64,000 bases of DNA from Anaerolineaceae bacterium (GTDB taxonomy: Bacteria > Chloroflexota > Anaerolineae > Aggregatilineales > Phototrophicaceae). Below the pieces are notes generated by a model that ran no database searches, was not told the origin of the DNA, and saw nothing but the letters and a program-made list of their open reading frames with translations. The stretch spans positions 186,001-250,000 of the forward strand of contig PABP01000021.1 of NCBI GenBank assembly GCA_002699585.1. The letters run 5' to 3'. Shown here piece by piece: positions 1 to 64,000 of the stretch. The position numbers were made by a program, and so were the translations under genes. Every line of letters starts with the position of its first letter. Within the stretch, counting starts at the first letter, position 1.

Positions 1-102
1 GTCTACCGACTTATCCGAAGTGCCCCACATGCCCCATCAACGACTTGTGCCCCAAAGTAGGGGTAAAGGGCATCACGCGCTAGTTAAGCTATTAGAGACG
101 AG

Positions 103-2715
103 CTAATCCTCATCTTCTATTGGTTGTTCGGCCTTTTCCTTCATACGCTTTTCAATGATGCGCTTGAAGGGATCTTCGCCTTTAGGGATCATCACGCGCC
201 GTGCACGACCACCGCCAACAGCTTCACCGACCACGCCCAGTTCAGCCAACATATCGACCAGACGGGCGGCACGCGGGTAGCCTAGCCCCATACGCCGTTG
301 GATCATGGACGCACTGGCTTCCTGTGTTTCAACGACCAGTTCGATGACATCTTCTAGCATGGGGTCGGTTTCAGCCAGGAACTCGCGCCGTGTCAGGCCG
401 CGTTCCCAGGGCGCACGGTCTTGGGTCATCTTGCCGCTATCGAGCTGTTCCTGATACCACTCGCGCCAGAATTCGGTGATTTGCCGGACCTCATCATCGC
501 TGACGAAGCAGCCCTGCACACGCTTAGGTCCCGCTGCACCGGGGTCCTGGAAGAGCATATCCCCATTGCCGAGCAATGTTTCCGCGCCCACAGCATCCAG
601 AATCACGCGCGAATCTACGCCGGATGCGACTGAGAAGGCGATGCGTCCAGGGAAGTTAGCCTTAATCAAGCCTGTGATGACATCAACACTGGGGCGCTGC
701 GTAGCCACGACCAGATGCATACCGACCGCACGCGCCATCTGTGCCAGTCGTGTGATGGCCATTTCCGTTTCTTCTGGCTGGCTCATCATCATATCGCCGA
801 CCTCGTCAATCAGAATGACGATATAAGGCATGAAATCGGCCCCGCGGCGGCGTGAGCCAAATTTTTCATTGTAGAGGTCGATGTTGCGGACAGCGTGTTC
901 TTCCAGCAGCTTATAGCGCCGATCCATTTCGCGGGTACACCACTTCAACACGCCGACGATACGCTCCATATCGGTTTCGACTGGCCCAACCAGATGTGGA
1001 ATGCCGTTAAAACGGCTTAACTCGACCATCTTCGGGTCGAGCATCACCATCTGCACCGTATCAGGCGAATTGTTCATGATGATGGCTGTCGCCAGGGCTG
1101 CAATACATACCGACTTGCCCGACCCGGTCGTGCCTGCGATCAGCAAGTGGGGCATCTTGGCCAGGTCAACAGGCACAGGCCGGCCAGCGACATCACGTCC
1201 TAGCGGGATTGTCAGGGGTGTTCCCTTGCGCTGAGAAAATTCGTAGTAATCCTTGCTCTCATACACCGACCGCAGATGGACCATGCTGGGACTGCTATTC
1301 GGCACTTCGATGCCCATATAGGTCGTACCCGGTACGGGTGTTTCCAAACGCAGCCGCTTAGCTGATAGCGCAAGCGAAAGGTCATTATGATACGAGGCAA
1401 TCTTGCTCAGACGTGTGCGTTCGGTTGTACCATCGCGCTTGCGCTGATAAGGTTGGATAGCATACCGAGTCACTGTTGGCCCCACCTGAACGTCCACCAC
1501 ATCAATATCAATGTCGAACTCAAGCAGCGTATTCTCAATGAGCACCACATTGCGGTTGATTTCGTCCTCATCGGGTGGCGTCATTGGTTCATCAGCCAGG
1601 ATTTCCAGGGCGGGTAGCTTCTTGCTGCGCTTGCCGACCTTCTTGGCTTCTTCCATCTTCTTGACTTCAAAGTAGCGTTTTTCACGTCCATCCGGGCGGG
1701 TCACAACCAGATGACCATCGTCCGTCTTCTTCTTGCCCACTTCACCAATCAAGTTGAATTCTGTGACCATTTCTTCACGGCTTTTGGTGAACAGCGGGTG
1801 ATTTTCGATATCTTCGTAGTCTTCTTTACGGCGCTTCTTGGTGCGCTTACCTGCGCGTCTGCGCAATTCACGTAAGGACGGTGGCAAACTATCGGGGTTT
1901 GGCCGAATACGGAGCAGGGGCGCTTCTCGGCTGGAGAGAATTTCTTCAGGGATACCGTATGTATCGGCGCGGCTGAATATCTCCGCCAAGTCATTATCCG
2001 AGGGAGTGATTTTCTCTGCAAATGCCGTCAGTTGGCTACTATACTTCTTTAGCCATGCCACGACTTGTTCGCGTTTTGTTCCAATAATCATGCCGATGCT
2101 GAAGGCCAACAACACGCCGAAAATAACCAGCGTGGGAATACGGCCCAGCATCCAATGAGGAATCGCCGTGAGGCCCCATCCCATTAGGCCTCCACCGCCA
2201 CCGTTACGCGCCAGCGCCCGCAATTCGGGTTCATCAATGACCACATGCAGAATAGCAAGCAGGCACAGAAAGGCAATTTCGATGCCTAGAATACGGCCTG
2301 GTTGTAAAGATAAGCGGATGCCAACCTTGGGCAGCAGCATATACACGCCCAGGCCGATAAATCCAGCGGCGACAATCAAGCTACCATGACCAAACAACTG
2401 GCGTAGGATATTCGCCCAGGCGAGGGCAACAACAGCCTGCGTGGAGTTAAACAGCGCCAGGAACGACAAAATCCCCACAATGAGCAGGGCAATAGCGATG
2501 ATTTCATCCAACCAGTCTGGGATGCTGTCGCGCACATCTTCCCAGAATGTCGTTGACTTGGCACCCTCCAAAACGGGCATATCATCGTCTGTTGGTTTGC
2601 CTTCAAGCGCAACCTGATTCAGATCATCCGTTTTGGGCGAATCATCTTTTTTCGACGATTTTGCTGTCGATGGTGGCTTTTGGCTTTTGCCTTTGGTCGC
2701 TTGTTGTTGTGCCAC
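103..2715 (-). CDS. ftsK: DNA translocase FtsK/SpoIIIE
   Basis: Septum-located ATPase that pumps chromosomal DNA during cell division. The 870-residue protein has a Lys/Ser/Asp-rich disordered N-terminus (about 1-60), four hydrophobic membrane spans (about 65-215), a charged linker, and the RecA-like motor. Walker A (GTTGSGKS) lies near residue 525 and Walker B (VILIDEVGD) near 635. A C-terminal winged-helix gamma domain (about 800-855, containing MIQRRMGLGYPRAARLVDML) would read KOPS-type DNA sites. The start codon is GTG. The next gene upstream (S1 protein) is separated by 167 bp holding a terminator and a candidate ftsK promoter. Family assignment is secure; the exact start is less so. Confidence 0.97.
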   Translation of the reverse strand: MAQQQATKGKSQKPPSTAKSSKKDDSPKTDDLNQVALEGKPTDDDMPVLEGAKSTTFWEDVRDSIPDWLDEIIAIALLIVGILSFLALFNSTQAVVALAWANILRQLFGHGSLIVAAGFIGLGVYMLLPKVGIRLSLQPGRILGIEIAFLCLLAILHVVIDEPELRALARNGGGGGLMGWGLTAIPHWMLGRIPTLVIFGVLLAFSIGMIIGTKREQVVAWLKKYSSQLTAFAEKITPSDNDLAEIFSRADTYGIPEEILSSREAPLLRIRPNPDSLPPSLRELRRRAGKRTKKRRKEDYEDIENHPLFTKSREEMVTEFNLIGEVGKKKTDDGHLVVTRPDGREKRYFEVKKMEEAKKVGKRSKKLPALEILADEPMTPPDEDEINRNVVLIENTLLEFDIDIDVVDVQVGPTVTRYAIQPYQRKRDGTTERTRLSKIASYHNDLSLALSAKRLRLETPVPGTTYMGIEVPNSSPSMVHLRSVYESKDYYEFSQRKGTPLTIPLGRDVAGRPVPVDLAKMPHLLIAGTTGSGKSVCIAALATAIIMNNSPDTVQMVMLDPKMVELSRFNGIPHLVGPVETDMERIVGVLKWCTREMDRRYKLLEEHAVRNIDLYNEKFGSRRRGADFMPYIVILIDEVGDMMMSQPEETEMAITRLAQMARAVGMHLVVATQRPSVDVITGLIKANFPGRIAFSVASGVDSRVILDAVGAETLLGNGDMLFQDPGAAGPKRVQGCFVSDDEVRQITEFWREWYQEQLDSGKMTQDRAPWERGLTRREFLAETDPMLEDVIELVVETQEASASMIQRRMGLGYPRAARLVDMLAELGVVGEAVGGGRARRVMIPKGEDPFKRIIEKRMKEKAEQPIEDED

Positions 2716-2754
2716 AGGCAGCTAACCTTCAAGAATGAACAGCAATACGCATTG

Positions 2755-2784
2755 AGTATAGTATAAGCGAGTCTTTTCAGACAA
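2755..2784 (-). promoter_or_regulatory. Candidate sigma-70 promoter of ftsK
   Basis: On the minus strand, TTGTCT (2779-2784) is followed after 18 nt by TATACT (2755-2760). A second overlapping TATACT lies at 2760-2765. The element sits about 40 bp upstream of the GTG start of ftsK and downstream of the terminator of the preceding gene, so ftsK can be transcribed on its own. This rests on consensus matching only. Confidence 0.5.
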
Positions 2785-2816
2785 TTCCCGCTATTACAGA
2801 TAAAAACATTACAGAT

Positions 2817-2852
2817 AAAAAAGCCAGATATGCTGATGATTGCATACTGGCT
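2817..2852 (-). terminator. Rho-independent terminator of the S1-domain gene
   Basis: Read on the minus strand, an arm at 2842-2852 (AGCCAGTATGC) pairs with 2822-2833 (GCATATCTGGCT, one bulged base) around an 8-nt loop, followed by a run of six T. It lies 30 bp after the stop of the S1-domain gene. Confidence 0.8.
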
Positions 2853-2882
2853 TCTATTTGATTGATGATTTGATTACCAAGT

Positions 2883-3902
2883 TTATTTGATACGCAGGCT
2901 GAGTGCGAGCCGCCGTTTCTGGCCGCTGATGCTCAGGATGCGTGTGTTGACAATATCGCCTTCATTGACCACGTTACGCGGATGTAGGAACTGGCCCTCG
3001 GCCAACTCAGAGAAATGGATCAAGCCTTCGAGTCCCTCTTCGATGCAGGCAAATGCGCCAAAATCGACCACGTTGGTGATACGTCCCTGGACAATCTGTC
3101 CCTCATGATAGCGCTGGTCAACCGTCTCCCATGGGTCACGATGCAGCCGCTTGATGCTCAGCGCAATCCGTGATTCTTCCGGCGTGATGTCCAGCACATA
3201 AACTTTGATCGTTTGGCCGCGTTCCAGCATATCCGACGGATGCCCGACACGCCCCCAGCTCATCTCGCTAATGTGGATGAGGCCCTCAATCCCGCCGAGG
3301 TCAACAAACGCTCCGAAGTCGCACAGGTTGGTGACGATCCCTTCCAGGATGTCACCTTTTTCTAAATTGTTGAGCAATGACAGGCGATTGCCTGGGCTAG
3401 CTTGCGCGGCTCGCTCGCTAAATATCAGCCTATTCTGATCTGGATCCAGTTCAATAATGCGTAGGCAGATCGTCTCACCGACGCGATCAACCAGCAGACT
3501 ACGACGTTCCTGTTGATGTCCCTCGCCTGGGAAATCCATCAACTGGCTGGCTGGTACAAATCCACGTAGCGAGTGCCAATCCACTAGCAAGCCACCGCGA
3601 TTGTAACCCACGACTTTCAGTTGCAAGACTTCGTCATTATCGCGGATACTTTCAATCGCGGCCCAATCGGCGTCCGTAGATTCATCATAAGAAAAATCAA
3701 ATTCGTCACTATTTAATTCAGTATGTTGGGATAAAGAAGGAGATGACCCTTCAAATAAGTAAACGTCATCGCTTGTTTGTGTGTCTACAGATTCTGAAAA
3801 CTCACCTTCGTTGAGGAGTGCATCCCAATACGCCTCATCAATTTGATCGTCATATGCATCATTAAACCCAGACTGCATACCGTGGGTCATATAATCCCCC
3901 AT
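2883..3902 (-). CDS. S1 RNA-binding domain protein (ribosomal protein S1-like)
   Basis: Probable mRNA-binding translation protein related to ribosomal protein S1. The 339 residues begin with an acidic stretch (about 1-80). Three S1 OB-folds follow: a divergent one around 90-170 (GGLLVDWHSLRGFVPASQ), then two canonical copies with the patterns GIVTNLCDFGAFVDLGG..GLIHISEMSW and GRITNVVDFGAFACIEEG..GLIHFSEL. Full-length S1 usually carries four to six repeats, so this is a short form as seen in many non-proteobacteria. The ATG at 3902 is reported. The ATG at 3890 has a GGGGGA sequence a few bases upstream and may be the true start. It has its own consensus promoter and terminator, so it is monocistronic. 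Confidence 0.85.
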   Translation of the reverse strand: MGDYMTHGMQSGFNDAYDDQIDEAYWDALLNEGEFSESVDTQTSDDVYLFEGSSPSLSQHTELNSDEFDFSYDESTDADWAAIESIRDNDEVLQLKVVGYNRGGLLVDWHSLRGFVPASQLMDFPGEGHQQERRSLLVDRVGETICLRIIELDPDQNRLIFSERAAQASPGNRLSLLNNLEKGDILEGIVTNLCDFGAFVDLGGIEGLIHISEMSWGRVGHPSDMLERGQTIKVYVLDITPEESRIALSIKRLHRDPWETVDQRYHEGQIVQGRITNVVDFGAFACIEEGLEGLIHFSELAEGQFLHPRNVVNEGDIVNTRILSISGQKRRLALSLRIK

Positions 3903-3959
3903 TGATACTTAACATAACAACAAAGTGATCTTATCAGGTGCCGCTCCCACCGATTTTGG

Positions 3960-3988
3960 ATTATAGGGGGTTCAAATTTTTGTGTCAA
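3960..3988 (-). promoter_or_regulatory. Consensus promoter of the S1-domain gene
   Basis: On the minus strand, TTGACA (3983-3988) and TATAAT (3960-3965) are separated by exactly 17 nt. This is a perfect housekeeping consensus about 60 bp upstream of the start codon. A match this good suggests very strong constitutive transcription, fitting a ribosome-associated protein. Confidence 0.85.
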
Positions 3989-4070
3989 CTTTGTTTGAGT
4001 GTGGCATAACGACAAGCTGACGCTGCCGTGTTTGCCAGAATATTATTGTGGGATAGCGATAGGTTGAGCT

Positions 4071-5999
4071 TTAGGAAGCGCTGGCGTCTTCGGCTTCCAT
4101 CAGCAAAAGCGTATCCGTAACAGCACCAATCGCCACCCGCTGTTTGCGATAGAAATCAGCATCGCTCATGCTCATCCGTTTGGTGACTTCTTTGACCTTT
4201 TTGCCTTCGATAAAGCGCAGATCAAGGATGTTGTAGATGATCCATTCATTGCCAAACATAGACCGATCACCTTCGGGACGCAGTCGTTCGATAGCGCGCA
4301 AGATGACATTGCGTAAGGCCTGTGTAGGTGTGCCTGCCTGGTCCATTTCTTGCTGGACAACGGCTAAATTAAGGAGTCGGCTGCGGGTAATGCCGGGACC
4401 ACCCCAATAATGCCGCAGCGCCGCCCGGACTTGCTCATACATTTCTTCGCGCGATGGCATATTGGCCGGGGTGCTTTGGTTGCCATTGATCATGCGATAT
4501 TCAATGGCATTGGCTCGGCTCCGTGTGGTGCTAATCTGGGGTAGCAAACCCTCCAGCGCTGCGAAAACTTCCGTCTGCAACATCATATCTTCGAGGGTCT
4601 GCTGCAAGCGGTTGATGTAGCGCGTCATGAGGGACTTATCTTCTTCTGGCACATACAGCTCGGATTCGCTGGCCTTTACGCCCATAATGCCAATTAAGAA
4701 CGATTCTTGATCGCTGTTGTTGGCAATTCGCTCGGAGTAAAGCGGAACGATCTGGTAATTTTGCCAATTGTGGAATGCGCCATTCTGGCCATTGAGCGCG
4801 TTGATGGTGTCCATCAGGTTCGTTTGGGATTCAGCCAACAAAGCTTCCTCAGTGACTTTACCAATGCGTTTGATAACCTCAATATTTTGCCCATCGAATC
4901 CCAGTACGAATGCACCTGGCACGCGGAAATAATCAGAAATTGCGCGTAAAGTCGCCTCAATAAGCTGGATAAGATCGGGCCGTGTGAGGACACGATCACT
5001 CAAATCCTGGAGTTTGGCCAACTGTTCATTGCTGTCGTCACTGTAAATCAATACCTTTTCTAGGAAGGGCAACCCCAGTGAAATAGACCATTGCCATAGC
5101 ATGACCACGGAAACCACGGCGAAGGGCATAAAGTCCTCGCCTGACAGGCCCATGATGCGGGTCGCTTGTGTGGTAAAGATGATGGTTGCCAGGGCAAGCA
5201 TGCCTGTACCCGGGCCGCGTAACAAGAACCGTAGTAGCTCTACTTTGACGACGCGATCTGGTTTGTCTGAGCCGAAGAACGATAGCGGATACGATAGGAA
5301 GATCAGCATCAGGATCACAACAAAGTTAGCGGCGTTCACCAACAGCAAGATGCCCAATGACTCAGGTTCTGTTTGCGGCAGGAGAAGTGAAAATGGGAAG
5401 ATGCCAATTGCTGGTGTTAATACAGCGAACTGCAAATAGGCCATCCGACGTCGGGATGTCCGGGTAAGGCCCCGGCGCCGCGCCCGATCCATGAATAAGA
5501 AGATCGTGATGCTCAAGCTGAGGAAAAAGGCCATAAAGACCGGAAACAGGAATTGCGGACTGAGTATGACGTTATTGCCGCGGATGGTAACGGTGAAAAT
5601 GCTATCCGTGAAAAGGGCGGCCACACTGAATACACCGCTCAGGACGTATAGAATGCGTACAATACGGCGACGACGACCTCTTGAGGGCAATCCCGTTGTC
5701 GCTAATAGGGTATCCGCCAGATGGAATAGCGCAGAAGGTATAAACGCAATACCGATCCATTGTATGCGTGTAGCCCATGCATGTGCTGATGCCTGCACAG
5801 GCCCTAATGACCCAAAAACATCAACCAAATAGGCAATTGTCACGCAGGCCAGTACTGCTGCCGAGGAGCGCGTAACTCGGTTATTGAGATTGCGTGTCAG
5901 GTTATAAAGTAGGAGTGACGCTGCAATGATGACATTCGCGGCGGTCAGAATCTCGTTGAGAGATTGAATAACCGAACTCATAAATGCTTCTGCGGACAT
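4071..5999 (-). CDS. 7TM / GAF membrane sensor with possible C-terminal DNA-binding region
   Basis: A 642-residue membrane protein. Roughly the first 310 residues hold eight or nine hydrophobic segments resembling the 7TM sensor module found ahead of histidine kinases. Residues about 330-470 look like a GAF domain (from LSDRVLTRPDLIQLIEATLR to SLMTRYINRLQQTLEDMM). No histidine-kinase H-box or N/G-box is visible. The last 120 residues are predicted helical; the stretch ILDLRFIEGKKVKEVTKRM followed by SDADFYRKQRVA has the look of a helix-turn-helix. It may therefore be a one-component membrane regulator. It lies 29 bp after a GNAT gene and is probably the last gene of the rpoD run. Ligand and targets are unknown. 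Confidence 0.6.
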   Translation of the reverse strand: MSAEAFMSSVIQSLNEILTAANVIIAASLLLYNLTRNLNNRVTRSSAAVLACVTIAYLVDVFGSLGPVQASAHAWATRIQWIGIAFIPSALFHLADTLLATTGLPSRGRRRRIVRILYVLSGVFSVAALFTDSIFTVTIRGNNVILSPQFLFPVFMAFFLSLSITIFLFMDRARRRGLTRTSRRRMAYLQFAVLTPAIGIFPFSLLLPQTEPESLGILLLVNAANFVVILMLIFLSYPLSFFGSDKPDRVVKVELLRFLLRGPGTGMLALATIIFTTQATRIMGLSGEDFMPFAVVSVVMLWQWSISLGLPFLEKVLIYSDDSNEQLAKLQDLSDRVLTRPDLIQLIEATLRAISDYFRVPGAFVLGFDGQNIEVIKRIGKVTEEALLAESQTNLMDTINALNGQNGAFHNWQNYQIVPLYSERIANNSDQESFLIGIMGVKASESELYVPEEDKSLMTRYINRLQQTLEDMMLQTEVFAALEGLLPQISTTRSRANAIEYRMINGNQSTPANMPSREEMYEQVRAALRHYWGGPGITRSRLLNLAVVQQEMDQAGTPTQALRNVILRAIERLRPEGDRSMFGNEWIIYNILDLRFIEGKKVKEVTKRMSMSDADFYRKQRVAIGAVTDTLLLMEAEDASAS

Positions 6000-6028
6000 G
6001 GATGATTACCTAGCATACGACTGAGCTT

Positions 6029-6586
6029 TTATCGTGCTGATTTCCCAAAGTAGATACCAATATCATTATTAGGGAAAACCTGGTCATTAAAACCACAAAA
6101 TGTAAAACCACAGCTCTGACAAAACTGAATGGAAGGATAATTCTGTGTTTGAGTTTCAATGAAAAGCTGACGTATATCGTGCTCTAAAGCCCATCTTTGT
6201 GCAATAGTTAATAATCGACGCCCCACACCTGATCTGCGATAAGGTGTGTCGACCACAACGTGTTTGATAACTGCATTGCTAAAACTGTGCTCTAAATGAA
6301 TCACCGCATACCCGATGATGGATGGAGCGTCTTTTGATTCTGCGATCAGAAACCCGTAATCCGTTTTGAGCGCATTTTGCAGATGTGCTTCCATGACGGG
6401 ATATGTTATGTCGATCGCACGAGGCAACCGCTCTGTACGGAACTTGACTGTGATGTCAGAGGGGTTCGGCTGTAATGACATTTGCCAAACTCGCTCTGTT
6501 TCATAGCTATGGTCCAGTTGCAGGCATGGGGCAATGTCCATCGGCATGCCTTCGCGTATCAAAAATGAAGGGACTGTTGGTTGCAT
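6029..6586 (-). CDS. GNAT-family N-acetyltransferase
   Basis: Acetyl-CoA-dependent N-acetyltransferase of 185 residues. The acetyl-CoA binding motif A is seen as VVVDTPYRRSGVGRRLLTIA (about 125-145). It is followed by the C-terminal pattern IETQTQNYPSIQFCQSCGF, and a hydrophobic strand ends the protein. The order ETQ..N..(A/S)..FY/FC..CGF resembles streptothricin acetyltransferases of the SatA group, but residues outside the CoA site are not diagnostic and no resistance function should be assumed. It lies 39 bp downstream of the LiaF-like gene in the rpoD run. Confidence 0.8.
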   Translation of the reverse strand: MQPTVPSFLIREGMPMDIAPCLQLDHSYETERVWQMSLQPNPSDITVKFRTERLPRAIDITYPVMEAHLQNALKTDYGFLIAESKDAPSIIGYAVIHLEHSFSNAVIKHVVVDTPYRRSGVGRRLLTIAQRWALEHDIRQLFIETQTQNYPSIQFCQSCGFTFCGFNDQVFPNNDIGIYFGKSAR

Positions 6587-6625
6587 TCCTACTGCCTAAT
6601 GGGGACTAAGAGGTGTATGACCAAA

Positions 6626-7420
6626 CTAGATCAAGTATACATCACCAACGATGCTATCAACATAAATCCGGACTTCTTGATCAAAGTGGTCTGTTTCTAC
6701 GAAGTAAATGCCATCGTCACTCAGATGGTAGCGATCCATATCCGCATGGATTTTAGAGAAGCGGCGATGTTGGACTTCAATCCGCACCGGTGTATTAGCG
6801 GGTGTGACGATCTGTATGGTTCCTAATGTGGACCGAATATGGATTTCACCGATAGCTTCCGGTGGGCACACAAAGCGGACATCGCCTAAACCCGTACTGA
6901 TCAGGGCCCGGTCCAAGATGATACCGCTGGCATCCCAATCAATCTGGCCGATGTGCGTTCCCAGGATGAGTTCCCAGGGCATGTTAGGTGCCATTCCGAT
7001 TTCCCAGCCTGCCATCGAGTACCAGGGGGTTTGTGAGCGGTGCATCAGGATGTGGGCATGGGTGCCCATTGATTCCAATTGTGGGCGTGTTTGTGCTGCG
7101 TACTGGCCTGCGATAAGGCGCTCCGGTCCTTCGAGTGCGCCCAGGGTGAGGTCAATATCACCCGCCTGGACATCCAGCGTGCCGCTTTCCACACTGCCGC
7201 GTGTGATGCCAAAAGTCCGGCCCTGATCGCCAAGTAGGATGTCGCCTTTTAGCAGCAGTTGCAAACCAGGGACAATCAGCAGCAAGGGCCACAGATCAAT
7301 GACGTTGAAATCGCCCAGTAAGAGGAAATTGCTCAGCAAAAGAAAAACCCCAACTATGACCAAAACCACTGGCCATAGGATGGGGCCTCTTTGTTGTTTC
7401 GTTTGGCTTCTGCTTGTCAC
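6626..7420 (-). CDS. LiaF-like transmembrane protein
   Basis: A 264-residue protein starting at GTG. Two closely spaced hydrophobic spans (about 13-55, ILWPVVLVIVGVFLLLSNFL and LWPLLLIVPGLQLLL) match the LiaI/LiaF-type transmembrane region. The soluble remainder, with alternating polar and hydrophobic beta-strands and repeats such as GLGDVRFVCP and LGTIQIVTP, resembles the beta-helical adhesin-like part of LiaF-family envelope-stress proteins. It begins 26 bp after rpoD, so it is probably cotranscribed. No LiaR/LiaS two-component pair is adjacent. Confidence 0.6.
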   Translation of the reverse strand: MTSRSQTKQQRGPILWPVVLVIVGVFLLLSNFLLLGDFNVIDLWPLLLIVPGLQLLLKGDILLGDQGRTFGITRGSVESGTLDVQAGDIDLTLGALEGPERLIAGQYAAQTRPQLESMGTHAHILMHRSQTPWYSMAGWEIGMAPNMPWELILGTHIGQIDWDASGIILDRALISTGLGDVRFVCPPEAIGEIHIRSTLGTIQIVTPANTPVRIEVQHRRFSKIHADMDRYHLSDDGIYFVETDHFDQEVRIYVDSIVGDVYLI

Positions 7421-7446
7421 AGATTCCGCCTGCTCGTTGTCGTTAA

Positions 7447-8712
7447 TTAGTTCTCAAAGAGATAGTCTTTGAGGATAACGTGAGCAGACGACTGGCGCAA
7501 GCGATTAAGGGCCTGAGCTTCCAACTGGCGGACGCGCTCGCGCGTGACGCCAATAGTCTGACCGACTTCTTCGAGCGTGTAGACACGGCCATCAGCCAAA
7601 CCATAGCGCAGGCGCAAAATCTGAGCTTCGCGCGGCGGCAGTTTGTCGAGTGCCTGCTGCAATTGTTCCTGCAACAGGTGAGAAGCAACTTCTTCTGCCG
7701 GGGCAGGGCTATTGGCATCTTCTACGAAATCGCCGAAGGTGCTGTCGCCATCATCGTCGATAGGTGTTTCCAAGCTGACAGGACGGCGCGAAATCTCCAG
7801 CAAGTTTTCGACCTTGTCCGGCGTTGTTTCCATACCTGCGGCCAGCTCTTCAATCTTCGGATCGCGGCCCAGTTCCTGCAGTAGCTGTAGTTGGACGCGG
7901 CGCATCCGGTTTAATTGGTCGCCCATGTGGACGGGCACGCGGATGGTACGGCCCTGGTCAGCAACAGCGCGGCTGACTGCCTGACGAATCCACCAAGTGG
8001 CATAGGTGCTGAACTTATGACCACGCTGGTACTCGAACTTATTGGTCGCACGGATCAGGCCGATGTTGCCTTCCTGGATCAGGTCGAGGAAGGGTACACC
8101 GCGACCGATGTACTTCTTGGCGACACTAATTACCAGACGGGCGTTCGCACGGATCAGGTGTTCCTGAGCGGCTTCGCCATCCATGACGACTTCGCGCAGG
8201 CCCTGTTCTTCTGACCAGAGCAGCTCTTCGCCTGCTTGTTCCATTTTTTCGCGTGCCCAGACGGCAGCTTCCATACGCTTAGCCAGGGAAACTTCTTCTT
8301 CAGCCGTCAACAGCGGGACGCGACCCGCCTCTTTCAGATACAGGCCGACAACATCGTCGGTATCCAGTGCAGCCTGGTAACCGGCATCTTCAATCAGGTC
8401 ATTGCGGAACTTCAGTGCCTGATCTTCAATATCTTCTTCGTCATCTTCATCTTCACCCAAATTATCGATGATCAGCTCTTCAGTATCATCTTCCTCATTG
8501 GCTGCATCATCGCCAGTCGGGGAGCCAGAGCCGGGGATGACTTCAATGTCTGCTTCAAGCAGTTCATCCATCAAATCATCGAGAAGGGCGACATCGCGTT
8601 CTACATCAGGCATCATTGACAGGATGTCATCGTAGGTGATGAAACCCTGGCGATGAGCCTTTTCCATCAATGTCGCACGTACCTGGTCTTTCTGTAAAGT
8701 TGTTTCCACCAT
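7447..8712 (-). CDS. rpoD: RNA polymerase primary sigma factor RpoD/SigA
   Basis: Directs RNA polymerase to housekeeping promoters. An acidic N-terminal part (region 1.1-like, about 1-110, with a Glu/Asp tract) is followed by region 1.2 ([20 protein letters not shown]). Region 2 contains the invariant [11 protein letters not shown] and [12 protein letters not shown] (RNA polymerase and -10 contacts). Region 3 follows, then region 4 with [15 protein letters not shown] and the -35 helix-turn-helix [10 protein letters not shown]. At 421 residues it is the size of a compact primary sigma factor. The reading frame extends 5 codons upstream to a GTG at 8727; the ATG at 8712 is preferred. A strong hairpin lies in the 5' leader. 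Confidence 0.96.
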
Positions 8713-8747
8713 TGCGTCACACCACACCTATTGATTACAGAGATAAG

Positions 8748-8774
8748 CGCCTTGCTTAGCAGCCAAGCAAGGCG
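8748..8774 (-). promoter_or_regulatory. Perfect hairpin in the rpoD leader
   Basis: Arms CGCCTTGCTT (8748-8757) and AAGCAAGGCG (8765-8774) pair over 10 bp without mismatch around a 7-nt loop. On the minus strand it lies about 36 nt upstream of the rpoD ATG. No T-run follows, so it does not look like a terminator of rpoD transcripts. It could affect mRNA stability or translation, or be a protein site. Confidence 0.6.
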
Positions 8775-9026
8775 TTTAAGTTATCAGATAAAATTCGGAC
8801 GGAATTCATGCCCTAAGGCATACTAGGACAATTGCTTAAAACTCAAAGTGTGTATATTGCACTGAGAATTTAGATAGGTTCACGATGTTAAAGAGTTTAC
8901 ACCCTAAACATTATAATCACATAAACACCAGTTAACGCAGTCTTGTGAGGTGTTTGATGATTACAACGCATCACAGCGGTTCATTATGCTACTTAAGGGT
9001 TAAGCGCAACCACGCTGCAATTAAAC

Positions 9027-9055
9027 AAGGTAACGTTTTTTAGATTTCTTGTCAA
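9027..9055 (-). promoter_or_regulatory. Candidate promoter for the rpoD run
   Basis: Minus strand TTGACA (9050-9055), 17-nt spacer, TACCTT (9027-9032). The -35 is perfect but the -10 is poor (3 of 6). It would give a leader of about 300 nt in front of rpoD. Confidence 0.35.
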
Positions 9056-9079
9056 GTTTTTCGAAAAAGTTCGTGGTTA

Positions 9080-9634
9080 TTACTCATATGCGCGTCGCAG
9101 CAACGTTGTGAAGTAGGCAATAGGACGAGCATCGACCACGTATAACGTCGGGTCTTCATCCACCAAGGCATAGAAGCTGTCGCTGGTGGCATTGAGGTCG
9201 CCGACCGCAATGCTGTGCTCGGTACCATCTTTAAGGATGACGGACAAAATCATTGTTAAGTCGTTCTGGACCAGACCGTATTCATCGAACCGATTGGCTT
9301 CTATCGTGCCCAGTGATCGTAATACTGGGAAGACAGCCATCGTTGAAGCAACAAGATCGCCTTCTTCCTGTGACAACATTCCAGTGAACTCGACCAATTC
9401 CCACAGATCACTATTGTTGCGGGTGACGGTTAATCCTACCTGTGCAACTGGCTCGTAGATATTCACTGCAAAGACGTTGTTTGGTCCCCATCCACTGAAT
9501 AAAGTGACCATTTCATTCGGCGTAGGTGTTGGCTCAAGTTCAGGCTGATTTTGCAGAGCCGTCTGTGCAATACCAATGATGAGCACAAGTGCCAGGACCG
9601 CACCTAAGATAATCAGCGTTCGTTGTTGCTTCAT
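9080..9634 (-). CDS. DUF4340-like accessory protein of the GldG-type ABC exporter
   Basis: A 184-residue protein with one N-terminal hydrophobic span (about 7-27) followed by an extracytoplasmic beta-rich domain. The segments LWELVEF, GTIEANRFDEYGLVQ and ILKDGTEHSIAVGDLN resemble the repeat found in DUF4340 proteins, which usually lie next to GldG-like genes. Typical DUF4340 proteins are longer (about 300 residues or more), so this one keeps roughly one repeat unit. It follows the GldG-like gene by 32 bp and is the last gene of the exporter operon. Confidence 0.7.
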   Translation of the reverse strand: MKQQRTLIILGAVLALVLIIGIAQTALQNQPELEPTPTPNEMVTLFSGWGPNNVFAVNIYEPVAQVGLTVTRNNSDLWELVEFTGMLSQEEGDLVASTMAVFPVLRSLGTIEANRFDEYGLVQNDLTMILSVILKDGTEHSIAVGDLNATSDSFYALVDEDPTLYVVDARPIAYFTTLLRRAYE

Positions 9635-9666
9635 CCGGGGTCAACTTTCTTTGTTCTGTATGTGCT

Positions 9667-11313
9667 TTACTGACGAGAACGCCGTAACCAGATGGCCAGT
9701 GCGATCAACAAGAGCGAACCGGGCATCACTACAATGGTGAAAAAAGCGATGGTATCTAGCATCTGGCCACCGACAAAAACAAGCGGGGTAGCATTATATG
9801 AGCGGGGTTCAAACTCAACTTTTTCAGTGAAGCCCGTCATCCAGCCAATGCTATCCAGGAACAGCGTGGCATTGCCTTGTGGCGACTGTACGCGGCCATT
9901 TGTCAGGAAGTCACCATCGCCAACCAGCACCACCTTCGATGTGGTGTCTTCATTATATGCCCAGGCTACAGTCGTGAATTGATCGCGAACATCACCTTGG
10001 CTGCTATCAAAAGTGAACTGGTTCTGTTGGAACAAGCTGTTCCAGTCTCTTTCGCCCCAACTTTGTGGGCTGGACATGATCACACGACCATTGGGAACGG
10101 GCGGTGTGTCGTTCACCTCGATAGCCCGTGCAATATGAAATTGCACTGCAGTATCTGGTTGATTTTCGATGTTGATATTCTGGCCGATGTCATTGTTAGT
10201 GAACACCTGCGCACTCAAAATACTCAGTTGGCTTTCGCCGCTTGATGCCGGATCGACTACGATCATATCGGACATGCGCAGGCCATAATGGTCCCACATA
10301 TAGGTATTGAAAACCGAATCGGTTGCCATGAACAGATCATCCGTCAGCAGGGCATCGGCTGCGATGAACACGCTGCCGCCTCGTTGCAAATATTCATCCA
10401 AAACTGCCACCTCGCCAGCCGTCATTTGCCGACGTGGCTGCGCGATAATCAGTGCTGAGGCATCGGTAGGTATATTCGAGTTGCTTGCGGCCAGTTCCGC
10501 CAGACTGATGGCATTGGTGATGAGGCCATTCTGGCGCATGATGTTATTGAGAACGGACATGCCTTGTTGCTGGTTAGCTATTGGGTCGAGCGTATCCAGC
10601 CCGGTCTCAAAATAGACTGTGAACTGTCCAGCGGCCAGCAAGACAGCCAATCGCTGCGAAATCTCTTGTTCATGATAACCGGTAATTGGGACAGGCACCG
10701 TATTGCTCAAGGTGCCATCGTCTTCTATAAACGAGGCAAAGGTGTAAATGCCATTTTCAAGCGCGTTGGCATACGCTGCTGCCAGGGCGGGTTGCTCATC
10801 AGGGTCGACATAGACGACGTGAAGACGCCCATTGCTAGCTTCTTCGAACAACTGGAAGTACTGGTCATCAACCTCGCGGTATTCAATTTCCTGCGCGTTA
10901 TAGAAGGCCGTAATCTGAATGTCGCGGCTGTTGCGTTGGACAGCATCCATCAATTCCATCGATGGCGCAGATAGCGTAAATCTTTCGTCGATGGTCATAT
11001 CACCGACGATGTTGGCCCGTTGCACAATGATATACATTGCTACGACGATACCAATCAGGATGGCGGTACTGAGGATAGCGGCGGTACTGTGCCGCATCTG
11101 GCGTCCTGTGAGCACTGCGCGGAATTCATCAGGCAGGAAGACAGCCCATAAGCCAAACCCAATGACACTGACAAGCAGTACGACGATAGTGAGTGTCGAA
11201 AACCCATTCATCAAAAAACTGCTTGCAGCGAAGATCAGGCCCAGGCTACCCAGCAAAATGCCCACTTGGCCAATCTGCCCACGCGTGAGTTGGAGGGTGT
11301 TGCGATCATTCAT
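9667..11313 (-). CDS. GldG-like ABC transport auxiliary protein
   Basis: Membrane-anchored component of an uncharacterised ABC export system related to gliding-motility GldG. The 548 residues have two N-terminal spans with a third after a short loop. A large extracytoplasmic part follows with the GldG/IFT52-like pattern ISLAELAASNSNIPTDASAL then IIAQPRR and LDEYLQRGGSVFIAAD, and a C-terminal span ends in WLRRSRQ. The frame opens at ATG 11322, but the ATG at 11313 forms a TGATG overlap with the permease stop and has GGAG 9 nt upstream, so it is preferred. It is translationally coupled to the permease. Confidence 0.8.
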   Translation of the reverse strand: MNDRNTLQLTRGQIGQVGILLGSLGLIFAASSFLMNGFSTLTIVVLLVSVIGFGLWAVFLPDEFRAVLTGRQMRHSTAAILSTAILIGIVVAMYIIVQRANIVGDMTIDERFTLSAPSMELMDAVQRNSRDIQITAFYNAQEIEYREVDDQYFQLFEEASNGRLHVVYVDPDEQPALAAAYANALENGIYTFASFIEDDGTLSNTVPVPITGYHEQEISQRLAVLLAAGQFTVYFETGLDTLDPIANQQQGMSVLNNIMRQNGLITNAISLAELAASNSNIPTDASALIIAQPRRQMTAGEVAVLDEYLQRGGSVFIAADALLTDDLFMATDSVFNTYMWDHYGLRMSDMIVVDPASSGESQLSILSAQVFTNNDIGQNINIENQPDTAVQFHIARAIEVNDTPPVPNGRVIMSSPQSWGERDWNSLFQQNQFTFDSSQGDVRDQFTTVAWAYNEDTTSKVVLVGDGDFLTNGRVQSPQGNATLFLDSIGWMTGFTEKVEFEPRSYNATPLVFVGGQMLDTIAFFTIVVMPGSLLLIALAIWLRRSRQ

Positions 11314-12038
11314 CAGCGCCATCTCCGTGACGATACAATCTGAATAGCAATAAATAGGGCGATGACGATAATGCCTGCATAATAAACGAGGTCTTCTGCA
11401 CGCAGGATGCCAATGGCAAACGAAGCCATAAAATGTCCGCGCAACGTCAAATTGAACATGACATCTGCAAGTTGCGTGTTGGAGACGATTTGGCTGATCG
11501 CGTCCCCAAAGTACAGCACAATCAGCGTAATCATACTCAGGAACGCAGCCAGGATCTGATTCTCTGTCGTTGCACTAAACAGGGTGCCGATGGCCAGTGT
11601 CGCACCAGCATACAACCAGATGCCAAGATAACTACCGAGTACATGGGAAATATCTGGAAAGGCGATACTAACGGCAATCACTTGATAGATGAGAGTTAGC
11701 GCCAGCAATATGCTGAAGTAGGCCCATGCACTCAGGAATTTGCCGATGACGATGCTGCTATCACTGATAGGGGCGGTCAGCAGTAACTCTAGCGTGCCTT
11801 CACGCTGTTCCTCTGCTAAAAGGCGCATCGTGAGCAGGGGCGCGAAAAGTATCATGATACTGGCCAGCAGTGATGGAATCAGTGCGGGTTCCAGCGGCTT
11901 GTTACCAATACTCAGCGTCAAATCATTATTAAACGTGATACCCGTTAGCAACAGGAACGCGGCCCCCATCAAATAGGCAAGGGGCGATCCTAAATACTGT
12001 CCGATCTCACGTCGGAAAACCAACCAGGTTGCCTGCAT
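11313..12038 (-). CDS. ABC-2 type permease (GldF/NosY-like)
   Basis: Integral membrane subunit of the exporter. The 241 residues have six hydrophobic segments. The signature between spans 2 and 3, APLLTMRLLAEEQREGTLEL followed by LLTAPISDSSIVIGKFLSA, is typical of GldF/NosY-like ABC-2 permeases. It lies 33 bp downstream of the ATPase and overlaps the GldG-like gene by one base. The transported substrate is not known for this subfamily. Confidence 0.87.
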   Translation of the reverse strand: MQATWLVFRREIGQYLGSPLAYLMGAAFLLLTGITFNNDLTLSIGNKPLEPALIPSLLASIMILFAPLLTMRLLAEEQREGTLELLLTAPISDSSIVIGKFLSAWAYFSILLALTLIYQVIAVSIAFPDISHVLGSYLGIWLYAGATLAIGTLFSATTENQILAAFLSMITLIVLYFGDAISQIVSNTQLADVMFNLTLRGHFMASFAIGILRAEDLVYYAGIIVIALFIAIQIVSSRRWR

Positions 12039-12071
12039 AGCGGCTCCAAGTGTGTCTTAGTTCAAGAAATC

Positions 12072-12974
12072 TTAGTCTACAAGTTTGATGAAAATATCTT
12101 CCAGGCGGCGGTCGATGGGCCGCATTTCTAGCAGTTCCAACCGTTGTTCCGCAATCAGTTGCATGACGGCATGGCGTAGCTCGTCATTGTTACCACGTAT
12201 GATGAAGCCGGATTCGTGTGCCTGTACGTCGCTGACAGCGGGTATCTGCTGCAATAGCCCCTGGATTTGCTCTTTATCACCCTCGATATGTACATAGAGC
12301 GCCAGATCGGAATGGGTTTGCTCACCAAGAATGTCTGTCGTGCCCTCCGCGACGATCTTGCCATTGTTGATAATGACAACTCGGTCACAGATTTGCTCGA
12401 CTTCCGACAAGATATGGCTGCTGAAAAGCACAGTATGGTTATCGCGCAAGCTGCGTACGATGTCCCGCACTTCGACAACTTGCTTGGGGTCAATGCCAAT
12501 CGTCGGTTCATCAAGGATGATAACTGGGGGATTGTGCACCAACGCCTGGGCCAACCCTAGTCGCTGTCGCAGCCCTTTGGAGAGGCTGCGCACCAGCTTT
12601 TTACGACGATCTAGCAGTTGGAACTGCTCCAAAACGGCCTTCACAGCCTGCTTTGGGTTCTTTGTTCGACGGAGCCGTGCCCAGTACAGCACATAGGCTT
12701 CCACAGTCATATCCGGGTAAAGCGGCACTTGCTCTGGCATATAACCCACACGCTGCCGCACTTCCAGCGAATCATCCGTAACATCATAACCAGCCACCTT
12801 GACGCTGCCGGATGTCACCGGCATGTAACCTGTCAGGACGCGCATCGTCGTGGTTTTGCCAGCACCGTTTGGCCCCAATAGACCAACGATCTCCCCAGGT
12901 TGTGCCTGGAAGCTAATATTATCAACAGCCGTGAAGTTACCATACTTCTTGACCAGGTTTTTGACTTCAATCAC
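12072..12974 (-). CDS. ABC transporter ATP-binding protein (GldA-like)
   Basis: Cytoplasmic ATPase powering the adjacent ABC-2 permease. The 300 residues contain Walker A (GLLGPNGAGKTTTMRVL, about 32-48), the Q-loop region (GYMPEQVPLYPDMTV), signature LSKGLRQRLGLAQAL, Walker B VIILDEPTIGIDP and the H-loop LFSSHILSE. A C-terminal domain of about 80 residues follows, as in drug and lipid exporter ATPases. The start is GTG. First gene of a four-gene operon (ATPase, permease, GldG-like, DUF4340-like). An imperfect hairpin at 13024-13043 lies in its upstream leader. Confidence 0.92.
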   Translation of the reverse strand: MIEVKNLVKKYGNFTAVDNISFQAQPGEIVGLLGPNGAGKTTTMRVLTGYMPVTSGSVKVAGYDVTDDSLEVRQRVGYMPEQVPLYPDMTVEAYVLYWARLRRTKNPKQAVKAVLEQFQLLDRRKKLVRSLSKGLRQRLGLAQALVHNPPVIILDEPTIGIDPKQVVEVRDIVRSLRDNHTVLFSSHILSEVEQICDRVVIINNGKIVAEGTTDILGEQTHSDLALYVHIEGDKEQIQGLLQQIPAVSDVQAHESGFIIRGNNDELRHAVMQLIAEQRLELLEMRPIDRRLEDIFIKLVD

Positions 12975-13241
12975 GCAGCTTTGCCTCGGTTACAGCACCG
13001 TGTAAAAAGGTCTCTATGATATGGCGCATGCTATCGCATACGCGCTAGGTATTTGTATATCATAAAAAGTATATGTCACTGTGCGTGTATGTATCATCAA
13101 GAAGTGTAATGTAGATGTAAATTCTGCGTTCTCTAACAAGTCCTCAACAATGGCGGGGCTTATCCGTTCAATCAAAAGCTCGCTTATTTTGGATACTCTG
13201 CACAATGAAATCTAAAAACTGCCTAATGTTAGGCCAATTGT
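12975..13241. other. Divergent intergenic region between the exporter and arg operons
   Basis: No gene is visible. On the minus strand, arms at 13036-13043 and 13024-13031 form an 8-bp stem with one G.U pair and a GATA loop in the leader of the exporter operon. On the other side a perfect palindrome (13221-13234) precedes the arg promoter. Confidence 0.55.
13221..13234. promoter_or_regulatory. Palindrome, possible operator upstream of the arg promoter
   Basis: GCCTAATGTTAGGC is a perfect inverted repeat of 6-bp arms around TG. It ends 7 bp upstream of the -35 box of the arg promoter, a usual place for an activator site. It does not resemble the ArgR box. The regulator is unknown. Confidence 0.45.
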
Positions 13242-13270
13242 TTGACATGTTCCACGTCGTGCCGTAAACT
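13242..13270 (+). promoter_or_regulatory. Promoter of the argCBDJ-carAB operon
   Basis: TTGACA (13242-13247), 17-nt spacer, TAAACT (13265-13270). The -35 is perfect and the -10 matches 4 of 6. Transcription would begin near 13277, giving a leader of about 200 nt before argC that holds the leader peptide and attenuator. Confidence 0.65.
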
Positions 13271-13312
13271 TCTGCGCATTGTAGACAGATACATGGTGTA
13301 AGTCATTTAGCA

Positions 13313-13393
13313 ATGTACGCAAAACCGCGCTCAGAACGACGTCGCCTACCTTACGATGAAGAGGTCGTAACGGGTTTTTTGTGCTGCGCATAG
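13313..13393 (+). CDS. Putative arginine leader peptide of the arg operon
   Basis: A 26-codon reading frame (ATG to TAG) between the arg promoter and argC. It begins MYAKPRSERRRLPY and carries four arginine codons within six (CGC at 13328; CGA, CGT, CGC at 13337-13345). It is followed 30 nt later by a rho-independent terminator and then argC. The layout is that of a ribosome-mediated attenuator: stalling at the Arg codons when charged tRNA-Arg is scarce would leave GAGGTC at 13361-13366 free to pair with GACCTC of the terminator arm. Weak point: no good Shine-Dalgarno sequence is seen before the ATG (only GGTG 14 nt upstream). Inferred from sequence. Confidence 0.6.
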   Translation: MYAKPRSERRRLPYDEEVVTGFLCCA

Positions 13394-13435
13394 CGCGTCC
13401 ATCATTTTCTTAGGAAAACCTTTAGCCCTGACCTC
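13361..13435 (+). promoter_or_regulatory. Putative antiterminator pairing in the arg leader
   Basis: GAGGTC (13361-13366) can pair with GACCTC (13430-13435). Nested inside it, GGTTTT (13373-13378) can pair with AAAACC (13415-13420), extended by G.U pairs. The small hairpin GCGC-ATA-GCGC (13386-13396) at the leader stop codon fits inside both. This structure uses the 5' arm of the terminator, so the two are mutually exclusive. Confidence 0.55.
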
Positions 13436-13463
13436 GTGAAATAATTGAGGCCAGGGCTTTTTT
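13424..13463 (+). terminator. Attenuator terminator before argC
   Basis: Arms AGCCCTGACCTC (13424-13435) and GAGGCCAGGGCT (13447-13458) form a 12-bp stem with one A.C mismatch and an 11-nt loop, followed by six T (13458-13463). It lies only 17 bp before the argC GTG and inside the same transcription unit, so its likely role is conditional termination, not ending another gene. No plus-strand gene lies upstream that would need it. Confidence 0.85.
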
Positions 13464-13480
13464 ACTGATAAGGAGTAGTT

Positions 13481-14485
13481 GTGAGCGAAAAAATCAAAGT
13501 GGGAGTCTACGGTGCGGCAGGTTATGCGGGCCAGGATATGGTCGAACTGCTGCTTAATCACCCCCATGTCGAACTCATTTTTGCGACGTCAAGTACATCC
13601 GCAGGGGAAATCGTACCCAATACAGACCTGCGTTACGTACCTGCGGGAGATGTCACCATGACCGATGCCGATCTGGTCATTCTGGCACTGCCGCATGGGG
13701 CATCGGCTGTGGCTGCTAAGCAAGCTGTCGATAATGGCGTACGTGTGCTTGACCTCTCAGCCGACATGCGGCTGGATACCGCTGAGTCATATAAGCAGTG
13801 GTATGATCTCGACCATCCACACCCTGAATTGCTGGATGCACCTTATGGTCTGCCAGAAATTAACCGCGATGCTTTGCGTAATGTGCAGAAAGTCGCCGTG
13901 CCCGGTTGTTACCCGACCACAACCTTACTTGGCTTGTATCCGCTGCTGGCAATGGATGCCCTTGATGCCAATGCGCCTATCATTGTCGATGCCAAATCCG
14001 GCGTGACCGGAGCAGGTCGCACGCCCAAGCCTAACACGCACTTCGTCACCGTCCATGACAATCTGACGCCCTATAAGACCGGGCGCAAGCATCGCCACGT
14101 TGGTGAAATTGAGCAGGAAATCGCCAAAATTACGCCATCGCATGGGATCTTGATCTTCTGCCCGCATCTTTTGCCCGTTGCCCGTGGCTTGATGGCCAGC
14201 ATCTACGTTACGCTCAACCATCGCATCACCAGCGACCGCGTCCATAGCCTGTATACCAACCACTATGCAGACGAACCGCTTGTTAATGTGCTGCCCTTAG
14301 GGGTTGATGCCCAGCTAAAGGATGCTGTGCTATCCAATCACTGCACGATCAGTATCACGCCCGTGACGGATCATCAGGTCCACATCACCAGCGTGACCGA
14401 CAACCTGCGTAAAGGTACAGCATCGCAGGCCATCCAGTGTTTGAATTTGATGTATGGGTTTGAAGAAACCCTCAGCTTGATATAG
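13481..14485 (+). CDS. argC: N-acetyl-gamma-glutamyl-phosphate reductase
   Basis: NADPH-dependent reduction of N-acetylglutamyl-phosphate to the semialdehyde, third step of arginine synthesis. The 334 residues have the Rossmann start VGVYGAAGYAGQDMVELL (residues about 5-22) and the catalytic cysteine in VAVPGCYPTT (Cys143). The family patterns KSGVTGAGRTPKPNTHF and HRHVGEIEQE follow, and the HLLPVARGL motif lies near 230. The start is GTG with AAGGAG 7 nt upstream. It is the first gene of the arg operon and directly follows the attenuator. Length is normal. Confidence 0.97.
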   Translation: MSEKIKVGVYGAAGYAGQDMVELLLNHPHVELIFATSSTSAGEIVPNTDLRYVPAGDVTMTDADLVILALPHGASAVAAKQAVDNGVRVLDLSADMRLDTAESYKQWYDLDHPHPELLDAPYGLPEINRDALRNVQKVAVPGCYPTTTLLGLYPLLAMDALDANAPIIVDAKSGVTGAGRTPKPNTHFVTVHDNLTPYKTGRKHRHVGEIEQEIAKITPSHGILIFCPHLLPVARGLMASIYVTLNHRITSDRVHSLYTNHYADEPLVNVLPLGVDAQLKDAVLSNHCTISITPVTDHQVHITSVTDNLRKGTASQAIQCLNLMYGFEETLSLI

Positions 14486-14494
14486 GCCAGCACG

Positions 14495-15247
14495 ATGACG
14501 GAAACCTGGATTATCAAGATTAGTGGGCATCAACTGGATGACGAGGCCTTTTTGCAAGATTTTGCCTCGACCATTGCCCAACTGCCGCACCGCGTCGTCT
14601 TGATACACGGGGGCGGCAAGGAAATCAGTCAGTTACAGGGCCGGTTGGGTCTGGAACCGCATTTTGCCGATGGCATCCGTGTGACCGATGCGGAGTCCCT
14701 TTCCTTAGTAGAGATGGTCCTCTGCGGCCTTGTTAACAAACGCTTGGTCCGCTTATTGGTGGAACAGGGCACTGGCGCAATTGGCCTCAGCGGTGTGGAT
14801 ATGGGCCTCATTGAAGCGGAAAAGCTCGCACATCCCACTATCGACATGATGTTCACGGGACAGATCAAGGCCGTAAACGTGGAGCCACTCCAGGGCTTGC
14901 TGCAATCCGGCTTGCTGCCTGTGATTGCACCGATTTGCTATGGACAGGACCACAACTACAACGTCAATGCGGACCATGTCACCGGGGCATTGGCAGCGGC
15001 TCTGGGTGCAGACCGTGCGTTTTTCATCAGTAACGTGCCCGGTGTTATGGCCGATGGCGCTGTCATCGACCAGCTTACGCCGCAACAAACGGAGCAGCTC
15101 ATTACCGATGACGTCATCGTCGGTGGCATGATTCCCAAGGTGCGCACGGCCCTTGAAGTGCTCAATGAAGGTGTGGGGCGGGTCATCATTACCGACCTCA
15201 ACGGCTTACAGAATCAGACAGGTACGACTTTTTTAGAGGGGAAATAA
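14495..15247 (+). CDS. argB: Acetylglutamate kinase
   Basis: Phosphorylates N-acetylglutamate, second step of arginine synthesis. The 250-residue amino-acid-kinase fold shows the nucleotide/substrate loop VVLIHGGGKEIS (about 34-45), the segment GIRVTDAESLSLVEMVL, and the C-terminal metal/nucleotide motif GGMIPKVRTALEVL. It lacks the extra N-terminal helix found in arginine-inhibited hexameric enzymes (about 280-300 residues); in length it resembles the arginine-insensitive E. coli type. It starts 9 bp after argC and is followed by argD after 6 bp. Confidence 0.95.
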   Translation: MTETWIIKISGHQLDDEAFLQDFASTIAQLPHRVVLIHGGGKEISQLQGRLGLEPHFADGIRVTDAESLSLVEMVLCGLVNKRLVRLLVEQGTGAIGLSGVDMGLIEAEKLAHPTIDMMFTGQIKAVNVEPLQGLLQSGLLPVIAPICYGQDHNYNVNADHVTGALAAALGADRAFFISNVPGVMADGAVIDQLTPQQTEQLITDDVIVGGMIPKVRTALEVLNEGVGRVIITDLNGLQNQTGTTFLEGK

Positions 15248-15253
15248 AAGAGG

Positions 15254-16459
15254 ATGAGTGATATGTTGGGTTCAAAGGCGGCTGTAAAGGCGTCGAACGA
15301 TTATCATGTGCAGACGTACGTACGGCCCGAATTTGTCATCGCTCGCGGTGAGGGCATGACGATTTACGACGATGAAGGCCACGCCTATACCGATTGGGTG
15401 GCGGGTATTGCTGTCAATGCACTGGGCTACGGTGATCCGGGTGTTGCTGCGGCGATTACCGAGCAGGTGAATACAGGCGTCCTGCATACCAGCAATCTGT
15501 ACCACACGGAGCCGCAGTCCCGCCTCGCACAGACGCTCGTTGAAAAGTCCTTTGCGGATCGCGTCTTTTTCTCCAATAGTGGTGCTGAAGCCAACGAAGG
15601 CGCTCTGAAGTTTGCTCGTCGTGTGGCGTATGACAGCGGCAATCATGATAAAACAGGCGTCGTCACCTTTAGCGAAGCCTTTCATGGCCGGACGCTTGCG
15701 GCACTTTCCATGACGCCCAAGGAAAAATATCAGAAGCCCTTCAAACCCTTGATGGATCAAGTGACTGTGGGTGAGTTCAACAATGTTGAGAGCGCCAAGG
15801 CCTGCATCAACGACAATACCGTTGCCGTCATTCTGGAACCGATTCAGGGTGAAGGAGGCATCAACGTTGCCACTGACGAGTTCATGGTAGCCGTTCGTCA
15901 GCTATGTGATCAACACAAAGCCATCCTCATTTATGATGAAATTCAGTGTGGTATGGGCCGTACCGGAACCTTGTGGGCTTATGAGCAAACCCCGGTCGCT
16001 CCTGACATCATGACGATTGCCAAGCCACTGGCTGCTGGCTTGCCGATTGGGGCGATCCTGTGTACAGAAACCATTGCTGAGCATATTCACCCTGGTGATC
16101 ATGGTTCAACATTTGCGGGTGGTCCCGTTGTGACCCGTGTCGCTGACTACGTCGTCGGGCGCATCAGCCAACCGGAATTCTTGGAGCATGTGACGGAAGT
16201 CGGCACATATCTTATGGAACGGCTGGAAGAGATCAACAGTCCGCATATTGTGGAAATTCGCGGCAAGGGTTTAATGGTCGGTATGCAATTGAATGTGCCT
16301 GCCGCGCCTATTATCCAGGCTGGCTATGAACATGGTTTGCTGCTCGTCAATGCAGGTACGGAAACAGTACGCTTCATTCCGCCGTTAATTGCTGAAAAAG
16401 CCGATGTCGATGCCCTTATTGAGAAACTCGTCTCGATCCTGGAGTCTATCAATGTCTGA
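15254..16459 (+). CDS. argD: Acetylornithine aminotransferase
   Basis: PLP-dependent conversion of N-acetylglutamate semialdehyde to N-acetylornithine. The 401 residues of this class-III aminotransferase show FFSNSGAEANEGALKFAR (phosphate/PLP contact), SFHGRT-like EAFHGRTLAALS, the aspartate of LIYDEIQCGMGRTG, and the Schiff-base lysine in MTIAKPLAAGLPIGA (Lys257). It carries RBS AGAGGATG-like sequence just before the ATG. It overlaps argJ by 8 bp, implying coupled translation. The enzyme may also act in lysine synthesis (DapC activity), which sequence cannot decide. Confidence 0.95.
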   Translation: MSDMLGSKAAVKASNDYHVQTYVRPEFVIARGEGMTIYDDEGHAYTDWVAGIAVNALGYGDPGVAAAITEQVNTGVLHTSNLYHTEPQSRLAQTLVEKSFADRVFFSNSGAEANEGALKFARRVAYDSGNHDKTGVVTFSEAFHGRTLAALSMTPKEKYQKPFKPLMDQVTVGEFNNVESAKACINDNTVAVILEPIQGEGGINVATDEFMVAVRQLCDQHKAILIYDEIQCGMGRTGTLWAYEQTPVAPDIMTIAKPLAAGLPIGAILCTETIAEHIHPGDHGSTFAGGPVVTRVADYVVGRISQPEFLEHVTEVGTYLMERLEEINSPHIVEIRGKGLMVGMQLNVPAAPIIQAGYEHGLLLVNAGTETVRFIPPLIAEKADVDALIEKLVSILESINV

Positions 16460-17702
16460 GTCCGTGAGTAGTGAAGTGAAAATTACTAATTCGATAGACG
16501 GTGTCGCTGGCTTTTCAGTAGCTGGCGTCCATGCGGGACTGAAAAAAGAGGGCGCGCTCGATTTCGCCATCATCGCCAGTGACCGTCCGAGTGTAGCTGC
16601 TGGTGTTTTTACGCGCAATACGGTCAAAGCGGCTCCGGTGCTGCTTACCATGCAGCGTGCTGCTGAACATGGTGAAGACATCCGCGCGATAGCCATCAAT
16701 ACCAAGAGCGCCAATGCTTGCACTGGCGAAGAGGGCATGGCCAATGCGGAAAAAATGGCCCGACTCGTTGCCGGCCAGATTGGTATCAACGCTCAGCAGG
16801 TGATGGTGATGTCGACGGGTGTTATTGGTACCCAGTTGCCCATGGCCAAAATCGAAAATGGGGCGCAACTGGCTGGTAAATCCCTGGGCAATGACTGGCA
16901 AGCTGCGGCTACCGCTATCATGACCACCGACACGCGGCCCAAATTGGCGTCTGTCACCATATCGACCGCGCAAGGCGAGTACACTATCGCTGGAATTTCT
17001 AAAGGGTCCGGTATGATTGCCCCCAATATGGCTACCATGCTGGGTGTCGTCGTGACCGATGCCGAATTGTCGCAGCCTTTTGCTCAGCAAGCCGTCCGTA
17101 CCGGGGCCGATGCCAGCTTCAACCGCGCTATTGTCGATGGCGATACCAGCACCAATGACATGGTTGTGTTGATGGCGAATGGTGCTAGCGGTGTCAGCAT
17201 CGACCAGATGGAAAGCGCTGATGGCCAGCAGTTCCAGGCTGCACTGAATGAAGTCATGATGTCATTGGCCAAGCAGGTCGTCCGTGATGGTGAAGGCGTC
17301 AGTAAATTCATTAGCCTGCATATCAACAATGCAGCTACTGCCGAAGATGCTCTACAGATCGGTCGCACAATTGCCAACTCGCCCCTGGTGAAAACAGCCT
17401 TTTTTGGCAATGATGCCAATTGGGGCCGCATTATGGCAGCAGCGGGCCGCTCTGGCGCAGCACTCGATCATCATCTTGCGCATCTTTATTTCGCAGTAGG
17501 CGAGGATAGCACCGACGATGCCCTGTGTTTGTTCGCCAATGGCCAACCTACAGACTACTCAGAAGAAGAAGCGACACGTATTATCAAGCATAGTGATGTG
17601 ACCGTGATCCTGGATTGTGGCATGGGCGATGCATCTTGCCGCCTATGGACTTGCGATCTCAGTCACGAGTACGTATCCATCAACAGTGACTATCGCAGCT
17701 AA
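16452..17702 (+). CDS. argJ: Bifunctional ornithine acetyltransferase / N-acetylglutamate synthase
   Basis: Transfers the acetyl group from N-acetylornithine to glutamate, recycling acetyl groups. The 416-residue precursor self-cleaves before a threonine; the site is seen as APNMATMLG with Thr195. KGSGMIAPNM precedes it and GDTSTNDMVVLMANG follows, both invariant in the family; NANWGR-like DANWGRIMAAAGRSG lies near 330. The open frame extends upstream into argD to 16389, but the ATG at 16452 (8-bp overlap) gives the normal N-terminus. Its presence indicates the cyclic arginine pathway, so no argE is required. Confidence 0.96.
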   Translation: MSESVSSEVKITNSIDGVAGFSVAGVHAGLKKEGALDFAIIASDRPSVAAGVFTRNTVKAAPVLLTMQRAAEHGEDIRAIAINTKSANACTGEEGMANAEKMARLVAGQIGINAQQVMVMSTGVIGTQLPMAKIENGAQLAGKSLGNDWQAAATAIMTTDTRPKLASVTISTAQGEYTIAGISKGSGMIAPNMATMLGVVVTDAELSQPFAQQAVRTGADASFNRAIVDGDTSTNDMVVLMANGASGVSIDQMESADGQQFQAALNEVMMSLAKQVVRDGEGVSKFISLHINNAATAEDALQIGRTIANSPLVKTAFFGNDANWGRIMAAAGRSGAALDHHLAHLYFAVGEDSTDDALCLFANGQPTDYSEEEATRIIKHSDVTVILDCGMGDASCRLWTCDLSHEYVSINSDYRS

Positions 17703-17749
17703 ACGCAAATAAACATCAAATTGATCCGTTAGTGGATATGAGGTAAAGC

Positions 17750-18880
17750 ATGACCAACGCGGTACTGGTATTGGAGGACGGGCGCATATTCCCCGGTGTG
17801 GGTTTTGGTGCACAGGGCGTCATGACTGGCGAAGTCGTTTTCAATACGTCGATGACAGGTTATCAAGAGATTTTGACGGACCCGTCATATCATAAGCAAA
17901 TTGTCACGATGACGGTGCCCCATATCGGTAACACGGGCATCAACCTGGAAGATATGGAGTCCCACCGGGTTTGGGTGGCTGGCTTTGTGGTCCGATCTCT
18001 CAGCCCGATTGTCAGCAATTGGCGCCATCACGTGGACCTGGATACTTACCTGCGGGACCAAGGCGTCATTGGCATCTCGGAAGTCTCAACACGAGCCTTG
18101 GTGCGCCATATTCGGGATAAAGGCGTGATGCGGGCGGCCATCGCCTATGGCCACGGTGCCCGTGACCCACAAGCCCTGATCGAAATAGCACGTCGTTCCC
18201 CGGATATGTCGGGCTGGAATCTGGTCGATGATGTCACCACAACAGAACCATATAACTGGACCGAGCATAGCAACAAAGCCTGGTATGCCGAACATGCCTC
18301 GAATGGCGAGAGCCCGCTGGTTGTGGCCTATGACTACGGCATCAAGAGCAATATTCTGCGTATGATGACTGACCGCGGCATTCGCGTAACCGTCGTTCCA
18401 GCCCAGACACCCGTCGATGAAGTGCTGGCCATGCAGCCTTCAGGTGTCTTCTTGAGCAATGGCCCTGGTGACCCAGCGGCGGTTGATTATGCCATTGATA
18501 ACGTCAAGAACCTGCTCGGTGAAGTTCCCATCTTTGGTATTTGCCTGGGACACCAGATTTTAGCGCTGGCCCTCGGCGGAAAAACAGAAAAGATGCAGTT
18601 TGGCCATCGTGGTGGTAACCAGCCTGTGAAGAACTTACTCACGGGCAAGGTCGAAATCAGTGCGCATAATCATGGGTTTGCTGTCTCTGCTGAGAGTGAT
18701 CTGCACGACACCGAAGTCACGCATGTCAACCTGAACGACAACACCATCGAGGGCCTACGGCATACGAGCCTCAAAGCTTTCAGCGTGCAATATCACCCAG
18801 AAGCTTCACCGGGCCCGCATGATTCGCTGTATCTGTTCGATGAGTTTGTCAATTCCGTTAAAGATCAAGTTCCTGAATAA
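17750..18880 (+). CDS. carA: Carbamoyl-phosphate synthase small subunit
   Basis: Glutaminase subunit supplying ammonia to CarB for carbamoyl phosphate (arginine and pyrimidines). The 376 residues have the CarA N-terminal domain ([30 protein letters not shown]) and a class-I amidotransferase domain. The nucleophile is in FGICLGHQ (Cys265); the His and Glu of the triad are in [18 protein letters not shown] lies just before the ATG. It follows argJ by 47 bp and precedes carB by 82 bp in the same orientation, so it is likely under arg attenuator control. Confidence 0.97.
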
Positions 18881-18962
18881 CGACATTCGCAAGAGCGTCA
18901 ATCCGTACGCATAAACATAACAACCCAATCAACTAATCAGTCAGTTCTCAACGGAAGCATCT

Positions 18963-21900
18963 ATGCCAAAACGTACAGATCTCAAGACGATTATGGTGAT
19001 CGGCTCCGGCCCGATTGTGATCGGCCAGGCCAGTGAATTTGATTATAGTGGTGTGCAGGCATGTAAAGCGCTGCGTGCGATGGGGTATCGCATTGTCCTG
19101 GTGAACAGCAACCCGGCCTCGATTATGACGGACCCTGAGTTTGCCGATGCGACCTATATCGAACCGATGACAGTCGAGATGGCCGAGCAAATCATTGCTA
19201 CCGAAAAGCCCGATGCCATTCTGCCGACTGTCGGTGGCCAAACCGGCCTCAATTTAGCGCTGTCCCTTTCAGAAGCGGGCGTGCTCGATAAGTACGGCGT
19301 CGAACTCATTGGTGCCTCAATGGATAGCATCCGTGTCGCAGAGGACCGTGAGCTGTTCAAGAACACCATGACCGAAATTGGCTTGCAATCGCCACCCAGT
19401 CAGGTGGTCGGTTCAGTCGAAGCCGCCCTGGCCTTTGTCGAAGAAATCGGCTACCCGACGCTGATACGCCCCTCGTTTACCCTGGGCGGCAGCGGCGGTG
19501 GTGTCGCTTACAATGAAGAGCAATTGCACGAAGTCGTTGAGCGTGGTATCCGCCTTAGCCCGGTGAATCAGGTGCTGATCGACAAGAGTTTGCTTGGTTG
19601 GAAAGAGTACGAACTCGAATTGATGCGTGATGGCGTCGGTAATTTCGTGGTCGTCTGCTCGATTGAAAACCTTGATCCAATGGGTGTTCATACTGGCGAT
19701 AGCATCACCGTCGCGCCAGCCCAAACGTTGACCGACAAAGAACTCCAGCGTCTGCGTAATATGTGCCGCGCCATTTTTGATCGCATCGGCATTACAACGG
19801 GTGGGGCCAACGTTCAGTTTGCCATTAACCCGGAAGATGGGGACGTCTATGTCATTGAGATGAACCCGCGTGTGTCGCGTTCGTCGGCGCTGGCCAGTAA
19901 AGCCACCGGGTTCCCCATCGCCAAGATTGCGGCGTTGGTCGCTGTCGGCTTGACACTTGATGAGATCAAGAACGATATTACCCGCGTAACGCCTGCCAGC
20001 TTTGAGCCGTCGCTGGATTATGTCGTTGTCAAAATCCCACGTTGGGACTTCAAGAAGTTCCAGGGTGTCGATGAAATTCTTGGCCCGCAGATGAAAGCTG
20101 TCGGTGAAGTGATGGCTATTGGCCGTACCTTCACCGAGTCGCTACAAAAGGCCGTTCGCTCTTTGGACATCGGTATGTCCGGCCTGGGTAGTAAAGTGGA
20201 TGCGGTAGAGAATGTCAGTGCTTTGCGCATTGCGACGGCCCAGCGCCTCTATCAGGTAGCGACTGCTCTCAGGAACGGCGCAACACCAGAGGAAATCACC
20301 CGGGAAACACAATTTGATCCCTGGTTTGTCCAGCAGATTGCCCAAACGATTGGCATCCTGGATACGGTGCTGAGCAAGGGCCTCAAGCTGGGAGACCTGG
20401 ATGCGGAGGACTTCCGCAAGCTCAAACAATATGGCTTCAGTGATATTCACATTGCGCAGCTTATCGGCTCTGATGAACGTGCGGTACGCCAGCAACGTAA
20501 AGACCTGGGCGTTACTGCCAATTACTATCGCGTGGATACCTGCGCAGCGGAGTTTGAAGCGCACACACCTTATCTCTATTCGACATACGAAGATGACGAC
20601 GAGGTGTTCCGTTCAGATAAACCCAAAGTCATGATCTTGGGTGGCGGACCCAATCGTATTGGGCAGGGCATTGAATTTGACTATTGCTGTGTTCATGCCT
20701 GTTTCGCTCTCAAGGACATGGGCTACGAAACGATCATGGTCAATTGCAACCCGGAAACAGTCAGCACGGATTACGACACCGCCGACCGACTTTACTTCGA
20801 GCCGTTGACCGCCGAAGATGTTATGAACATCATTGACATTGAGCAACCAGAAGGCGTTCTTGTCCAGTTTGGCGGTCAGACACCGTTGAACATCGCCAAC
20901 GATTTGCAAGAAATGGGCGCACCCATCTGGGGCACGACTGTCGATACCATTGATCTGGCTGAAGACCGCAAGCGCTTTAACGCCTTGATGAGCCAGCTTA
21001 ATGTGCTACAACCGCCTGGAACGACCGTACTCAGTCGGGAAGATGCTCTTAAAGGTGCTGCTGAGATTGGTTATCCGGTGTTAGTCCGTCCGAGTTATGT
21101 GCTCGGCGGTCGCGGTATGGCCATCGTCTTTGACGAAGACCAGCTCAATCAATGGCTCGATAAAAACGTGGAATGGTCTGGCCATCCGGTGCTGATCGAT
21201 CACTTTTTGGATGATGCCTTTGAGGTTGATGTGGATGCCATCTCTGATGGTCAACACGTCAACATCGGTGGGATCATGCAGCATATTGAAGAAGCTGGTG
21301 TCCATAGTGGCGATTCAGCTTGTGTGCTGCCGCCCTATAAGATTAGCCAGTATCATCTGGATATCATCCGCGACTACACGCAGCGCATTGGTAAAGCAAT
21401 GGAAGTGCGCGGCCTGTTCAACATCCAGTTCGCCGTCAAAGATGATGACGTCTACGTCCTGGAAGTTAATCCGCGCGCTAGCCGGACCGTACCCTTTGTC
21501 AGCAAGGCGACCGGACATCCTTTGGCGCGTTACGCCGCCCAGATTGCCGCTGGGAAAACCTTAGGGGACCTGAACTTCCTGGCTGAGCCGCACGTCGATG
21601 GTTTCTTCGTTAAGGAAGCTGTGTTGCCGTTCCAGAAGTTCCCGATGGTCGATGCCCTGCTTGGCCCAGAAATGCGCTCCACGGGTGAGGTCATGGGCCA
21701 TGCCAGCAGCTTTGGCCACGCTTTCGTCAAAGCGCAGATGGCCGCTAATATGCCTTTGCCGTTGTCTGGCTCGGTATTTATCAGCGTGAATGACTTCGAT
21801 AAAGGCAGCGTTGCGCGTATTGCGCGTGACTTGCATCAGATGGACTTCAAGATTGTGGCAACGGAAGGCACGGCTGAATATCTCAATAAGGCGGGTATTC

Positions 21901-22175
21901 CGACAACGCGCATCAATAAAGTCGCGGAGGGCTCGCCGCATGTGGTCGATGCTCTGCGTCATGGTGAAATTCAACTGGTCATTAACACGCCCCTGGGTAT
22001 GCAGGCCCACGAAGATGGCGCTGCCATCCGCAGCATGTGCTATCAGGTTAGTGTGCCGTTGGTGACCACCATCAGTGCGGCGATGGCATCGCTCCAGGGC
22101 ATCAAACGCATGAAGCAGAAACCGCTGCATGTGCGTAGTCTGCAAAAACATCACGCCATCAATGAACTGGCCTGA
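18963..22175 (+). CDS. carB: Carbamoyl-phosphate synthase large subunit
   Basis: Makes carbamoyl phosphate from bicarbonate, ATP and ammonia. The 1070-residue protein contains two homologous ATP-grasp halves ([19 protein letters not shown] near residue 11 and [19 protein letters not shown] near 560), each with Gly-rich loop [11 protein letters not shown] or [11 protein letters not shown] and metal-binding [12 protein letters not shown] or [14 protein letters not shown]-terminal MGS-like allosteric domain (about 935-1070) binds effectors in relatives. Length is normal. It overlaps the following membrane protein gene by one base (TGATG). Confidence 0.98.
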
Positions 22176-22774
22176 TGCGTCGCGTTGTTTTGATCCACAC
22201 TTGGACGCTGTTCGGTGCTACCGCTGCAATGGCGTTCCACATCTTTATCACAGCAGCAGGGGACAGGTGGCTGTCCCCTGAACGCTTTGGCGATGCGCTG
22301 GGTTATGGTCTGATTTTTGGCCATATAGTCGCGTTGATGGCTGTTGGCGTTCATCTGTCATCGACCCGAATCCAGCCCGCGCTACTTCGAATGGTTATCA
22401 CAGGCGGGGTAGGCACTGCACTGGGAACAGTTGCCTGGGCATCGCATACCGTCCTGTATCTTCGCAATACCTCGCCTGACATCCTTATCCTCGTTCTAGG
22501 TGGTGTTGGGCTGACTGTTGGCATAGTCACCCAGAACGTGTTTCGCATACCCCGCGTTATATCGACCATCATTGCGTTTATCGGCATTTTTGCAGCGGTG
22601 ATGCTCACTTATCTGAACTTCGACACATACCGCCTCGCGCCCCAGCCGCCGATGGCGCTGCTGTATTTCAAGCCAGAATACCCCACATTGGTCTGGCTAG
22701 TTGCCGGGATGTTTGCAGCACTGATTGCTGTAACCAGTACGTTTTCTTTTGAAAATCGGCCGGTGCAGTCGTAA
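22175..22774 (+). CDS. Hypothetical polytopic membrane protein
   Basis: A 199-residue protein with about six hydrophobic segments separated by short loops, and no catalytic motif that I recognise. Its ATG overlaps the carB stop (TGATG), so it is translated from the arg-car transcript. It ends one base from the convergent kinase gene. The link with arginine metabolism may be positional only. Function unknown. Confidence 0.65.
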   Translation: MRRVVLIHTWTLFGATAAMAFHIFITAAGDRWLSPERFGDALGYGLIFGHIVALMAVGVHLSSTRIQPALLRMVITGGVGTALGTVAWASHTVLYLRNTSPDILILVLGGVGLTVGIVTQNVFRIPRVISTIIAFIGIFAAVMLTYLNFDTYRLAPQPPMALLYFKPEYPTLVWLVAGMFAALIAVTSTFSFENRPVQS

Positions 22775-22775
22775 C

Positions 22776-24524
22776 TCAGTCGGTATCGACTATAGCCGTT
22801 GCCCCCGGATGATAGTCATCCAGAATAGACCCGCCGATGAACTCGCGCAGCAGCGAAGTGTCGGGAACAAGCTGCATCTGGTCGAGGTTGAGTGGTGTCA
22901 CCCAACGTAAAAAGCTCAAGAGACGATTAGCCTCGATGTGTGGCCTTGTCCTCGGCTCGACTTGTAACAGCAGGGGTTCCGCCAACCGCCTGAGTGCGGT
23001 TAGCTCATACGGCAACGCTGAATTGAACATGGCATCGGCATTTTCCTGATAGGGGAAGATATTGGTCTTTTCCCCTCGGCGAACGCTGGGCCATCGCGCA
23101 ATCGTATCTGTCGCACTGTAACCTCGGCGTCGGGCATCACGCACGATGCGTCGTAGCAGGCGCACATCTGTTGTCGAAACGCGATTGTGTAAATCAATGT
23201 TGAGCTGTGTCAACGCCGAGACATACACTCTGAAGATTCGCTCCGCAGGGATGGCTGGCACCAGGTTCGGATTCAGGCCATGAATGCCTTCCACGATGAT
23301 GACCTGGCGATCATCAAGCTGAATCTCTTTTCCAGCTTCGCTTTTGCCTGTGAGGAAGTTGAAATTGGGTATTTGGACCCGTTCGCCGTCCATCAACTTT
23401 ATCAGGTTCTCGTTGAAAAGGGGCAGATTCAAGGCATGGATCGACTCGAAGTCATAATCGCCATTTTCATCACGAGGGGTATGTTCCCGATCAACGAAGT
23501 AGTTGTCTAGTTCCAGGGTGAACGGGTGCAGCCCATGCGCCAGCAATTGGATCGCTAGCCGCTTGGCGAAGGTAGTCTTGCCCGATGAGGAGGGTCCGGC
23601 AATCAGGACCAGGCGCGTGCCGCTGTCGTAACGGCTGACAATCTGCGACGAGATGGACGCCACATTTTGTTCATGCAGCGCTTCTGCTACCAGGATCAAT
23701 TCCTGGATGCGGTCTTGTGTGACGACCTGATTCAAGCGGCCAATGTCCTCCACGCCGAGCCGCTCAAGCCATTGATCTGTCTGCCGGAATACGGTGATGA
23801 GCTTGCTCAGCGTAGTAATGGGCTGCATGACATCTGGGTTTTCCTTGCGTGGATATTGCAGGATGAACCCACCGTTTGCCGGGACGAGCTTGAATGTTTG
23901 TAGGTAGGCTGTCGAGGGAACCATATAGCCGTAGTAGTAATCGTCTCGTCCCCGCAGCCGATACATGGTAATGGTATCTTGATGCCGGAACCGCAGCAAG
24001 CGGACTTTATCCAGTTCGCTGCGTCGTTTGAACAAGTCGCGTGCTTCATCGATAGTGATGCTGCGTTTTGTAATCAAGTCGTCATTATCAACGATGGCAC
24101 GCATATGCGCTTCTAGCTTCTTAATGTCATCTTCTGTGACGGGTTGTCCAATTAGCTCACAGTAATAACCGCCATCTGGTATGGCGTAATTGACGCTCAC
24201 GGTCGTTCCCGGCCACAATTCTTCTATCGCTGTAACCATCAGCAGCACAAGTGAACGACGATAAATCCGGCTGCCATCGCTGTTCGCAAGCGTGATCGGC
24301 TGCACGTGCATATCGGTACTCACTTGATGGGTAAGCTCTAGCAATTTGCCATTGCCTACCGCTGCAAGTAGCTCAGCGGTAGGTGTAATTTTCGATAAAT
24401 GGAGGCCCTCTGTCAGAAAGGTCTCCAGGGTAGTGCCATAAGGCCCCGACAGGATTGTGCCATCATCCAGGGTAATACGGACCTCATCACGGGGTTTTGA
24501 AAGAATAATACTCGTTTGATTCAT
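22776..24524 (-). CDS. TGS/SAD-domain nucleoside (uridine) kinase
   Basis: The 582-residue protein combines a TGS-like N-terminus (about 1-65), a threonyl-tRNA-synthetase second-additional-domain (SAD) like region (about 70-250), and a C-terminal uridine kinase/phosphoribulokinase P-loop domain. Walker A is IAGPSSSGKTTFAKRL (about 310), and the metal or substrate region is LDNYFVDREHTPRDENGDYD; VEGIHGLNPNLVP follows. In the SAD part the zinc/editing HxxxH of ThrRS is replaced by RRSLVLLM, so tRNA editing is unlikely. Such fusions are known as nucleoside kinases in other bacteria. It is convergent with the arg operon. Confidence 0.8.
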   Translation of the reverse strand: MNQTSIILSKPRDEVRITLDDGTILSGPYGTTLETFLTEGLHLSKITPTAELLAAVGNGKLLELTHQVSTDMHVQPITLANSDGSRIYRRSLVLLMVTAIEELWPGTTVSVNYAIPDGGYYCELIGQPVTEDDIKKLEAHMRAIVDNDDLITKRSITIDEARDLFKRRSELDKVRLLRFRHQDTITMYRLRGRDDYYYGYMVPSTAYLQTFKLVPANGGFILQYPRKENPDVMQPITTLSKLITVFRQTDQWLERLGVEDIGRLNQVVTQDRIQELILVAEALHEQNVASISSQIVSRYDSGTRLVLIAGPSSSGKTTFAKRLAIQLLAHGLHPFTLELDNYFVDREHTPRDENGDYDFESIHALNLPLFNENLIKLMDGERVQIPNFNFLTGKSEAGKEIQLDDRQVIIVEGIHGLNPNLVPAIPAERIFRVYVSALTQLNIDLHNRVSTTDVRLLRRIVRDARRRGYSATDTIARWPSVRRGEKTNIFPYQENADAMFNSALPYELTALRRLAEPLLLQVEPRTRPHIEANRLLSFLRWVTPLNLDQMQLVPDTSLLREFIGGSILDDYHPGATAIVDTD

Positions 24525-24618
24525 TACGATCTTCGATCTATCTATGGTACGACTAATAACCTATGTTATACTGAACTTCTAAATCTGAGGCTCAATAGTA
24601 CACAACTCAGGTTCAAAT

Positions 24619-26124
24619 ATGTCTGATGATTTGAAGCCCAATCCGTCTACTGAAGACACGTCTATCGAGAATAAGGACGCTGCCGAAGTAGCTATCGACT
24701 CTACTGATCACCTCGCAGATTCAGCGGAAACTGATTCCTTTGAAACTGCACAGCCCAAGACATCATCCGATACCCCGGAATCAGCAGAAGCTTCTGTAGA
24801 GGCTCCTGATTCTGATGTATCCTCAACTGAAGAAGCGACTCTAGATGACGAAGAATCGTCAGTTGACGAGGACAAAACATCTACCGCGACTGTGTCGGGT
24901 ATTAAGTCCGCCCGCGCCATTCCTTCAATCACCAAAACGGATACTATGGTAGCTGCAAAGTCTAAATCAGGCGATAGCGATTCTGATGAGGCCAAAGAAA
25001 CCTCTGAGATAGAGGCGGTCTCGCCAGATGATTCCGATGCAGATGGGGCAGATGATAAAGAAGCGGCCTCGGAAAAGAAGCCGTTTGATCCACCGCCAAC
25101 GCAACGCAAGCGATTCAAAGAAGTTCGTCTGGATGCCCTGCGAGAGAAACTAGAAGGCATGGCGGATGACGAGCCTGCAAAGGACACACCTTCAGAGGAT
25201 GCGGCATCTGCTACGGAAAGTGCAAAAGCATCTATAGGAGAATCGTCTGAGGCGGCGCAAGATGCCAAAGAAGAAACCCCTGCTGAAGAAGTTCCCGCTG
25301 ATGAAAAGGTGACAGGCGAACTAGATCCGTCTACTGCTTCTGATCCGGCGAAAGAGCGACCTGATACCAACCCGATGCACCCATCGACCCGTCAGCCGCG
25401 TAAGCCGCATTCCTGGCAGTTGCAGCGTAATGCTGCCGATAAGCCAGAAACCAAAGACGACGAAGAATTTCCTTCGGTGTCTATTGATCTGGATACGGAC
25501 AAGCTCCAATCGGATAAAGTCGATCCCTCGGTTTCTGGTGCTAAGGCGATGCCTGGTATGGTATCTCAGCCTGCTCCCCAGGAAAAAGACAAACAAGAAC
25601 AAGATAATATCGACAAGACCAAGCCGCCCAGTGCGATTGAAGAGGGCGATGAGCAGGGTAAACGCTCGTCTTTTACCTTCAAAATGACGGGCGATAAGCT
25701 GGATCGCGATACGGCTGTGCTATCCAAAGAAAATCCCTCTTTCCAGCGGGCGCTTAGCAAGCAAGAAGCCCCCGATGGCACATCAACATTGGGTGAACAG
25801 CGTGAAGTGATTCTTGTCATTCGCGGCATGATCGAACGCCTGATTATTTCAGAAAAAGAGCCGTTTAAGCTGGGACGCTTTGAGCCAGGACGTAAACAGG
25901 ATAACGAAATCGATCTCACCCCCTATGGTGCGCTGGATCGCGGAGTATCTCGCGTCCATGCTCAACTAGAACTCAGTGGTAACAACCTTTATGTGTCTGA
26001 CCTGGGTAGCACCAATGGAACCTACCTTGCCGGGGCGCGTTTGGATCCAAACCAACCTGCGCTGCTCCACAAAGGCGATGACTTGCTGATTGGTCGGCTT
26101 TCTGTTCAGGTGATGTTCCGTTAA
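24619..26124 (+). CDS. FHA-domain protein with long acidic disordered region
   Basis: The C-terminal 100 residues form a forkhead-associated (FHA) domain, which binds phosphothreonine. Its key pieces are FKLGRFEPG, the GVSRVHAQLEL strand with the conserved SRxH, and LGSTNGTYL. The preceding roughly 370 residues are low-complexity and rich in Ser, Asp, Glu, Ala, Thr and Pro, presumably disordered and offering many possible phosphorylation sites. No signal peptide or membrane span is present. No Ser/Thr kinase gene lies nearby. It is divergent from the kinase gene and 93 bp upstream of hpt. Confidence 0.8.
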   Translation: MSDDLKPNPSTEDTSIENKDAAEVAIDSTDHLADSAETDSFETAQPKTSSDTPESAEASVEAPDSDVSSTEEATLDDEESSVDEDKTSTATVSGIKSARAIPSITKTDTMVAAKSKSGDSDSDEAKETSEIEAVSPDDSDADGADDKEAASEKKPFDPPPTQRKRFKEVRLDALREKLEGMADDEPAKDTPSEDAASATESAKASIGESSEAAQDAKEETPAEEVPADEKVTGELDPSTASDPAKERPDTNPMHPSTRQPRKPHSWQLQRNAADKPETKDDEEFPSVSIDLDTDKLQSDKVDPSVSGAKAMPGMVSQPAPQEKDKQEQDNIDKTKPPSAIEEGDEQGKRSSFTFKMTGDKLDRDTAVLSKENPSFQRALSKQEAPDGTSTLGEQREVILVIRGMIERLIISEKEPFKLGRFEPGRKQDNEIDLTPYGALDRGVSRVHAQLELSGNNLYVSDLGSTNGTYLAGARLDPNQPALLHKGDDLLIGRLSVQVMFR

Positions 26125-26216
26125 GTGACTTCGACAGACCCACAGTGACGAGTGGATAGTGGCGCTTCAGGTGCTACCTTATGTTTGCTGTACAAGACGA
26201 CAGGGATAAAGCCTCT

Positions 26217-26780
26217 ATGCCGCAAAGCCATAAAAAGCTTCTCAAAGAAGTCCTCATTGATGAGGAAACCCTTCGTAACCGTGTTGTGGAGCTTGGCCAG
26301 ACGATAACCAGAGATTATGCGGATTGTAAAGACTTGCTGCTCATTTGTATCCTCAAGGGCGGTGTCATGTTCCTGTGTGATTTAGCGCGCCACATCGACA
26401 TACCTCATTCGATGGATTTTATGGCAGCCAGCAGCTACGGTATCGGTGCCCGTACCTCAACGGGCACAGTTCGCATCGACATGGACATTACCTCGCATAT
26501 TCAAGATCGCCACGTCCTGATTGTGGAAGACATCATCGACAGTGGCTATACGCTACATTTTGTGATGCAAACGCTCCAGGCGCGTAAACCTGCCAGTTTG
26601 AAGTTATGCACCTTGCTCAACAAAGCCTCCCGCCGAGAAGTAGACATCACTGTCGACTATGTCGGCTTTGAAATTGAGAATAAGTTCGTGTTTGGGTACG
26701 GTCTGGATTTAGACGAGAAATATCGCAATTTACCATTCATTGGCGTTGTTGACGAAGAAGCACTCAAGAATGGTATTTGA
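26217..26780 (+). CDS. hpt: Hypoxanthine-guanine phosphoribosyltransferase
   Basis: Purine salvage: converts hypoxanthine or guanine and PRPP to IMP or GMP. About 187 residues with the PRPP-binding motif VLIVEDIIDSGYTL (about 104-117), the flexible-loop region ASSYGIGARTSTG, and the lysine/aromatic base pocket near VDYVGFEIENKFVFGYGLD. The frame opens at ATG 26181. The ATG at 26217, with AGGGA 10 nt upstream, matches the usual N-terminus (KEVLIDEETLRNRVVELG) and is preferred. It overlaps the next gene by 11 bp. In many bacteria hpt lies near tilS or ftsH; here it lies beside a CCA-type enzyme. Confidence 0.93.
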   Translation: MPQSHKKLLKEVLIDEETLRNRVVELGQTITRDYADCKDLLLICILKGGVMFLCDLARHIDIPHSMDFMAASSYGIGARTSTGTVRIDMDITSHIQDRHVLIVEDIIDSGYTLHFVMQTLQARKPASLKLCTLLNKASRREVDITVDYVGFEIENKFVFGYGLDLDEKYRNLPFIGVVDEEALKNGI

Positions 26781-28218
26781 CCTCACGCCGCGCTTGCCGA
26801 CCCATCGACCTTTACTGTGGCCGGATTGGATACTCGATCTACAAGAGATCCTGGCCCAGGAAGATGGCCTGCCGGAAATCTACATCGTGGGTGGGGCAGC
26901 CCGTGATGCCTTGTTGCGCCGCCCGGTCAAGGATGTGGATCTGGCGACACCGACAAATGCCATACGTCTGGCTCGTCGCATCACCGATCTGTTAAATGGT
27001 GACATCTATGTGATGGACGAGGAACGCGGTGTTGCTCGTGTTTTCTTCCGTGCTCCGCAAAACCCTTCAGGCGCAGAAGAATTGCTCACCCTGGATATTG
27101 CTGACTTCAGAGCCGATTCGTTGCTTAATGATCTGCTTGAGCGTGACTTCACTCTGAATGCTATTGCAGTCAATTTTCTGGATGACCTTACGCGCATCAT
27201 TGACCCGCTCAATGGTGAAGCTGATGCCAATAGTCATATCCTGCGTCGATGCAATCCGAATGCGCTTGCGAGCGACCCGATTCGTTGTTTGCGCGGCGTT
27301 CGCCAGAGTGTCCAACTTGGGACACGCATTGAGCCTGAAACATTGGCCGACATGCGCCGCCTCGCACCCAAGATTACCGATACATCACCTGAGCGCATCC
27401 GAGATGAGCTTTTCAATTTGCTGGCTTTAGAAAGACCTTTTTCAGGTCTGCGGGTTGCCAAAGCGGTCGGTGTGCTGGATGCGATCCTGCCAACTGTTGC
27501 AGCACTATCCAATGATGAGTGGCTGCTTGCACTCAACGCGACCGAGCGTCTGACAAACATCGTGCTGGCTATCAGCTTTCGTCGTACCGAAGATACGGCA
27601 GCGGTCTTTGACTTGGGCATGCTGGTCATGCAGTTTGACCGCTACCGCGAGCCGCTTAACCAGTACATTTTTGAGAAGTGGCCCAATAATCGCTCGAATA
27701 GAGGGCTTCTTTTGTTGGCGACGTTGGCCTATCACGTCGGTCCAAAAAAACAGATTGCCAGCCAGATAGCGGATACCCTGCGCCTCAGTGCCCCGGAGAA
27801 AAAACGGCTGGTGGGCTATGTCCTGGCTGCTCAAGTCGTCATCAATATGACCTCGACTGATGTTCTCACATTGCATCGCTATTGGTACCGATGGCAAGAA
27901 GCAGGCATCGGCGGCATTTTGATTGCCTTGGCCAGCGCTCGTGCTTCATACAATCTGGAACTGCAGCAAAATTTGTGGTTACAACTCATTGATCGGGCCA
28001 GGGCGCTTTTGTCTGCGTACTACGACCTGCATGACGAAATCGTCGCACCATCGCTTCTGGTCGATGGTCATATGCTTAAAGAGCATTTGAACATCACCGA
28101 TGGTCCGATTATCGGGGAACTACTGACGCTGATCCGTGAAGGCCAGGTGACCGGAGACGTGACCACGCCAGAGCACGCGATTCAGCTTGCGAGTGAACAT
28201 CTTTCTAGTCAGGGCTAG
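26770..28218 (+). CDS. CCA tRNA nucleotidyltransferase / poly(A) polymerase family protein
   Basis: Class-II nucleotidyltransferase that adds or repairs the 3' CCA of tRNA, or polyadenylates RNA. The 482 residues begin with the catalytic head: VGGAARDALLRRPVKDVDLA (GG..RD and the DxD carboxylates, about 40-60), then RDFTLNAIAVNF and the RNA-binding neck with DPIRCLRGVR. The C-terminal 230 residues are helical and divergent, with no recognisable HD phosphohydrolase motif. ATG 26770 is preferred to the upstream TTG at 26740. CCA-adding versus poly(A) activity cannot be told from sequence alone. Confidence 0.88.
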   Translation: MVFDLTPRLPTHRPLLWPDWILDLQEILAQEDGLPEIYIVGGAARDALLRRPVKDVDLATPTNAIRLARRITDLLNGDIYVMDEERGVARVFFRAPQNPSGAEELLTLDIADFRADSLLNDLLERDFTLNAIAVNFLDDLTRIIDPLNGEADANSHILRRCNPNALASDPIRCLRGVRQSVQLGTRIEPETLADMRRLAPKITDTSPERIRDELFNLLALERPFSGLRVAKAVGVLDAILPTVAALSNDEWLLALNATERLTNIVLAISFRRTEDTAAVFDLGMLVMQFDRYREPLNQYIFEKWPNNRSNRGLLLLATLAYHVGPKKQIASQIADTLRLSAPEKKRLVGYVLAAQVVINMTSTDVLTLHRYWYRWQEAGIGGILIALASARASYNLELQQNLWLQLIDRARALLSAYYDLHDEIVAPSLLVDGHMLKEHLNITDGPIIGELLTLIREGQVTGDVTTPEHAIQLASEHLSSQG

Positions 28219-28784
28219 TTGCTGTTGGTGATCAGGCGTTCATAGAAGATCAGCAGCGTTTTGCCATACACCCGTCGATCATACTCTTGAATGTTGTCGA
28301 AGAAAACAGCCTCGTCTTCCGATGGATCAATCTGGACGATTACGACCGTATCGCCTGCAACCCAGGCGGGATTTGCGTCCAACTGCTTGAGTGTTTCCAG
28401 CCACAAACCTTTGTATTGGGGTGGGGCGATGTAAATATAATCGTAGTCGCGCTCCGGGGATTTCTTGATTAATGACAGGGCATCCATCCCCAGGACTTGC
28501 GCGTTTTCTTCTAGTGACGTGGTTTTGAGATTGGCGCGAATGGTTTGCAGCGCTTTGCGGTCGAGTTCGTTGAATAGCGCAAATTTGGCTCCGCGGCTCA
28601 ACGCCTCAATGCCAACGCTACCCGTACCGGCGTACAGATCAAGGAGCTGGCTCCCGACGATATGCGGTCCCAGTATGCTGAACAGGGCCTCTTTCACCCG
28701 GTCCATGATGGGACGGGTGCTGTCACCAGGGACAGGCTTGAGCCTTTTTCCTTTGGCACTACCCGCAATGACGCGTAAAGACAT
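28215..28784 (-). CDS. rsmD: 16S rRNA (guanine966-N2)-methyltransferase RsmD family
   Basis: SAM-dependent methyltransferase acting on 16S rRNA. The 189 residues begin MSLRVIAGSAKGKRLKPVPG and show TRPIMDRVKEALFSILG and SAM motif I LLDLYAGTGSVGIEALSRGA. The catalytic loop reads YIAPPQYKGLW where the usual motif is (D/N)PP(Y/F); this variant is odd for the superfamily, though the rest is canonical. The reading frame extends 74 codons upstream into the preceding gene without homology; ATG 28784 is the family start and overlaps the previous stop by one base. Confidence 0.9.
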   Translation of the reverse strand: MSLRVIAGSAKGKRLKPVPGDSTRPIMDRVKEALFSILGPHIVGSQLLDLYAGTGSVGIEALSRGAKFALFNELDRKALQTIRANLKTTSLEENAQVLGMDALSLIKKSPERDYDYIYIAPPQYKGLWLETLKQLDANPAWVAGDTVVIVQIDPSEDEAVFFDNIQEYDRRVYGKTLLIFYERLITNSN

Positions 28785-29773
28785 TATTCGAGTCTCATTT
28801 CTACCGCATCTCGTGCGGCTCGTAAGTTCGATAGGGCACTGGTCACGCGCAAGGCATCGCCTGTACCCAGGATAAATCGCCGCCGCTGTGTTTCCGCAAT
28901 AGTTCGCCGCACGGCATCGCGGATAATATGTGGTGTTCCCATATGGAGCTGTGCTTCCGCACTCAAGCCCCCCATGATAGCACCCGCAAACGCCGCTCGT
29001 CCCCACATAATATCTGGTTCAACTTCTGGAACATTCCAGGACAGAACTTGCACTGGATAGCCTGACACATAGCCAACCATCGGCGCATTCCCCCGCAATT
29101 CGACGATATTCAACCAGAATTGAGGGGGCATATCACCAAGAATGGCCCAATCATATGTTGCGCCGAATTCGCCATACTCATCCTGCGTCATGAACCCGAG
29201 GTCGGCATGTTCCATCACATAATGGAAGCCATCAATGGACAATCGCTGGAGTTCAGCCGTCAAACGCAATGAAGAGTCCGTGATGACATTAAGGCCGGTT
29301 TTCACACGTTCCGGTTGGCGACGTAGATGATGGATGAGTTGCTGGGGTCCAGCTAGTTTCGCGGCCAAAGCCAGTGGGTTGTATAGCTGGAAGATAATAG
29401 GCGTCTCGTCCTTGATTTGCTCTTTGACGAGTCGAACGCAATCAAGTTGCTGACTGATGACGCCTCGCGTTGGCTCAAGTACGCGCAATTCGGTCCAATC
29501 CAGGGAGCGCGTGATGGGGCGCTTGATGATGGTCCGTGCGCCGTTAAGCTGCCCATCCCAGATATCCTGAACCCCATAATCCATGACGGCATAATTGGTG
29601 GCAGGCGCAATAATCAGGGCATCCCAATCGAATTGCTTTTGGAAAGCAATGAGAGCTTTGGCGAGGTCCGCTGCCCGTTGGTCATCACCTGGCCAGTGGC
29701 GATACAAAATAACCGGCGTACGGTCAACTGTATCGCCAGACACGGCTGCAAGAAGGCGTTCTCGCTTGTTCAT
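28784..29773 (-). CDS. Uroporphyrinogen decarboxylase family protein
   Basis: A 329-residue TIM-barrel protein of the URO-D superfamily. The start MNKRERLLAAVSGDTVDRTP is typical. Later segments (FHYVMEHADLGFMT, GYPVQVLSWNVPEVE, HIIRDAVRRTIAE) follow the URO-D order. The superfamily covers haem enzymes and methyltransferases. The aspartate/arginine pattern of true HemE (RQAGRYLPEY near the N-terminus) is replaced by LYRHWPGDDQR, so a haem role is doubtful. It overlaps rsmD by one base and is probably cotranscribed with it and the TPR gene upstream. Confidence 0.72.
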   Translation of the reverse strand: MNKRERLLAAVSGDTVDRTPVILYRHWPGDDQRAADLAKALIAFQKQFDWDALIIAPATNYAVMDYGVQDIWDGQLNGARTIIKRPITRSLDWTELRVLEPTRGVISQQLDCVRLVKEQIKDETPIIFQLYNPLALAAKLAGPQQLIHHLRRQPERVKTGLNVITDSSLRLTAELQRLSIDGFHYVMEHADLGFMTQDEYGEFGATYDWAILGDMPPQFWLNIVELRGNAPMVGYVSGYPVQVLSWNVPEVEPDIMWGRAAFAGAIMGGLSAEAQLHMGTPHIIRDAVRRTIAETQRRRFILGTGDALRVTSALSNLRAARDAVEMRLE

Positions 29774-29815
29774 GGCTCAGGTTATGATCGTGAAGAAATG
29801 ACTATGACAGCGATG

Positions 29816-30199
29816 TTAGGACTCTTCAGCTAGCGCGTCGATATCTACTGACGCGCCCAATTCTGCCAGTCGTTGGCTAATCATACGCTGCAACAGCAGA
29901 TAGCGATCATCTTCGTAGGTATCGAGGTCGTTGGCCCCGTGATGCCCATCGACAACAGACGTAACATCAACGGCCTTCAGGGAAGTAGTCGCTAGCTCAA
30001 GCGCCTTCTGGAAAGACTCAATAGCGGTAGCGGTGTTGCCGTTGCCATGATGTGCCAGACCAATACCATAGAGCGCATCGATATTGTTGGGGGTTTTGCG
30101 CAGAACTTCATCGAACATATCGATTGCTGCGGCATAGTCGTGGTTACGGTGTAAACGCCACGCTTGGCCGATGCGTTCTTCAGTCGGCATCGTAGACAT
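29816..30199 (-). CDS. Small TPR protein
   Basis: A 127-residue cytoplasmic protein with one clear and one partial tetratricopeptide repeat (AWRLHRNHDYAAAIDMFDEV and IDALYGIGLAHHGNGNTATA then IESFQKALE), followed by an acidic tail. AAGGAG lies 7 nt before the ATG. It stands 42 bp upstream of the UroD-like gene and probably belongs to the same transcript. Presumably a protein-protein adaptor; the partner is unknown. Confidence 0.75.
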   Translation of the reverse strand: MSTMPTEERIGQAWRLHRNHDYAAAIDMFDEVLRKTPNNIDALYGIGLAHHGNGNTATAIESFQKALELATTSLKAVDVTSVVDGHHGANDLDTYEDDRYLLLQRMISQRLAELGASVDIDALAEES

Positions 30200-30361
30200 A
30201 GTCTGGCTCCTTATTTCATTACAGTGTCGCTAGGTTAACTGACGTGATTGACGATAACGTGTTGTCAACTGCTTGGTTGAATGTGCTGCATATTGTACAG
30301 AGCCACTCAGTGGTTGACAAGCAAAACATGCAGGCCATGTCGGCATTGGTATGGACGCTGC

Positions 30362-32659
30362 TTATTCAGGTACGACTGTAATCACCTGTGCCAATGTTAA
30401 TTGCCTGCCCAGTTCATTGCCAACGCGATCAAAGAATGTCAATGGGCTGGTGCGGTCACAGGTGATGTCATCCCCTGTATACTCTCGGCAATTCTCGACG
30501 ATCACACTCAATGTGTAACGACCCGGTTCAATATCGTCCGGCAATGTGATGGTGATGTCATCAACGTACAGTTGATCACGAAGCCAACGCCGACTTGGAA
30601 TGTGACTGACCATATCTAGGCTGCTTTGCCAGTGAATACTACCAGAAAAGACATCGCGCAAGACGAGATATCGATAGAAATTGTCTTGCAGCCGGACACT
30701 GGTCCGCCAGTGGATCGTCGCGTTTAGCGTATCGTCTGGTGTAACGGTGATTTGGCTTAGCTTCAGCGTATACGCCTCCAGGCCAATATCACTGCGGTTT
30801 CTCAAAAGCGTTGTGCCGATTAAAGACGAAGCCGGTTGTGCGCGCAGCGGCGAAGACTCATTTGCATCCGATAAGGCAATAATAGCCAGTGCGAGCAGGA
30901 GTGACGCGGCCAGCAGCCGTGCGTCTTCGATGACGAGCAACCTGTCTTCGACGTAGGGTGATGTTGTTTTGTTCTGCTGACGTCGTCGGACAAACAGCGC
31001 CAATAATACCAAACCAGCAAAGCTTATTGCTGTCGAAACTCGTTGAATAGCCGTCATGCTCAGGCTGATGTGTAGTTCCCCAGGTCCGCGTAAAGTCGGC
31101 AGCGACAAAAACATGAAGCCCGTGTCAGGGTCTTCGTCAAGTTTAACTAGCTGACGGTCAACATATGCCTGCCAACCCGGATAGTAGTTTAGGTTCAGCG
31201 TAATCGTCTGGGCAGATGTTGGGCGTATCTGGTAGGTTTGCTCGTGGGTGCCGTTGTGTATCAGCGTTGCTAGGCTTTGTGTACGTCGATATGATCCAAA
31301 GCGAATGAGATCGTCATTCAATGTCGTGGTTGAACGCAAGTGTTGTATCGCTGACTTGGGTATGGGGACAGGCTCCCAGGGCATAACTGTTGCGTAGCCA
31401 TAGCCAAGCTGCTCGAATCGCATTATTGCTTGTGGGCTGGGTTGTTCAATTACGCCAGATGGACTCGGTACGAAAAAGACTTGCGACGAAAATAGCAGGA
31501 TGAATACGAGCATCATGCCATTGATCAGGCGACCATAACGCGCGGCAAATTGTTCCCGCCAGAAGATAAAACTTGTGCCGGAAATCGCGAAACAGAATGT
31601 AATCGGCCCCATAAGCCAGATGGTGTCAGAACCAAAGATAAGTGCAGTCGCTGTCAGGCTGATTCCGATGAGCAAGTACGCAAATGACAGACTGACGAAG
31701 CGCCGCCGTAGATACCAGGCACCGAGTCCCAGGCCATTTGTCATGAGGATAGCCCAACCCAGTGTCACTTGTGGCTGCAGGTTGGCGAGGATGGGATCAA
31801 GCGGTGAGATAGGTGCAACCAGCGATGCAAGTTGGATGGACGGTAATTGGATTGTTGCGGGTTGTGCAAGCCAATCAACAAGGTTCGCTTCAACAACAGC
31901 GGGCATCCAGTAGATCGTACCCACAATGATGCTAATGAACCATGCAATCAATAGGTTGAAGATCGATTTTGCGGAAAAGGTGAGGACAAGCGGTACTGCG
32001 AGTACGATCTCAATCAAGGCATAACGTGGGTCTGTTAGCAGCAGCAATGCGGATAAGAACGTAACTAGTGCCATATCGAGTGGTGCATTGTGCTTGCCCA
32101 GGCGGACTATCGCCCACAAGGCCGACGGCAGCAAGGCCAGTGCAACCATCGTCTGCAAATCACCCCAGGCGTGGGGTACGGTCAGCCCGACGTATGGACT
32201 CAGAATATACAGCGTGGCGGCGATGAGTCCGGCCCCTGCATTGAGCCGCTTCATGATGAAGCTATACATGCCTATGCTGGCAATACAAAATGACAGAACA
32301 AACACAACCCGCACAGCTAAAATAGGGTCATCTGTCAGCAAGACATGAATCAGGGCGGGTAGATAACTCGCAACAGGCGGCCTAAAGTTAGGGATGGGGG
32401 CGCCATAGCCGCCTGCACTATAGGCTGACCAACGCGGGTAGAGTTGTCCTTCTCGTAAGGACTCCGCAATTTCCCATGTTTGGTAGACAGCCCGTTCGCT
32501 GCCAGTCCCGCTTGGCAAGGTGCTGGCCGTGACAAACGGCCACGCCGCAGCCAGGCCAATCAGTAGTGCCAAGAGCACACCCCAATCCGTGCCGCGCATA
32601 GCACGACGCATCCAGTCGGGCTGGTCGTCTTTTGGGATGACGGGGACAGGGTTCATCAT
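30362..32659 (-). CDS. Large polytopic membrane protein (YfhO/glycosyltransferase-like)
   Basis: A 765-residue protein with about a dozen hydrophobic segments. An early periplasmic loop carries the pattern AESLREGQLYPRWSAYSAGG then YGAPIPNFRPP, which recalls the first loop of C-type (GT-C) glycosyltransferases and of membrane proteins annotated as 6-pyruvoyl-tetrahydropterin synthase-related. A beta-rich extracytoplasmic part (about 430-520) includes LNLNYYPGWQAYVDRQ, as in YfhO-like proteins. The last 150 residues form a second beta-domain. Acceptor and sugar are unknown. Confidence 0.6.
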   Translation of the reverse strand: MMNPVPVIPKDDQPDWMRRAMRGTDWGVLLALLIGLAAAWPFVTASTLPSGTGSERAVYQTWEIAESLREGQLYPRWSAYSAGGYGAPIPNFRPPVASYLPALIHVLLTDDPILAVRVVFVLSFCIASIGMYSFIMKRLNAGAGLIAATLYILSPYVGLTVPHAWGDLQTMVALALLPSALWAIVRLGKHNAPLDMALVTFLSALLLLTDPRYALIEIVLAVPLVLTFSAKSIFNLLIAWFISIIVGTIYWMPAVVEANLVDWLAQPATIQLPSIQLASLVAPISPLDPILANLQPQVTLGWAILMTNGLGLGAWYLRRRFVSLSFAYLLIGISLTATALIFGSDTIWLMGPITFCFAISGTSFIFWREQFAARYGRLINGMMLVFILLFSSQVFFVPSPSGVIEQPSPQAIMRFEQLGYGYATVMPWEPVPIPKSAIQHLRSTTTLNDDLIRFGSYRRTQSLATLIHNGTHEQTYQIRPTSAQTITLNLNYYPGWQAYVDRQLVKLDEDPDTGFMFLSLPTLRGPGELHISLSMTAIQRVSTAISFAGLVLLALFVRRRQQNKTTSPYVEDRLLVIEDARLLAASLLLALAIIALSDANESSPLRAQPASSLIGTTLLRNRSDIGLEAYTLKLSQITVTPDDTLNATIHWRTSVRLQDNFYRYLVLRDVFSGSIHWQSSLDMVSHIPSRRWLRDQLYVDDITITLPDDIEPGRYTLSVIVENCREYTGDDITCDRTSPLTFFDRVGNELGRQLTLAQVITVVPE

Positions 32660-32716
32660 GTATTCTAGTGTATAGTGTATTCACTTTTTCAGTGACATTG
32701 ATTTTGACGAGTTGTG

Positions 32717-33199
32717 ATGAGTTCTCGCATTCAGGTCATGCCTGCTACGGTTGACCATCTTCCGCAGTTATCTGAGTATTGGTACGATGCAATGGCTCTC
32801 AGGCAGCAGCATCAGCCCCTGAGATTGAAACCCCGCGCCCGGCAGCATTGGGAGTCAGCGGCTACAACCTGGATACATGACGAGAGCACTTTCTTTTCTA
32901 TAGCAACAGTCAATGACTCAATTCGTGGTTGTGTGGCTGTTGGCCTGGTTGATAATGCGCCTGGTTTGCTGCCAGACCAGATCGGTACTTTACTGGACTT
33001 TACTCTCGACATGCATGCGACTGACGCTGCGGGTGGCATAGGCCGTGAGTTGATCCGCGCGGCACAGGCCTGGTTGGTCGCCCAGGGTGTTGCGACATTG
33101 CGTGCGTATATCTCGCAGCCATCGTCTGTGGAACGTGCCTTTTGGATTGCGTTGGGTGCCAAACAAAAAGGAATTGTCTATTGTCTGCCAATTGGTTAA
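32717..33199 (+). CDS. GNAT-family N-acetyltransferase
   Basis: A 160-residue acetyltransferase-like protein. The segment LDFTLDMHATDAAGGIGREL then IRAAQAWLVAQG occupies the position of the CoA-binding motif A, although the usual R/Q-x-x-G-x-G/A is altered to AAGGIG. The end AFWIALGAKQKG matches motif B (FW..LGA). ATG 32717 is chosen over the GTG one codon earlier. It is followed by a second, overlapping GNAT gene, so the two form a pair. Confidence 0.75.
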   Translation: MSSRIQVMPATVDHLPQLSEYWYDAMALRQQHQPLRLKPRARQHWESAATTWIHDESTFFSIATVNDSIRGCVAVGLVDNAPGLLPDQIGTLLDFTLDMHATDAAGGIGRELIRAAQAWLVAQGVATLRAYISQPSSVERAFWIALGAKQKGIVYCLPIG

Positions 33200-33678
33200 T
33201 TCGGATGGCTGAATCCGAGCAAGATGCTCGCCTCATCGGTGAGTTATGGTCGCAGCTTGTTGATTACCATCTGGAATTGGATTCGAATATGCCCGTCGCT
33301 GCCGAAGATGGGGCTTATCGCTATGCGCAGCGCATTAGTCATAGCATGCATGATGCTTCGTCGCGTGTGCTTGTGGCTGATAGTCATGGTGAAATCATCG
33401 GATACGTGCTGGGTACCGTGATTGACTTGTTGCCGGAGATGTTTGTTGCCGAGCGTACAGGTTTCCTCGCAGATATTTTCATTCATCCTGATTGGCGTGG
33501 CCAGGGCGTCGGTACAGCCCTGGTAGAAGCGCTAGAAGGCTGGTTCCGCAGCCGAAATGTGGACTATATGGAATGGTACGTTGCCAGTGCCAATATGGAT
33601 GGTATCGCATTCTGGAAAGCGCGCGGTGGTCAGGAGATCATGCAGCGGATGCGCATGCACCTCTCCGATAATGATTAG
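33181..33678 (+). CDS. GNAT-family N-acetyltransferase, TTG start
   Basis: A 165-residue GNAT with a complete CoA site: ADIFIHPDWRGQGVGTALVE (about 95-115), and FWKARGGQE near the end. AAAGGA followed after 7-8 nt by TTG 33181 gives the N-terminus L(M)SANWLIRMAESEQDARL. This restores the first beta-strand of the fold, which an ATG at 33205 would cut. The TTG start lies 19 bp inside the previous gene, implying coupled translation of the pair. Substrate unknown. Confidence 0.82.
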   Translation: MSANWLIRMAESEQDARLIGELWSQLVDYHLELDSNMPVAAEDGAYRYAQRISHSMHDASSRVLVADSHGEIIGYVLGTVIDLLPEMFVAERTGFLADIFIHPDWRGQGVGTALVEALEGWFRSRNVDYMEWYVASANMDGIAFWKARGGQEIMQRMRMHLSDND

Positions 33679-33744
33679 CAACTGTGCTGGTTACATTTTT
33701 GCGTTTGATTTAATGCATTTATTTAAGAAGAAGGACAATGACAA

Positions 33745-34464
33745 ATGACGAACCTGATATACCAGACGGATAGTTACTGTCAATCTATGACGGCGACTGT
33801 GACAGGGATTGATGAAGAACAAAATGGCGTTTATCTCAGCGAAACCGTATTTTACCCTGGCGGTGGTGGCCAACCTGCGGATAAAGGCGTTCTGACAGAT
33901 GGGGATAGCGGTAAAACATTCGCCGTAAAATCCGCCAAGCGCGGTAATCTACATATCATTGATGGTGAACTACCCCCAGTCGGCATGGAAATTGTCGGCG
34001 AGATTGATTGGGACTGGCGCTATAAATTGATGCGCACCCATACGGCCATGCATGTGCTGTGTGGTGTCGTCTGGCATGATTATGGTGCTTTGGTTACCGG
34101 TGGCAATATGGAAAGCCTCAAAGGCCGTATGGATTTTGAGTTCGAGCGCATGCAAAAAGAACTCGTTGCAGAAATTGAACAGCGCATCAATGAAGAAGTT
34201 ACTGCCGCGCGTGATGTCAACATTCAGATCTTGCCCAGGGAAGAGGCCTTCCAGATACCTGACCTGATCCGCACTAAAATCAACCTTTTGCCAGAAGGCA
34301 TCACTGAGGTGCGGACTGTCGAATTGGTAGGGTTGGATCTGCAGGCCTGTGGTGGTACGCATTTGCATAACACGTCTGAAATTGGCCCGATCCGTGTTGC
34401 GAACTACAAAAGCAAAGGCGGCATCAATAAGCGTATCTACCTGGAACTTGATGACTTGGCCTGA
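33745..34464 (+). CDS. Alanyl-tRNA editing protein AlaX
   Basis: Free-standing editing domain that hydrolyses mischarged Ser-tRNA(Ala) or Gly-tRNA(Ala). The 239 residues carry the N-terminal glycine-rich FYPGGGGQPADKG, the zinc-binding HTAMH (about residue 98-102) and the second metal pair in CGGTHLHNTSEIG (about 195-207). All metal ligands are present, so it should be active. Length fits the medium AlaX type. A Shine-Dalgarno-like AAGGACA lies upstream. It is followed after 18 bp by an unknown gene that probably shares its transcript. Confidence 0.9.
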   Translation: MTNLIYQTDSYCQSMTATVTGIDEEQNGVYLSETVFYPGGGGQPADKGVLTDGDSGKTFAVKSAKRGNLHIIDGELPPVGMEIVGEIDWDWRYKLMRTHTAMHVLCGVVWHDYGALVTGGNMESLKGRMDFEFERMQKELVAEIEQRINEEVTAARDVNIQILPREEAFQIPDLIRTKINLLPEGITEVRTVELVGLDLQACGGTHLHNTSEIGPIRVANYKSKGGINKRIYLELDDLA

Positions 34465-34482
34465 TGCCCCGGAGGCAATTAT

Positions 34483-35172
34483 ATGCGTAGCTTGAATGCC
34501 GTCGCGGCGCATGAGCAGTTTATAGCCAGCGGCACATACCACCAGTTCCAAGGGCAGACAGCGACTGGCTTTATTGAAAGCTGGACACAGCACGATCCTG
34601 GTGCGGGTTCCCGTCTGACCCGTATCGATCAGGATGCCCGCCAAACCGAAGGTTGGACACGCTTGGTCGAGGTCTTGCAAAATCCTGAAGGCGACATAGA
34701 GCGCTGCAAAATCCAGACAAACCATTCCAAACCATCAGCACGCTTCCGCATGATGAAAACCGACTATAGTTTCCTTGATGGTTATGTGCAGGTTGGTCGT
34801 ACCATCAATGGTGAAACCCAGTACCATGAAATCGAATTGCCGCCGAACTCGGCAGTCCGATTGATTGATTACAGTTTGTTCTGGGGTTTGGCATTGCGGC
34901 AGGCTGAACAGGCGGATGTAGCAGAGCGACCCGTTTTTGTGCCTTTTAATCGCCACGATATGGAACCCGGTATGGTTTCTATCGGCACCTTGCCGCAGAT
35001 TACCGACAAATCGACCGAGATAATTGGCGTTGCTGGCCGGGAATTAGAAGCAACCCGCTATGTAACCCTGGGCAAGCGCGTCATCTGGCTGGATAATTGG
35101 GGCGTGCCGTTGCGTATTAATCAAACAACAGGTCGACTATCGACTGTTTTGCATGATTATGCCCATCGTTAA
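34483..35172 (+). CDS. Conserved-looking hypothetical protein
   Basis: A 229-residue soluble protein that I do not recognise. It is rich in alternating beta-strand patterns (GTYHQFQGQTATGFIESW, YVQVGRTINGETQYHEIELP), suggesting a beta-barrel or lipocalin-like fold of the type seen in DUF3108-like proteins. No signal peptide, metal motif or nucleotide motif is visible. A clear GGAGG precedes the ATG. It follows AlaX by 18 bp, but this alone does not indicate a tRNA role. Confidence 0.55.
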   Translation: MRSLNAVAAHEQFIASGTYHQFQGQTATGFIESWTQHDPGAGSRLTRIDQDARQTEGWTRLVEVLQNPEGDIERCKIQTNHSKPSARFRMMKTDYSFLDGYVQVGRTINGETQYHEIELPPNSAVRLIDYSLFWGLALRQAEQADVAERPVFVPFNRHDMEPGMVSIGTLPQITDKSTEIIGVAGRELEATRYVTLGKRVIWLDNWGVPLRINQTTGRLSTVLHDYAHR

Positions 35173-35226
35173 CAGGCCAAACGTCAATCTCAGTACCCGA
35201 AATTTAGAAAAGACCACATCTCAGCA

Positions 35227-36237
35227 ATGTTGAATCAATTTCGTAACTATTTAGGCCCCAATCGCTTCAATGCACTCATCCTGCTCCTGATTATTTCAGG
35301 TGTAGGCAGCATTATTTTTACTCTCGTTCCGGGCGAAGGTGCTGTTGCTGCCCAAACACTACTCCTGTTGTTTTTCATCCTGGGGACAGCAGTCATCTTT
35401 GGCTCGCGCCTCAGCGTGGATCAACGCTGGCGTGCTTTGGCCATTGCTGCACCAGCAGTGGGGCTTGTCATTTTGGCCATACTCTATGAGCAACTTCGTC
35501 TGATCTTTCTTGGTGGGGCAGTAGGTTGGCTGGCTGTCGGTATGCTGACCTTTGGCCGCGCCCGCGCGCCGATGCAATATCAGCAAGCTATCAAAGCCAT
35601 GCGCAAAAGTCGCTACAAAGAAGCGGTCGATGCCATGAACGAACTCATCAAAGCAGAGCCGAACGAACCCAATCACTATCGCTTCAGAGCGAACTTGTTG
35701 ACCTTATGGGGCAAGCTGGACCGTGCCCGTCGAGATTATCAAACCATGCTCACTCTTGGCCAAGATCAGCCCAATGTCCTGACCGAAGCCTATGATGGCC
35801 TCTCTGGGTTAGAAATGCAGGTCGGACGTTGGGATGCTGCGCTCGACGCTGCTCAAAAAGCCTATGAGTTGATGCCGGATGCTTGGGTGACGGCCTACAA
35901 TCTCGGCCTGATCTATGACCGTATTGAACAACCCCCTGATGCCCTGATGTATCTGACGCCGGACTTATTGCGGCAGGTTCCAGAGTCTCGCCACCGTTTG
36001 CTGATTGCCCTTTATCGCGCGCGCGCTTTTGGTCGACAAGGTGACTTGACCCAAGCGCAGGACGAGTTGGTACGCCTACAAAAAGAGCGCAAGGGACTCA
36101 AAGATTGGGAACGCATCATGGAAAGTGACCAGGCGGAAATGTTGCGTATTAGCTTTGCCGACGATGTCCAACTGGCTGCTGAATTGATGGCTGACCATTC
36201 CCTGGATAGGTTGCTTGTGGGGACTGAAGCATCATGA
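35227..36237 (+). CDS. Membrane-anchored TPR protein (first of three)
   Basis: A 336-residue protein with about four hydrophobic segments in the first 110 residues, then a TPR solenoid (QQAIKAMRKSRYKEAVDAMN, ...DAALDAAQKAYELMPDAW). The C-terminus is polar and helical. It overlaps the next gene by 4 bp (ATGA). The same plan (membrane segments, then TPR, then a conserved region before the stop) is repeated in the next two genes. Presumably a scaffold at the membrane; partners are unknown. Confidence 0.7.
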   Translation: MLNQFRNYLGPNRFNALILLLIISGVGSIIFTLVPGEGAVAAQTLLLLFFILGTAVIFGSRLSVDQRWRALAIAAPAVGLVILAILYEQLRLIFLGGAVGWLAVGMLTFGRARAPMQYQQAIKAMRKSRYKEAVDAMNELIKAEPNEPNHYRFRANLLTLWGKLDRARRDYQTMLTLGQDQPNVLTEAYDGLSGLEMQVGRWDAALDAAQKAYELMPDAWVTAYNLGLIYDRIEQPPDALMYLTPDLLRQVPESRHRLLIALYRARAFGRQGDLTQAQDELVRLQKERKGLKDWERIMESDQAEMLRISFADDVQLAAELMADHSLDRLLVGTEAS

Positions 36238-37118
36238 GCCGACGCCGTTTATTTGCCTGGATCGCTGTCTACGCTTTTGCGGCGCTGGCGATAGTGGGCT
36301 TCCTGACATTTGTAATTGCCCTGGTTATTGAGTTTGTGGCCACGCGCAGGGAACCGTTACCCGGTGATGATCTATCAGTTGGTATTCAAATAGCGTTGGG
36401 TGGTCTCTGTCTGAGTGGGTTGATGGTCCTGATGGGATTTACCCTGGTGGGCTTGCTTTTGGCGCGTCAGTCGCGTAAGCAAGCGCCGGGTTATGGCGAT
36501 GCTTACCGCTTTATTGAAACACTACAATTTAGTCAGGCCATTCCCTTGCTAGAACGCGCTGTTCGTGATGGTCGAGAAACATCGGATGTCCTCATGTTGC
36601 TGACCACAGCCTATGCCTTCAATGGCCAGTTAGCGAAGGCCCAGGCCATCGCTGACCGCGCTGTGCAGCTCTATCCGCAAGATCCGGCTTCGTACCTGAC
36701 GCTGGCCAATGGCTATCGTCTCCAGGCCAGCTATGACGAAGCGGCGCGGGCATTACAGACCGCTACTGAATTAGCACCCGATCAACCGATTATGTGGGCT
36801 GAACTGGGTTTTGTCCTGCGCTCCGCTGGTAATACGGAAGCTGCGCTTACTGCCTTCCAGAAAGCGGCCCAGTATCCTATGCCACCGATGTACAGCGTTC
36901 GCGTTTACTATCATCTGGCGCAGTCAGCAGCCGTTGCCAACGATACCGACAAAGCAGTCGAATATACGGCCAAAATGATGAGCGCTCGTCAGGGCCTAGA
37001 TGCCTGGAAACCCATGCAACATGCGATGGCGGGAACCGTTTATGGGCAGTCATTACACTACGAAATTGACAATATCGCCCATGCGTTGGAAAAAGCCGAT
37101 GCAGCCAGTTTAGCTTAA
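36234..37118 (+). CDS. Membrane-anchored TPR protein (second of three)
   Basis: A 294-residue protein with two N-terminal membrane spans (about 8-35 and 58-83), followed by three to four TPRs (RFIETLQFSQAIPLLERAVR region, SYLTLANGYRLQASYDEAAR, WAELGFVLRSAGNTEAALTA). Its C-terminal sequence, MAGTVYGQSLHYEIDNIAHA, matches the end of the third gene (FAGTPYGQALQHDVDELSSL), showing common ancestry. Start overlaps the first gene by 4 bp and the third gene begins 12 bp after its stop. Confidence 0.72.
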   Translation: MSRRRLFAWIAVYAFAALAIVGFLTFVIALVIEFVATRREPLPGDDLSVGIQIALGGLCLSGLMVLMGFTLVGLLLARQSRKQAPGYGDAYRFIETLQFSQAIPLLERAVRDGRETSDVLMLLTTAYAFNGQLAKAQAIADRAVQLYPQDPASYLTLANGYRLQASYDEAARALQTATELAPDQPIMWAELGFVLRSAGNTEAALTAFQKAAQYPMPPMYSVRVYYHLAQSAAVANDTDKAVEYTAKMMSARQGLDAWKPMQHAMAGTVYGQSLHYEIDNIAHALEKADAASLA

Positions 37119-37130
37119 GGGAATATATTG

Positions 37131-37928
37131 ATGGGTATCCTAACTGGCTTTATAAGCCAATTCCGCACCTGGGACCGTCCCTCACGGATAGCCTTTTTGT
37201 TGGCGCTAGGTCTTCTGGTGGTTGTGCTACTGCTGCTGGTATTTGGCCCAGAGCAGATCCTCAATTTTGCAGTGGTGGGTACCGTTGGCTTGCTGATTGT
37301 CTTACAGATCATCGTGCTGTGGGGCAATCGTCACATGGTCACAGCCCAAACCCAGGCTCGGCGTCACTTTATGGCTGGCGAGTATGAGGAAGCTCGTAAT
37401 GTGCTGGAAACTGAATTGGCGCGCATCACGGAGGCCAACCAGAAACCTCAAGCAGAGATGCTGGCGTTCCTTGGTAATACATATCGTCAGCTTGGCGATT
37501 TGGATAAAAGTATGCAGTTTTTAACACAAGCTGTTGAAACAAGACCCAAATCTCATTTCTCTCGATATGGTTTTGGCCGTACACTGTTAACTAAGGGTGA
37601 ATACGCAGCGGCTGCGGAAGAACTTCGGCTGGCATTAGAACTTGGTGCGCCACCCGCGACATCGTTTGATCTGGGGCATGCTTATGTCCGGGCAAATGAT
37701 GCAGCCGCCGCTAGTGAGGCTTTGAAAAAGGCCCTTGGTGCCACAGACGAAGCACATCGTGTGCTTCTAGCCAAATTCTGGTTGTACCAGCTTGAAGGCA
37801 CGCCTTTGCCAACAGCAGACGGCGAGGCCTTCTCCTATTGGCAACAAGAAGCCGCTCGCTTTGCAGGCACACCCTATGGACAGGCGTTACAGCACGACGT
37901 AGATGAGCTGTCCAGTTTACTAAACTGA
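37131..37928 (+). CDS. Membrane-anchored TPR protein (third of three)
   Basis: A 265-residue protein with two adjacent spans (about 17-60: AFLLALGLLVVVLLLLVFGP and IVLQIIVLWGNRHMV). TPRs follow (ARRHFMAGEYEEARNVLETE, FLGNTYRQLGDLDKSMQFLT, GFGRTLLTKGEYAAAAEELR). The end, GTPYGQALQHDVDELSSLL, is shared with the preceding paralogue. ATG 37131 is preferred to the TTG one codon earlier; AAGGG lies upstream. Two small single-pass proteins follow in the same direction. Confidence 0.72.
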   Translation: MGILTGFISQFRTWDRPSRIAFLLALGLLVVVLLLLVFGPEQILNFAVVGTVGLLIVLQIIVLWGNRHMVTAQTQARRHFMAGEYEEARNVLETELARITEANQKPQAEMLAFLGNTYRQLGDLDKSMQFLTQAVETRPKSHFSRYGFGRTLLTKGEYAAAAEELRLALELGAPPATSFDLGHAYVRANDAAAASEALKKALGATDEAHRVLLAKFWLYQLEGTPLPTADGEAFSYWQQEAARFAGTPYGQALQHDVDELSSLLN

Positions 37929-37960
37929 GTTTTTAGAGCCGCTTGAAGGAGCAGTTATAA

Positions 37961-38524
37961 ATGCAGTTAGTAACTGACAAAAATGGGGATTTATCGCCAA
38001 TTCGGTTGAGTATTGCTGCCGGTGCACTCGGGTTGATCGTCCTGGTTGTTAGTGTCGCTGGCTTTTTCCTCGACCAGGAATCGCGCCGTTCGCCGTATTT
38101 CCCTCCCGTCCCCAGTGGGGTGGAACAGTGGGGATACCCGGTTATAGAAGGCAAATACCGCCAGCAGATCTATTATCGCACGCAGTCGATGTCGGTAGAA
38201 GAGGTTGCTGCTTTTTACGATGAGCAGATGCTTGCTCACTATGGTAATAGCGCCGATGATGCATCTGCCGAGCGCTGCAAACGCTTCCCTGAAAATGGCA
38301 CCTTTGCTGATCCGCAAGTCAACAGCTTTGGTGAGACGGTCCGGTCGAACTACGATCCTCTAACGCAGCCAGCCTATCACTACGCCTGCATGTTTGATCG
38401 CAGCGGTTTTAATACCAGCCAGTGGACCCAGGTGACAATCTATCCGGGATTGCCCAATGAAGACCCCGCCCTGGATTCAGAAGGCTACACCGTGATCTGG
38501 TTCCAGCAGGAGTGGTCAAATTAG
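37961..38524 (+). CDS. Single-pass membrane protein, unknown
   Basis: A 187-residue protein with a short cytoplasmic start, one hydrophobic span (about 13-36), and an extracytoplasmic domain. The domain contains the pattern YYRTQSMSVEEVAAFYDEQM and two cysteines (CKRFPENG and YHYACMFDRSG) that could form a disulfide. The next gene has the same layout, with TYVVSRNLGDALAFYETQ at the equivalent place, so the two look like distant paralogues. It follows the TM-TPR genes by 32 bp. Function unknown. Confidence 0.6.
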   Translation: MQLVTDKNGDLSPIRLSIAAGALGLIVLVVSVAGFFLDQESRRSPYFPPVPSGVEQWGYPVIEGKYRQQIYYRTQSMSVEEVAAFYDEQMLAHYGNSADDASAERCKRFPENGTFADPQVNSFGETVRSNYDPLTQPAYHYACMFDRSGFNTSQWTQVTIYPGLPNEDPALDSEGYTVIWFQQEWSN

Positions 38525-38560
38525 GAAACTGTCGTATAACGGATAGGCATCAATCCACAT

Positions 38561-39052
38561 ATGACTGAAGAAATGCCCCAGGACCAACCCTCAGAGCCAC
38601 TAAGTCTTCGCGGCTGGTTGTTACTGGGGTTTTTGATTGCGGCTATCATAGTGGCGATTATCATTGCAGTTCGTGGTACAGGACTGTTCTTGGTCATGAT
38701 TGCACCCCCCTCAGCACCACTACCGAATGAAGTCGAGGAAATTGCCCATGAATCACCATACTTCGGTCGGGATACCTGGACGTATGTTGTCTCGCGTAAT
38801 CTCGGTGATGCCTTGGCATTCTACGAAACCCAATCAGCTACCTGTATCACAGAACCCGTTTGTGCGCTGGCATCCGACGAATGCAACCAGTTGAAAGCCC
38901 AATGTCGGGGAACAATCCATGTTTCTGAGGTGAATATCCTGTGGCGAGCTGATATTGTGCCCATCGGTACGGCAGGGTTGGAGACACAATGGACGGTTCA
39001 ACGCCTCATTGATTGGTCTGGAACAGCCCAAAACTTGACTGAATTGCCTTGA
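38561..39052 (+). CDS. Single-pass membrane protein, unknown
   Basis: A 163-residue protein with an acidic/proline N-terminus, one strong span (about 19-46), and an extracytoplasmic domain. Four cysteines lie close together (ATCITEPVCALASDECNQLK, then AQC), probably disulfide-bonded. It resembles the previous protein in layout and in the V/L..AFYE helix pattern, but is shorter. It ends a likely five-gene run that begins at 35227. Function unknown. Confidence 0.58.
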   Translation: MTEEMPQDQPSEPLSLRGWLLLGFLIAAIIVAIIIAVRGTGLFLVMIAPPSAPLPNEVEEIAHESPYFGRDTWTYVVSRNLGDALAFYETQSATCITEPVCALASDECNQLKAQCRGTIHVSEVNILWRADIVPIGTAGLETQWTVQRLIDWSGTAQNLTELP

Positions 39053-39201
39053 TAGCTGTTCTATCTTGAATTTCCCCTACAAGAGAATCCGCATTTAAGC
39101 CATAATGTTCCTATCCGTTTAGGTTTGTGACAATCGAAAGGTGGTGTAAACGTGGCGTTCATCGTGCCGCGGGCCATTTAAGAGTGAGTTACTACCAGGC
39201 A

Positions 39202-39217
39202 CCTGTTGGATAACAGG
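39202..39217 (+). promoter_or_regulatory. Hairpin in the ileS leader
   Basis: CCTGTT (39202-39207) and AACAGG (39212-39217) form a perfect 6-bp stem with a GGAT loop. Upstream, CGTGGC and GCCGCG (39151-39171) can form another stem with one G.U pair. No T-run follows either, so they are not terminators. Together they occupy the 252-bp gap before ileS and may shape its mRNA leader. Confidence 0.4.
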
Positions 39218-39304
39218 ATGCTTGTTCGCTTTGAGTTGTCCGCCTTAGTAAAGTCACGTTTCAGCCTATTTGCTGATCTAAAATCAATGGAGTAATCACG
39301 AGTA

Positions 39305-42300
39305 ATGTTCAAACCTGTAGACCCCAAGGTCGATATCCAAAAATTGGAAAAAGAACAGCTCGATTTCTGGCGCACGAATCGCGTGTTCCAGCGCACGACT
39401 GAAGGTCGCGAGGACGCGCCGCGCTACGTGTTCTATGAAGGCCCCCCGACAGCCAATGGCCAACCGGGTAGCCATCACGTCTTGGCGCGTGCCTTTAAGG
39501 ATATGTTCCCGCGCTATAAGGTGATGAATGGCTACTACTGCCTGCGTCGCGGTGGCTGGGATACACACGGCCTGCCTGTCGAAATCGCGGTCCAAAAAGA
39601 GCTTGGACTGACATCCAAGGAAGAAATCGAGGAATATGGCGTCGCGGCCTTTAACGAAAAATGCCGTTCGAGCGTCTTCCGTAACATCGCTGATTGGGAA
39701 AAACTCACGGAGCGTATCGCATTCTGGGTAGACCTGGACGATGCCTATGTGACGTTTACCAACGACTATATCGAGAGCGTCTGGTGGATTCTCAAGCAGT
39801 TCTGGGATCAGAATTTGCTTTATCGCGGCTACAAAGTGGTCGCTTACAGCCCGACATCGGGCACGCCACTCAGCAGCCATGAGGTTGCCCAGGGCTATAA
39901 AGAAGTCACCGATCCGAGCATCTATGTACGCTTCCCGGTCAAAGGCGAGTCGAATGTATACTTCCTGGCATGGACGACCACGCCCTGGACCTTGCCCGGT
40001 AATGCCGCTTTGGCCGTTGGCGAAAATATCGACTACGTTCAGGTAGAAGGCCCCATCCCGCGGGGTGAGGGTACAGAGCAATTGATCCTGGCGGAATCGC
40101 TGATGAGCCAGGTGCTAATCGATCCGCAGGAATACAAAGTGGTCAAGCGCTTCAAAGGCAAAGACCTTTTGGTCAAGCGCTACAATCCGCTGTATACCTT
40201 CCTGCCGACCGAGAAAGACTTCGCCTATGTCGTATCTGGCGATTTTGTCAGCACGACTGATGGTACCGGCATTGTGCATATCGCCCCGGCTTTTGGTCAG
40301 GACGACTCCGATATGGGACGTATCCATGACCTGCCGATCTTCATCACCGTTACCGATGATGGTCGCATGATCGACGCTGTGGATAAATTCAAGGGCATGT
40401 GGTTCAAGGATGCTGATCCAGAAGTCATCATGGACCTCAAAGATCGTGGGCTGATGTATCGCTCGCAGCGTTACACGCATACCTATCCGCATAACTGGCG
40501 TGATGGTACGCCTTTGATGTACCTCGCTCGTGAGACATGGTTTATCCGGGCGACTGACCACAAAGAGCGCATGATCCAGCTCAACAACACCATCAAATGG
40601 GTGCCGGAACACATCCGCGAGGGGCGTTTTGGTAACTGGCTTGTTGACCTTAAAGAGTGGGCACTCGGTCGTGAGCGCTTCTGGGGCACACCGCTCCCAG
40701 TCTGGATGGATGACCAGACAGGTGACATGCTCTGTGTCGGCAGCGTAGAAGAACTGAGCGAGCTTACAGGCCGTGACCTAACCGGGCTTGATTTGCATCG
40801 CCCCTATGTAGACGATATCATCTTCCCAAATCCAAAGGGCACGGGTGGTACCATGCGTCGTGTGCCAGAAGTCATCGATGTCTGGTTTGATAGTGGTGCT
40901 ATGCAGGTCGCACAGTGGGGATATCCCTGGAAGAACCAGGAAATCTTTGCTGAGCAGCACCCTGCGGATTATATCTGCGAGGCTGTTGACCAGACTCGTG
41001 GTTGGTTCTATAGCTTGCATGCTATCAGCTCGATGCTGTTTAACACCGTCGCCTTCAAGAATGTCATCTGCCTGGGCCACATCCTCGATGGCGAAGGCCA
41101 GAAGATGTCCAAGAGCAAGGGCAACATCGTCGATCCCTGGTCGGTGCTCGATCAGCACGGCGCCGATGCCTTCCGCTGGTATCTGTATACATCCGGCCCG
41201 CCAGGGGATTCACGCCGCTTCTCAGTCGATTTGGTGGGGCAGGTCATCAGCAAATTCTACAACACGCTGTGGAACACCTACCGCTTCTTTATTGAATATG
41301 CCAATATCGATGGGTGGACACCTGCGAAACCCGCACCGGCTGTTGAAGATCGTGATCTGCTAGATCGCTGGATTCTGGCTGAATTGCATAATCTGGTTAA
41401 GCGGGTTACAGATGCCTATGAAGACTACGACGTCACCAATGCGACCCGTCCTATCGAGGAATTCGTGGAGTCACTCAGTAATTGGTACGTGCGCCGCAGT
41501 CGTCGTCGCTTCTGGAAGAGCGAGAGCGATACGGATAAACTAAGTGCCTACGCGACGCTGTACGAATGCCTGACGACAATTTCCTTGCTGCTTGCACCCT
41601 CTATGCCATTCTTAGCAGAGGCGCTTTACAGCAACTTGATTGTCGAGTTGGAACCGGACGCAGCCGATAGCGTTCATCTGGCATCCTGGCCCAAAGCCAA
41701 TGAAGCGCTAATCGACAAGGCGCTTATCGAAGAAGTTGGCTTGATTCGTCAATTGGTGAGCGTGGGGCTGGCTGCACGCAACAGTGCTCGCCTGGGTGTC
41801 CGTCAGCCGCTGGCGAGTGCCACCTTTGGCGTAACCAACGCTTCTGAGCGCACCATCGTGCGTAACTATGAAGACATCATCAAAGACGAACTCAACGTCA
41901 AGGAAGTTAACTTGCTGTCTGAGGGCGATGACGTGACCAGTTATACGCTTGCTCCTGTCTTTTCAAAGCTCGGTCGCAAGCTCAAGGGCGATATGCAGAA
42001 GGTCAAGAATGCGCTGGAAAACGCCTCATCGGCGGATGCTCATACCTGGGGCAAGGCTTTGCTCCACAATGAAGGCATCACCGTAACCGTCGGTGATCAG
42101 AGCTTCGAACTGGCACCTGATGAAGTTGAAGTGCGTCAGGAAGCAGCAGAAGGCTTTATCTTCTTTGAAGATCGCGGCTATGTTGCAGCCCTAGATGTCG
42201 AGCTGACTGACGACCTCATCAGCGAGCGTATCTCGCGCGAAGTGGTTCGCCGCATCCAGGATCTGCGCAAAGATGCTGACTTTGACATCGACGACCACAT

Positions 42301-42496
42301 CAGTGTGAAGTACGAAGCAACGGAGCGTTTTGCCAAAGCCATTGACCAGCACAAAGCCTATATCACTAGCGAAACGTTGACTGATGAGCTACAACAGGGC
42401 AAGCCTGATGATGGTTATCATAGCCAAACATTCGAGTTTGACCGAGAGCTAGACGGGGAACGCATCACCCTGGCCGTGCGTCAGATCAGCCGCTAG
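39305..42496 (+). CDS. ileS: Isoleucyl-tRNA synthetase (type 2-like)
   Basis: Charges tRNA-Ile. The 1063 residues show the class-I HIGH region as GPPTANGQPGSHHVLARAF, the CP1 editing domain (TTPWTLPGNAALAVG, and the GTGIVHIAPAFGQDD motif), the KMSKS loop as GQKMSKSKGNIVDPW, then the anticodon-binding helical domain and a long C-terminal part ending in DUF5915-like sequence. The HHV form of the HIGH motif and the C-terminus fit the eukaryote-like clade, which in other bacteria includes mupirocin-tolerant enzymes; that property is not shown here. It has its own terminator downstream. Confidence 0.97.
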   Translation: MFKPVDPKVDIQKLEKEQLDFWRTNRVFQRTTEGREDAPRYVFYEGPPTANGQPGSHHVLARAFKDMFPRYKVMNGYYCLRRGGWDTHGLPVEIAVQKELGLTSKEEIEEYGVAAFNEKCRSSVFRNIADWEKLTERIAFWVDLDDAYVTFTNDYIESVWWILKQFWDQNLLYRGYKVVAYSPTSGTPLSSHEVAQGYKEVTDPSIYVRFPVKGESNVYFLAWTTTPWTLPGNAALAVGENIDYVQVEGPIPRGEGTEQLILAESLMSQVLIDPQEYKVVKRFKGKDLLVKRYNPLYTFLPTEKDFAYVVSGDFVSTTDGTGIVHIAPAFGQDDSDMGRIHDLPIFITVTDDGRMIDAVDKFKGMWFKDADPEVIMDLKDRGLMYRSQRYTHTYPHNWRDGTPLMYLARETWFIRATDHKERMIQLNNTIKWVPEHIREGRFGNWLVDLKEWALGRERFWGTPLPVWMDDQTGDMLCVGSVEELSELTGRDLTGLDLHRPYVDDIIFPNPKGTGGTMRRVPEVIDVWFDSGAMQVAQWGYPWKNQEIFAEQHPADYICEAVDQTRGWFYSLHAISSMLFNTVAFKNVICLGHILDGEGQKMSKSKGNIVDPWSVLDQHGADAFRWYLYTSGPPGDSRRFSVDLVGQVISKFYNTLWNTYRFFIEYANIDGWTPAKPAPAVEDRDLLDRWILAELHNLVKRVTDAYEDYDVTNATRPIEEFVESLSNWYVRRSRRRFWKSESDTDKLSAYATLYECLTTISLLLAPSMPFLAEALYSNLIVELEPDAADSVHLASWPKANEALIDKALIEEVGLIRQLVSVGLAARNSARLGVRQPLASATFGVTNASERTIVRNYEDIIKDELNVKEVNLLSEGDDVTSYTLAPVFSKLGRKLKGDMQKVKNALENASSADAHTWGKALLHNEGITVTVGDQSFELAPDEVEVRQEAAEGFIFFEDRGYVAALDVELTDDLISERISREVVRRIQDLRKDADFDIDDHISVKYEATERFAKAIDQHKAYITSETLTDELQQGKPDDGYHSQTFEFDRELDGERITLAVRQISR

Positions 42497-42532
42497 ACCA
42501 TCTCGTTTGGTGAATATCCACAATGAATTACG

Positions 42533-42562
42533 AACCACCTGATATTTCTCAGGTGGTTTTTT
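42533..42562 (+). terminator. Rho-independent terminator of ileS
   Basis: AACCACCTGA (42533-42542) pairs over 10 bp with TCAGGTGGTT (42549-42558) around a 6-nt loop, followed by a T-run to 42562. It lies 37 bp after the ileS stop. Confidence 0.9.
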
Positions 42563-42595
42563 CTTGTTTTTTGTGCAACTCGCTGTATATTATAT

Positions 42596-42625
42596 AAGAA
42601 ACCCCTCGAATGGGGCGTTTTTCTT
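42596..42625 (+). terminator. Second hairpin with T-rich tail before the PucR gene
   Basis: AAGAAACCCC (42596-42605) can pair with GGGG then TTTCTT (42612-42625), with a short internal bulge. It follows the ileS terminator by 33 bp and precedes the PucR-type regulator start by 48 bp. It may be a backup terminator or, if the PucR promoter lies between the two hairpins, part of that gene's leader. Confidence 0.5.
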
Positions 42626-42673
42626 GTCGGAAATGCATATAACAATTCACATAATCCACTATATGGACAATTC

Positions 42674-44338
42674 ATGGTGACGCTGCCAACCAGTAATCGG
42701 GCTACATCTGACAAAAACACGGCAACGCTGCGATCTTTATTGAGATACGCGCTGCCGCTGAATACCGTAATCGTTTCGGGTGATCCTGATACAGCGATCA
42801 ACTGGGCGATCTTGATCCGCGCCCAGCCTGCATCCTATCCTGAAATTTATGGTGGCGAATTGGTGCTGGTTTCTCTGGAAATGCTGCGGATATACGAAGC
42901 GCGAGTCACGCTGCAAAGCGTGCTGCGTTCGCTAGCTGAATTCAGTGTTGGGGCATTGGCTGTCGATGGCGAAATTACCCAGGACGATATGGATACCGCT
43001 GCTGAGTGCAATATCGCGCTGTTGAGCTTGCCAGAAGGTACTGGCTTGTCCGGTGTCGAACGCTCTGTTAACCGCCTGATTGTGAATCAATCTGCGCAGG
43101 TCAATGAGCGTGCGATGGATATTCAACGACAGTTGACGCGCCTTGCCGCAGAAAATCGTGATCTCAACAGTTTGCTGCAAGTCATGGTTCGGGCGACGAC
43201 CAAGCCAATGGTTGTACATGATGATGCAGGCGTCCTGCTCGCCCAGGTCTACCCGGCTGTCGGTCGACGCGGCAGTGGGCGCAATATCGTCCAGAGCGTG
43301 CCGTACGGCTCTTTCCAGAAATGGTTAAAAGAAGAAGCCCCCTCATCACAGGGGGCGATTTCGCGCAGTCCCATTGGCTATACCACAGCACTTAAGGTTG
43401 AAAAGCGCGTCGCTGGCTATCTTTCTCTGTTGGAATCCAGCGAAGACTTGGATGATTTTGACCAGTTAGTGCTGGCGTATGGCGCTGATGTCTGTGCAAT
43501 AGAACTAGCAAAGAGCCGCGCGATTTCCGCCGCTGTTGAACAAGCCCGTGGTGACTGGATCCAGATGTGGTTAAGTGGCACGCCTGCCGATGATGATCTG
43601 CTGCGTACCCGTGCCCAGCAATCTGGCTTCGATCCGTCAGTCTCCTATGTGGTATCAGTCTTTCGGGCAGTAGCCAGCAATGGCCAAATTCTGCCTTTAG
43701 AGTCGCTTATCTCCCTGGTTCGGGATGATATGACCCGCCGCCAGGTTGAAGGCGCTGTAGGCCAATATGTGGACGTTATCGTTGCCCTGTATCCTGTGGA
43801 TGACACCGGGGGCCTAACGCGTGTGCGCACCGCCATTGACGAACTGCGTCAGCAGTTGGCGACTCGGACGCCATCGGGTTTGGTAGCGGCGGGTATCAGT
43901 CGCCCATCGCAGGGACTAGCCTCATTGCGCGATGCCTACCGTGAAGCCAAGGACGCCGTCAGTATCGCTGGTGAATTGAACGATGTCGAGCATACGACCT
44001 TCTATGGCGACCTCAAGCTCTACCAACTGTTGCTTGCCTTAAAAGAGCGCAATCTAGCGAATCTGCATCAATTCTATGAAGAAACCCTCGACCCCCTGGT
44101 TGAGCATGACAATCGCAAGCAGTCAGATTTGATTCGCACGTTGGAAGGCTTCTTTGCGGCTAATGGCAATCTGGCGAAGGCTGCCCAGGATTTGGATGTG
44201 CATCGAAATACGCTCGTCTATCGACTGGAACGCATCAGCGAATTGACCAATCTCGACTTGAACGATGCTGACAACCGTTTGATTCTTCATCTCGCGCTAA
44301 AAGTTCAGCGGGTACTGTCTGCGGTGCGCGTTAGCTAA
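42674..44338 (+). CDS. PucR-family transcriptional regulator (A)
   Basis: A 554-residue regulator. The N-terminal part (about 15-135) looks like the purine-catabolism PucR ligand domain (LLRYALPLNTVIVSGDP, GGELVLVSLEML). A GAF-like middle (VRATTKPMVVHDDAGVLLAQ) follows, and a GGDEF-derived CdaR-like segment near 300-430. The C-terminal PucR helix-turn-helix reads LAKAAQDLDVHRNTLVYRLE. PucR/CdaR proteins often respond to nitrogen or carbon compounds. It is convergent with gltB, sharing a bidirectional terminator with it, and is paralogous to the regulator at 49565-51211. Confidence 0.87.
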   Translation: MVTLPTSNRATSDKNTATLRSLLRYALPLNTVIVSGDPDTAINWAILIRAQPASYPEIYGGELVLVSLEMLRIYEARVTLQSVLRSLAEFSVGALAVDGEITQDDMDTAAECNIALLSLPEGTGLSGVERSVNRLIVNQSAQVNERAMDIQRQLTRLAAENRDLNSLLQVMVRATTKPMVVHDDAGVLLAQVYPAVGRRGSGRNIVQSVPYGSFQKWLKEEAPSSQGAISRSPIGYTTALKVEKRVAGYLSLLESSEDLDDFDQLVLAYGADVCAIELAKSRAISAAVEQARGDWIQMWLSGTPADDDLLRTRAQQSGFDPSVSYVVSVFRAVASNGQILPLESLISLVRDDMTRRQVEGAVGQYVDVIVALYPVDDTGGLTRVRTAIDELRQQLATRTPSGLVAAGISRPSQGLASLRDAYREAKDAVSIAGELNDVEHTTFYGDLKLYQLLLALKERNLANLHQFYEETLDPLVEHDNRKQSDLIRTLEGFFAANGNLAKAAQDLDVHRNTLVYRLERISELTNLDLNDADNRLILHLALKVQRVLSAVRVS

Positions 44339-44360
44339 AACACAACGCACTCAAAATCAA

Positions 44361-44392
44361 AACGGGACCAGCCGACGCTGATCCCGTTTTTT
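44361..44392 (+). terminator. Bidirectional terminator between the PucR(A) gene and gltB
   Basis: AACGGGACCAGC (44361-44372) and GCTGATCCCGTT (44377-44388) form a 12-bp stem. There is one C.A mismatch on the plus strand, but it becomes a G.U pair on the minus strand. Six T follow on the plus strand, and a T-rich stretch (TTTTGATTTT) on the minus. It can end both convergent genes. Confidence 0.85.
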
Positions 44393-44411
44393 GTTCTTAC
44401 ACTAGCTGACG

Positions 44412-47400
44412 CTAGTTGATGCGCTGGGGTGGGGCGATCTTCACAAAATTGTTCTGCGGGCGTTGCAGCAGACGATACAGATGATCGACCGCTTCTGCTT
44501 GATGGTTCAACTCAAGCTCCTGAATGTAGGTATTCAGCAGGTGCTTGACATCCTGTACCCCGCCTTCATCCAATGGGAAGATATCCACCGTGGAGCCGGG
44601 TGCAATCCGTGCGCGGATCGCTTCCAGGGTCAGGTTCATCTCTGGTTGAATGCGCTGGTAGATGGCACCGCCGGTCATACCGGCACAAATCCAGGGGCCG
44701 GGATCACCCAAGACAAGGGCACGCCCACTGGTCATATATTCAAATGCATACCCCTTGAGGTTGGCGCGCGCGCCAATCCCGCCAAGACTGTCTTGCAAGG
44801 GGTTCATGATCTCACCACCGAAGATGACATCAGCACCACTCATACGGATACATGCCCGTGTATCGGCATTCCCCTGCACGATGAATGTTCCCGCCTGTGC
44901 GCCATAAGCAAAACTCTTGCCGACCGAGCCATCCAGACGAGCACCGTTGTGGTTTAAACCCTTCAGGATGCTTATAGTCCCACCTTTGGCACCCTTAGCG
45001 ACACCATCCTGGGCACCGCCTTCAACAAGCACATGCACCGGATCATTCAGGAAGGCACCCATACCATTACCGGGGATAGCCGAGTTGCTGAAGCTGAGCG
45101 TAACCGCTTTGAGGGCTTCTGTATCTGGCAATTGCTTACGAGAAATCGCACCACACAGATGGGTACCTAGCGCGCGATCCATCGCCATGACTTGTTCATC
45201 ATCGTAGGTAAGTTCATAGTCACCACGCCCGACGTACCGTGACACGACTTCTGTAATCTGGCGGCTGACCACGTTTCGCGGACGGCTCAAACGACGGCCA
45301 CCGGGCTGTGGGACGCGCTTGGGCTGGTGGGGTGCTGGCTTTAGCAGCTTCGACAGATCAATGCGATCATGATGCGAGAATTGCTCAAGAAGGTCAGCCC
45401 GCCCAACCAGATCCTGCGCATTGGTGAAGCCTAATTTGGCGACCCAGATGCGAATATCTTCTGCGAGCATGTTGAAGACACGCACGATACCTTCTGGCGA
45501 GCCTTTTTCTTCAAATGGCCGGAACGCTTTGAAGCCTTTGGCTGTGGCTTCTTCTTTGGTTTTGACGTGGGTGGTGATACCGACGTGGCAGGTACCATCC
45601 TGGCAGCCGCGACAGATGGTGCAGCCAACAGCAACCATGGCCATCGTGCCGAAGCCAACGCGGTTGGCACCCAGGCACAGCATCTTCACAACATCACGCC
45701 CGCTTTTCATGCCACCATCGACCCATAGTTCGACATTCTTACGCAGTTCACTGCCGATCAACGCGCGATGGGCGAGCCATACGCCGATTTCTGCGGGCAG
45801 ACCCACATGGCGTAGCGAATGCGCGCGTGCGGCGCCTGTCCCCCCCGTATAACCCGTTACAGTGATGATGTCCGCGCCCGCTTTGGCCACGCCAACAGCG
45901 ATAATGCCGATGCCCGGTACAACGGGTAGTTTGACGCTGACCTTGGCATAGGGGTTAGCTGTTTTGAGTTCATCGATCAACTGAGCCAGGTCTTCAATCG
46001 AATATAGATCATGATTGTTGCTGGGCGAGATCAGGGCGACGCCGGGTGTCGTGTTACGCACAGCCGCGATCTGATCCGTGACTTTAAAGCCCGGCAGATG
46101 ACCGCCTTCGCCTGGTTTTGCACCCTGGCCGATCTTAATCTCGATGAAATCGGCATTGTTCAAAAGGTCGATATTGACGCCGAAACGACCGGACGCGACC
46201 TGCTGACCGCGATTTTTCTTGTATTTGGTGCTAGCCAGGATGTCGGGTAGTTCGCCACCCTCGCCGTTCATACAGACGATATTTAGCAGCACGGCTGCTT
46301 CCGCATAGGCTCGGTAGGACAACTCACCCTGAGAGCCGAAAGACATCGCACTGATGATAGCCGGCATGCTGTGGTTGCCGATGCTAATATCGACATCCTC
46401 TGGTGCAACCTGGCTGGCTGTTTCTGGCTCTTTGATGCTCAGCAAGTGACGGATACTGACTGGCATCTTCTGTTCCAGATCCATCATATGCTCGGTATAT
46501 TCTTCCAGGCCCATTTCGCCCTGAGCGACGCCTTCAACCTTCTTCCACATTTTGGGGAAGATACGATCTGGATTAACCATGCGTGCGCGTGTTTCGCCGC
46601 GCATTTCAGCGGCACGTTCTTCGGCATCGTCTCTTAAGGCGCCCCAGGTCAGGCCGCGGCCATCGCTGCCGAAGTAGTTCGGCGTACCAAAAATGGACGC
46701 GATACCTTTTGACAAACCGATTGAACTGAAGGAGTGCCCATAACCCCGCAGTTCGTGGCAACCGATCGTTGAGGTGATTTTCTCGATGCCAACTTTGATG
46801 GCTTTGACGGTATTTCTCGTCGTGGTGATGACTGTCTCGCTCTCAAGGTCTGCTGAACGCCCTTTGGGTGCAACGCCAAGAGCTACTGCGAATAGGGCAT
46901 AGGGTACGAGAGCGTTAGCGCCCAGGCTGACGCATAGGGCCATATCGTGTAAGTCACGCAGCGCCCCAGAGCGAACGACAATGCCTGTGCGACGGCGCAG
47001 GTTGGGTTCGAAGTCTGCCATACGCAGCGCCTTATCAACCGCAGAGGTGACGAGCAGTGGGTCAATCCACAAGCGATTGCCTTCTAGCACCTCTTGGTCA
47101 TCAAGGATCAAGCATTGGGCGTGTGTGATCACTGCGTCTATGGCTTCTGTCTGGATACGCTCTAGCGCTTCTTCAAATGTTTCGTCCAGGGCCGCACTCA
47201 TTGAAATGACATGGGTGCGATCTGCGAAGACCTCCATAAGTTGGTCCAGCGTCATGGTGCCGTATTCGGCTGCGATCTCGCGCAAGTCGGATTCTTCGCC
47301 AATGTCAGCATGGCTACCCAGTAAGATTGGTAACTGTAGCTGAACCATGCAGTCATCAGCGCCGCGTGATTTTCCAATCTCTGGACGCGCACCCACAATC

Positions 47401-49154
47401 ACCTGTGTACTGAACTGGCTTTGCTCACGCTCCCGATCAATGGCCGGGTTGGTCACGACAGCAACGGTTTCTTTGAAGTAGTCCGCGATATTCATGCGCG
47501 TATTGCTCATCGCTGCTAACGCGCCATCCCAACCCAGGCTGCCGATGAGTTCTTTGCTATTTTCGGCCATGGCTTCGATGAGTCCTAGATGGAAGCGCTC
47601 CCATCCCAGGCCACTCATAACGGCGGCATTGAGCTTGATGTCGAGCTGCTCAATGGCTTGTGCAGATGCCGCGGGTTGGATCGTTGATGAGGACGACTCA
47701 GAAGGCTCTAGGACTGCTTCTGCCACCGCAACCGGGGCCGGGGATTTCTCCAGCTCACTACCATGACCATTGCTGGGCCGATTTGGAACTTCAACGTCTG
47801 GCCGACTGAATGACCAGAAACTCGGCTCGAAGGAATCCGCAGCTTCGGGATTGCGATCCGTGTATTTGTTCAGCAAGTGACGCTGAATAGCGGGGAAGTC
47901 CATGACCTCGACACCGCGGCCATATTGCACCTTCAAGGCGATTTTTTCGCCGGGGGCCATCGGTTTGGGGCTGGCTGCCATCGCGTCGAGTGGGTACACG
48001 CCCCGTTCTGATGACGCAAAGTATTCTTTTTCTGTTTCACCAAACCACAGTGGCCGCAAACCCAAGGCATCCACGCTGAACACCAGCTCATTGCCCAACC
48101 GGGCGACAACAGCGGCTGGCCCCTGTGCGAAGTGTCCGAATGATTGGCGGATTTCCTCATACATCGCATGGATGTCCGGTGCGTTCTGGATGAGATCATG
48201 CGTATAGGGCGGGAAGACCAGTTCCATAGCTTCAATCAGCGTCAGGCCGTAACGGGCACACAGGGCGTGTATCACTCGGTCAACATCTTGCGAGTCAGAA
48301 CCACTCGGCACCAACGGGATGTCAAGCATGTTGGCTTCAATACGGAAGCGTGAAATGGTGTTGAATTCACCATTGTGCCCAATCACATTGAAGGGTTGTG
48401 CCCTTTCGAAAATGGGGTTTGTATTGGTGCTGTAACGGGCATGGCCCATCGTAATCGTTGATGCATAGTCAGGGTCGCGTAATTCTGGATAGTAGCGCCG
48501 CAGAATCTCGATTGTGCCCTGGACTTTATATACGACGCTGTGCGATGAGAACGATGGGAAATGAATGCCCAGGTCAGCTTCTAGTTTGACCTGCAATTCA
48601 AACAAGGTCGATTCCAGCTTATCGGATGCGATCTGGCCGTTGATGCCGACGATCTGCCAGAATAGTGGTTCATTCTTTTCAGCATTCGGGCCAATGACTG
48701 TATTGTTCACGATGCCCTGGCGATCAGCAAGAATATGAAGACCGGCCTCACTGATGGTGTGTTGTACATAATTGATAAGATGCTGGGCGCGATTGCGATC
48801 CTCAGCCGGGATCATGATGTGTGCTACCCAGAAGTTGGGATCCGTTGCCAGTGATGAGAGTAGGCCCTTCTCAGAAAGCCACTTGGACCACAATTGGCGC
48901 GGAATATCCGTCAGGACACCGACGCCGTCGCCTTCACCGTTGATATATCCTGTTCGATGGCCCATACGGGAGAGCGCTTCAATCGTGCGCTTGACATTAC
49001 CGTGCGTGGCCTGGCCGCCTTTGCGTACCGAGCAGATCAGTGCACATGCATCACGATGATCGGTATCAATCGTATGCAGATCGAGGTCAGCAAGACCTTG
49101 GGCGACGAGACCCTTCTTGGAGGTCGACTGAGTAGGGTTGGGTAACGTGGTCAA
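44412..49154 (-). CDS. gltB: Glutamate synthase large subunit (GOGAT)
   Basis: Makes glutamate from glutamine and 2-oxoglutarate. About 1580 residues. A class-II amidotransferase domain starts at a cysteine in HRDACALICSV (Cys37). A Pro/Ser linker follows (about 455-500), then the central domain and the FMN domain (NASGRFGVN-like QVASGRFGVNIDLL, GGTGAARAHS). The 3Fe-4S cysteines are in GCTICRGCQDGTCHVG (near 1180), and the C-terminal beta-helix contains GADVIFGGEIMNPL. The frame extends to a TTG at 49232, but TTG 49154 has a perfect AAGGAGG 6 nt upstream and gives a 36-residue propeptide before the catalytic cysteine. No gltD lies nearby. Confidence 0.95.
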   Translation of the reverse strand: MTTLPNPTQSTSKKGLVAQGLADLDLHTIDTDHRDACALICSVRKGGQATHGNVKRTIEALSRMGHRTGYINGEGDGVGVLTDIPRQLWSKWLSEKGLLSSLATDPNFWVAHIMIPAEDRNRAQHLINYVQHTISEAGLHILADRQGIVNNTVIGPNAEKNEPLFWQIVGINGQIASDKLESTLFELQVKLEADLGIHFPSFSSHSVVYKVQGTIEILRRYYPELRDPDYASTITMGHARYSTNTNPIFERAQPFNVIGHNGEFNTISRFRIEANMLDIPLVPSGSDSQDVDRVIHALCARYGLTLIEAMELVFPPYTHDLIQNAPDIHAMYEEIRQSFGHFAQGPAAVVARLGNELVFSVDALGLRPLWFGETEKEYFASSERGVYPLDAMAASPKPMAPGEKIALKVQYGRGVEVMDFPAIQRHLLNKYTDRNPEAADSFEPSFWSFSRPDVEVPNRPSNGHGSELEKSPAPVAVAEAVLEPSESSSSTIQPAASAQAIEQLDIKLNAAVMSGLGWERFHLGLIEAMAENSKELIGSLGWDGALAAMSNTRMNIADYFKETVAVVTNPAIDREREQSQFSTQVIVGARPEIGKSRGADDCMVQLQLPILLGSHADIGEESDLREIAAEYGTMTLDQLMEVFADRTHVISMSAALDETFEEALERIQTEAIDAVITHAQCLILDDQEVLEGNRLWIDPLLVTSAVDKALRMADFEPNLRRRTGIVVRSGALRDLHDMALCVSLGANALVPYALFAVALGVAPKGRSADLESETVITTTRNTVKAIKVGIEKITSTIGCHELRGYGHSFSSIGLSKGIASIFGTPNYFGSDGRGLTWGALRDDAEERAAEMRGETRARMVNPDRIFPKMWKKVEGVAQGEMGLEEYTEHMMDLEQKMPVSIRHLLSIKEPETASQVAPEDVDISIGNHSMPAIISAMSFGSQGELSYRAYAEAAVLLNIVCMNGEGGELPDILASTKYKKNRGQQVASGRFGVNIDLLNNADFIEIKIGQGAKPGEGGHLPGFKVTDQIAAVRNTTPGVALISPSNNHDLYSIEDLAQLIDELKTANPYAKVSVKLPVVPGIGIIAVGVAKAGADIITVTGYTGGTGAARAHSLRHVGLPAEIGVWLAHRALIGSELRKNVELWVDGGMKSGRDVVKMLCLGANRVGFGTMAMVAVGCTICRGCQDGTCHVGITTHVKTKEEATAKGFKAFRPFEEKGSPEGIVRVFNMLAEDIRIWVAKLGFTNAQDLVGRADLLEQFSHHDRIDLSKLLKPAPHQPKRVPQPGGRRLSRPRNVVSRQITEVVSRYVGRGDYELTYDDEQVMAMDRALGTHLCGAISRKQLPDTEALKAVTLSFSNSAIPGNGMGAFLNDPVHVLVEGGAQDGVAKGAKGGTISILKGLNHNGARLDGSVGKSFAYGAQAGTFIVQGNADTRACIRMSGADVIFGGEIMNPLQDSLGGIGARANLKGYAFEYMTSGRALVLGDPGPWICAGMTGGAIYQRIQPEMNLTLEAIRARIAPGSTVDIFPLDEGGVQDVKHLLNTYIQELELNHQAEAVDHLYRLLQRPQNNFVKIAPPQRIN

Positions 49155-49166
49155 CGTTGTCCTCCT
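49149..49166 (-). promoter_or_regulatory. Strong ribosome binding site deciding the gltB start
   Basis: On the minus strand AAGGAGG is followed by ACAACG and then TTG (49154-49152). The full seven-base match at ideal spacing in front of a rare start codon argues strongly for this start. The upstream TTG at 49232 lacks any such site. Confidence 0.8.
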
Positions 49167-49564
49167 TATTTGGCTTGTTACACGTCCGACTATGTCTGTT
49201 GCGAACTTCGCCTGTTGTGACCGTGTCGTCAACTAGGACCGTATCGTCGTGATAGGGTTTTCTGTATTTGGGAGCGTGATCGCTTGAATCGCTATTTTGT
49301 GAGTTGCAGACAGCATTTGGTCGATATTCTTTGTTGATTCATGACCAACAAAATGACCAAATGATGCTACTCCATCCATAATCTACCACGCTAAAAAAAG
49401 AAGTGATATGTATATGGCATCAGTTTGTTTTCGTGCAGTGTGCCCAAAGACACAGGCGGATTCGCCTATCCAAGGTCTATTGTGCAGGTTGCACAGGCAA
49501 TCTGCTGCCATATCTGAAGCAATATAGGAATTTGTCTAATTTGATATGTTTTGACGATGTCAAC
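49155..49564. other. 410-bp region upstream of gltB with repeats
   Basis: No gene seen. TTGGTC/GACCAA half-sites occur at 49317-49322 (TTGGTC), 49343-49348 and 49355-49360 (GACCAA); the last two lie in direct repeats ATGACCAA 12 bp apart. AGCATTTGGTC (49312-49322) forms a large imperfect inverted repeat with 49355-49368, enclosing TTTGTTG/CAACAAA (49330-49336/49346-49352). The region separates gltB from the PucR(B) stop and probably contains the gltB promoter; I cannot point to convincing -35/-10 boxes. Confidence 0.5.
49312..49368. repeat. Inverted and direct repeat cluster (TTGGTC half-sites)
   Basis: Three TTGGTC half-sites (one forward, two reversed) and a nested inverted repeat TTTGTTG/CAACAAA lie within 57 bp upstream of gltB. 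This could be a multi-site operator or a folded leader RNA. Confidence 0.5.
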
Positions 49565-51211
49565 CTAGTTAATGGTCAACAACCTGCGGATCGTCAAAGC
49601 CAGATGCAGGGCCAACCGCGTCTCTGGGCGGTTGAGGTCGATCTCAGCGATTTCGTTGATGCGATTCATCCGGTAGAGCAGTGTATTACGATGAACGATC
49701 AACATATCGGCTGTCTGCGATAGATTACCGTGGCAGCTAAAGAAGGCTTCCAGGGTTTTAATCAGGTCCGCATGCTGGCGATGATCGTAATCGATCAGTG
49801 GTCCCAGGGTCCGTTCGCAAAAAGCCAGCAGCTTATCGCGGTCACTCAAGCTCAAGATTAACTGATACACGCCCAGGTCGCCAATATAGAGCGGGGTGTC
49901 TGTCTGCAGGCGTACAGCCAGTTCCATCGCCTGGACAGCGTCACGGTAGCTCGTCCGCCAGGACGCAATATCCCGTGCAGGTTGCCCAAGCCCAACAGCG
50001 ATATGCTGCTGTGGGTAAATCCGCCGGATCTCGCTGGAAAATGCCTGGCTCAGCTTTAGACTGGTATCGACCGGGTCCTTTGGATTTGTCGCGTGGAAGA
50101 CGACGACTTCGCGTTCTTTCTCACGAATCCAGACCAGGGCATTAGACCCTTGTTGGTCGATCAGGCTGTTGACGGTGGTTTCCAGTCGCCGCATAGAAGG
50201 CGAGTTATCACTGCGCCATGCCAGCACCATTGCCACATGCGTCTGGGTCATATCATGCTCAAAACGCTCACCTTGGCGGATGGCTTCTTGCTGGCTGACA
50301 TCACCAATCAGCAGCCGATCCAGGAAGGTGCCCCGCAGCCGTTTTTCGGTTTCGCTGACGGCCTTGAGTTTGGCCATTTCCAGGGCGCAGGCTGCTGCGC
50401 CATGTTCTGCTACCAGCAGGTCAATATCATCGAGGTCGTTATCACGCCCAATAATGGATAGATAACCGCGTCCGATGCCCTTGGTTACCACTGGTGCGAT
50501 CAAGCGTGCCATACCCGTAATTGGCAGGGATTGCATGAGCACAGGTTGGTCAATATCCGCCACGCGATGCCGATCTTGCATCTCGACGGGCAAATTATCC
50601 GCCTTGCGCAAGAACATCTCGATATCTTCCCAGGTTCCCACAAACTGGGGTTGCAGGGTATGTTCTGTTACATACAGGCGCTTATCCTGGATGACCACCG
50701 CCTTGTTGGTCAGGCGAGCCATTGCATTAATCAGCTCAGCCATGCCTTCATTGCGTGACGAAATCTGCGTGAGCTGCTTATAGATTTGCGTACCTCGCCG
50801 TTCGATCTGGCCCTTGCGGTCAACCAGCAAGCTGACGACAGTTTTTTCAACCATACGAATGCGGCTGTCAGGTGGCAGCAGCATCAACGGAATGTTATAC
50901 GCTTTAGCTTCGGCAATCGCACTGGGGGAGGGCATATCGCTCAGGACAACGGCGGATGCCTTGCTGTCTGATGCCCAACGCACAATATCGATGTCCGCAT
51001 TGCCCGGTTTGGCACGGCCCGTATTGGCCGAAACCAAAATAACTTCATCCTGTTGAAGATTTTTATTCGAAAGCGGATCTTCAGGATAAATGACGGTCGT
51101 CCAGGAGGCTGTTCGGCCTAATAACCCGTCACCTGCGATCACACGTGTGCCCAGCGGCAGCGCGAGTTTACGTATATCTTCTACAGTAATGCTCGTATTT
51201 GTGTCGTTCAT
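49565..51211 (-). CDS. PucR-family transcriptional regulator (B)
   Basis: A 548-residue paralogue of the regulator at 42674. The N-terminal PucR domain begins ITVEDIRKLALPLGTRVIAG and includes DEVILVSANTGRA. A GAF-like middle (LTNKAVVIQDKRLYVTE) follows, and the helix-turn-helix is LSQTADMLIVHRNTLLYRMN. The frame extends to 51280, but ATG 51211 begins MNDTNTSITVEDI directly before the domain and is preferred. It points in the same direction as gltB and lies upstream of it, 410 bp away, so it is a plausible gltB regulator. Confidence 0.87.
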   Translation of the reverse strand: MNDTNTSITVEDIRKLALPLGTRVIAGDGLLGRTASWTTVIYPEDPLSNKNLQQDEVILVSANTGRAKPGNADIDIVRWASDSKASAVVLSDMPSPSAIAEAKAYNIPLMLLPPDSRIRMVEKTVVSLLVDRKGQIERRGTQIYKQLTQISSRNEGMAELINAMARLTNKAVVIQDKRLYVTEHTLQPQFVGTWEDIEMFLRKADNLPVEMQDRHRVADIDQPVLMQSLPITGMARLIAPVVTKGIGRGYLSIIGRDNDLDDIDLLVAEHGAAACALEMAKLKAVSETEKRLRGTFLDRLLIGDVSQQEAIRQGERFEHDMTQTHVAMVLAWRSDNSPSMRRLETTVNSLIDQQGSNALVWIREKEREVVVFHATNPKDPVDTSLKLSQAFSSEIRRIYPQQHIAVGLGQPARDIASWRTSYRDAVQAMELAVRLQTDTPLYIGDLGVYQLILSLSDRDKLLAFCERTLGPLIDYDHRQHADLIKTLEAFFSCHGNLSQTADMLIVHRNTLLYRMNRINEIAEIDLNRPETRLALHLALTIRRLLTIN

Positions 51212-51341
51212 TCTATCTATACCCGTAACATTACCCACATGACTTGTAACGCATCCTCCCGTTTCTGTCAATATGCACAAAAAAACCGCATCAAAATGAC
51301 GAGGCTTTTGGTCAGGATATACGCCTGTTTACCTAATAACG

Positions 51342-51716
51342 TTAGCTTTCGTTGGTGATGATCCCGTACACAATCACAATCACAGTTGCAAGTAGCGAAA
51401 TGAGTATCGGATCCAGGAATTGCAAGCTAACGGCAACCTCTGGACGAGAAAAATACCAGGTTAATCCACCAATGACGAGCAGTACCGCCCCGACGATCCA
51501 GGTGAAAGGGCTGATACGCCATCCATTCTGATATTGAATGATGCCAGAGATAAAGAGAATAGCGCTGAGCACGAGAGGAACCCAGAATCCAGGTTCGGTT
51601 AATCGCTCGTCTAAGCTGATCAATATGAAGATGACCACCATCGAAAACCACGTATAGCGCTCTACACGGGCTTCTTGCCGAGATTTGCGATTACTGCTTC
51701 TTCGATTGCGCGCCAT
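51342..51716 (-). CDS. Small four-span membrane protein
   Basis: A 124-residue protein with a basic cytoplasmic N-terminus (RNRRSSNRKSRQEARVER) and four hydrophobic spans (about 25-35, 44-60, 71-88, 102-120). No catalytic motif is seen. It lies upstream of the PucR(B) gene in the same orientation with a 130-bp gap, so a shared transcript is uncertain. Function unknown. Confidence 0.6.
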   Translation of the reverse strand: MARNRRSSNRKSRQEARVERYTWFSMVVIFILISLDERLTEPGFWVPLVLSAILFISGIIQYQNGWRISPFTWIVGAVLLVIGGLTWYFSRPEVAVSLQFLDPILISLLATVIVIVYGIITNES

Positions 51717-51890
51717 ATTCCATATCGTCTGAATGACCTAGCTCGCTATCATTATACGGGGCTTGCTCGCTTATTAACACCCGATTTACTCGTTTTTGTG
51801 CTAGCCCTGTACGAAAACCCAACGTACGATAGAATTGATGATGTAAGTTAAATGTTCGTAGTGGTGTCTGTGCGAGTTTACGCGGTCTCT

Positions 51891-52841
51891 ATGAGAAAAC
51901 GCTCTCTAAGTCTGATCTTGTTACTTCTGGTGCTTGGCCTACTCACCGCCTGTGCTGATGCCACTATTGTGGATCGTCCGCGCTTGATTGCGCAATCGAC
52001 TGTCGATCAAGATACGGTATCATTTCCCACATCGGTACCGACTGTTACGGCTGGTCCACCGACACAAGAGATTCAATCGCCGCTGGAAAATATCACAGTT
52101 GAGGCGGAGTTCGTGCTTGTGACGCCAACCTTGCCACCAAGCAAGACGCCGACATTGACGCCCACTATGACACCGACGCCGACCATCACACCATCGCCTA
52201 CACTGCCGGTGACATCAACGGCGACGACATACTTGCTGCCAACCAGCGAAATACTGGCTTTGACCGCACCCGCGCAGCAAGCCATTCCTCAGGTTTGCGA
52301 TAGTACCTGGTTCTTCATTGAGCCACGCCCAGCAAGTTGCCCATTGAACCCCCCGTTGGCTAGTCAGGGCGTTTATCAGACGTTCCAGAACGGTCATATG
52401 GTATGGGTCGGTAGCCAGGATGCGATCTATGTGATGTATAACGATTCGCTGCATCCACGTTGGCAGGTGTTCCGTGATTACTTCATTGAAGGCATGCCTG
52501 AGGACTCAGGTGAGTACGCGACATCGCCTCAGCCGGGATTGTGGCAACCGCGTCGTGGATTTGGCATGCTTTGGCGTTCCAATACCGATGTCCGTAACCG
52601 AATTGGTTGGGCGATCATCGAGTGGGAACAACCTTACAGCGTCCAAACGCAAACATCCAACGATGGCTCAATCTTCTTCAATACGCCAACAGGGCAAGTT
52701 TTTACGCTGTTGCCGAACAATGTTGAATGGCGAAACATGACCGTGTCTGGGACTGGCGGTGGTGGCTTGCCACCCATCTATGGTGATAGTGGACAAACCC
52801 CCGCTGGCAGTGGCCTTCCGCCCATCTATCCAACACCCTAA
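51891..52841 (+). CDS. Lipoprotein with Thr/Pro linker
   Basis: A 316-residue exported lipoprotein. The signal peptide MRKRSLSLILLLLVLGLLTAC ends in lipobox LTAC, with the modified cysteine at about residue 21. A 40-residue linker rich in Thr and Pro (PTLTPTMTPTPTITPSPTLP) follows, then a globular domain with GVYQTFQNGHMVWVGSQDAI and PQPGLWQPRRGFGMLWR, resembling modules seen in Chloroflexota surface proteins. The frame opens 13 codons upstream; ATG 51891 gives the proper signal peptide. It is followed after 22 bp by the LCP gene. Confidence 0.75.
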   Translation: MRKRSLSLILLLLVLGLLTACADATIVDRPRLIAQSTVDQDTVSFPTSVPTVTAGPPTQEIQSPLENITVEAEFVLVTPTLPPSKTPTLTPTMTPTPTITPSPTLPVTSTATTYLLPTSEILALTAPAQQAIPQVCDSTWFFIEPRPASCPLNPPLASQGVYQTFQNGHMVWVGSQDAIYVMYNDSLHPRWQVFRDYFIEGMPEDSGEYATSPQPGLWQPRRGFGMLWRSNTDVRNRIGWAIIEWEQPYSVQTQTSNDGSIFFNTPTGQVFTLLPNNVEWRNMTVSGTGGGGLPPIYGDSGQTPAGSGLPPIYPTP

Positions 52842-52863
52842 TTCATAACGAACAGGAGCCAAA

Positions 52864-53757
52864 ATGGTTCGTGTTGCTCGACCGAGGCAATTCTCTCGTC
52901 CGCGTTCACCGCTGGCGATCGGTTGTACTGTGCTTTTCTTGCTTTTCTGGTTGCCGCTGATGATGTGCGGGTGTGGATTACTCGTTTATGCGATTGTGCC
53001 ACCTGCACCAACGAACATCGTCATTATGGGCCTGGACTCTCGTGGCGCTGAAGGCGTCGTTGCCCGTACCGATAGCCTGGTCGTACTGGGTGTTCAGCCA
53101 CGCGGCCTTAACGTTGCAGCCCTGTCTATTCCGCGCGATATTTTCATCAACGTGCCGTACTACGGTTCGCAACGTATCAATACAATCAATGTTCTGGGAG
53201 AAACAGACGATAGCACCAATGGTCCGGAACTACTCAAAGCCAGCTTGAACCAGAGCTTTGGTATCGAAGTGGATAACTATGTTCGCCTGGACTTTGCTGC
53301 TTTTGAAGCGCTTGTCGATGCAGTGGGTGGTGTTGATCTGGATGTGCCGCGCGCTATCGTCGATTATGCTTATCCCACCGCAGATGGTGGTACCATCGAG
53401 GTTCGCTTTGAACCCGGTTGGCAGACGCTAAACGGTACACAGGCACTGCAATATGCCCGTACACGCCATGCCGACGATGACTATCAGCGTGCCAATCGCC
53501 AGCAGCAAGTAATATCGGCCTTGGGGCGTAAGCTTATCAACCCATTTACATGGCCTGCCGCTGCCAATGCCATACTCAGCAATACCGAGACAGACCTGAC
53601 GATCGCTGACCTGTTCATGATCGCGCCGCCGCTGCTCATCCGTGCGGGCAATTACGAGATGCTCGTCATCAACCGGGACTACATCCTGCCGGGTGACGGT
53701 TATGTCATCCCGAACTATAACTTGCTGTCACCCTGGTTGGACGAGCATCTACGCTAA
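52864..53757 (+). CDS. LytR-CpsA-Psr (LCP) family protein
   Basis: Extracytoplasmic enzyme that attaches polyprenyl-linked polymers to the cell wall in relatives. The 297 residues have a basic N-terminus and one span (about 21-45). The LCP core shows VARTDSLVVLGVQP, LSIPRDIFINVPYYGSQRIN (the Arg/Asp substrate pocket), INVLGETDDSTNGPELL, VDAVGGVDLDVPRAIVDY and LQYARTRHADDDYQRANRQQ. All hallmark residues are present. AGGAGC precedes the ATG. It pairs with the lipoprotein gene upstream. Confidence 0.93.
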   Translation: MVRVARPRQFSRPRSPLAIGCTVLFLLFWLPLMMCGCGLLVYAIVPPAPTNIVIMGLDSRGAEGVVARTDSLVVLGVQPRGLNVAALSIPRDIFINVPYYGSQRINTINVLGETDDSTNGPELLKASLNQSFGIEVDNYVRLDFAAFEALVDAVGGVDLDVPRAIVDYAYPTADGGTIEVRFEPGWQTLNGTQALQYARTRHADDDYQRANRQQQVISALGRKLINPFTWPAAANAILSNTETDLTIADLFMIAPPLLIRAGNYEMLVINRDYILPGDGYVIPNYNLLSPWLDEHLR

Positions 53758-53790
53758 GTATGTGGTTGTAATTGTCTTGCCTGATAGGTC

Positions 53791-54213
53791 TTAGGACTGA
53801 GGTTTTGCCAACAACTGCTCGTATGCGCCTTCCCATATACTGGGGTTGCGCATCATTTTGTTGATCTTAATGTCCGAGACTTTGGGTAGCAATTTGACCA
53901 TGTACTCTGGCAGCTTGTCCCAATCATCGTTGCGGACCATCTTCTCGATGCCAGTGGCCATATCTTTGGACCACCACCACTTTTGCTGGAAGTCGTCCGC
54001 TTTTTTCCAGTAATTTCGCTTTTCCCAGGCTTCAATCGATTCCAGCACCGTCCCGTCGATCTCACGTAGAGAAAATACGATCATGGCCAGCATGTCGCGT
54101 ACTTCATCGTCGACATCTGGCTTCTGGGTCAGACGTCGCAAAATTTCCGCAATTGTCCGCATGTGGAATGACCGCCGTTTGCCGGGGCTGTTGGTGTTGA
54201 TGACACGACCCAT
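53791..54213 (-). CDS. Hypothetical helical protein
   Basis: A 140-residue, charged, mostly helical protein that I do not recognise. It is rich in Trp and Lys (EKRNYWKKADDFQQKWWWSK). No signal peptide or membrane span is present. The central helix MIVFSLREIDGTVLESIEAW is amphipathic. It is the last of three unknown minus-strand genes (54809, 54296, 53791) with small gaps that may form an operon. An internal ATG (MRTIAEIL, codon 18) is also possible. Confidence 0.55.
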   Translation of the reverse strand: MGRVINTNSPGKRRSFHMRTIAEILRRLTQKPDVDDEVRDMLAMIVFSLREIDGTVLESIEAWEKRNYWKKADDFQQKWWWSKDMATGIEKMVRNDDWDKLPEYMVKLLPKVSDIKINKMMRNPSIWEGAYEQLLAKPQS

Positions 54214-54295
54214 AGAAAAGTTGCTCCTCGTATGCTACTGCGTTAGCTGCTACTTCGATAGCGACTGCAATTCAGGCGACTAAGTGTCATGCGCT

Positions 54296-54748
54296 CTAGC
54301 TGAGTTCGACAGGCCGTAATCCCTGATAGACTTTCAAACCGCCAAGTGTCCGCAGGATAGTGGCTGCAGGTCGTCCTGTGACCTCTTCCAACTCTGTGGG
54401 CGTAAGCGGTGTGTTGCCATTGGTCAGGAAGATACGGAAAACACAATCAACCAACGAAATCTGCGCATCGATAAAATCGTCAGCGGCAGCCGCTTCTTTT
54501 AGCGCCATACCGAGTGAATCAAGTTGGAACACTTCGCCCGTTTCGGGGTCAACATAATCCACAACCTGGCCTTCAGGCACATCCTGGAAGGCTTCTCGCT
54601 GGTCCGGCGGGAGATGCGAAAGCAAATAGGATCGCAACTCAATGTCGTTGTTTTCCCACCAGGAGTAGTCAATGTGGAATTTGGTATCGAGTTTTGGTTT
54701 GAGTAGCGCGCCTACCGGTGGTGGCGGCTTGGGTTTTTGTCCAGTCAT
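54296..54748 (-). CDS. Hypothetical protein with possible helix-turn-helix
   Basis: A 150-residue soluble protein with a proline-rich start (KPKPPPPVGALLKPK). The C-terminus reads TPTELEEVTGRPAATILRTL followed by GGLKVYQGLRPVEL, which resembles a small winged helix. I do not recognise a family. It is 60 bp downstream of the 520-residue unknown gene. DNA binding is inference only. Confidence 0.55.
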   Translation of the reverse strand: MTGQKPKPPPPVGALLKPKLDTKFHIDYSWWENNDIELRSYLLSHLPPDQREAFQDVPEGQVVDYVDPETGEVFQLDSLGMALKEAAAADDFIDAQISLVDCVFRIFLTNGNTPLTPTELEEVTGRPAATILRTLGGLKVYQGLRPVELS

Positions 54749-54808
54749 AGGTCTTTTATCTCTTGATGTTTCTACAGGGAGCTACATGCAAGCAAACGAT
54801 CATGCAGC

Positions 54809-56371
54809 TCAGTTTTGACTGAGTTTCCAATAATGGTTGCCAACGTATTCAAAGTCCGGGTTGGCTTGTAACAGGGCGAAAACGGCACCGGGCGGGCAAC
54901 GCCGGATGACATTAATCGCGCTGTAAAGCGTCACCGCATGGACTGTCTGTTGAGGTGACAGGCGTCCCAGTTCAGCAATCAAATTGCGCAAGATCGCAGC
55001 AATGGTCTTGTCTTTTTGATTGTCGACTAGCTTATCGAGTGCGCTCAAATCGTCAACGCCGATAATGAGCAGATCGTCATATTCGGCCCCAATGGCCCGT
55101 TTCTTGGATTCAAAGGCAATCTGGGTTGAGCTGGGTGTGAATAGACGAATGTACTCTGTACGTGGCTTATACGCATTGTGGCTGATGATGAACTGGCCAG
55201 CTTCTTCGCCCCGTTCGATGGTGATAATCGCGCCAATGGGCAGGGCATGTTTGGTGTAGTACTCCAGCAACCCATACACATAGCGATGCTCATGCACGAT
55301 CCAACCATTGTAGCTGCTACCATCGTGGCCATCGATTAACTCAACATGAATGCGCGGCGACCGCCCTGACGGGAAAATCTGACTATTTTTGGCATTGAGC
55401 GGCAACGTGCCAGCCCGACGATGCGGATAGATTAGTGTTGTGCTCGCCTTACGAATATCCGCGTCAAACTCGATTTCGGTTAATTCATCGTCAAGTTCTG
55501 TCTCTAATACGATCATCTCATCGGAGAGCAGGTCTTCGTTGTAGGGGATTTCCTTATAGCGCAGCCATGCAGGTATTTCACGCACGCCTTCCGGCTCCAT
55601 GCGGTTAAGGAACCACAGAATTTCACCAGCCGGTCCTACTTCGTCGAAGCGATCATCGCGGCTCATGGCCAGGTTCAACGAGAACGATTGCAAGGTTTCT
55701 GTACCGGCACCCAGGCCACCAATCTGCTCGATGATTTCCTCGGTTGCCATGGGGCCGCCACCTGCCATATCGAGTACGGCTTCTGCCAGATGCAGCGTGC
55801 CGATGTCGAATTCAATGACCAGGTCTTTCGGGAACCAGTAGCCGCCCACGCGCGTGAGCGCATCATGCTCGATCAACGCTTTGTGTACTTGACGCACAAT
55901 TTGGCCGCGAGTCTCCCTGAGGATGTCCATCGCTGTAATGTCATCCAGTGAATCCGCAATCGTTTCGACTTCCAACTCGGCCAGAGCATGGCCTTCGGCA
56001 AGTGATGACGCGAACTCACGCTGTTTTGACCCATTCAGGTCAGTTTCATCAAAGTCTACAGCGACAACATTGAACGACCCGTAGCTGGGGTTATTGCCTT
56101 CACGGACGCCTGTGACAGTGGCCGTAGCATATTCCATGTTCGTAAAGACCAGCCGCTGCCCGACATCATACGAGCCTGACGGCGTATAGGGTACGGTGCC
56201 ATCATACTGTGATTGCAACGCTTTGCGTTCTTCATCAAGTCGGCGGTCAACGAGTGCGAGTGCCAGCTCGGTGCTGGTCATGGGTTTTTCTTGCTCAAGC
56301 AACAGGCCGGTGACGTATTCGAGGTCGTCATCCAGGATTTCAAAGTTGCGTGCCCACGGAAAGCCTTCCAT
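54809..56371 (-). CDS. Large hypothetical protein with winged-helix-like segments
   Basis: A 520-residue soluble protein with no match that I can name. An early helical region (TGLLLEQEKPMTSTELALAL) and a later one (GPMATEEIIEQIGGLGAGTE) look like winged-helix modules. The centre contains beta-rich stretches (QRLVFTNMEYATATVTGVRE, SPRIHVELIDGHDGSSYNGW). The end, FALLQANPDFEYVGNHYWKL, resembles the closing strand of HARE/RpoE-delta-like domains. Its neighbours downstream are two further unknown genes. Upstream is the promoter region of rpmH, in the opposite direction. A nucleic-acid-linked role is plausible but not shown. Confidence 0.55.
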   Translation of the reverse strand: MEGFPWARNFEILDDDLEYVTGLLLEQEKPMTSTELALALVDRRLDEERKALQSQYDGTVPYTPSGSYDVGQRLVFTNMEYATATVTGVREGNNPSYGSFNVVAVDFDETDLNGSKQREFASSLAEGHALAELEVETIADSLDDITAMDILRETRGQIVRQVHKALIEHDALTRVGGYWFPKDLVIEFDIGTLHLAEAVLDMAGGGPMATEEIIEQIGGLGAGTETLQSFSLNLAMSRDDRFDEVGPAGEILWFLNRMEPEGVREIPAWLRYKEIPYNEDLLSDEMIVLETELDDELTEIEFDADIRKASTTLIYPHRRAGTLPLNAKNSQIFPSGRSPRIHVELIDGHDGSSYNGWIVHEHRYVYGLLEYYTKHALPIGAIITIERGEEAGQFIISHNAYKPRTEYIRLFTPSSTQIAFESKKRAIGAEYDDLLIIGVDDLSALDKLVDNQKDKTIAAILRNLIAELGRLSPQQTVHAVTLYSAINVIRRCPPGAVFALLQANPDFEYVGNHYWKLSQN

Positions 56372-56825
56372 ATATGTTCGCTGCCTCCCGTTTAGCTTTC
56401 AATTCTCATTGGATACATATCAGCAGGTAAAACTTTCTACTGTGTAATCTGGGCTATGAACTTTGAAGGGAAGATGGTTGGGAAAATGCGATGGCAAGGG
56501 GATTATGCACCTGTCTTCGAGTTGGATAGCCCGATTATTGCGTTTAGGATTCAGGATTTGTGCTGAGACCGAAAATACCAATGGACAGAGTCCTTCAGTG
56601 TCTTGTTCAGCCTCTTGCGGTGTCGAGTATAGCATAGAACACATGACTATTGAACAGACGATCAGTTGCCTTGCGTAACAAACTGGTTGGCAAAATGCCC
56701 ACAGCGTTAGCCCATTGGCCGAGAAATGCGCTACATTAAGTCTTGTAACCCCGGCTTGACCCTAACTATTGTGTCCAGTATACTTTTTGGCTGTTAATCT
56801 TCACGAGTTATTCAAGGAAAAATCA
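56372..56825. other. 454-bp divergent region before rpmH
   Basis: Lies between the 520-residue unknown gene (minus strand) and rpmH (plus strand). It holds the rpmH promoter at 56756-56784. No dnaA gene, DnaA-box cluster or AT-rich unwinding element is seen, although rpmH-rnpA-yidC is often next to oriC. Nothing else is recognised. Confidence 0.65.
56756..56784 (+). promoter_or_regulatory. Promoter of the rpmH cluster
   Basis: TTGACC (56756-56761), 17-nt spacer, TATACT (56779-56784). Five of six bases match at each box. It starts about 35 nt before the rpmH ATG, which has AAGGA 8 nt upstream. A good match fits strong expression of a ribosomal protein gene. Confidence 0.8.
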
Positions 56826-57005
56826 ATGTCTACAAAGCGTACATGGCAGCCGAAGGTTCGCCGTCGCAAGCGTGTGCATGGGTTTCGTGCTCGTATGAGT
56901 TCAAAGGGCGGTCGCAAGGTCTTGAAGGCCCGTCGCGCTCGTGGTCGTCACCAACTGACGGTTACCCCCAATCACGTTAAGAAGGTAAACTGGAACGCAT
57001 CTTAA
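56826..57005 (+). CDS. rpmH: 50S ribosomal protein L34
   Basis: Small basic protein of the large subunit. The 59 residues include the family core [20 protein letters not shown] followed by [18 protein letters not shown]. Bacterial L34 usually ends just after this core (about 44-47 residues). Here about 16 extra residues follow ([17 protein letters not shown]). The frame extends 19 codons upstream but the ATG at 56826 has the ribosome-binding site. It is the first gene of the rpmH-rnpA-yidD-yidC-jag cluster. Confidence 0.95.
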
Positions 57006-57014
57006 GCACATCGC

Positions 57015-57365
57015 ATGCGTCGTGAACTACGTCTGCGACATCGGCTTGATTTCCAGAAGCTGCGCCAGTCTGGCCAGCCATTCAGAAATAAAGATATGAT
57101 GTTGCAGATCACACCCAACTCGCTGGGTCACAATCGATATGGCATCATTGTGAGCAAGCGTCTGGGGAATGCAGTCCAGCGGAACCGTATCCGTAGGCAG
57201 CTTAAAGCCATCTTGACGCAAAGACATCCGCAGTTGCTTCAAGGCTACGATACGGTCTGGATTGCTCGCCAGAGTTGTACGGGGAAACCTCACGGCGCTC
57301 TTTTGCGTATAGTGGATGACTTGCTACACCAAGCGGCGATTGTAGATCGGACCCACAATTCATGA
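57015..57365 (+). CDS. rnpA: Ribonuclease P protein component
   Basis: Protein subunit that helps RNase P RNA cut 5' leaders from pre-tRNAs. The 116 residues begin with the typical [19 protein letters not shown]. The RNA-binding RNR motif is seen as [17 protein letters not shown] (about 50-66). Length is normal. It is 9 bp after rpmH and overlaps yidD by 4 bp (ATGA). Confidence 0.95.
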
Positions 57366-57580
57366 AATGGCTCGTACTCAAGTTGATCCTGTTGTATAAG
57401 CGGTTCATCTCTCCTGTGTTGCCATCTGCATGTCGCTTCCAACCAACCTGTTCAATGTATATGTATGAAGCTGTTCAGATACATGGCGTAGCCCGTGGCG
57501 GCTGGATGGGCCTTAAACGGCTCTGGCGGTGCCAACCAATGTATCCCGGTGGCTATGATCCTGTCCCGCCGAAGGAGTAA
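57362..57580 (+). CDS. yidD: Membrane protein insertion efficiency factor YidD
   Basis: Small protein of 72 residues that aids YidC-dependent insertion in relatives. The signature runs from [20 protein letters not shown] to [13 protein letters not shown], then [21 protein letters not shown]. All conserved cysteines and prolines of the family are present. It overlaps rnpA by 4 bp and is followed 3 bp later by the beta-propeller gene. Confidence 0.95.
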
Positions 57581-57583
57581 TCA

Positions 57584-58780
57584 TTGACTAAGAGAGAACA
57601 TATCATGGGCCGACGCCGATGGGGCCGTTTTTTGCTTTTATCGGTATTCGTTCTACTTGTGTCGGCAGGCTGTGTGGGTGCTCGTATTGACATTAGCTGG
57701 CCCGCCATGGGCACAGTGGAACTCAATGGAGAGTCGCGCGTCCTCGTTGCATACAAAGATCGTATTGACGCGGTCGATCCTGTTAATGGGTCTGCCGTGC
57801 GCTTGCTCAATAATGATGGGGAAGTGCGCATCGATAGTGAAGGCAATCCGCGCTTATGGCGAGTGGACGGTAACGATCTCCAGGGTGCTCAGTATTTTGC
57901 ACTACCGACACCTGGCGACGATGACACCCTGCTATTTCCTACCTATTCAAATAGTATCGTCCCCGTAAATGTGCCGACAGCATCCGTTGATGGTGCGGCG
58001 TTAGCCTTGCCAGGGCAGGTGATTGCCCCCATGGCACGGAGCGAATCCTGGCTTTATGTACCGATTCGGTCTCAAGGTATCATTGCAGTTGATCCAACTA
58101 CGGCAGATATTCAGTGGCGGATTGATTCGACGCGTGAAGGCGTCGGGGCCTGGGCAACACCGCTGTTGCACGAAGGAATCTTATACGTCCCGCTTTTCGA
58201 TCATTACCTCCATGCAGTTGATGCCGAAACCGGGCAAGATATCTGGGAACCGTTGGATCTCGAAGGCGGTATTGTCACCACGCCGCTCCTCTATGAAGAT
58301 CACCTCTATGTTGGCACGTTCTCCCATATGCTCTATAAGATTACCCTGGATGGCGAGATTGTCGGTCAGTATGAGGCACAGAACTGGATCTGGGGTACCG
58401 CGACAGAGTATGAAGGTATGCTGTACATAGCCGATCTATCCGGTGCGGTACACGCCGTTGATCCTGACAGCATGGAAGCTGTCTGGTCGAACAAGGTCGC
58501 CGAACGTGGCATCCGCCCAGCGCCGGTTGTGACGAATGAGTACGTGATTGTTGCCTCGCGTGATGGCAAGGTTTACTGGCTCTACCGCGAAGATGGCACG
58601 GTCGCATTTGACCGTGAGGTTGAAGGGCGTCCTGAAATTCTCTCGGACATCGTCTTCATTCCGGCTAATGAAGAAGCACGCATCTTGCAAGATATGATTG
58701 TCGTTGGAACGAAGAACCTCTCACACCTTGCAGTTGCATATGACATGGAAGGTCGGGAATTGTGGGTATTCGGACGTTAA
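57584..58780 (+). CDS. PQQ-type beta-propeller lipoprotein (BamB-like)
   Basis: A 398-residue secreted protein. The N-terminal signal RRWGRFLLLSVFVLLVSAGC ends in a lipobox-like SAGC. Repeats of the PQQ-propeller type follow (GIIAVDPTTADIQWRIDSTR, YLHAVDAETGQDIWEPLDLE, AVHAVDPDSMEAVWSNKVAE, KVYWLYREDGTVAFDREVEG). The TTG start at 57584 has AAGGAG 6 nt upstream and is preferred to the ATG at 57605. It sits between yidD and yidC, 26 bp before the latter, hinting at envelope-protein assembly in the manner of BamB. Cofactor binding is not implied. Confidence 0.82.
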   Translation: MTKREHIMGRRRWGRFLLLSVFVLLVSAGCVGARIDISWPAMGTVELNGESRVLVAYKDRIDAVDPVNGSAVRLLNNDGEVRIDSEGNPRLWRVDGNDLQGAQYFALPTPGDDDTLLFPTYSNSIVPVNVPTASVDGAALALPGQVIAPMARSESWLYVPIRSQGIIAVDPTTADIQWRIDSTREGVGAWATPLLHEGILYVPLFDHYLHAVDAETGQDIWEPLDLEGGIVTTPLLYEDHLYVGTFSHMLYKITLDGEIVGQYEAQNWIWGTATEYEGMLYIADLSGAVHAVDPDSMEAVWSNKVAERGIRPAPVVTNEYVIVASRDGKVYWLYREDGTVAFDREVEGRPEILSDIVFIPANEEARILQDMIVVGTKNLSHLAVAYDMEGRELWVFGR

Positions 58781-58806
58781 CAGCGGACATGATGGAGTAA
58801 CTACGC

Positions 58807-59676
58807 ATGTGGGATATTTTTATCAATCCAGTCGTCACGCTGTTGACGTGGCTCTATGCTTTATTGGGCAACAACGTCGTCTTGGCGATTATTGTTCTGA
58901 CGGTGGTCTTTCGTCTGCTGACGTATCCACTTTTCGCCAAGCAGCAAGAATCCACCAAGAAAATGCAAGAAATCCAGCCAGAGCTAAAGCGCATCCAGGA
59001 AAAATACAAGGATGACCGCGAAAAGCAGCAGCAAGCCACGATGGAGCTGTACAGCAAGAATGGTGTAAATCCATTCGCGGGTTGTTTGCCTCTTTTCATT
59101 CAATTTCCGATCATTATTGCGCTCTATCAGGCAGTGATTTTTGCCCTGGCAGCAACGCCGGATCAGCTCGTTGACTTGTCGGAACGCTTGCTTATTCCCG
59201 GTTTGGATAAGCTCATTCCACTCCAGAGTATTTGGCTGGGAATGGACCTGACGCAACCGCCGACACCACCGTTGAACCCAACCTATGCGTTGATTCTTCC
59301 CGTGCTGGTGATGGGTACACAATGGTTGAGCTTCCGCGTAACCATGGCCAGGTCTAATTCGCAGAAGGATGATAAGGCCGACGACAAGCCCGATGCCGGT
59401 GGACAGGCAGCCGCTATGTCACGCTCGATGGGTACAATTATGCCCGTGATGTTTGGCGTATTTGCGCTGTCATTCTCGGTAGGTATTTCGATCTACTTCA
59501 TAACGAGTAGTGCGGTCAGCGTTGTCCAGTATTGGCCACCCTTTAAGCGTATTTTGGATCGCATCTTCCGCGTGAACCAAAATCCGCCGGAGCAAATTGA
59601 GGCCAAACCTGCTAAGGCAACGCGCTCAATAGGCAATACGGGTGGTAAAGCGTCAAAAGGCAAAGCGGGCCGCTAA
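58807..59676 (+). CDS. yidC: YidC/Oxa1-family membrane protein insertase
   Basis: Inserts and folds membrane proteins. The 289 residues show a first span (about 4-20), the region VVFRLLTYPLFAKQQESTKK, and the cytoplasmic helical hairpin (EIQPELKRIQEKYKDDREKQ). The second span region is NPFAGCLPLFIQFPIIIALY, followed by three further spans and a basic tail (SIGNTGGKASKGKAGR) as in ribosome-binding forms. It lacks the large periplasmic domain of Gram-negative YidC, so it is the short type. A terminator follows. Confidence 0.95.
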   Translation: MWDIFINPVVTLLTWLYALLGNNVVLAIIVLTVVFRLLTYPLFAKQQESTKKMQEIQPELKRIQEKYKDDREKQQQATMELYSKNGVNPFAGCLPLFIQFPIIIALYQAVIFALAATPDQLVDLSERLLIPGLDKLIPLQSIWLGMDLTQPPTPPLNPTYALILPVLVMGTQWLSFRVTMARSNSQKDDKADDKPDAGGQAAAMSRSMGTIMPVMFGVFALSFSVGISIYFITSSAVSVVQYWPPFKRILDRIFRVNQNPPEQIEAKPAKATRSIGNTGGKASKGKAGR

Positions 59677-59748
59677 ATGGGCTTTCGCATTGCACGATTG
59701 CAACGCGAATCATTATAATAAGCAAATATCACCTGCAACTTGTACGAT

Positions 59749-59783
59749 AAGGCGGGCACGGGCTATGATAGCCGCCTGCCTTT
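59749..59783 (+). terminator. Probable terminator after yidC
   Basis: AAGGCGGGC (59749-59757) pairs with GCCTGCCTT (59774-59782), one G.U pair included. GGCTA (59761-59765) pairs with TAGCC (59769-59773) inside it, and three bases are bulged on the 5' side. The T-run is short (TTT then CGTCTT), so efficiency may be moderate. Confidence 0.6.
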
Positions 59784-59916
59784 CGTCTTGCTGCACAGCG
59801 GTATGGCAGTGTTTTGCCGTATTCTGAACAGACAACGAGATTAGGATTGCAGCGCAAACTAGACTTTATTTCCGTTATTACAAGAGATTGAACCCGATAA
59901 ATTAGGGAAAAAGACT

Positions 59917-60840
59917 ATGGAAATTATAGAAAAAACCGGGCCAACGGTAGAAGCCGCCGTAAAAGCGGGTGTAGAAGAACTGGGTGTCACACCTGACCAG
60001 GTCATGGTTGAAGTCATTGAAGAACCGAATCGTGGCCTTCTGGGTATCGGTGCGAAACCCGCCCGTGTTCGGATCATCTTTATGGGGCAGCGTCCTTCTG
60101 CACAAGAAGAAACCGCGCCCGAACCCAAGAAAGACGATCATCAAGCGCGCCGCGAACGGCCTCAGGCTGATGGTGAACAGCGTCACCGTAGTGAAAGCCG
60201 TAATGAAGGTGGTCGCTCACGTCAAGGTGGTGACCGTCGCCGCAATGATCGTGGTAATCGCCGCTCCGGTGGTGACCGTCGCCGCAATGATCGTCGTCCT
60301 CAGCGCGACATGGAAGATACCTTTACTGAGCCAGCTGCTGATGAATTGCCAGATGAAGCTGTCGATGCCGGTGCATTGGTCGGTAGAGAGGTTCTTACCG
60401 AGTTGCTGCAAAAGATGAGCATGGAACAAACGCAGGTCGGCATCCGCAAAGCAGAGCCAACCCGCGATGATGAAGAAGTTCACTGGGTGTTGAATGTTTC
60501 TGGTAAGAATGTCAATCGCCTTATTGGCCGCCGTGGAGAAACACTGGCTTCCCTGCAATACATCACGCGCCTGGTAGTGAGTCGCAAGCACGATACGCAT
60601 GTGAACCTGATTGTTGATGCCGGACAGTACAAAGATCAACGTTCTGAAAAACTGGTTGATCTGGCAGAGCGCATGGCGGAACGTGCAGTTGAGCAGAATC
60701 GGACCATCACAATGGAGCCGATGCCACCGAATGAGCGCCGGATCATCCATCTTGCTTTGCGTGAACGCGATGATGTAGAAACTCAGAGCGTTGGCGAAGG
60801 TCATTCGCGTAAAGTAACCATCTCACCTGTAACGTCATAG
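59917..60840 (+). CDS. jag: RNA-binding protein Jag/KhpB (KH-R3H)
   Basis: Cytoplasmic RNA-binding protein usually encoded next to yidC. The 307 residues have a Jag_N domain (about 1-52, KTGPTVEAAVKAGVEELGVT and NRGLLGIGAKPARVRI), and a long basic Arg/Asn/Gly linker (about 75-130) with a repeated GGDRRRNDR unit. A KH domain follows with GKNVNRLIGRRGETLASLQY (GRRG loop). The C-terminal R3H domain is MPPNERRIIHLALRERDDVE. It follows yidC by 240 bp that include a probable terminator, so it may have its own promoter. Confidence 0.93.
   Translation: MEIIEKTGPTVEAAVKAGVEELGVTPDQVMVEVIEEPNRGLLGIGAKPARVRIIFMGQRPSAQEETAPEPKKDDHQARRERPQADGEQRHRSESRNEGGRSRQGGDRRRNDRGNRRSGGDRRRNDRRPQRDMEDTFTEPAADELPDEAVDAGALVGREVLTELLQKMSMEQTQVGIRKAEPTRDDEEVHWVLNVSGKNVNRLIGRRGETLASLQYITRLVVSRKHDTHVNLIVDAGQYKDQRSEKLVDLAERMAERAVEQNRTITMEPMPPNERRIIHLALRERDDVETQSVGEGHSRKVTISPVTS
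60226..60294 (+). repeat. 27-bp direct repeat inside the jag linker
   Basis: Bases 60226-60252 and 60268-60294 are identical over 27 bp (period 42), encoding GGDRRRNDR twice. Identity at the third codon positions points to a recent tandem duplication in the disordered linker. Confidence 0.85.
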
Positions 60841-60844
60841 TGCG

Positions 60845-61693
60845 ATGGCAGCAGTAGATTATCTTCTGCTTGGTCATGTCACTGCGGATCTGACGCCTGA
60901 GGGGCGCAAATTGGGGGGCACAGTATCGTACGCTGCGCCCATTGCCAATTCCTTTGACCATCAGGTCGGCGTGTTGACCAGTGCCGCAGTGTGTGAACCG
61001 CTACTGGCACAACTTGACAAGAACATTCAGTTGTCCATCCGCCGTGCGGAGTCAACGACAACTTTTGAGAATATCTATCCCCCGAATGCCAGCCGTGTTC
61101 AGTATATTCACGAGCTGGCATCGTCTATTGAATACGAGGACATCCCCGTTGGTTGGGTAGATGCTCCACTCGTGCATTTTGCGCCACTGGTTGGTGAGCT
61201 TCCACCAGACATGGTTCGCAAATTCCCTAACTCAACTGTGATGGTCACGCCACAAGGCTGGCTGCGCCAATGGGATGACAAAGGCAAAGTTAGCTTCAAA
61301 CGGTGGTTTGAAGTTGACATTCTTAGCCAGATCGACATCATCGTTTTTAGCAAGCCAGATGTTCGTGCTGCCCCGGAAATGGAATATGAATTTGCCAGTG
61401 CTGTCAAACACTGCTTGGTGACGGATGGCTCCAATGGTGGCATTTATTACCTCAATGGCCAACCAACCCACTTTCCGCCGTTCCCGGCCCAAGAGGTGGA
61501 CCCCACAGGCGCGGGCGATGTTTTTGCATCATCCTTGTTATCGAGCTTACCTCTGCTTGATCACAATATGCATGCGGCCATCGGGGTCGCTGCCAGGTTA
61601 GCAGCTATCTCTGTGACCCATCCTGGTGTTTATACATTTTCGTCTGAGGAAGTTGCTCAGGCTATTGATGAGGCGCGTCAGGAATTCTTATGA
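60845..61693 (+). CDS. PfkB-family carbohydrate kinase
   Basis: Sugar or nucleoside kinase of 282 residues. The N-terminus DYLLLGHVTADLTPEGRKLGG matches the substrate-binding start of the PfkB fold. The C-terminal signature DPTGAGDVFASSLL carries the anion hole and catalytic aspartate (Asp, about residue 224 within GAGD). The central part is somewhat short and lid strands are reduced. The substrate cannot be told. It starts 4 bp after jag and overlaps the amidohydrolase by 4 bp (ATGA). Confidence 0.85.
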   Translation: MAAVDYLLLGHVTADLTPEGRKLGGTVSYAAPIANSFDHQVGVLTSAAVCEPLLAQLDKNIQLSIRRAESTTTFENIYPPNASRVQYIHELASSIEYEDIPVGWVDAPLVHFAPLVGELPPDMVRKFPNSTVMVTPQGWLRQWDDKGKVSFKRWFEVDILSQIDIIVFSKPDVRAAPEMEYEFASAVKHCLVTDGSNGGIYYLNGQPTHFPPFPAQEVDPTGAGDVFASSLLSSLPLLDHNMHAAIGVAARLAAISVTHPGVYTFSSEEVAQAIDEARQEFL

Positions 61694-63291
61694 TTGATTT
61701 GATTCTTTACAACGGCAACATTCATACGCTCTCAGATGCTCACGGAACCGTACAGGCCCTGGCCATCGCCGGGGACCGCATTGTAGCGGCTGGTGATAAT
61801 CTATCCATTTTGGAGCTGGCTGGTCCCAAAACCGTCAAGCAAAACCTTCGCCATCTGACAGTCATCTCCGGTTTGACCGATGCCCATGTGCACTGGGAGT
61901 GGACCGCCCGAGGGATGCACTCGGTTGATGTCGAGACATCGACCAAGGACGAGGCTCTAAACCGTGTCGCCGAATACGCTGCCGATGCGACGTCAGAAGA
62001 GTGGGTGACAGGACGAGGTTGGGCGCAGGACTTCTGGCCGGATCGTGCCTTCCCAACAGCGGCTGACCTCGATGCCATCGTGCCGGATCGTCCAGTATAT
62101 TTGCAGGCAAAAAGCGGCCATGCAATCTGGGTAAATTCCGTCGCCTTAAAATTGGCAGGTGTCACCGCCGATACATCTGCCCCCGATGGCGGCCAGATTA
62201 TTCGTGATGCCGATGGCCAACCCACTGGTATCTTATTGGAAAATGCCATTGATCTCGTTGCCAATCATGTGCCGCCGACGCCACCGGAGCGCCTTGCAGA
62301 TATGATGGCTGTCGCCCAGGAACGTGCCCATCGCGCCGGATTGACGGGCTTGCATGATTTCGATGACCCTTCATGCTTGCAAGCGTTGCAAATCTTGCGC
62401 GAACGTGGCCAACTAGGGCTGCGTGTGGTCAAACAAATCAACAAAGATTTTCTCCCGGCCGCTTTGACCAGTGGCCTGCGTAGTGGTTTCGGTGATGATT
62501 GGCTGCGCATTGGCAACCTCAAGCTGTTCTCTGATGGCGCATTGGGGCCGCGTACCGCGTACATGATCGACCCTTACGAGAATGAACCAGAGAACTACGG
62601 TATTTCCGTGTTGGATAAAGAAACGATGGTTGAATTGGCCTCCCAGGCAAGTGCCGCCGGGTTGGCGACCACCATTCACGCCATCGGTGACAAGGCCGTT
62701 CACGATGTGCTCGATGTCTTTGAAATTGTTCGTTCGCAAGAAGCGGCCAATGACATTGCGCCATCACAGCGCCGCCATCGTATCGAGCACGTTCAGATCA
62801 TCCATCCCGATGACAAACATCGGCTGGCTGAACTCGATATTATTGCCTCTATGCAGCCGATCCATGCCACCTCTGACTGGCAAGTCGCGGATCGCTGGTG
62901 GGGGAGCCGCTCAGAGTGGGCCTACAATCCGCGTTTGCAAATCGACCAGGGCGTACATGTGGCGTTTGGCAGCGATTCCCCGATTGAGCCAATCGAACCT
63001 ATGCTCGGCATTCATGCCGCCGTAACGCGCCAGGATAGCCAAAATCAACCTACTGGCGGCTGGTATCCTGATGCTCGCCTGACTGTTGACGAGACTCTGC
63101 GTGGCTTCACCCAGGGGCCAGCATACGCCGCTGGCATGGAAGATAGACTGGGGCAGTTGTCCGAAGGCTTTTATGCTGATCTGGTTGTGCTTGATGCTGA
63201 CCCCTATACCATTGAGCCTGAGGCCCTACGGGAGTTAGGCGTACTGGGTACAATGGTGGGTGGCGATTGGCGCTTTAGCCAACTCGACTAA
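61690..63291 (+). CDS. Amidohydrolase (YtcJ-like)
   Basis: Metal-dependent hydrolase of 533 residues in the amidohydrolase superfamily. The metal-binding HxH is in LTDAHVHWEW (about residue 66). HAIGDKAVHDVL and RIEHVQIIHPDD supply further histidines, and the catalytic aspartate is in VAFGSDSPIEP near 425. The N-terminal beta-sandwich start LILYNGNIHTL is typical. YtcJ-type enzymes act on formamide or other cyclic/linear amides; the substrate here is unknown. It is coupled to the PfkB gene. Confidence 0.9.
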   Translation: MIDLILYNGNIHTLSDAHGTVQALAIAGDRIVAAGDNLSILELAGPKTVKQNLRHLTVISGLTDAHVHWEWTARGMHSVDVETSTKDEALNRVAEYAADATSEEWVTGRGWAQDFWPDRAFPTAADLDAIVPDRPVYLQAKSGHAIWVNSVALKLAGVTADTSAPDGGQIIRDADGQPTGILLENAIDLVANHVPPTPPERLADMMAVAQERAHRAGLTGLHDFDDPSCLQALQILRERGQLGLRVVKQINKDFLPAALTSGLRSGFGDDWLRIGNLKLFSDGALGPRTAYMIDPYENEPENYGISVLDKETMVELASQASAAGLATTIHAIGDKAVHDVLDVFEIVRSQEAANDIAPSQRRHRIEHVQIIHPDDKHRLAELDIIASMQPIHATSDWQVADRWWGSRSEWAYNPRLQIDQGVHVAFGSDSPIEPIEPMLGIHAAVTRQDSQNQPTGGWYPDARLTVDETLRGFTQGPAYAAGMEDRLGQLSEGFYADLVVLDADPYTIEPEALRELGVLGTMVGGDWRFSQLD

Positions 63292-63325
63292 TAGAGAGCA
63301 ATTCCGAAAGGATAAAGGCATCAAA

Positions 63326-64000
63326 ATGGCCGATATAAGACAAGAAAAACTGGCTGATTTGCTGGTCAACTACTCTACTAGCGTGCAGCCTGGGGAATGG
63401 GTTGGGCTATTGGGCACCGCCGAGTCGCTGCCTGTTTTGCGCAAGGTTTATGAAGCGGTCCTCACGGCGGGTGGCTATCCCAGCTTAATGTTATCCGACG
63501 AATACATGGATCGCGCTTTTTATCGCTTGGCCAATGACCAGCAAGTCGCTTGGTTGGACCCGGCCCTGACCCGTTACTACGAAGAAGCTGATGTTTACAT
63601 TCGGGTGATGGGCACATCCAATACCCGTGCTATGACCAATATCGCTGCGAAACGGGTCCAGAAAACTCGCGCCGCGCGCCGCTACTGGCTGGATACGCGC
63701 CTGTCGCGCTCAGCAGAGGGGACCTTCAAATGGGTAGGGACATATTTCCCGACTGAGGCCAGCGCCCAGGAAGCGAACATGAGCCTGGAAGAGTACGAAG
63801 AATTTTTGTATGGCGCGTGCTTCTGTGATCATGATGACCCGGCAGCCGAGTGGGGCAAGCTCAGTGCTATGCAGCAAGAAAAAGTCGATTATTTAGTCGG
63901 CAAAAAGCATGTCAAATTGCAGGGTCCCAACATCGACTTGGAACTCAGCATTGATGGTCGTACATTTATTAATAGCGATGGCAAACGCAACATGCCGAGT
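63326..64000 (+). CDS. M29-family aminopeptidase (partial, cut by window end)
   Basis: The first 225 codons of a thermophilic-type aminopeptidase T (M29) like protein, truncated by the end of the window. The N-terminus MADIRQEKLADLLVNYSTSV followed by QPGEWVGLLGTAESLPVLRK is typical. Further on, DVYIRVMGTSNTRAMTNIAA, EEFLYGACFCDHDDPAAEW and KVDYLVGKKHVKLQGPN follow the family order. The metal-binding residues lie beyond the end. GGATAAAGG precedes the ATG. It follows the amidohydrolase by 34 bp, so it may be in the same operon. Confidence 0.85.
   Translation, partial: MADIRQEKLADLLVNYSTSVQPGEWVGLLGTAESLPVLRKVYEAVLTAGGYPSLMLSDEYMDRAFYRLANDQQVAWLDPALTRYYEEADVYIRVMGTSNTRAMTNIAAKRVQKTRAARRYWLDTRLSRSAEGTFKWVGTYFPTEASAQEANMSLEEYEEFLYGACFCDHDDPAAEWGKLSAMQQEKVDYLVGKKHVKLQGPNIDLELSIDGRTFINSDGKRNMPS

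Follow-up and report, generated by a model that had tools for sequence, protein, structure and literature searches.

A candidate arginine-sensing transcription attenuator upstream of argCBDJ-carAB in an Anaerolineaceae bacterium and related Chloroflexota

The leader of the argCBDJ-carAB operon in this Anaerolineaceae genome lies in the 64,000-nucleotide stretch of DNA that was analysed (the window; C35:186001-250000). Very probably it regulates the operon as a ribosome-mediated transcription attenuator responding to charged arginyl-tRNA, a reading to which we assign a probability of about 0.86. The promoter, the ORF with arginine codons and the overlapping antiterminator and terminator can be read directly from the sequence, as can their order, spacing and conservation. 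The find appears to be larger than one leader and to concern a widespread family of arginine attenuators, which would serve at least two operons in this genome and occurs in lineages without detected ArgR. Arginine synthesis is the textbook case of control by a repressor, and a widespread arginine version in lineages without ArgR, if true, would suggest that for one and the same pathway tRNA-sensing attenuation and a repressor can replace each other over long times. A regulon is proposed from sequence alone for a phylum with little known regulation, with the prediction of a short leader RNA ending at about 13463 and of arginine-dependent read-through.

Architecture and predicted folding of the argC leader

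All parts of the leader lie on the plus strand. A sigma70-type promoter at 13242-13270 (TTGACA-17-TAAACT, matching 10 of 12 consensus positions) is followed at 13313-13393 by a putative leader peptide ORF of 26 codons (MYAKPRSERRRLPYDEEVVTGFLCCA, then a stop codon), whose ATG stands 42 nt past the -10 site and has no clear Shine-Dalgarno sequence; a Pfam search with the 26-residue peptide, a very short query, returned no match, PF10940 (Orf34) included. Four of the six codons at 13328-13345 (CGC TCA GAA CGA CGT CGC) specify arginine, and the Arg enrichment of this control region is kept in relatives. Two pairs of arms would form the antiterminator, the outer GAGGTC (13361-13366) with GACCTC (13430-13435) and the inner GGTTTT (13373-13378) with AAAACC (13415-13420). 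The outer arm GACCTC is also the inner half of the 5' arm of a predicted intrinsic terminator at 13424-13463 (stem 13424-13435/13447-13458 with one mismatch, T run at 13458-13463). Two hallmarks of an attenuator were thereby found, an arm (13430-13435) shared between antiterminator and terminator, and an intrinsic terminator placed between the leader ORF and argC. The terminator was absent from a simple terminator scan because its loop of 11 exceeds the limit of 8 set there. A likely argC ribosome binding site (AAGGAG) lies at 13470-13475, and the 17 bases between the T run and the argC GTG (13481) leave hardly any room for a separate promoter 3' of the terminator. A protector hairpin (1:2) was predicted from CCTTACGA at 13349-13356 and TCGTAACG at 13365-13372. 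The promoter, the ORF with four arginine codons in six, the stems and the terminator had all been placed at these coordinates by the original prediction, and they were confirmed on the sequence.

The RNA left free at each ribosome position was folded to 13446, that is, before the 3' arm of the terminator exists. The antiterminator was the best predicted fold with RNA free from 13346 through 13361 (-21.6 to -21.9 kcal/mol; for RNA starting at 13358 or 13361, its arms lay within best folds of -21.6 and -21.9 kcal/mol), and it was lost with RNA free from 13367 on (-13.1 and weaker). This switch between 13361 and 13367 suggests that a ribosome held at 13328-13345 would keep the antiterminator and that one farther on would destroy it. 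The earlier claim that a ribosome stalled on the arginine codons frees the arm at 13361 agrees with the predicted fold, which keeps the antiterminator from 13358/13361. In the full-length RNA from 13358 the terminator fold was best (-33.1), so the switch must be kinetic. It counts against the mechanism that the antiterminator is favoured over the protector even in RNA that is free all the way from 13346 to 13446.

A stalled ribosome has its front edge about 12 nt beyond the codon in the A site. Under arginine shortage the ribosome would stall at 13328-13345, cover the RNA to about 13357 and hide the 5' arm of the protector; 13361-13366 and 13373-13378 would then pair with 13430-13435 and 13415-13420 ahead of synthesis of the terminator 3' arm, and with the antiterminator formed RNA polymerase would read into argC. 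With plentiful arginine, the ribosome would proceed to the stop codon and mask 13373-13378, the protector (13349-13372) would re-form behind it, and 13424-13458 would fold as the terminator, ending transcription at about 13463. The original prediction had the ribosome at the stop cover the antiterminator arm. With a footprint of the usual size, a ribosome that has reached the stop (13391-13393) would occupy about 13375-13405; the claim then stands for the inner arm at 13373-13378 and fails for the outer arm at 13361-13366. In our view the terminator is more plausibly released by the hairpin 13349-13356/13365-13372 re-forming behind the ribosome. This protector is nonetheless the least supported part of the mechanism and weak across relatives: it is predicted in this genome, pairing at that register varies among relatives, and over 113 leaders the mean z was -0.7, 17 of them lying under the 5% rank of their shuffles. 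Direct masking of arm 2 by a ribosome at the stop is possible in families f2 and f3, where a median of 2 nt separates arm 2 from the stop codon that follows it.

The segment 13358-13465 was equalled or bettered in folding by 3 of 200 shuffles (z -2.3) and the whole leader by 21 of 200 (z -1.3). When an ORF was sought 15-120 nt before each of the 27 terminator-like sites in the window (tiles overlapped, and duplicates were kept in the count), four sites, this leader included, were preceded by an ORF with at least four Arg in six codons. The lone sequence is moderately beyond chance and suggestive only; conservation decides.

The gene order argCBDJ-carAB given by the original prediction was upheld by family matches (NCBIfam; for argJ also Pfam), again all on the plus strand: argC at 13481-14485 (start GTG; TIGR01850, over cut-off), argB at 14495-15247 (TIGR00761, over cut-off), argD at 15254-16459 (TIGR00707, over cut-off), argJ at 16479-17702 (NF003802, PF01960), carA at 17750-18880 (TIGR01368) and carB at 18963-22175 (NF003671). 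The argJ start at 16479 was chosen within a longer listed ORF that starts at 16389, the family match beginning at residue 34 of the latter. An ORF of 199 codons that overlaps the carB stop (22175-22774, plus strand), without NCBIfam or Pfam match, is a possible tail of the operon. The promoter scan of 13200-22900 gave 6 sites, as compared with 8.4 in shuffles, and listed none between argJ and carA. This carA is the only match over the family cut-off in the genome, and its place inside an operon that would be attenuated raises the question of pyrimidine supply when ample arginine shuts the operon. The linkage of argC and carA is shared, not universal: carA follows argC at about 4-5 kb on the same strand in 7 of 25 genomes (this genome, G000, with G001, G006, G007, G009, G012 and G014), G004 has a carA fragment at the matching place downstream of argC, and in L004 and L006 carB lies upstream of argC on the opposite strand.

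Conservation of the leader among relatives

Orthologues of argC (E up to 1e-60) were found in 126 of 154 genomes of the order and in 177 of 296 genomes of the class, order included. We took 480 nt upstream of argC from 125 genomes of the order (30 + 95 loci; G110 was omitted because of a contig edge, and for G004 and G011, in which argC is split, the contig bearing the N-terminal part was used) and from 40 class genomes outside the order, which had been picked to spread over families before the upstreams were seen. A leader was scored where an ORF had an Arg-rich window of six codons ending 15-120 nt before a terminator-like hairpin, a hairpin of this kind being present at 114 of the 125 order loci and 36 of the 40 others. 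At least three Arg in six together with a terminator were found in 112 of 125 order genomes and 28 of 40 other class genomes, and at least four in 100 of 125 and 9 of 40, respectively. In ten runs of dinucleotide shuffling, applied to the part 5' of the terminator, the corresponding counts were 33-45 and 2-12 for the order (n=125) and 9-14 and 0-5 for the other class genomes (n=40). The lower threshold of three in six is therefore reached by chance in about a third of shuffles, which counts against it. At three in six, the amino acid that came next was Ser for the order (30 of 125) and Leu for the other class genomes (10 of 40). Within the order, at least four Arg were present in all 39 loci of families other than f1 and in 61 of 86 of f1. 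Alignment with relatives had been proposed as a check by the original prediction, and as far as the arginine codons are concerned it turned out in favour (112/125 and 28/40).

The 13 misses in the order are L085, L086, L094, L103, L110, L133, L134, L139, L145, L150, L153, L165 and L169; at L086 an Arg leader is present and the hairpin lies below the score threshold. The 12 misses in the class outside the order are L208, L219, L225, L227, L231, L232, L233, L235, L236, L239, L240 and L242, where L233 offered an upstream sequence of 193 nt only, and some of the 28 matches there (e.g. L209 and L220) are doubtful by eye, with poor arm pairing. In the metagenome-assembled genome of L008, an Arg leader and terminator (L008:2957-3100) stand some 200-300 nt before argC, and the intervening DNA is hairpin-like.

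The second half of the check concerned the stems, and here too the outcome was positive. In 140 leaders from order and class with at least three Arg, the stretch from the last Arg codon to the terminator paired with the 5' arm of the terminator at a mean z of -1.7 against shuffles (z < -1 in 95, z < -2 in 62). In a second test, with a fixed stretch of 45 nt and 124 non-redundant leaders (six from f78 and f103 among them), the antiterminator duplex beat 95% of shuffles in 70 of 124. Mean duplex energy was -15.6 kcal/mol when an arm was paired with its own partner and -11.8 when partners were exchanged between families, although only 28 of the 124 leaders fell below 5% of their own swaps, and in f36, f43, f46 and f50 the pairing was not above chance in the 45-nt test. 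The arm pairs are GAGGTC/GACCTC in f1, GGTCCGG/CCGGACC in f3, GGTCTGG/CCAGACC in f40 (f7 being close to f40) and GAGGTTCG/CGAACCT in f8, so that the predicted arms differ by family and yet remain complementary. Within f1 formal covariation is modest because the arms are near-invariant: the core comprises six pairs, of which five occur in 47-52 of 53 aligned rows and the sixth (13364:13432) in 38 of 53, with a double change from G-C to A-U in 4; these counts cover 53 of 57 rows, as L099, L100, L126 and L164 were dropped where the alignment had placed another segment. In the 102 leaders that have at least four Arg and a duplex at or below -10 kcal/mol, the median distance from the last Arg codon to the start of arm 2 is 13 nt (quartiles 10 and 16), which matches the front edge of a stalled ribosome given above. 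A divergent subgroup of f1 (L112, L115, L117-L119 and other loci, many of genus g17) has arm 3 GATCTC and arm 2 GAGTTC or GAGATC; full pairing is seen in only some of its members, and the leader frame is less clear.

A promoter matching at least 10 of 12 positions precedes the leader at 81 of 146 leader-bearing loci, as compared with 1 of 146 in shuffles. Among the 64 leaders with such a promoter and an in-frame ATG 3' of the -10 site, 13 have that ATG at most 12 nt downstream of the -10, and in these the peptide may be translated leaderless or nearly so, from RNA perhaps without a 5' UTR.

These counts bear on the possibility that an ordinary terminator merely happens to follow an accidental Arg-rich ORF. 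Such a coincidence draws some credit from the 4 of 27 window sites and from the third of shuffles that reach three Arg in six, but it is disfavoured already by the conservation, duplex and promoter counts against shuffles, above all by at least four Arg in 100 of 125 order genomes (2-12 in shuffles) and in 39 of 39 order loci of families other than f1. Moreover, the upstream neighbour, an ABC-transporter-like gene, lies on the minus strand (12072-12974), and its transcript is therefore not the one that the terminator ends. We consider a chance origin extremely improbable.

A constitutive or ligand-binding leader (a riboswitch or T-box) with an incidental ORF is hardly more probable. The layout of terminator and antiterminator is common to many leaders of that sort, but no Rfam match reached the gathering threshold in the window, and at 17 loci searched with E up to 1 three matches were returned: a tRNA (L107), one at L204 that is far below the gathering score and away from the leader, and one at L178. 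Furthermore, the arms differ between families while the arginine codons persist. The match at L178:114-221 is to Pseudomon-1/ErsA (25.7 of 50 bits, E 0.45) and overlaps the Arg leader and terminator; it is probably a chance match to the hairpin alone.

Two further alternatives keep the leader peptide and change how it would act. Free arginine or the Arg-rich peptide in the exit tunnel could halt the ribosome, instead of slow decoding of Arg codons, stalling by a nascent peptide being known from the fungal arginine attenuator peptide and from SpeFL. Pro is often found close to the Arg runs of the leaders, and speF orf34 is, in the accessible part of its report, a bacterial leader responsive to arginine and ornithine (PMC6386406). 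Besides Arg, however, the peptides share little between families, the residues recurring in f1 (Q-T, E-V, G-F-L) fall in or near paired RNA, and the distance of the Arg run from possible start codons varies among leaders, and we regard this alternative as unlikely, if the least so of the rivals. Leader translation might also act mainly via Rho or transcription-translation coupling with the terminator as a by-product, and speF orf34 uses Rho according to the same portion of text (PMC6386406), but in many families the antiterminator is overlapped by hairpins with a U tail close to argC, and we give this scarcely any weight.

Comparison with known systems and with the distribution of ArgR

Attenuation by decoding of arginine codons, the reading we prefer, belongs to a well-studied class. 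Ribosome-mediated attenuation has been worked out for the his, trp, leu, thr, ilv and phe operons of Proteobacteria. Like the classical attenuators, the candidate described here has a leader ORF rich in codons of the product, an antiterminator that would depend on stalling, and a terminator before the first biosynthetic gene; unlike those of the his, trp and leu type, it has arginine codons, is found in Chloroflexota, and includes some leaders perhaps without a 5' UTR (13/64). In Escherichia coli and Bacillus, ArgR represses arg and car genes according to arginine supply; it acts on the same genes and responds to arginine, but it is a DNA-binding protein and was not found in this order. Clostridial arg operons carry an arginine T-box, which senses the charging of tRNA-Arg and has a premature terminator; in contrast to the candidate it is a tRNA-binding RNA without leader peptide, and no Rfam T-box match was found here. 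His attenuators are described in Firmicutes in the available part of one source (PMC9413887). In Salmonella, the accessible part of the speF report states that two Arg codons of orf34 report arginine for polyamine synthesis through Rho, access to the ribosome binding site and RNase G (PMC6386406). The orf34/SpeFL leader of Salmonella and E. coli is, like the present leaders, a short ORF in which consecutive Arg codons serve as a gauge of arginine supply. It differs in controlling ornithine decarboxylase, by those means according to the same text, where argC and the following genes lie downstream here. The uORFC-8-2 leader of cysS in Rhodobacterales, a predicted ribosome-mediated attenuator in the excerpt available (PMC8632094), likewise has tandem relevant codons, but they are cysteine codons and the bacteria Rhodobacterales. 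For E. coli argA, an effect of tandem CGG codons within the gene was modelled, as far as the accessible text goes (PMC10325894). A search of the open-licence literature, which could miss older subscription work, turned up no account of arginine synthesis in bacteria being under ribosome-mediated attenuation; the mechanism itself is classical, and the arginine specificity and the lineage appear new within this open-access search.

ArgR was searched for with PF02863, the model of its C-terminal domain. It was found in none of 61 order genomes, this genome included (8 of 14 controls were positive), in none of the 40 sampled class genomes outside the order, which were searched directly, and in none of the 6 leader-bearing genomes of f78 and f103 outside the class. 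ArgR control of these operons was rejected on this basis, ArgR (PF02863) not being found in the genome, the order or the leader-bearing sampled genomes. In a draw of 301 genomes of the phylum ArgR was present in 72, all labelled outside the class. Among 40 upstreams from outside the class, 6 had a leader and terminator at four or more Arg, namely 3 of 3 from f78 and 3 of 3 from f103; one shuffle run on these 40 gave 3 at three Arg and 0 at four. Of the 34 other genomes sampled outside the class, five have ArgR (G470, G481, G526, G561 and G622) and none of these five has a leader, so that Arg leader and ArgR co-occurred in no genome examined for both. The remaining 29 of 34 have neither ArgR nor a convincing leader, which indicates that losses of ArgR do not match gains of an attenuator case by case, and the pattern may reflect nothing more than descent. 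Outside the class, L317, L319 and L335 have three Arg in six before a terminator-like site; they look unlike the leaders and are probably due to chance.

A second candidate leader before argGH and other arginine genes

The genes argG (C35:470274) and argH (C35:471553) adjoin each other on the same contig as the argC operon. Upstream of argG lie an ORF (MNMLIRVRRLRIELIAPL, then a stop codon) and a terminator (AACCTCTGTCACCAGAGGTTTTTTT), with a predicted antiterminator in which GTGAAGAGG, about 20 nt past the last Arg codon, pairs with CCTCTGTCAC. A second switch of the same kind thus appears to precede argGH in this genome. In 25 genomes, 23 argG loci passed the family cut-off; 9 of them, this genome included, combine four or more Arg with a terminator, one more has three Arg and 13 are without (L263, cut short by its contig, was counted as a miss). 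Arginyl-tRNA-sensing attenuation of both argCBDJ-carAB and argGH is the most likely reading, and the two attenuators may do the job of ArgR in this lineage.

Among 27 of 28 argF loci scanned (the partial L299 was left out), no credible leader was seen. Inclusion of argF in the regulon was rejected: L286 and L289 alone have at least four Arg before a terminator-like site, and both look coding by eye. This genome also has a second argC-like gene (G000:C23:629806-630804, L002; 34% identity), at which no Arg leader was seen; the ORF upstream of it looks, we assume, of LysX/ArgX type, and the gene presumably belongs to a LysW-type pathway.

Taken more widely, arginyl-tRNA-sensing attenuators may govern arginine synthesis in ArgR-less lineages throughout the class, which is probably Anaerolineae, and in two other families of the phylum, controlling at least the argC-led and argG-led operons; they would be old, as the arms differ and yet are complementary, their leader peptides would in part be leaderless, and here the operon with the sole carA would tie carbamoyl phosphate for pyrimidines to arginine supply. 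We consider this wider reading probable, with clearly less confidence than that for the argC leader itself.

In the argGH leader of this genome (L267:1194-1350, at C35 ~469967), a likely -10 site (TAATAT) stands 7 nt before the leader ATG, and this leader may be translated from leaderless RNA.
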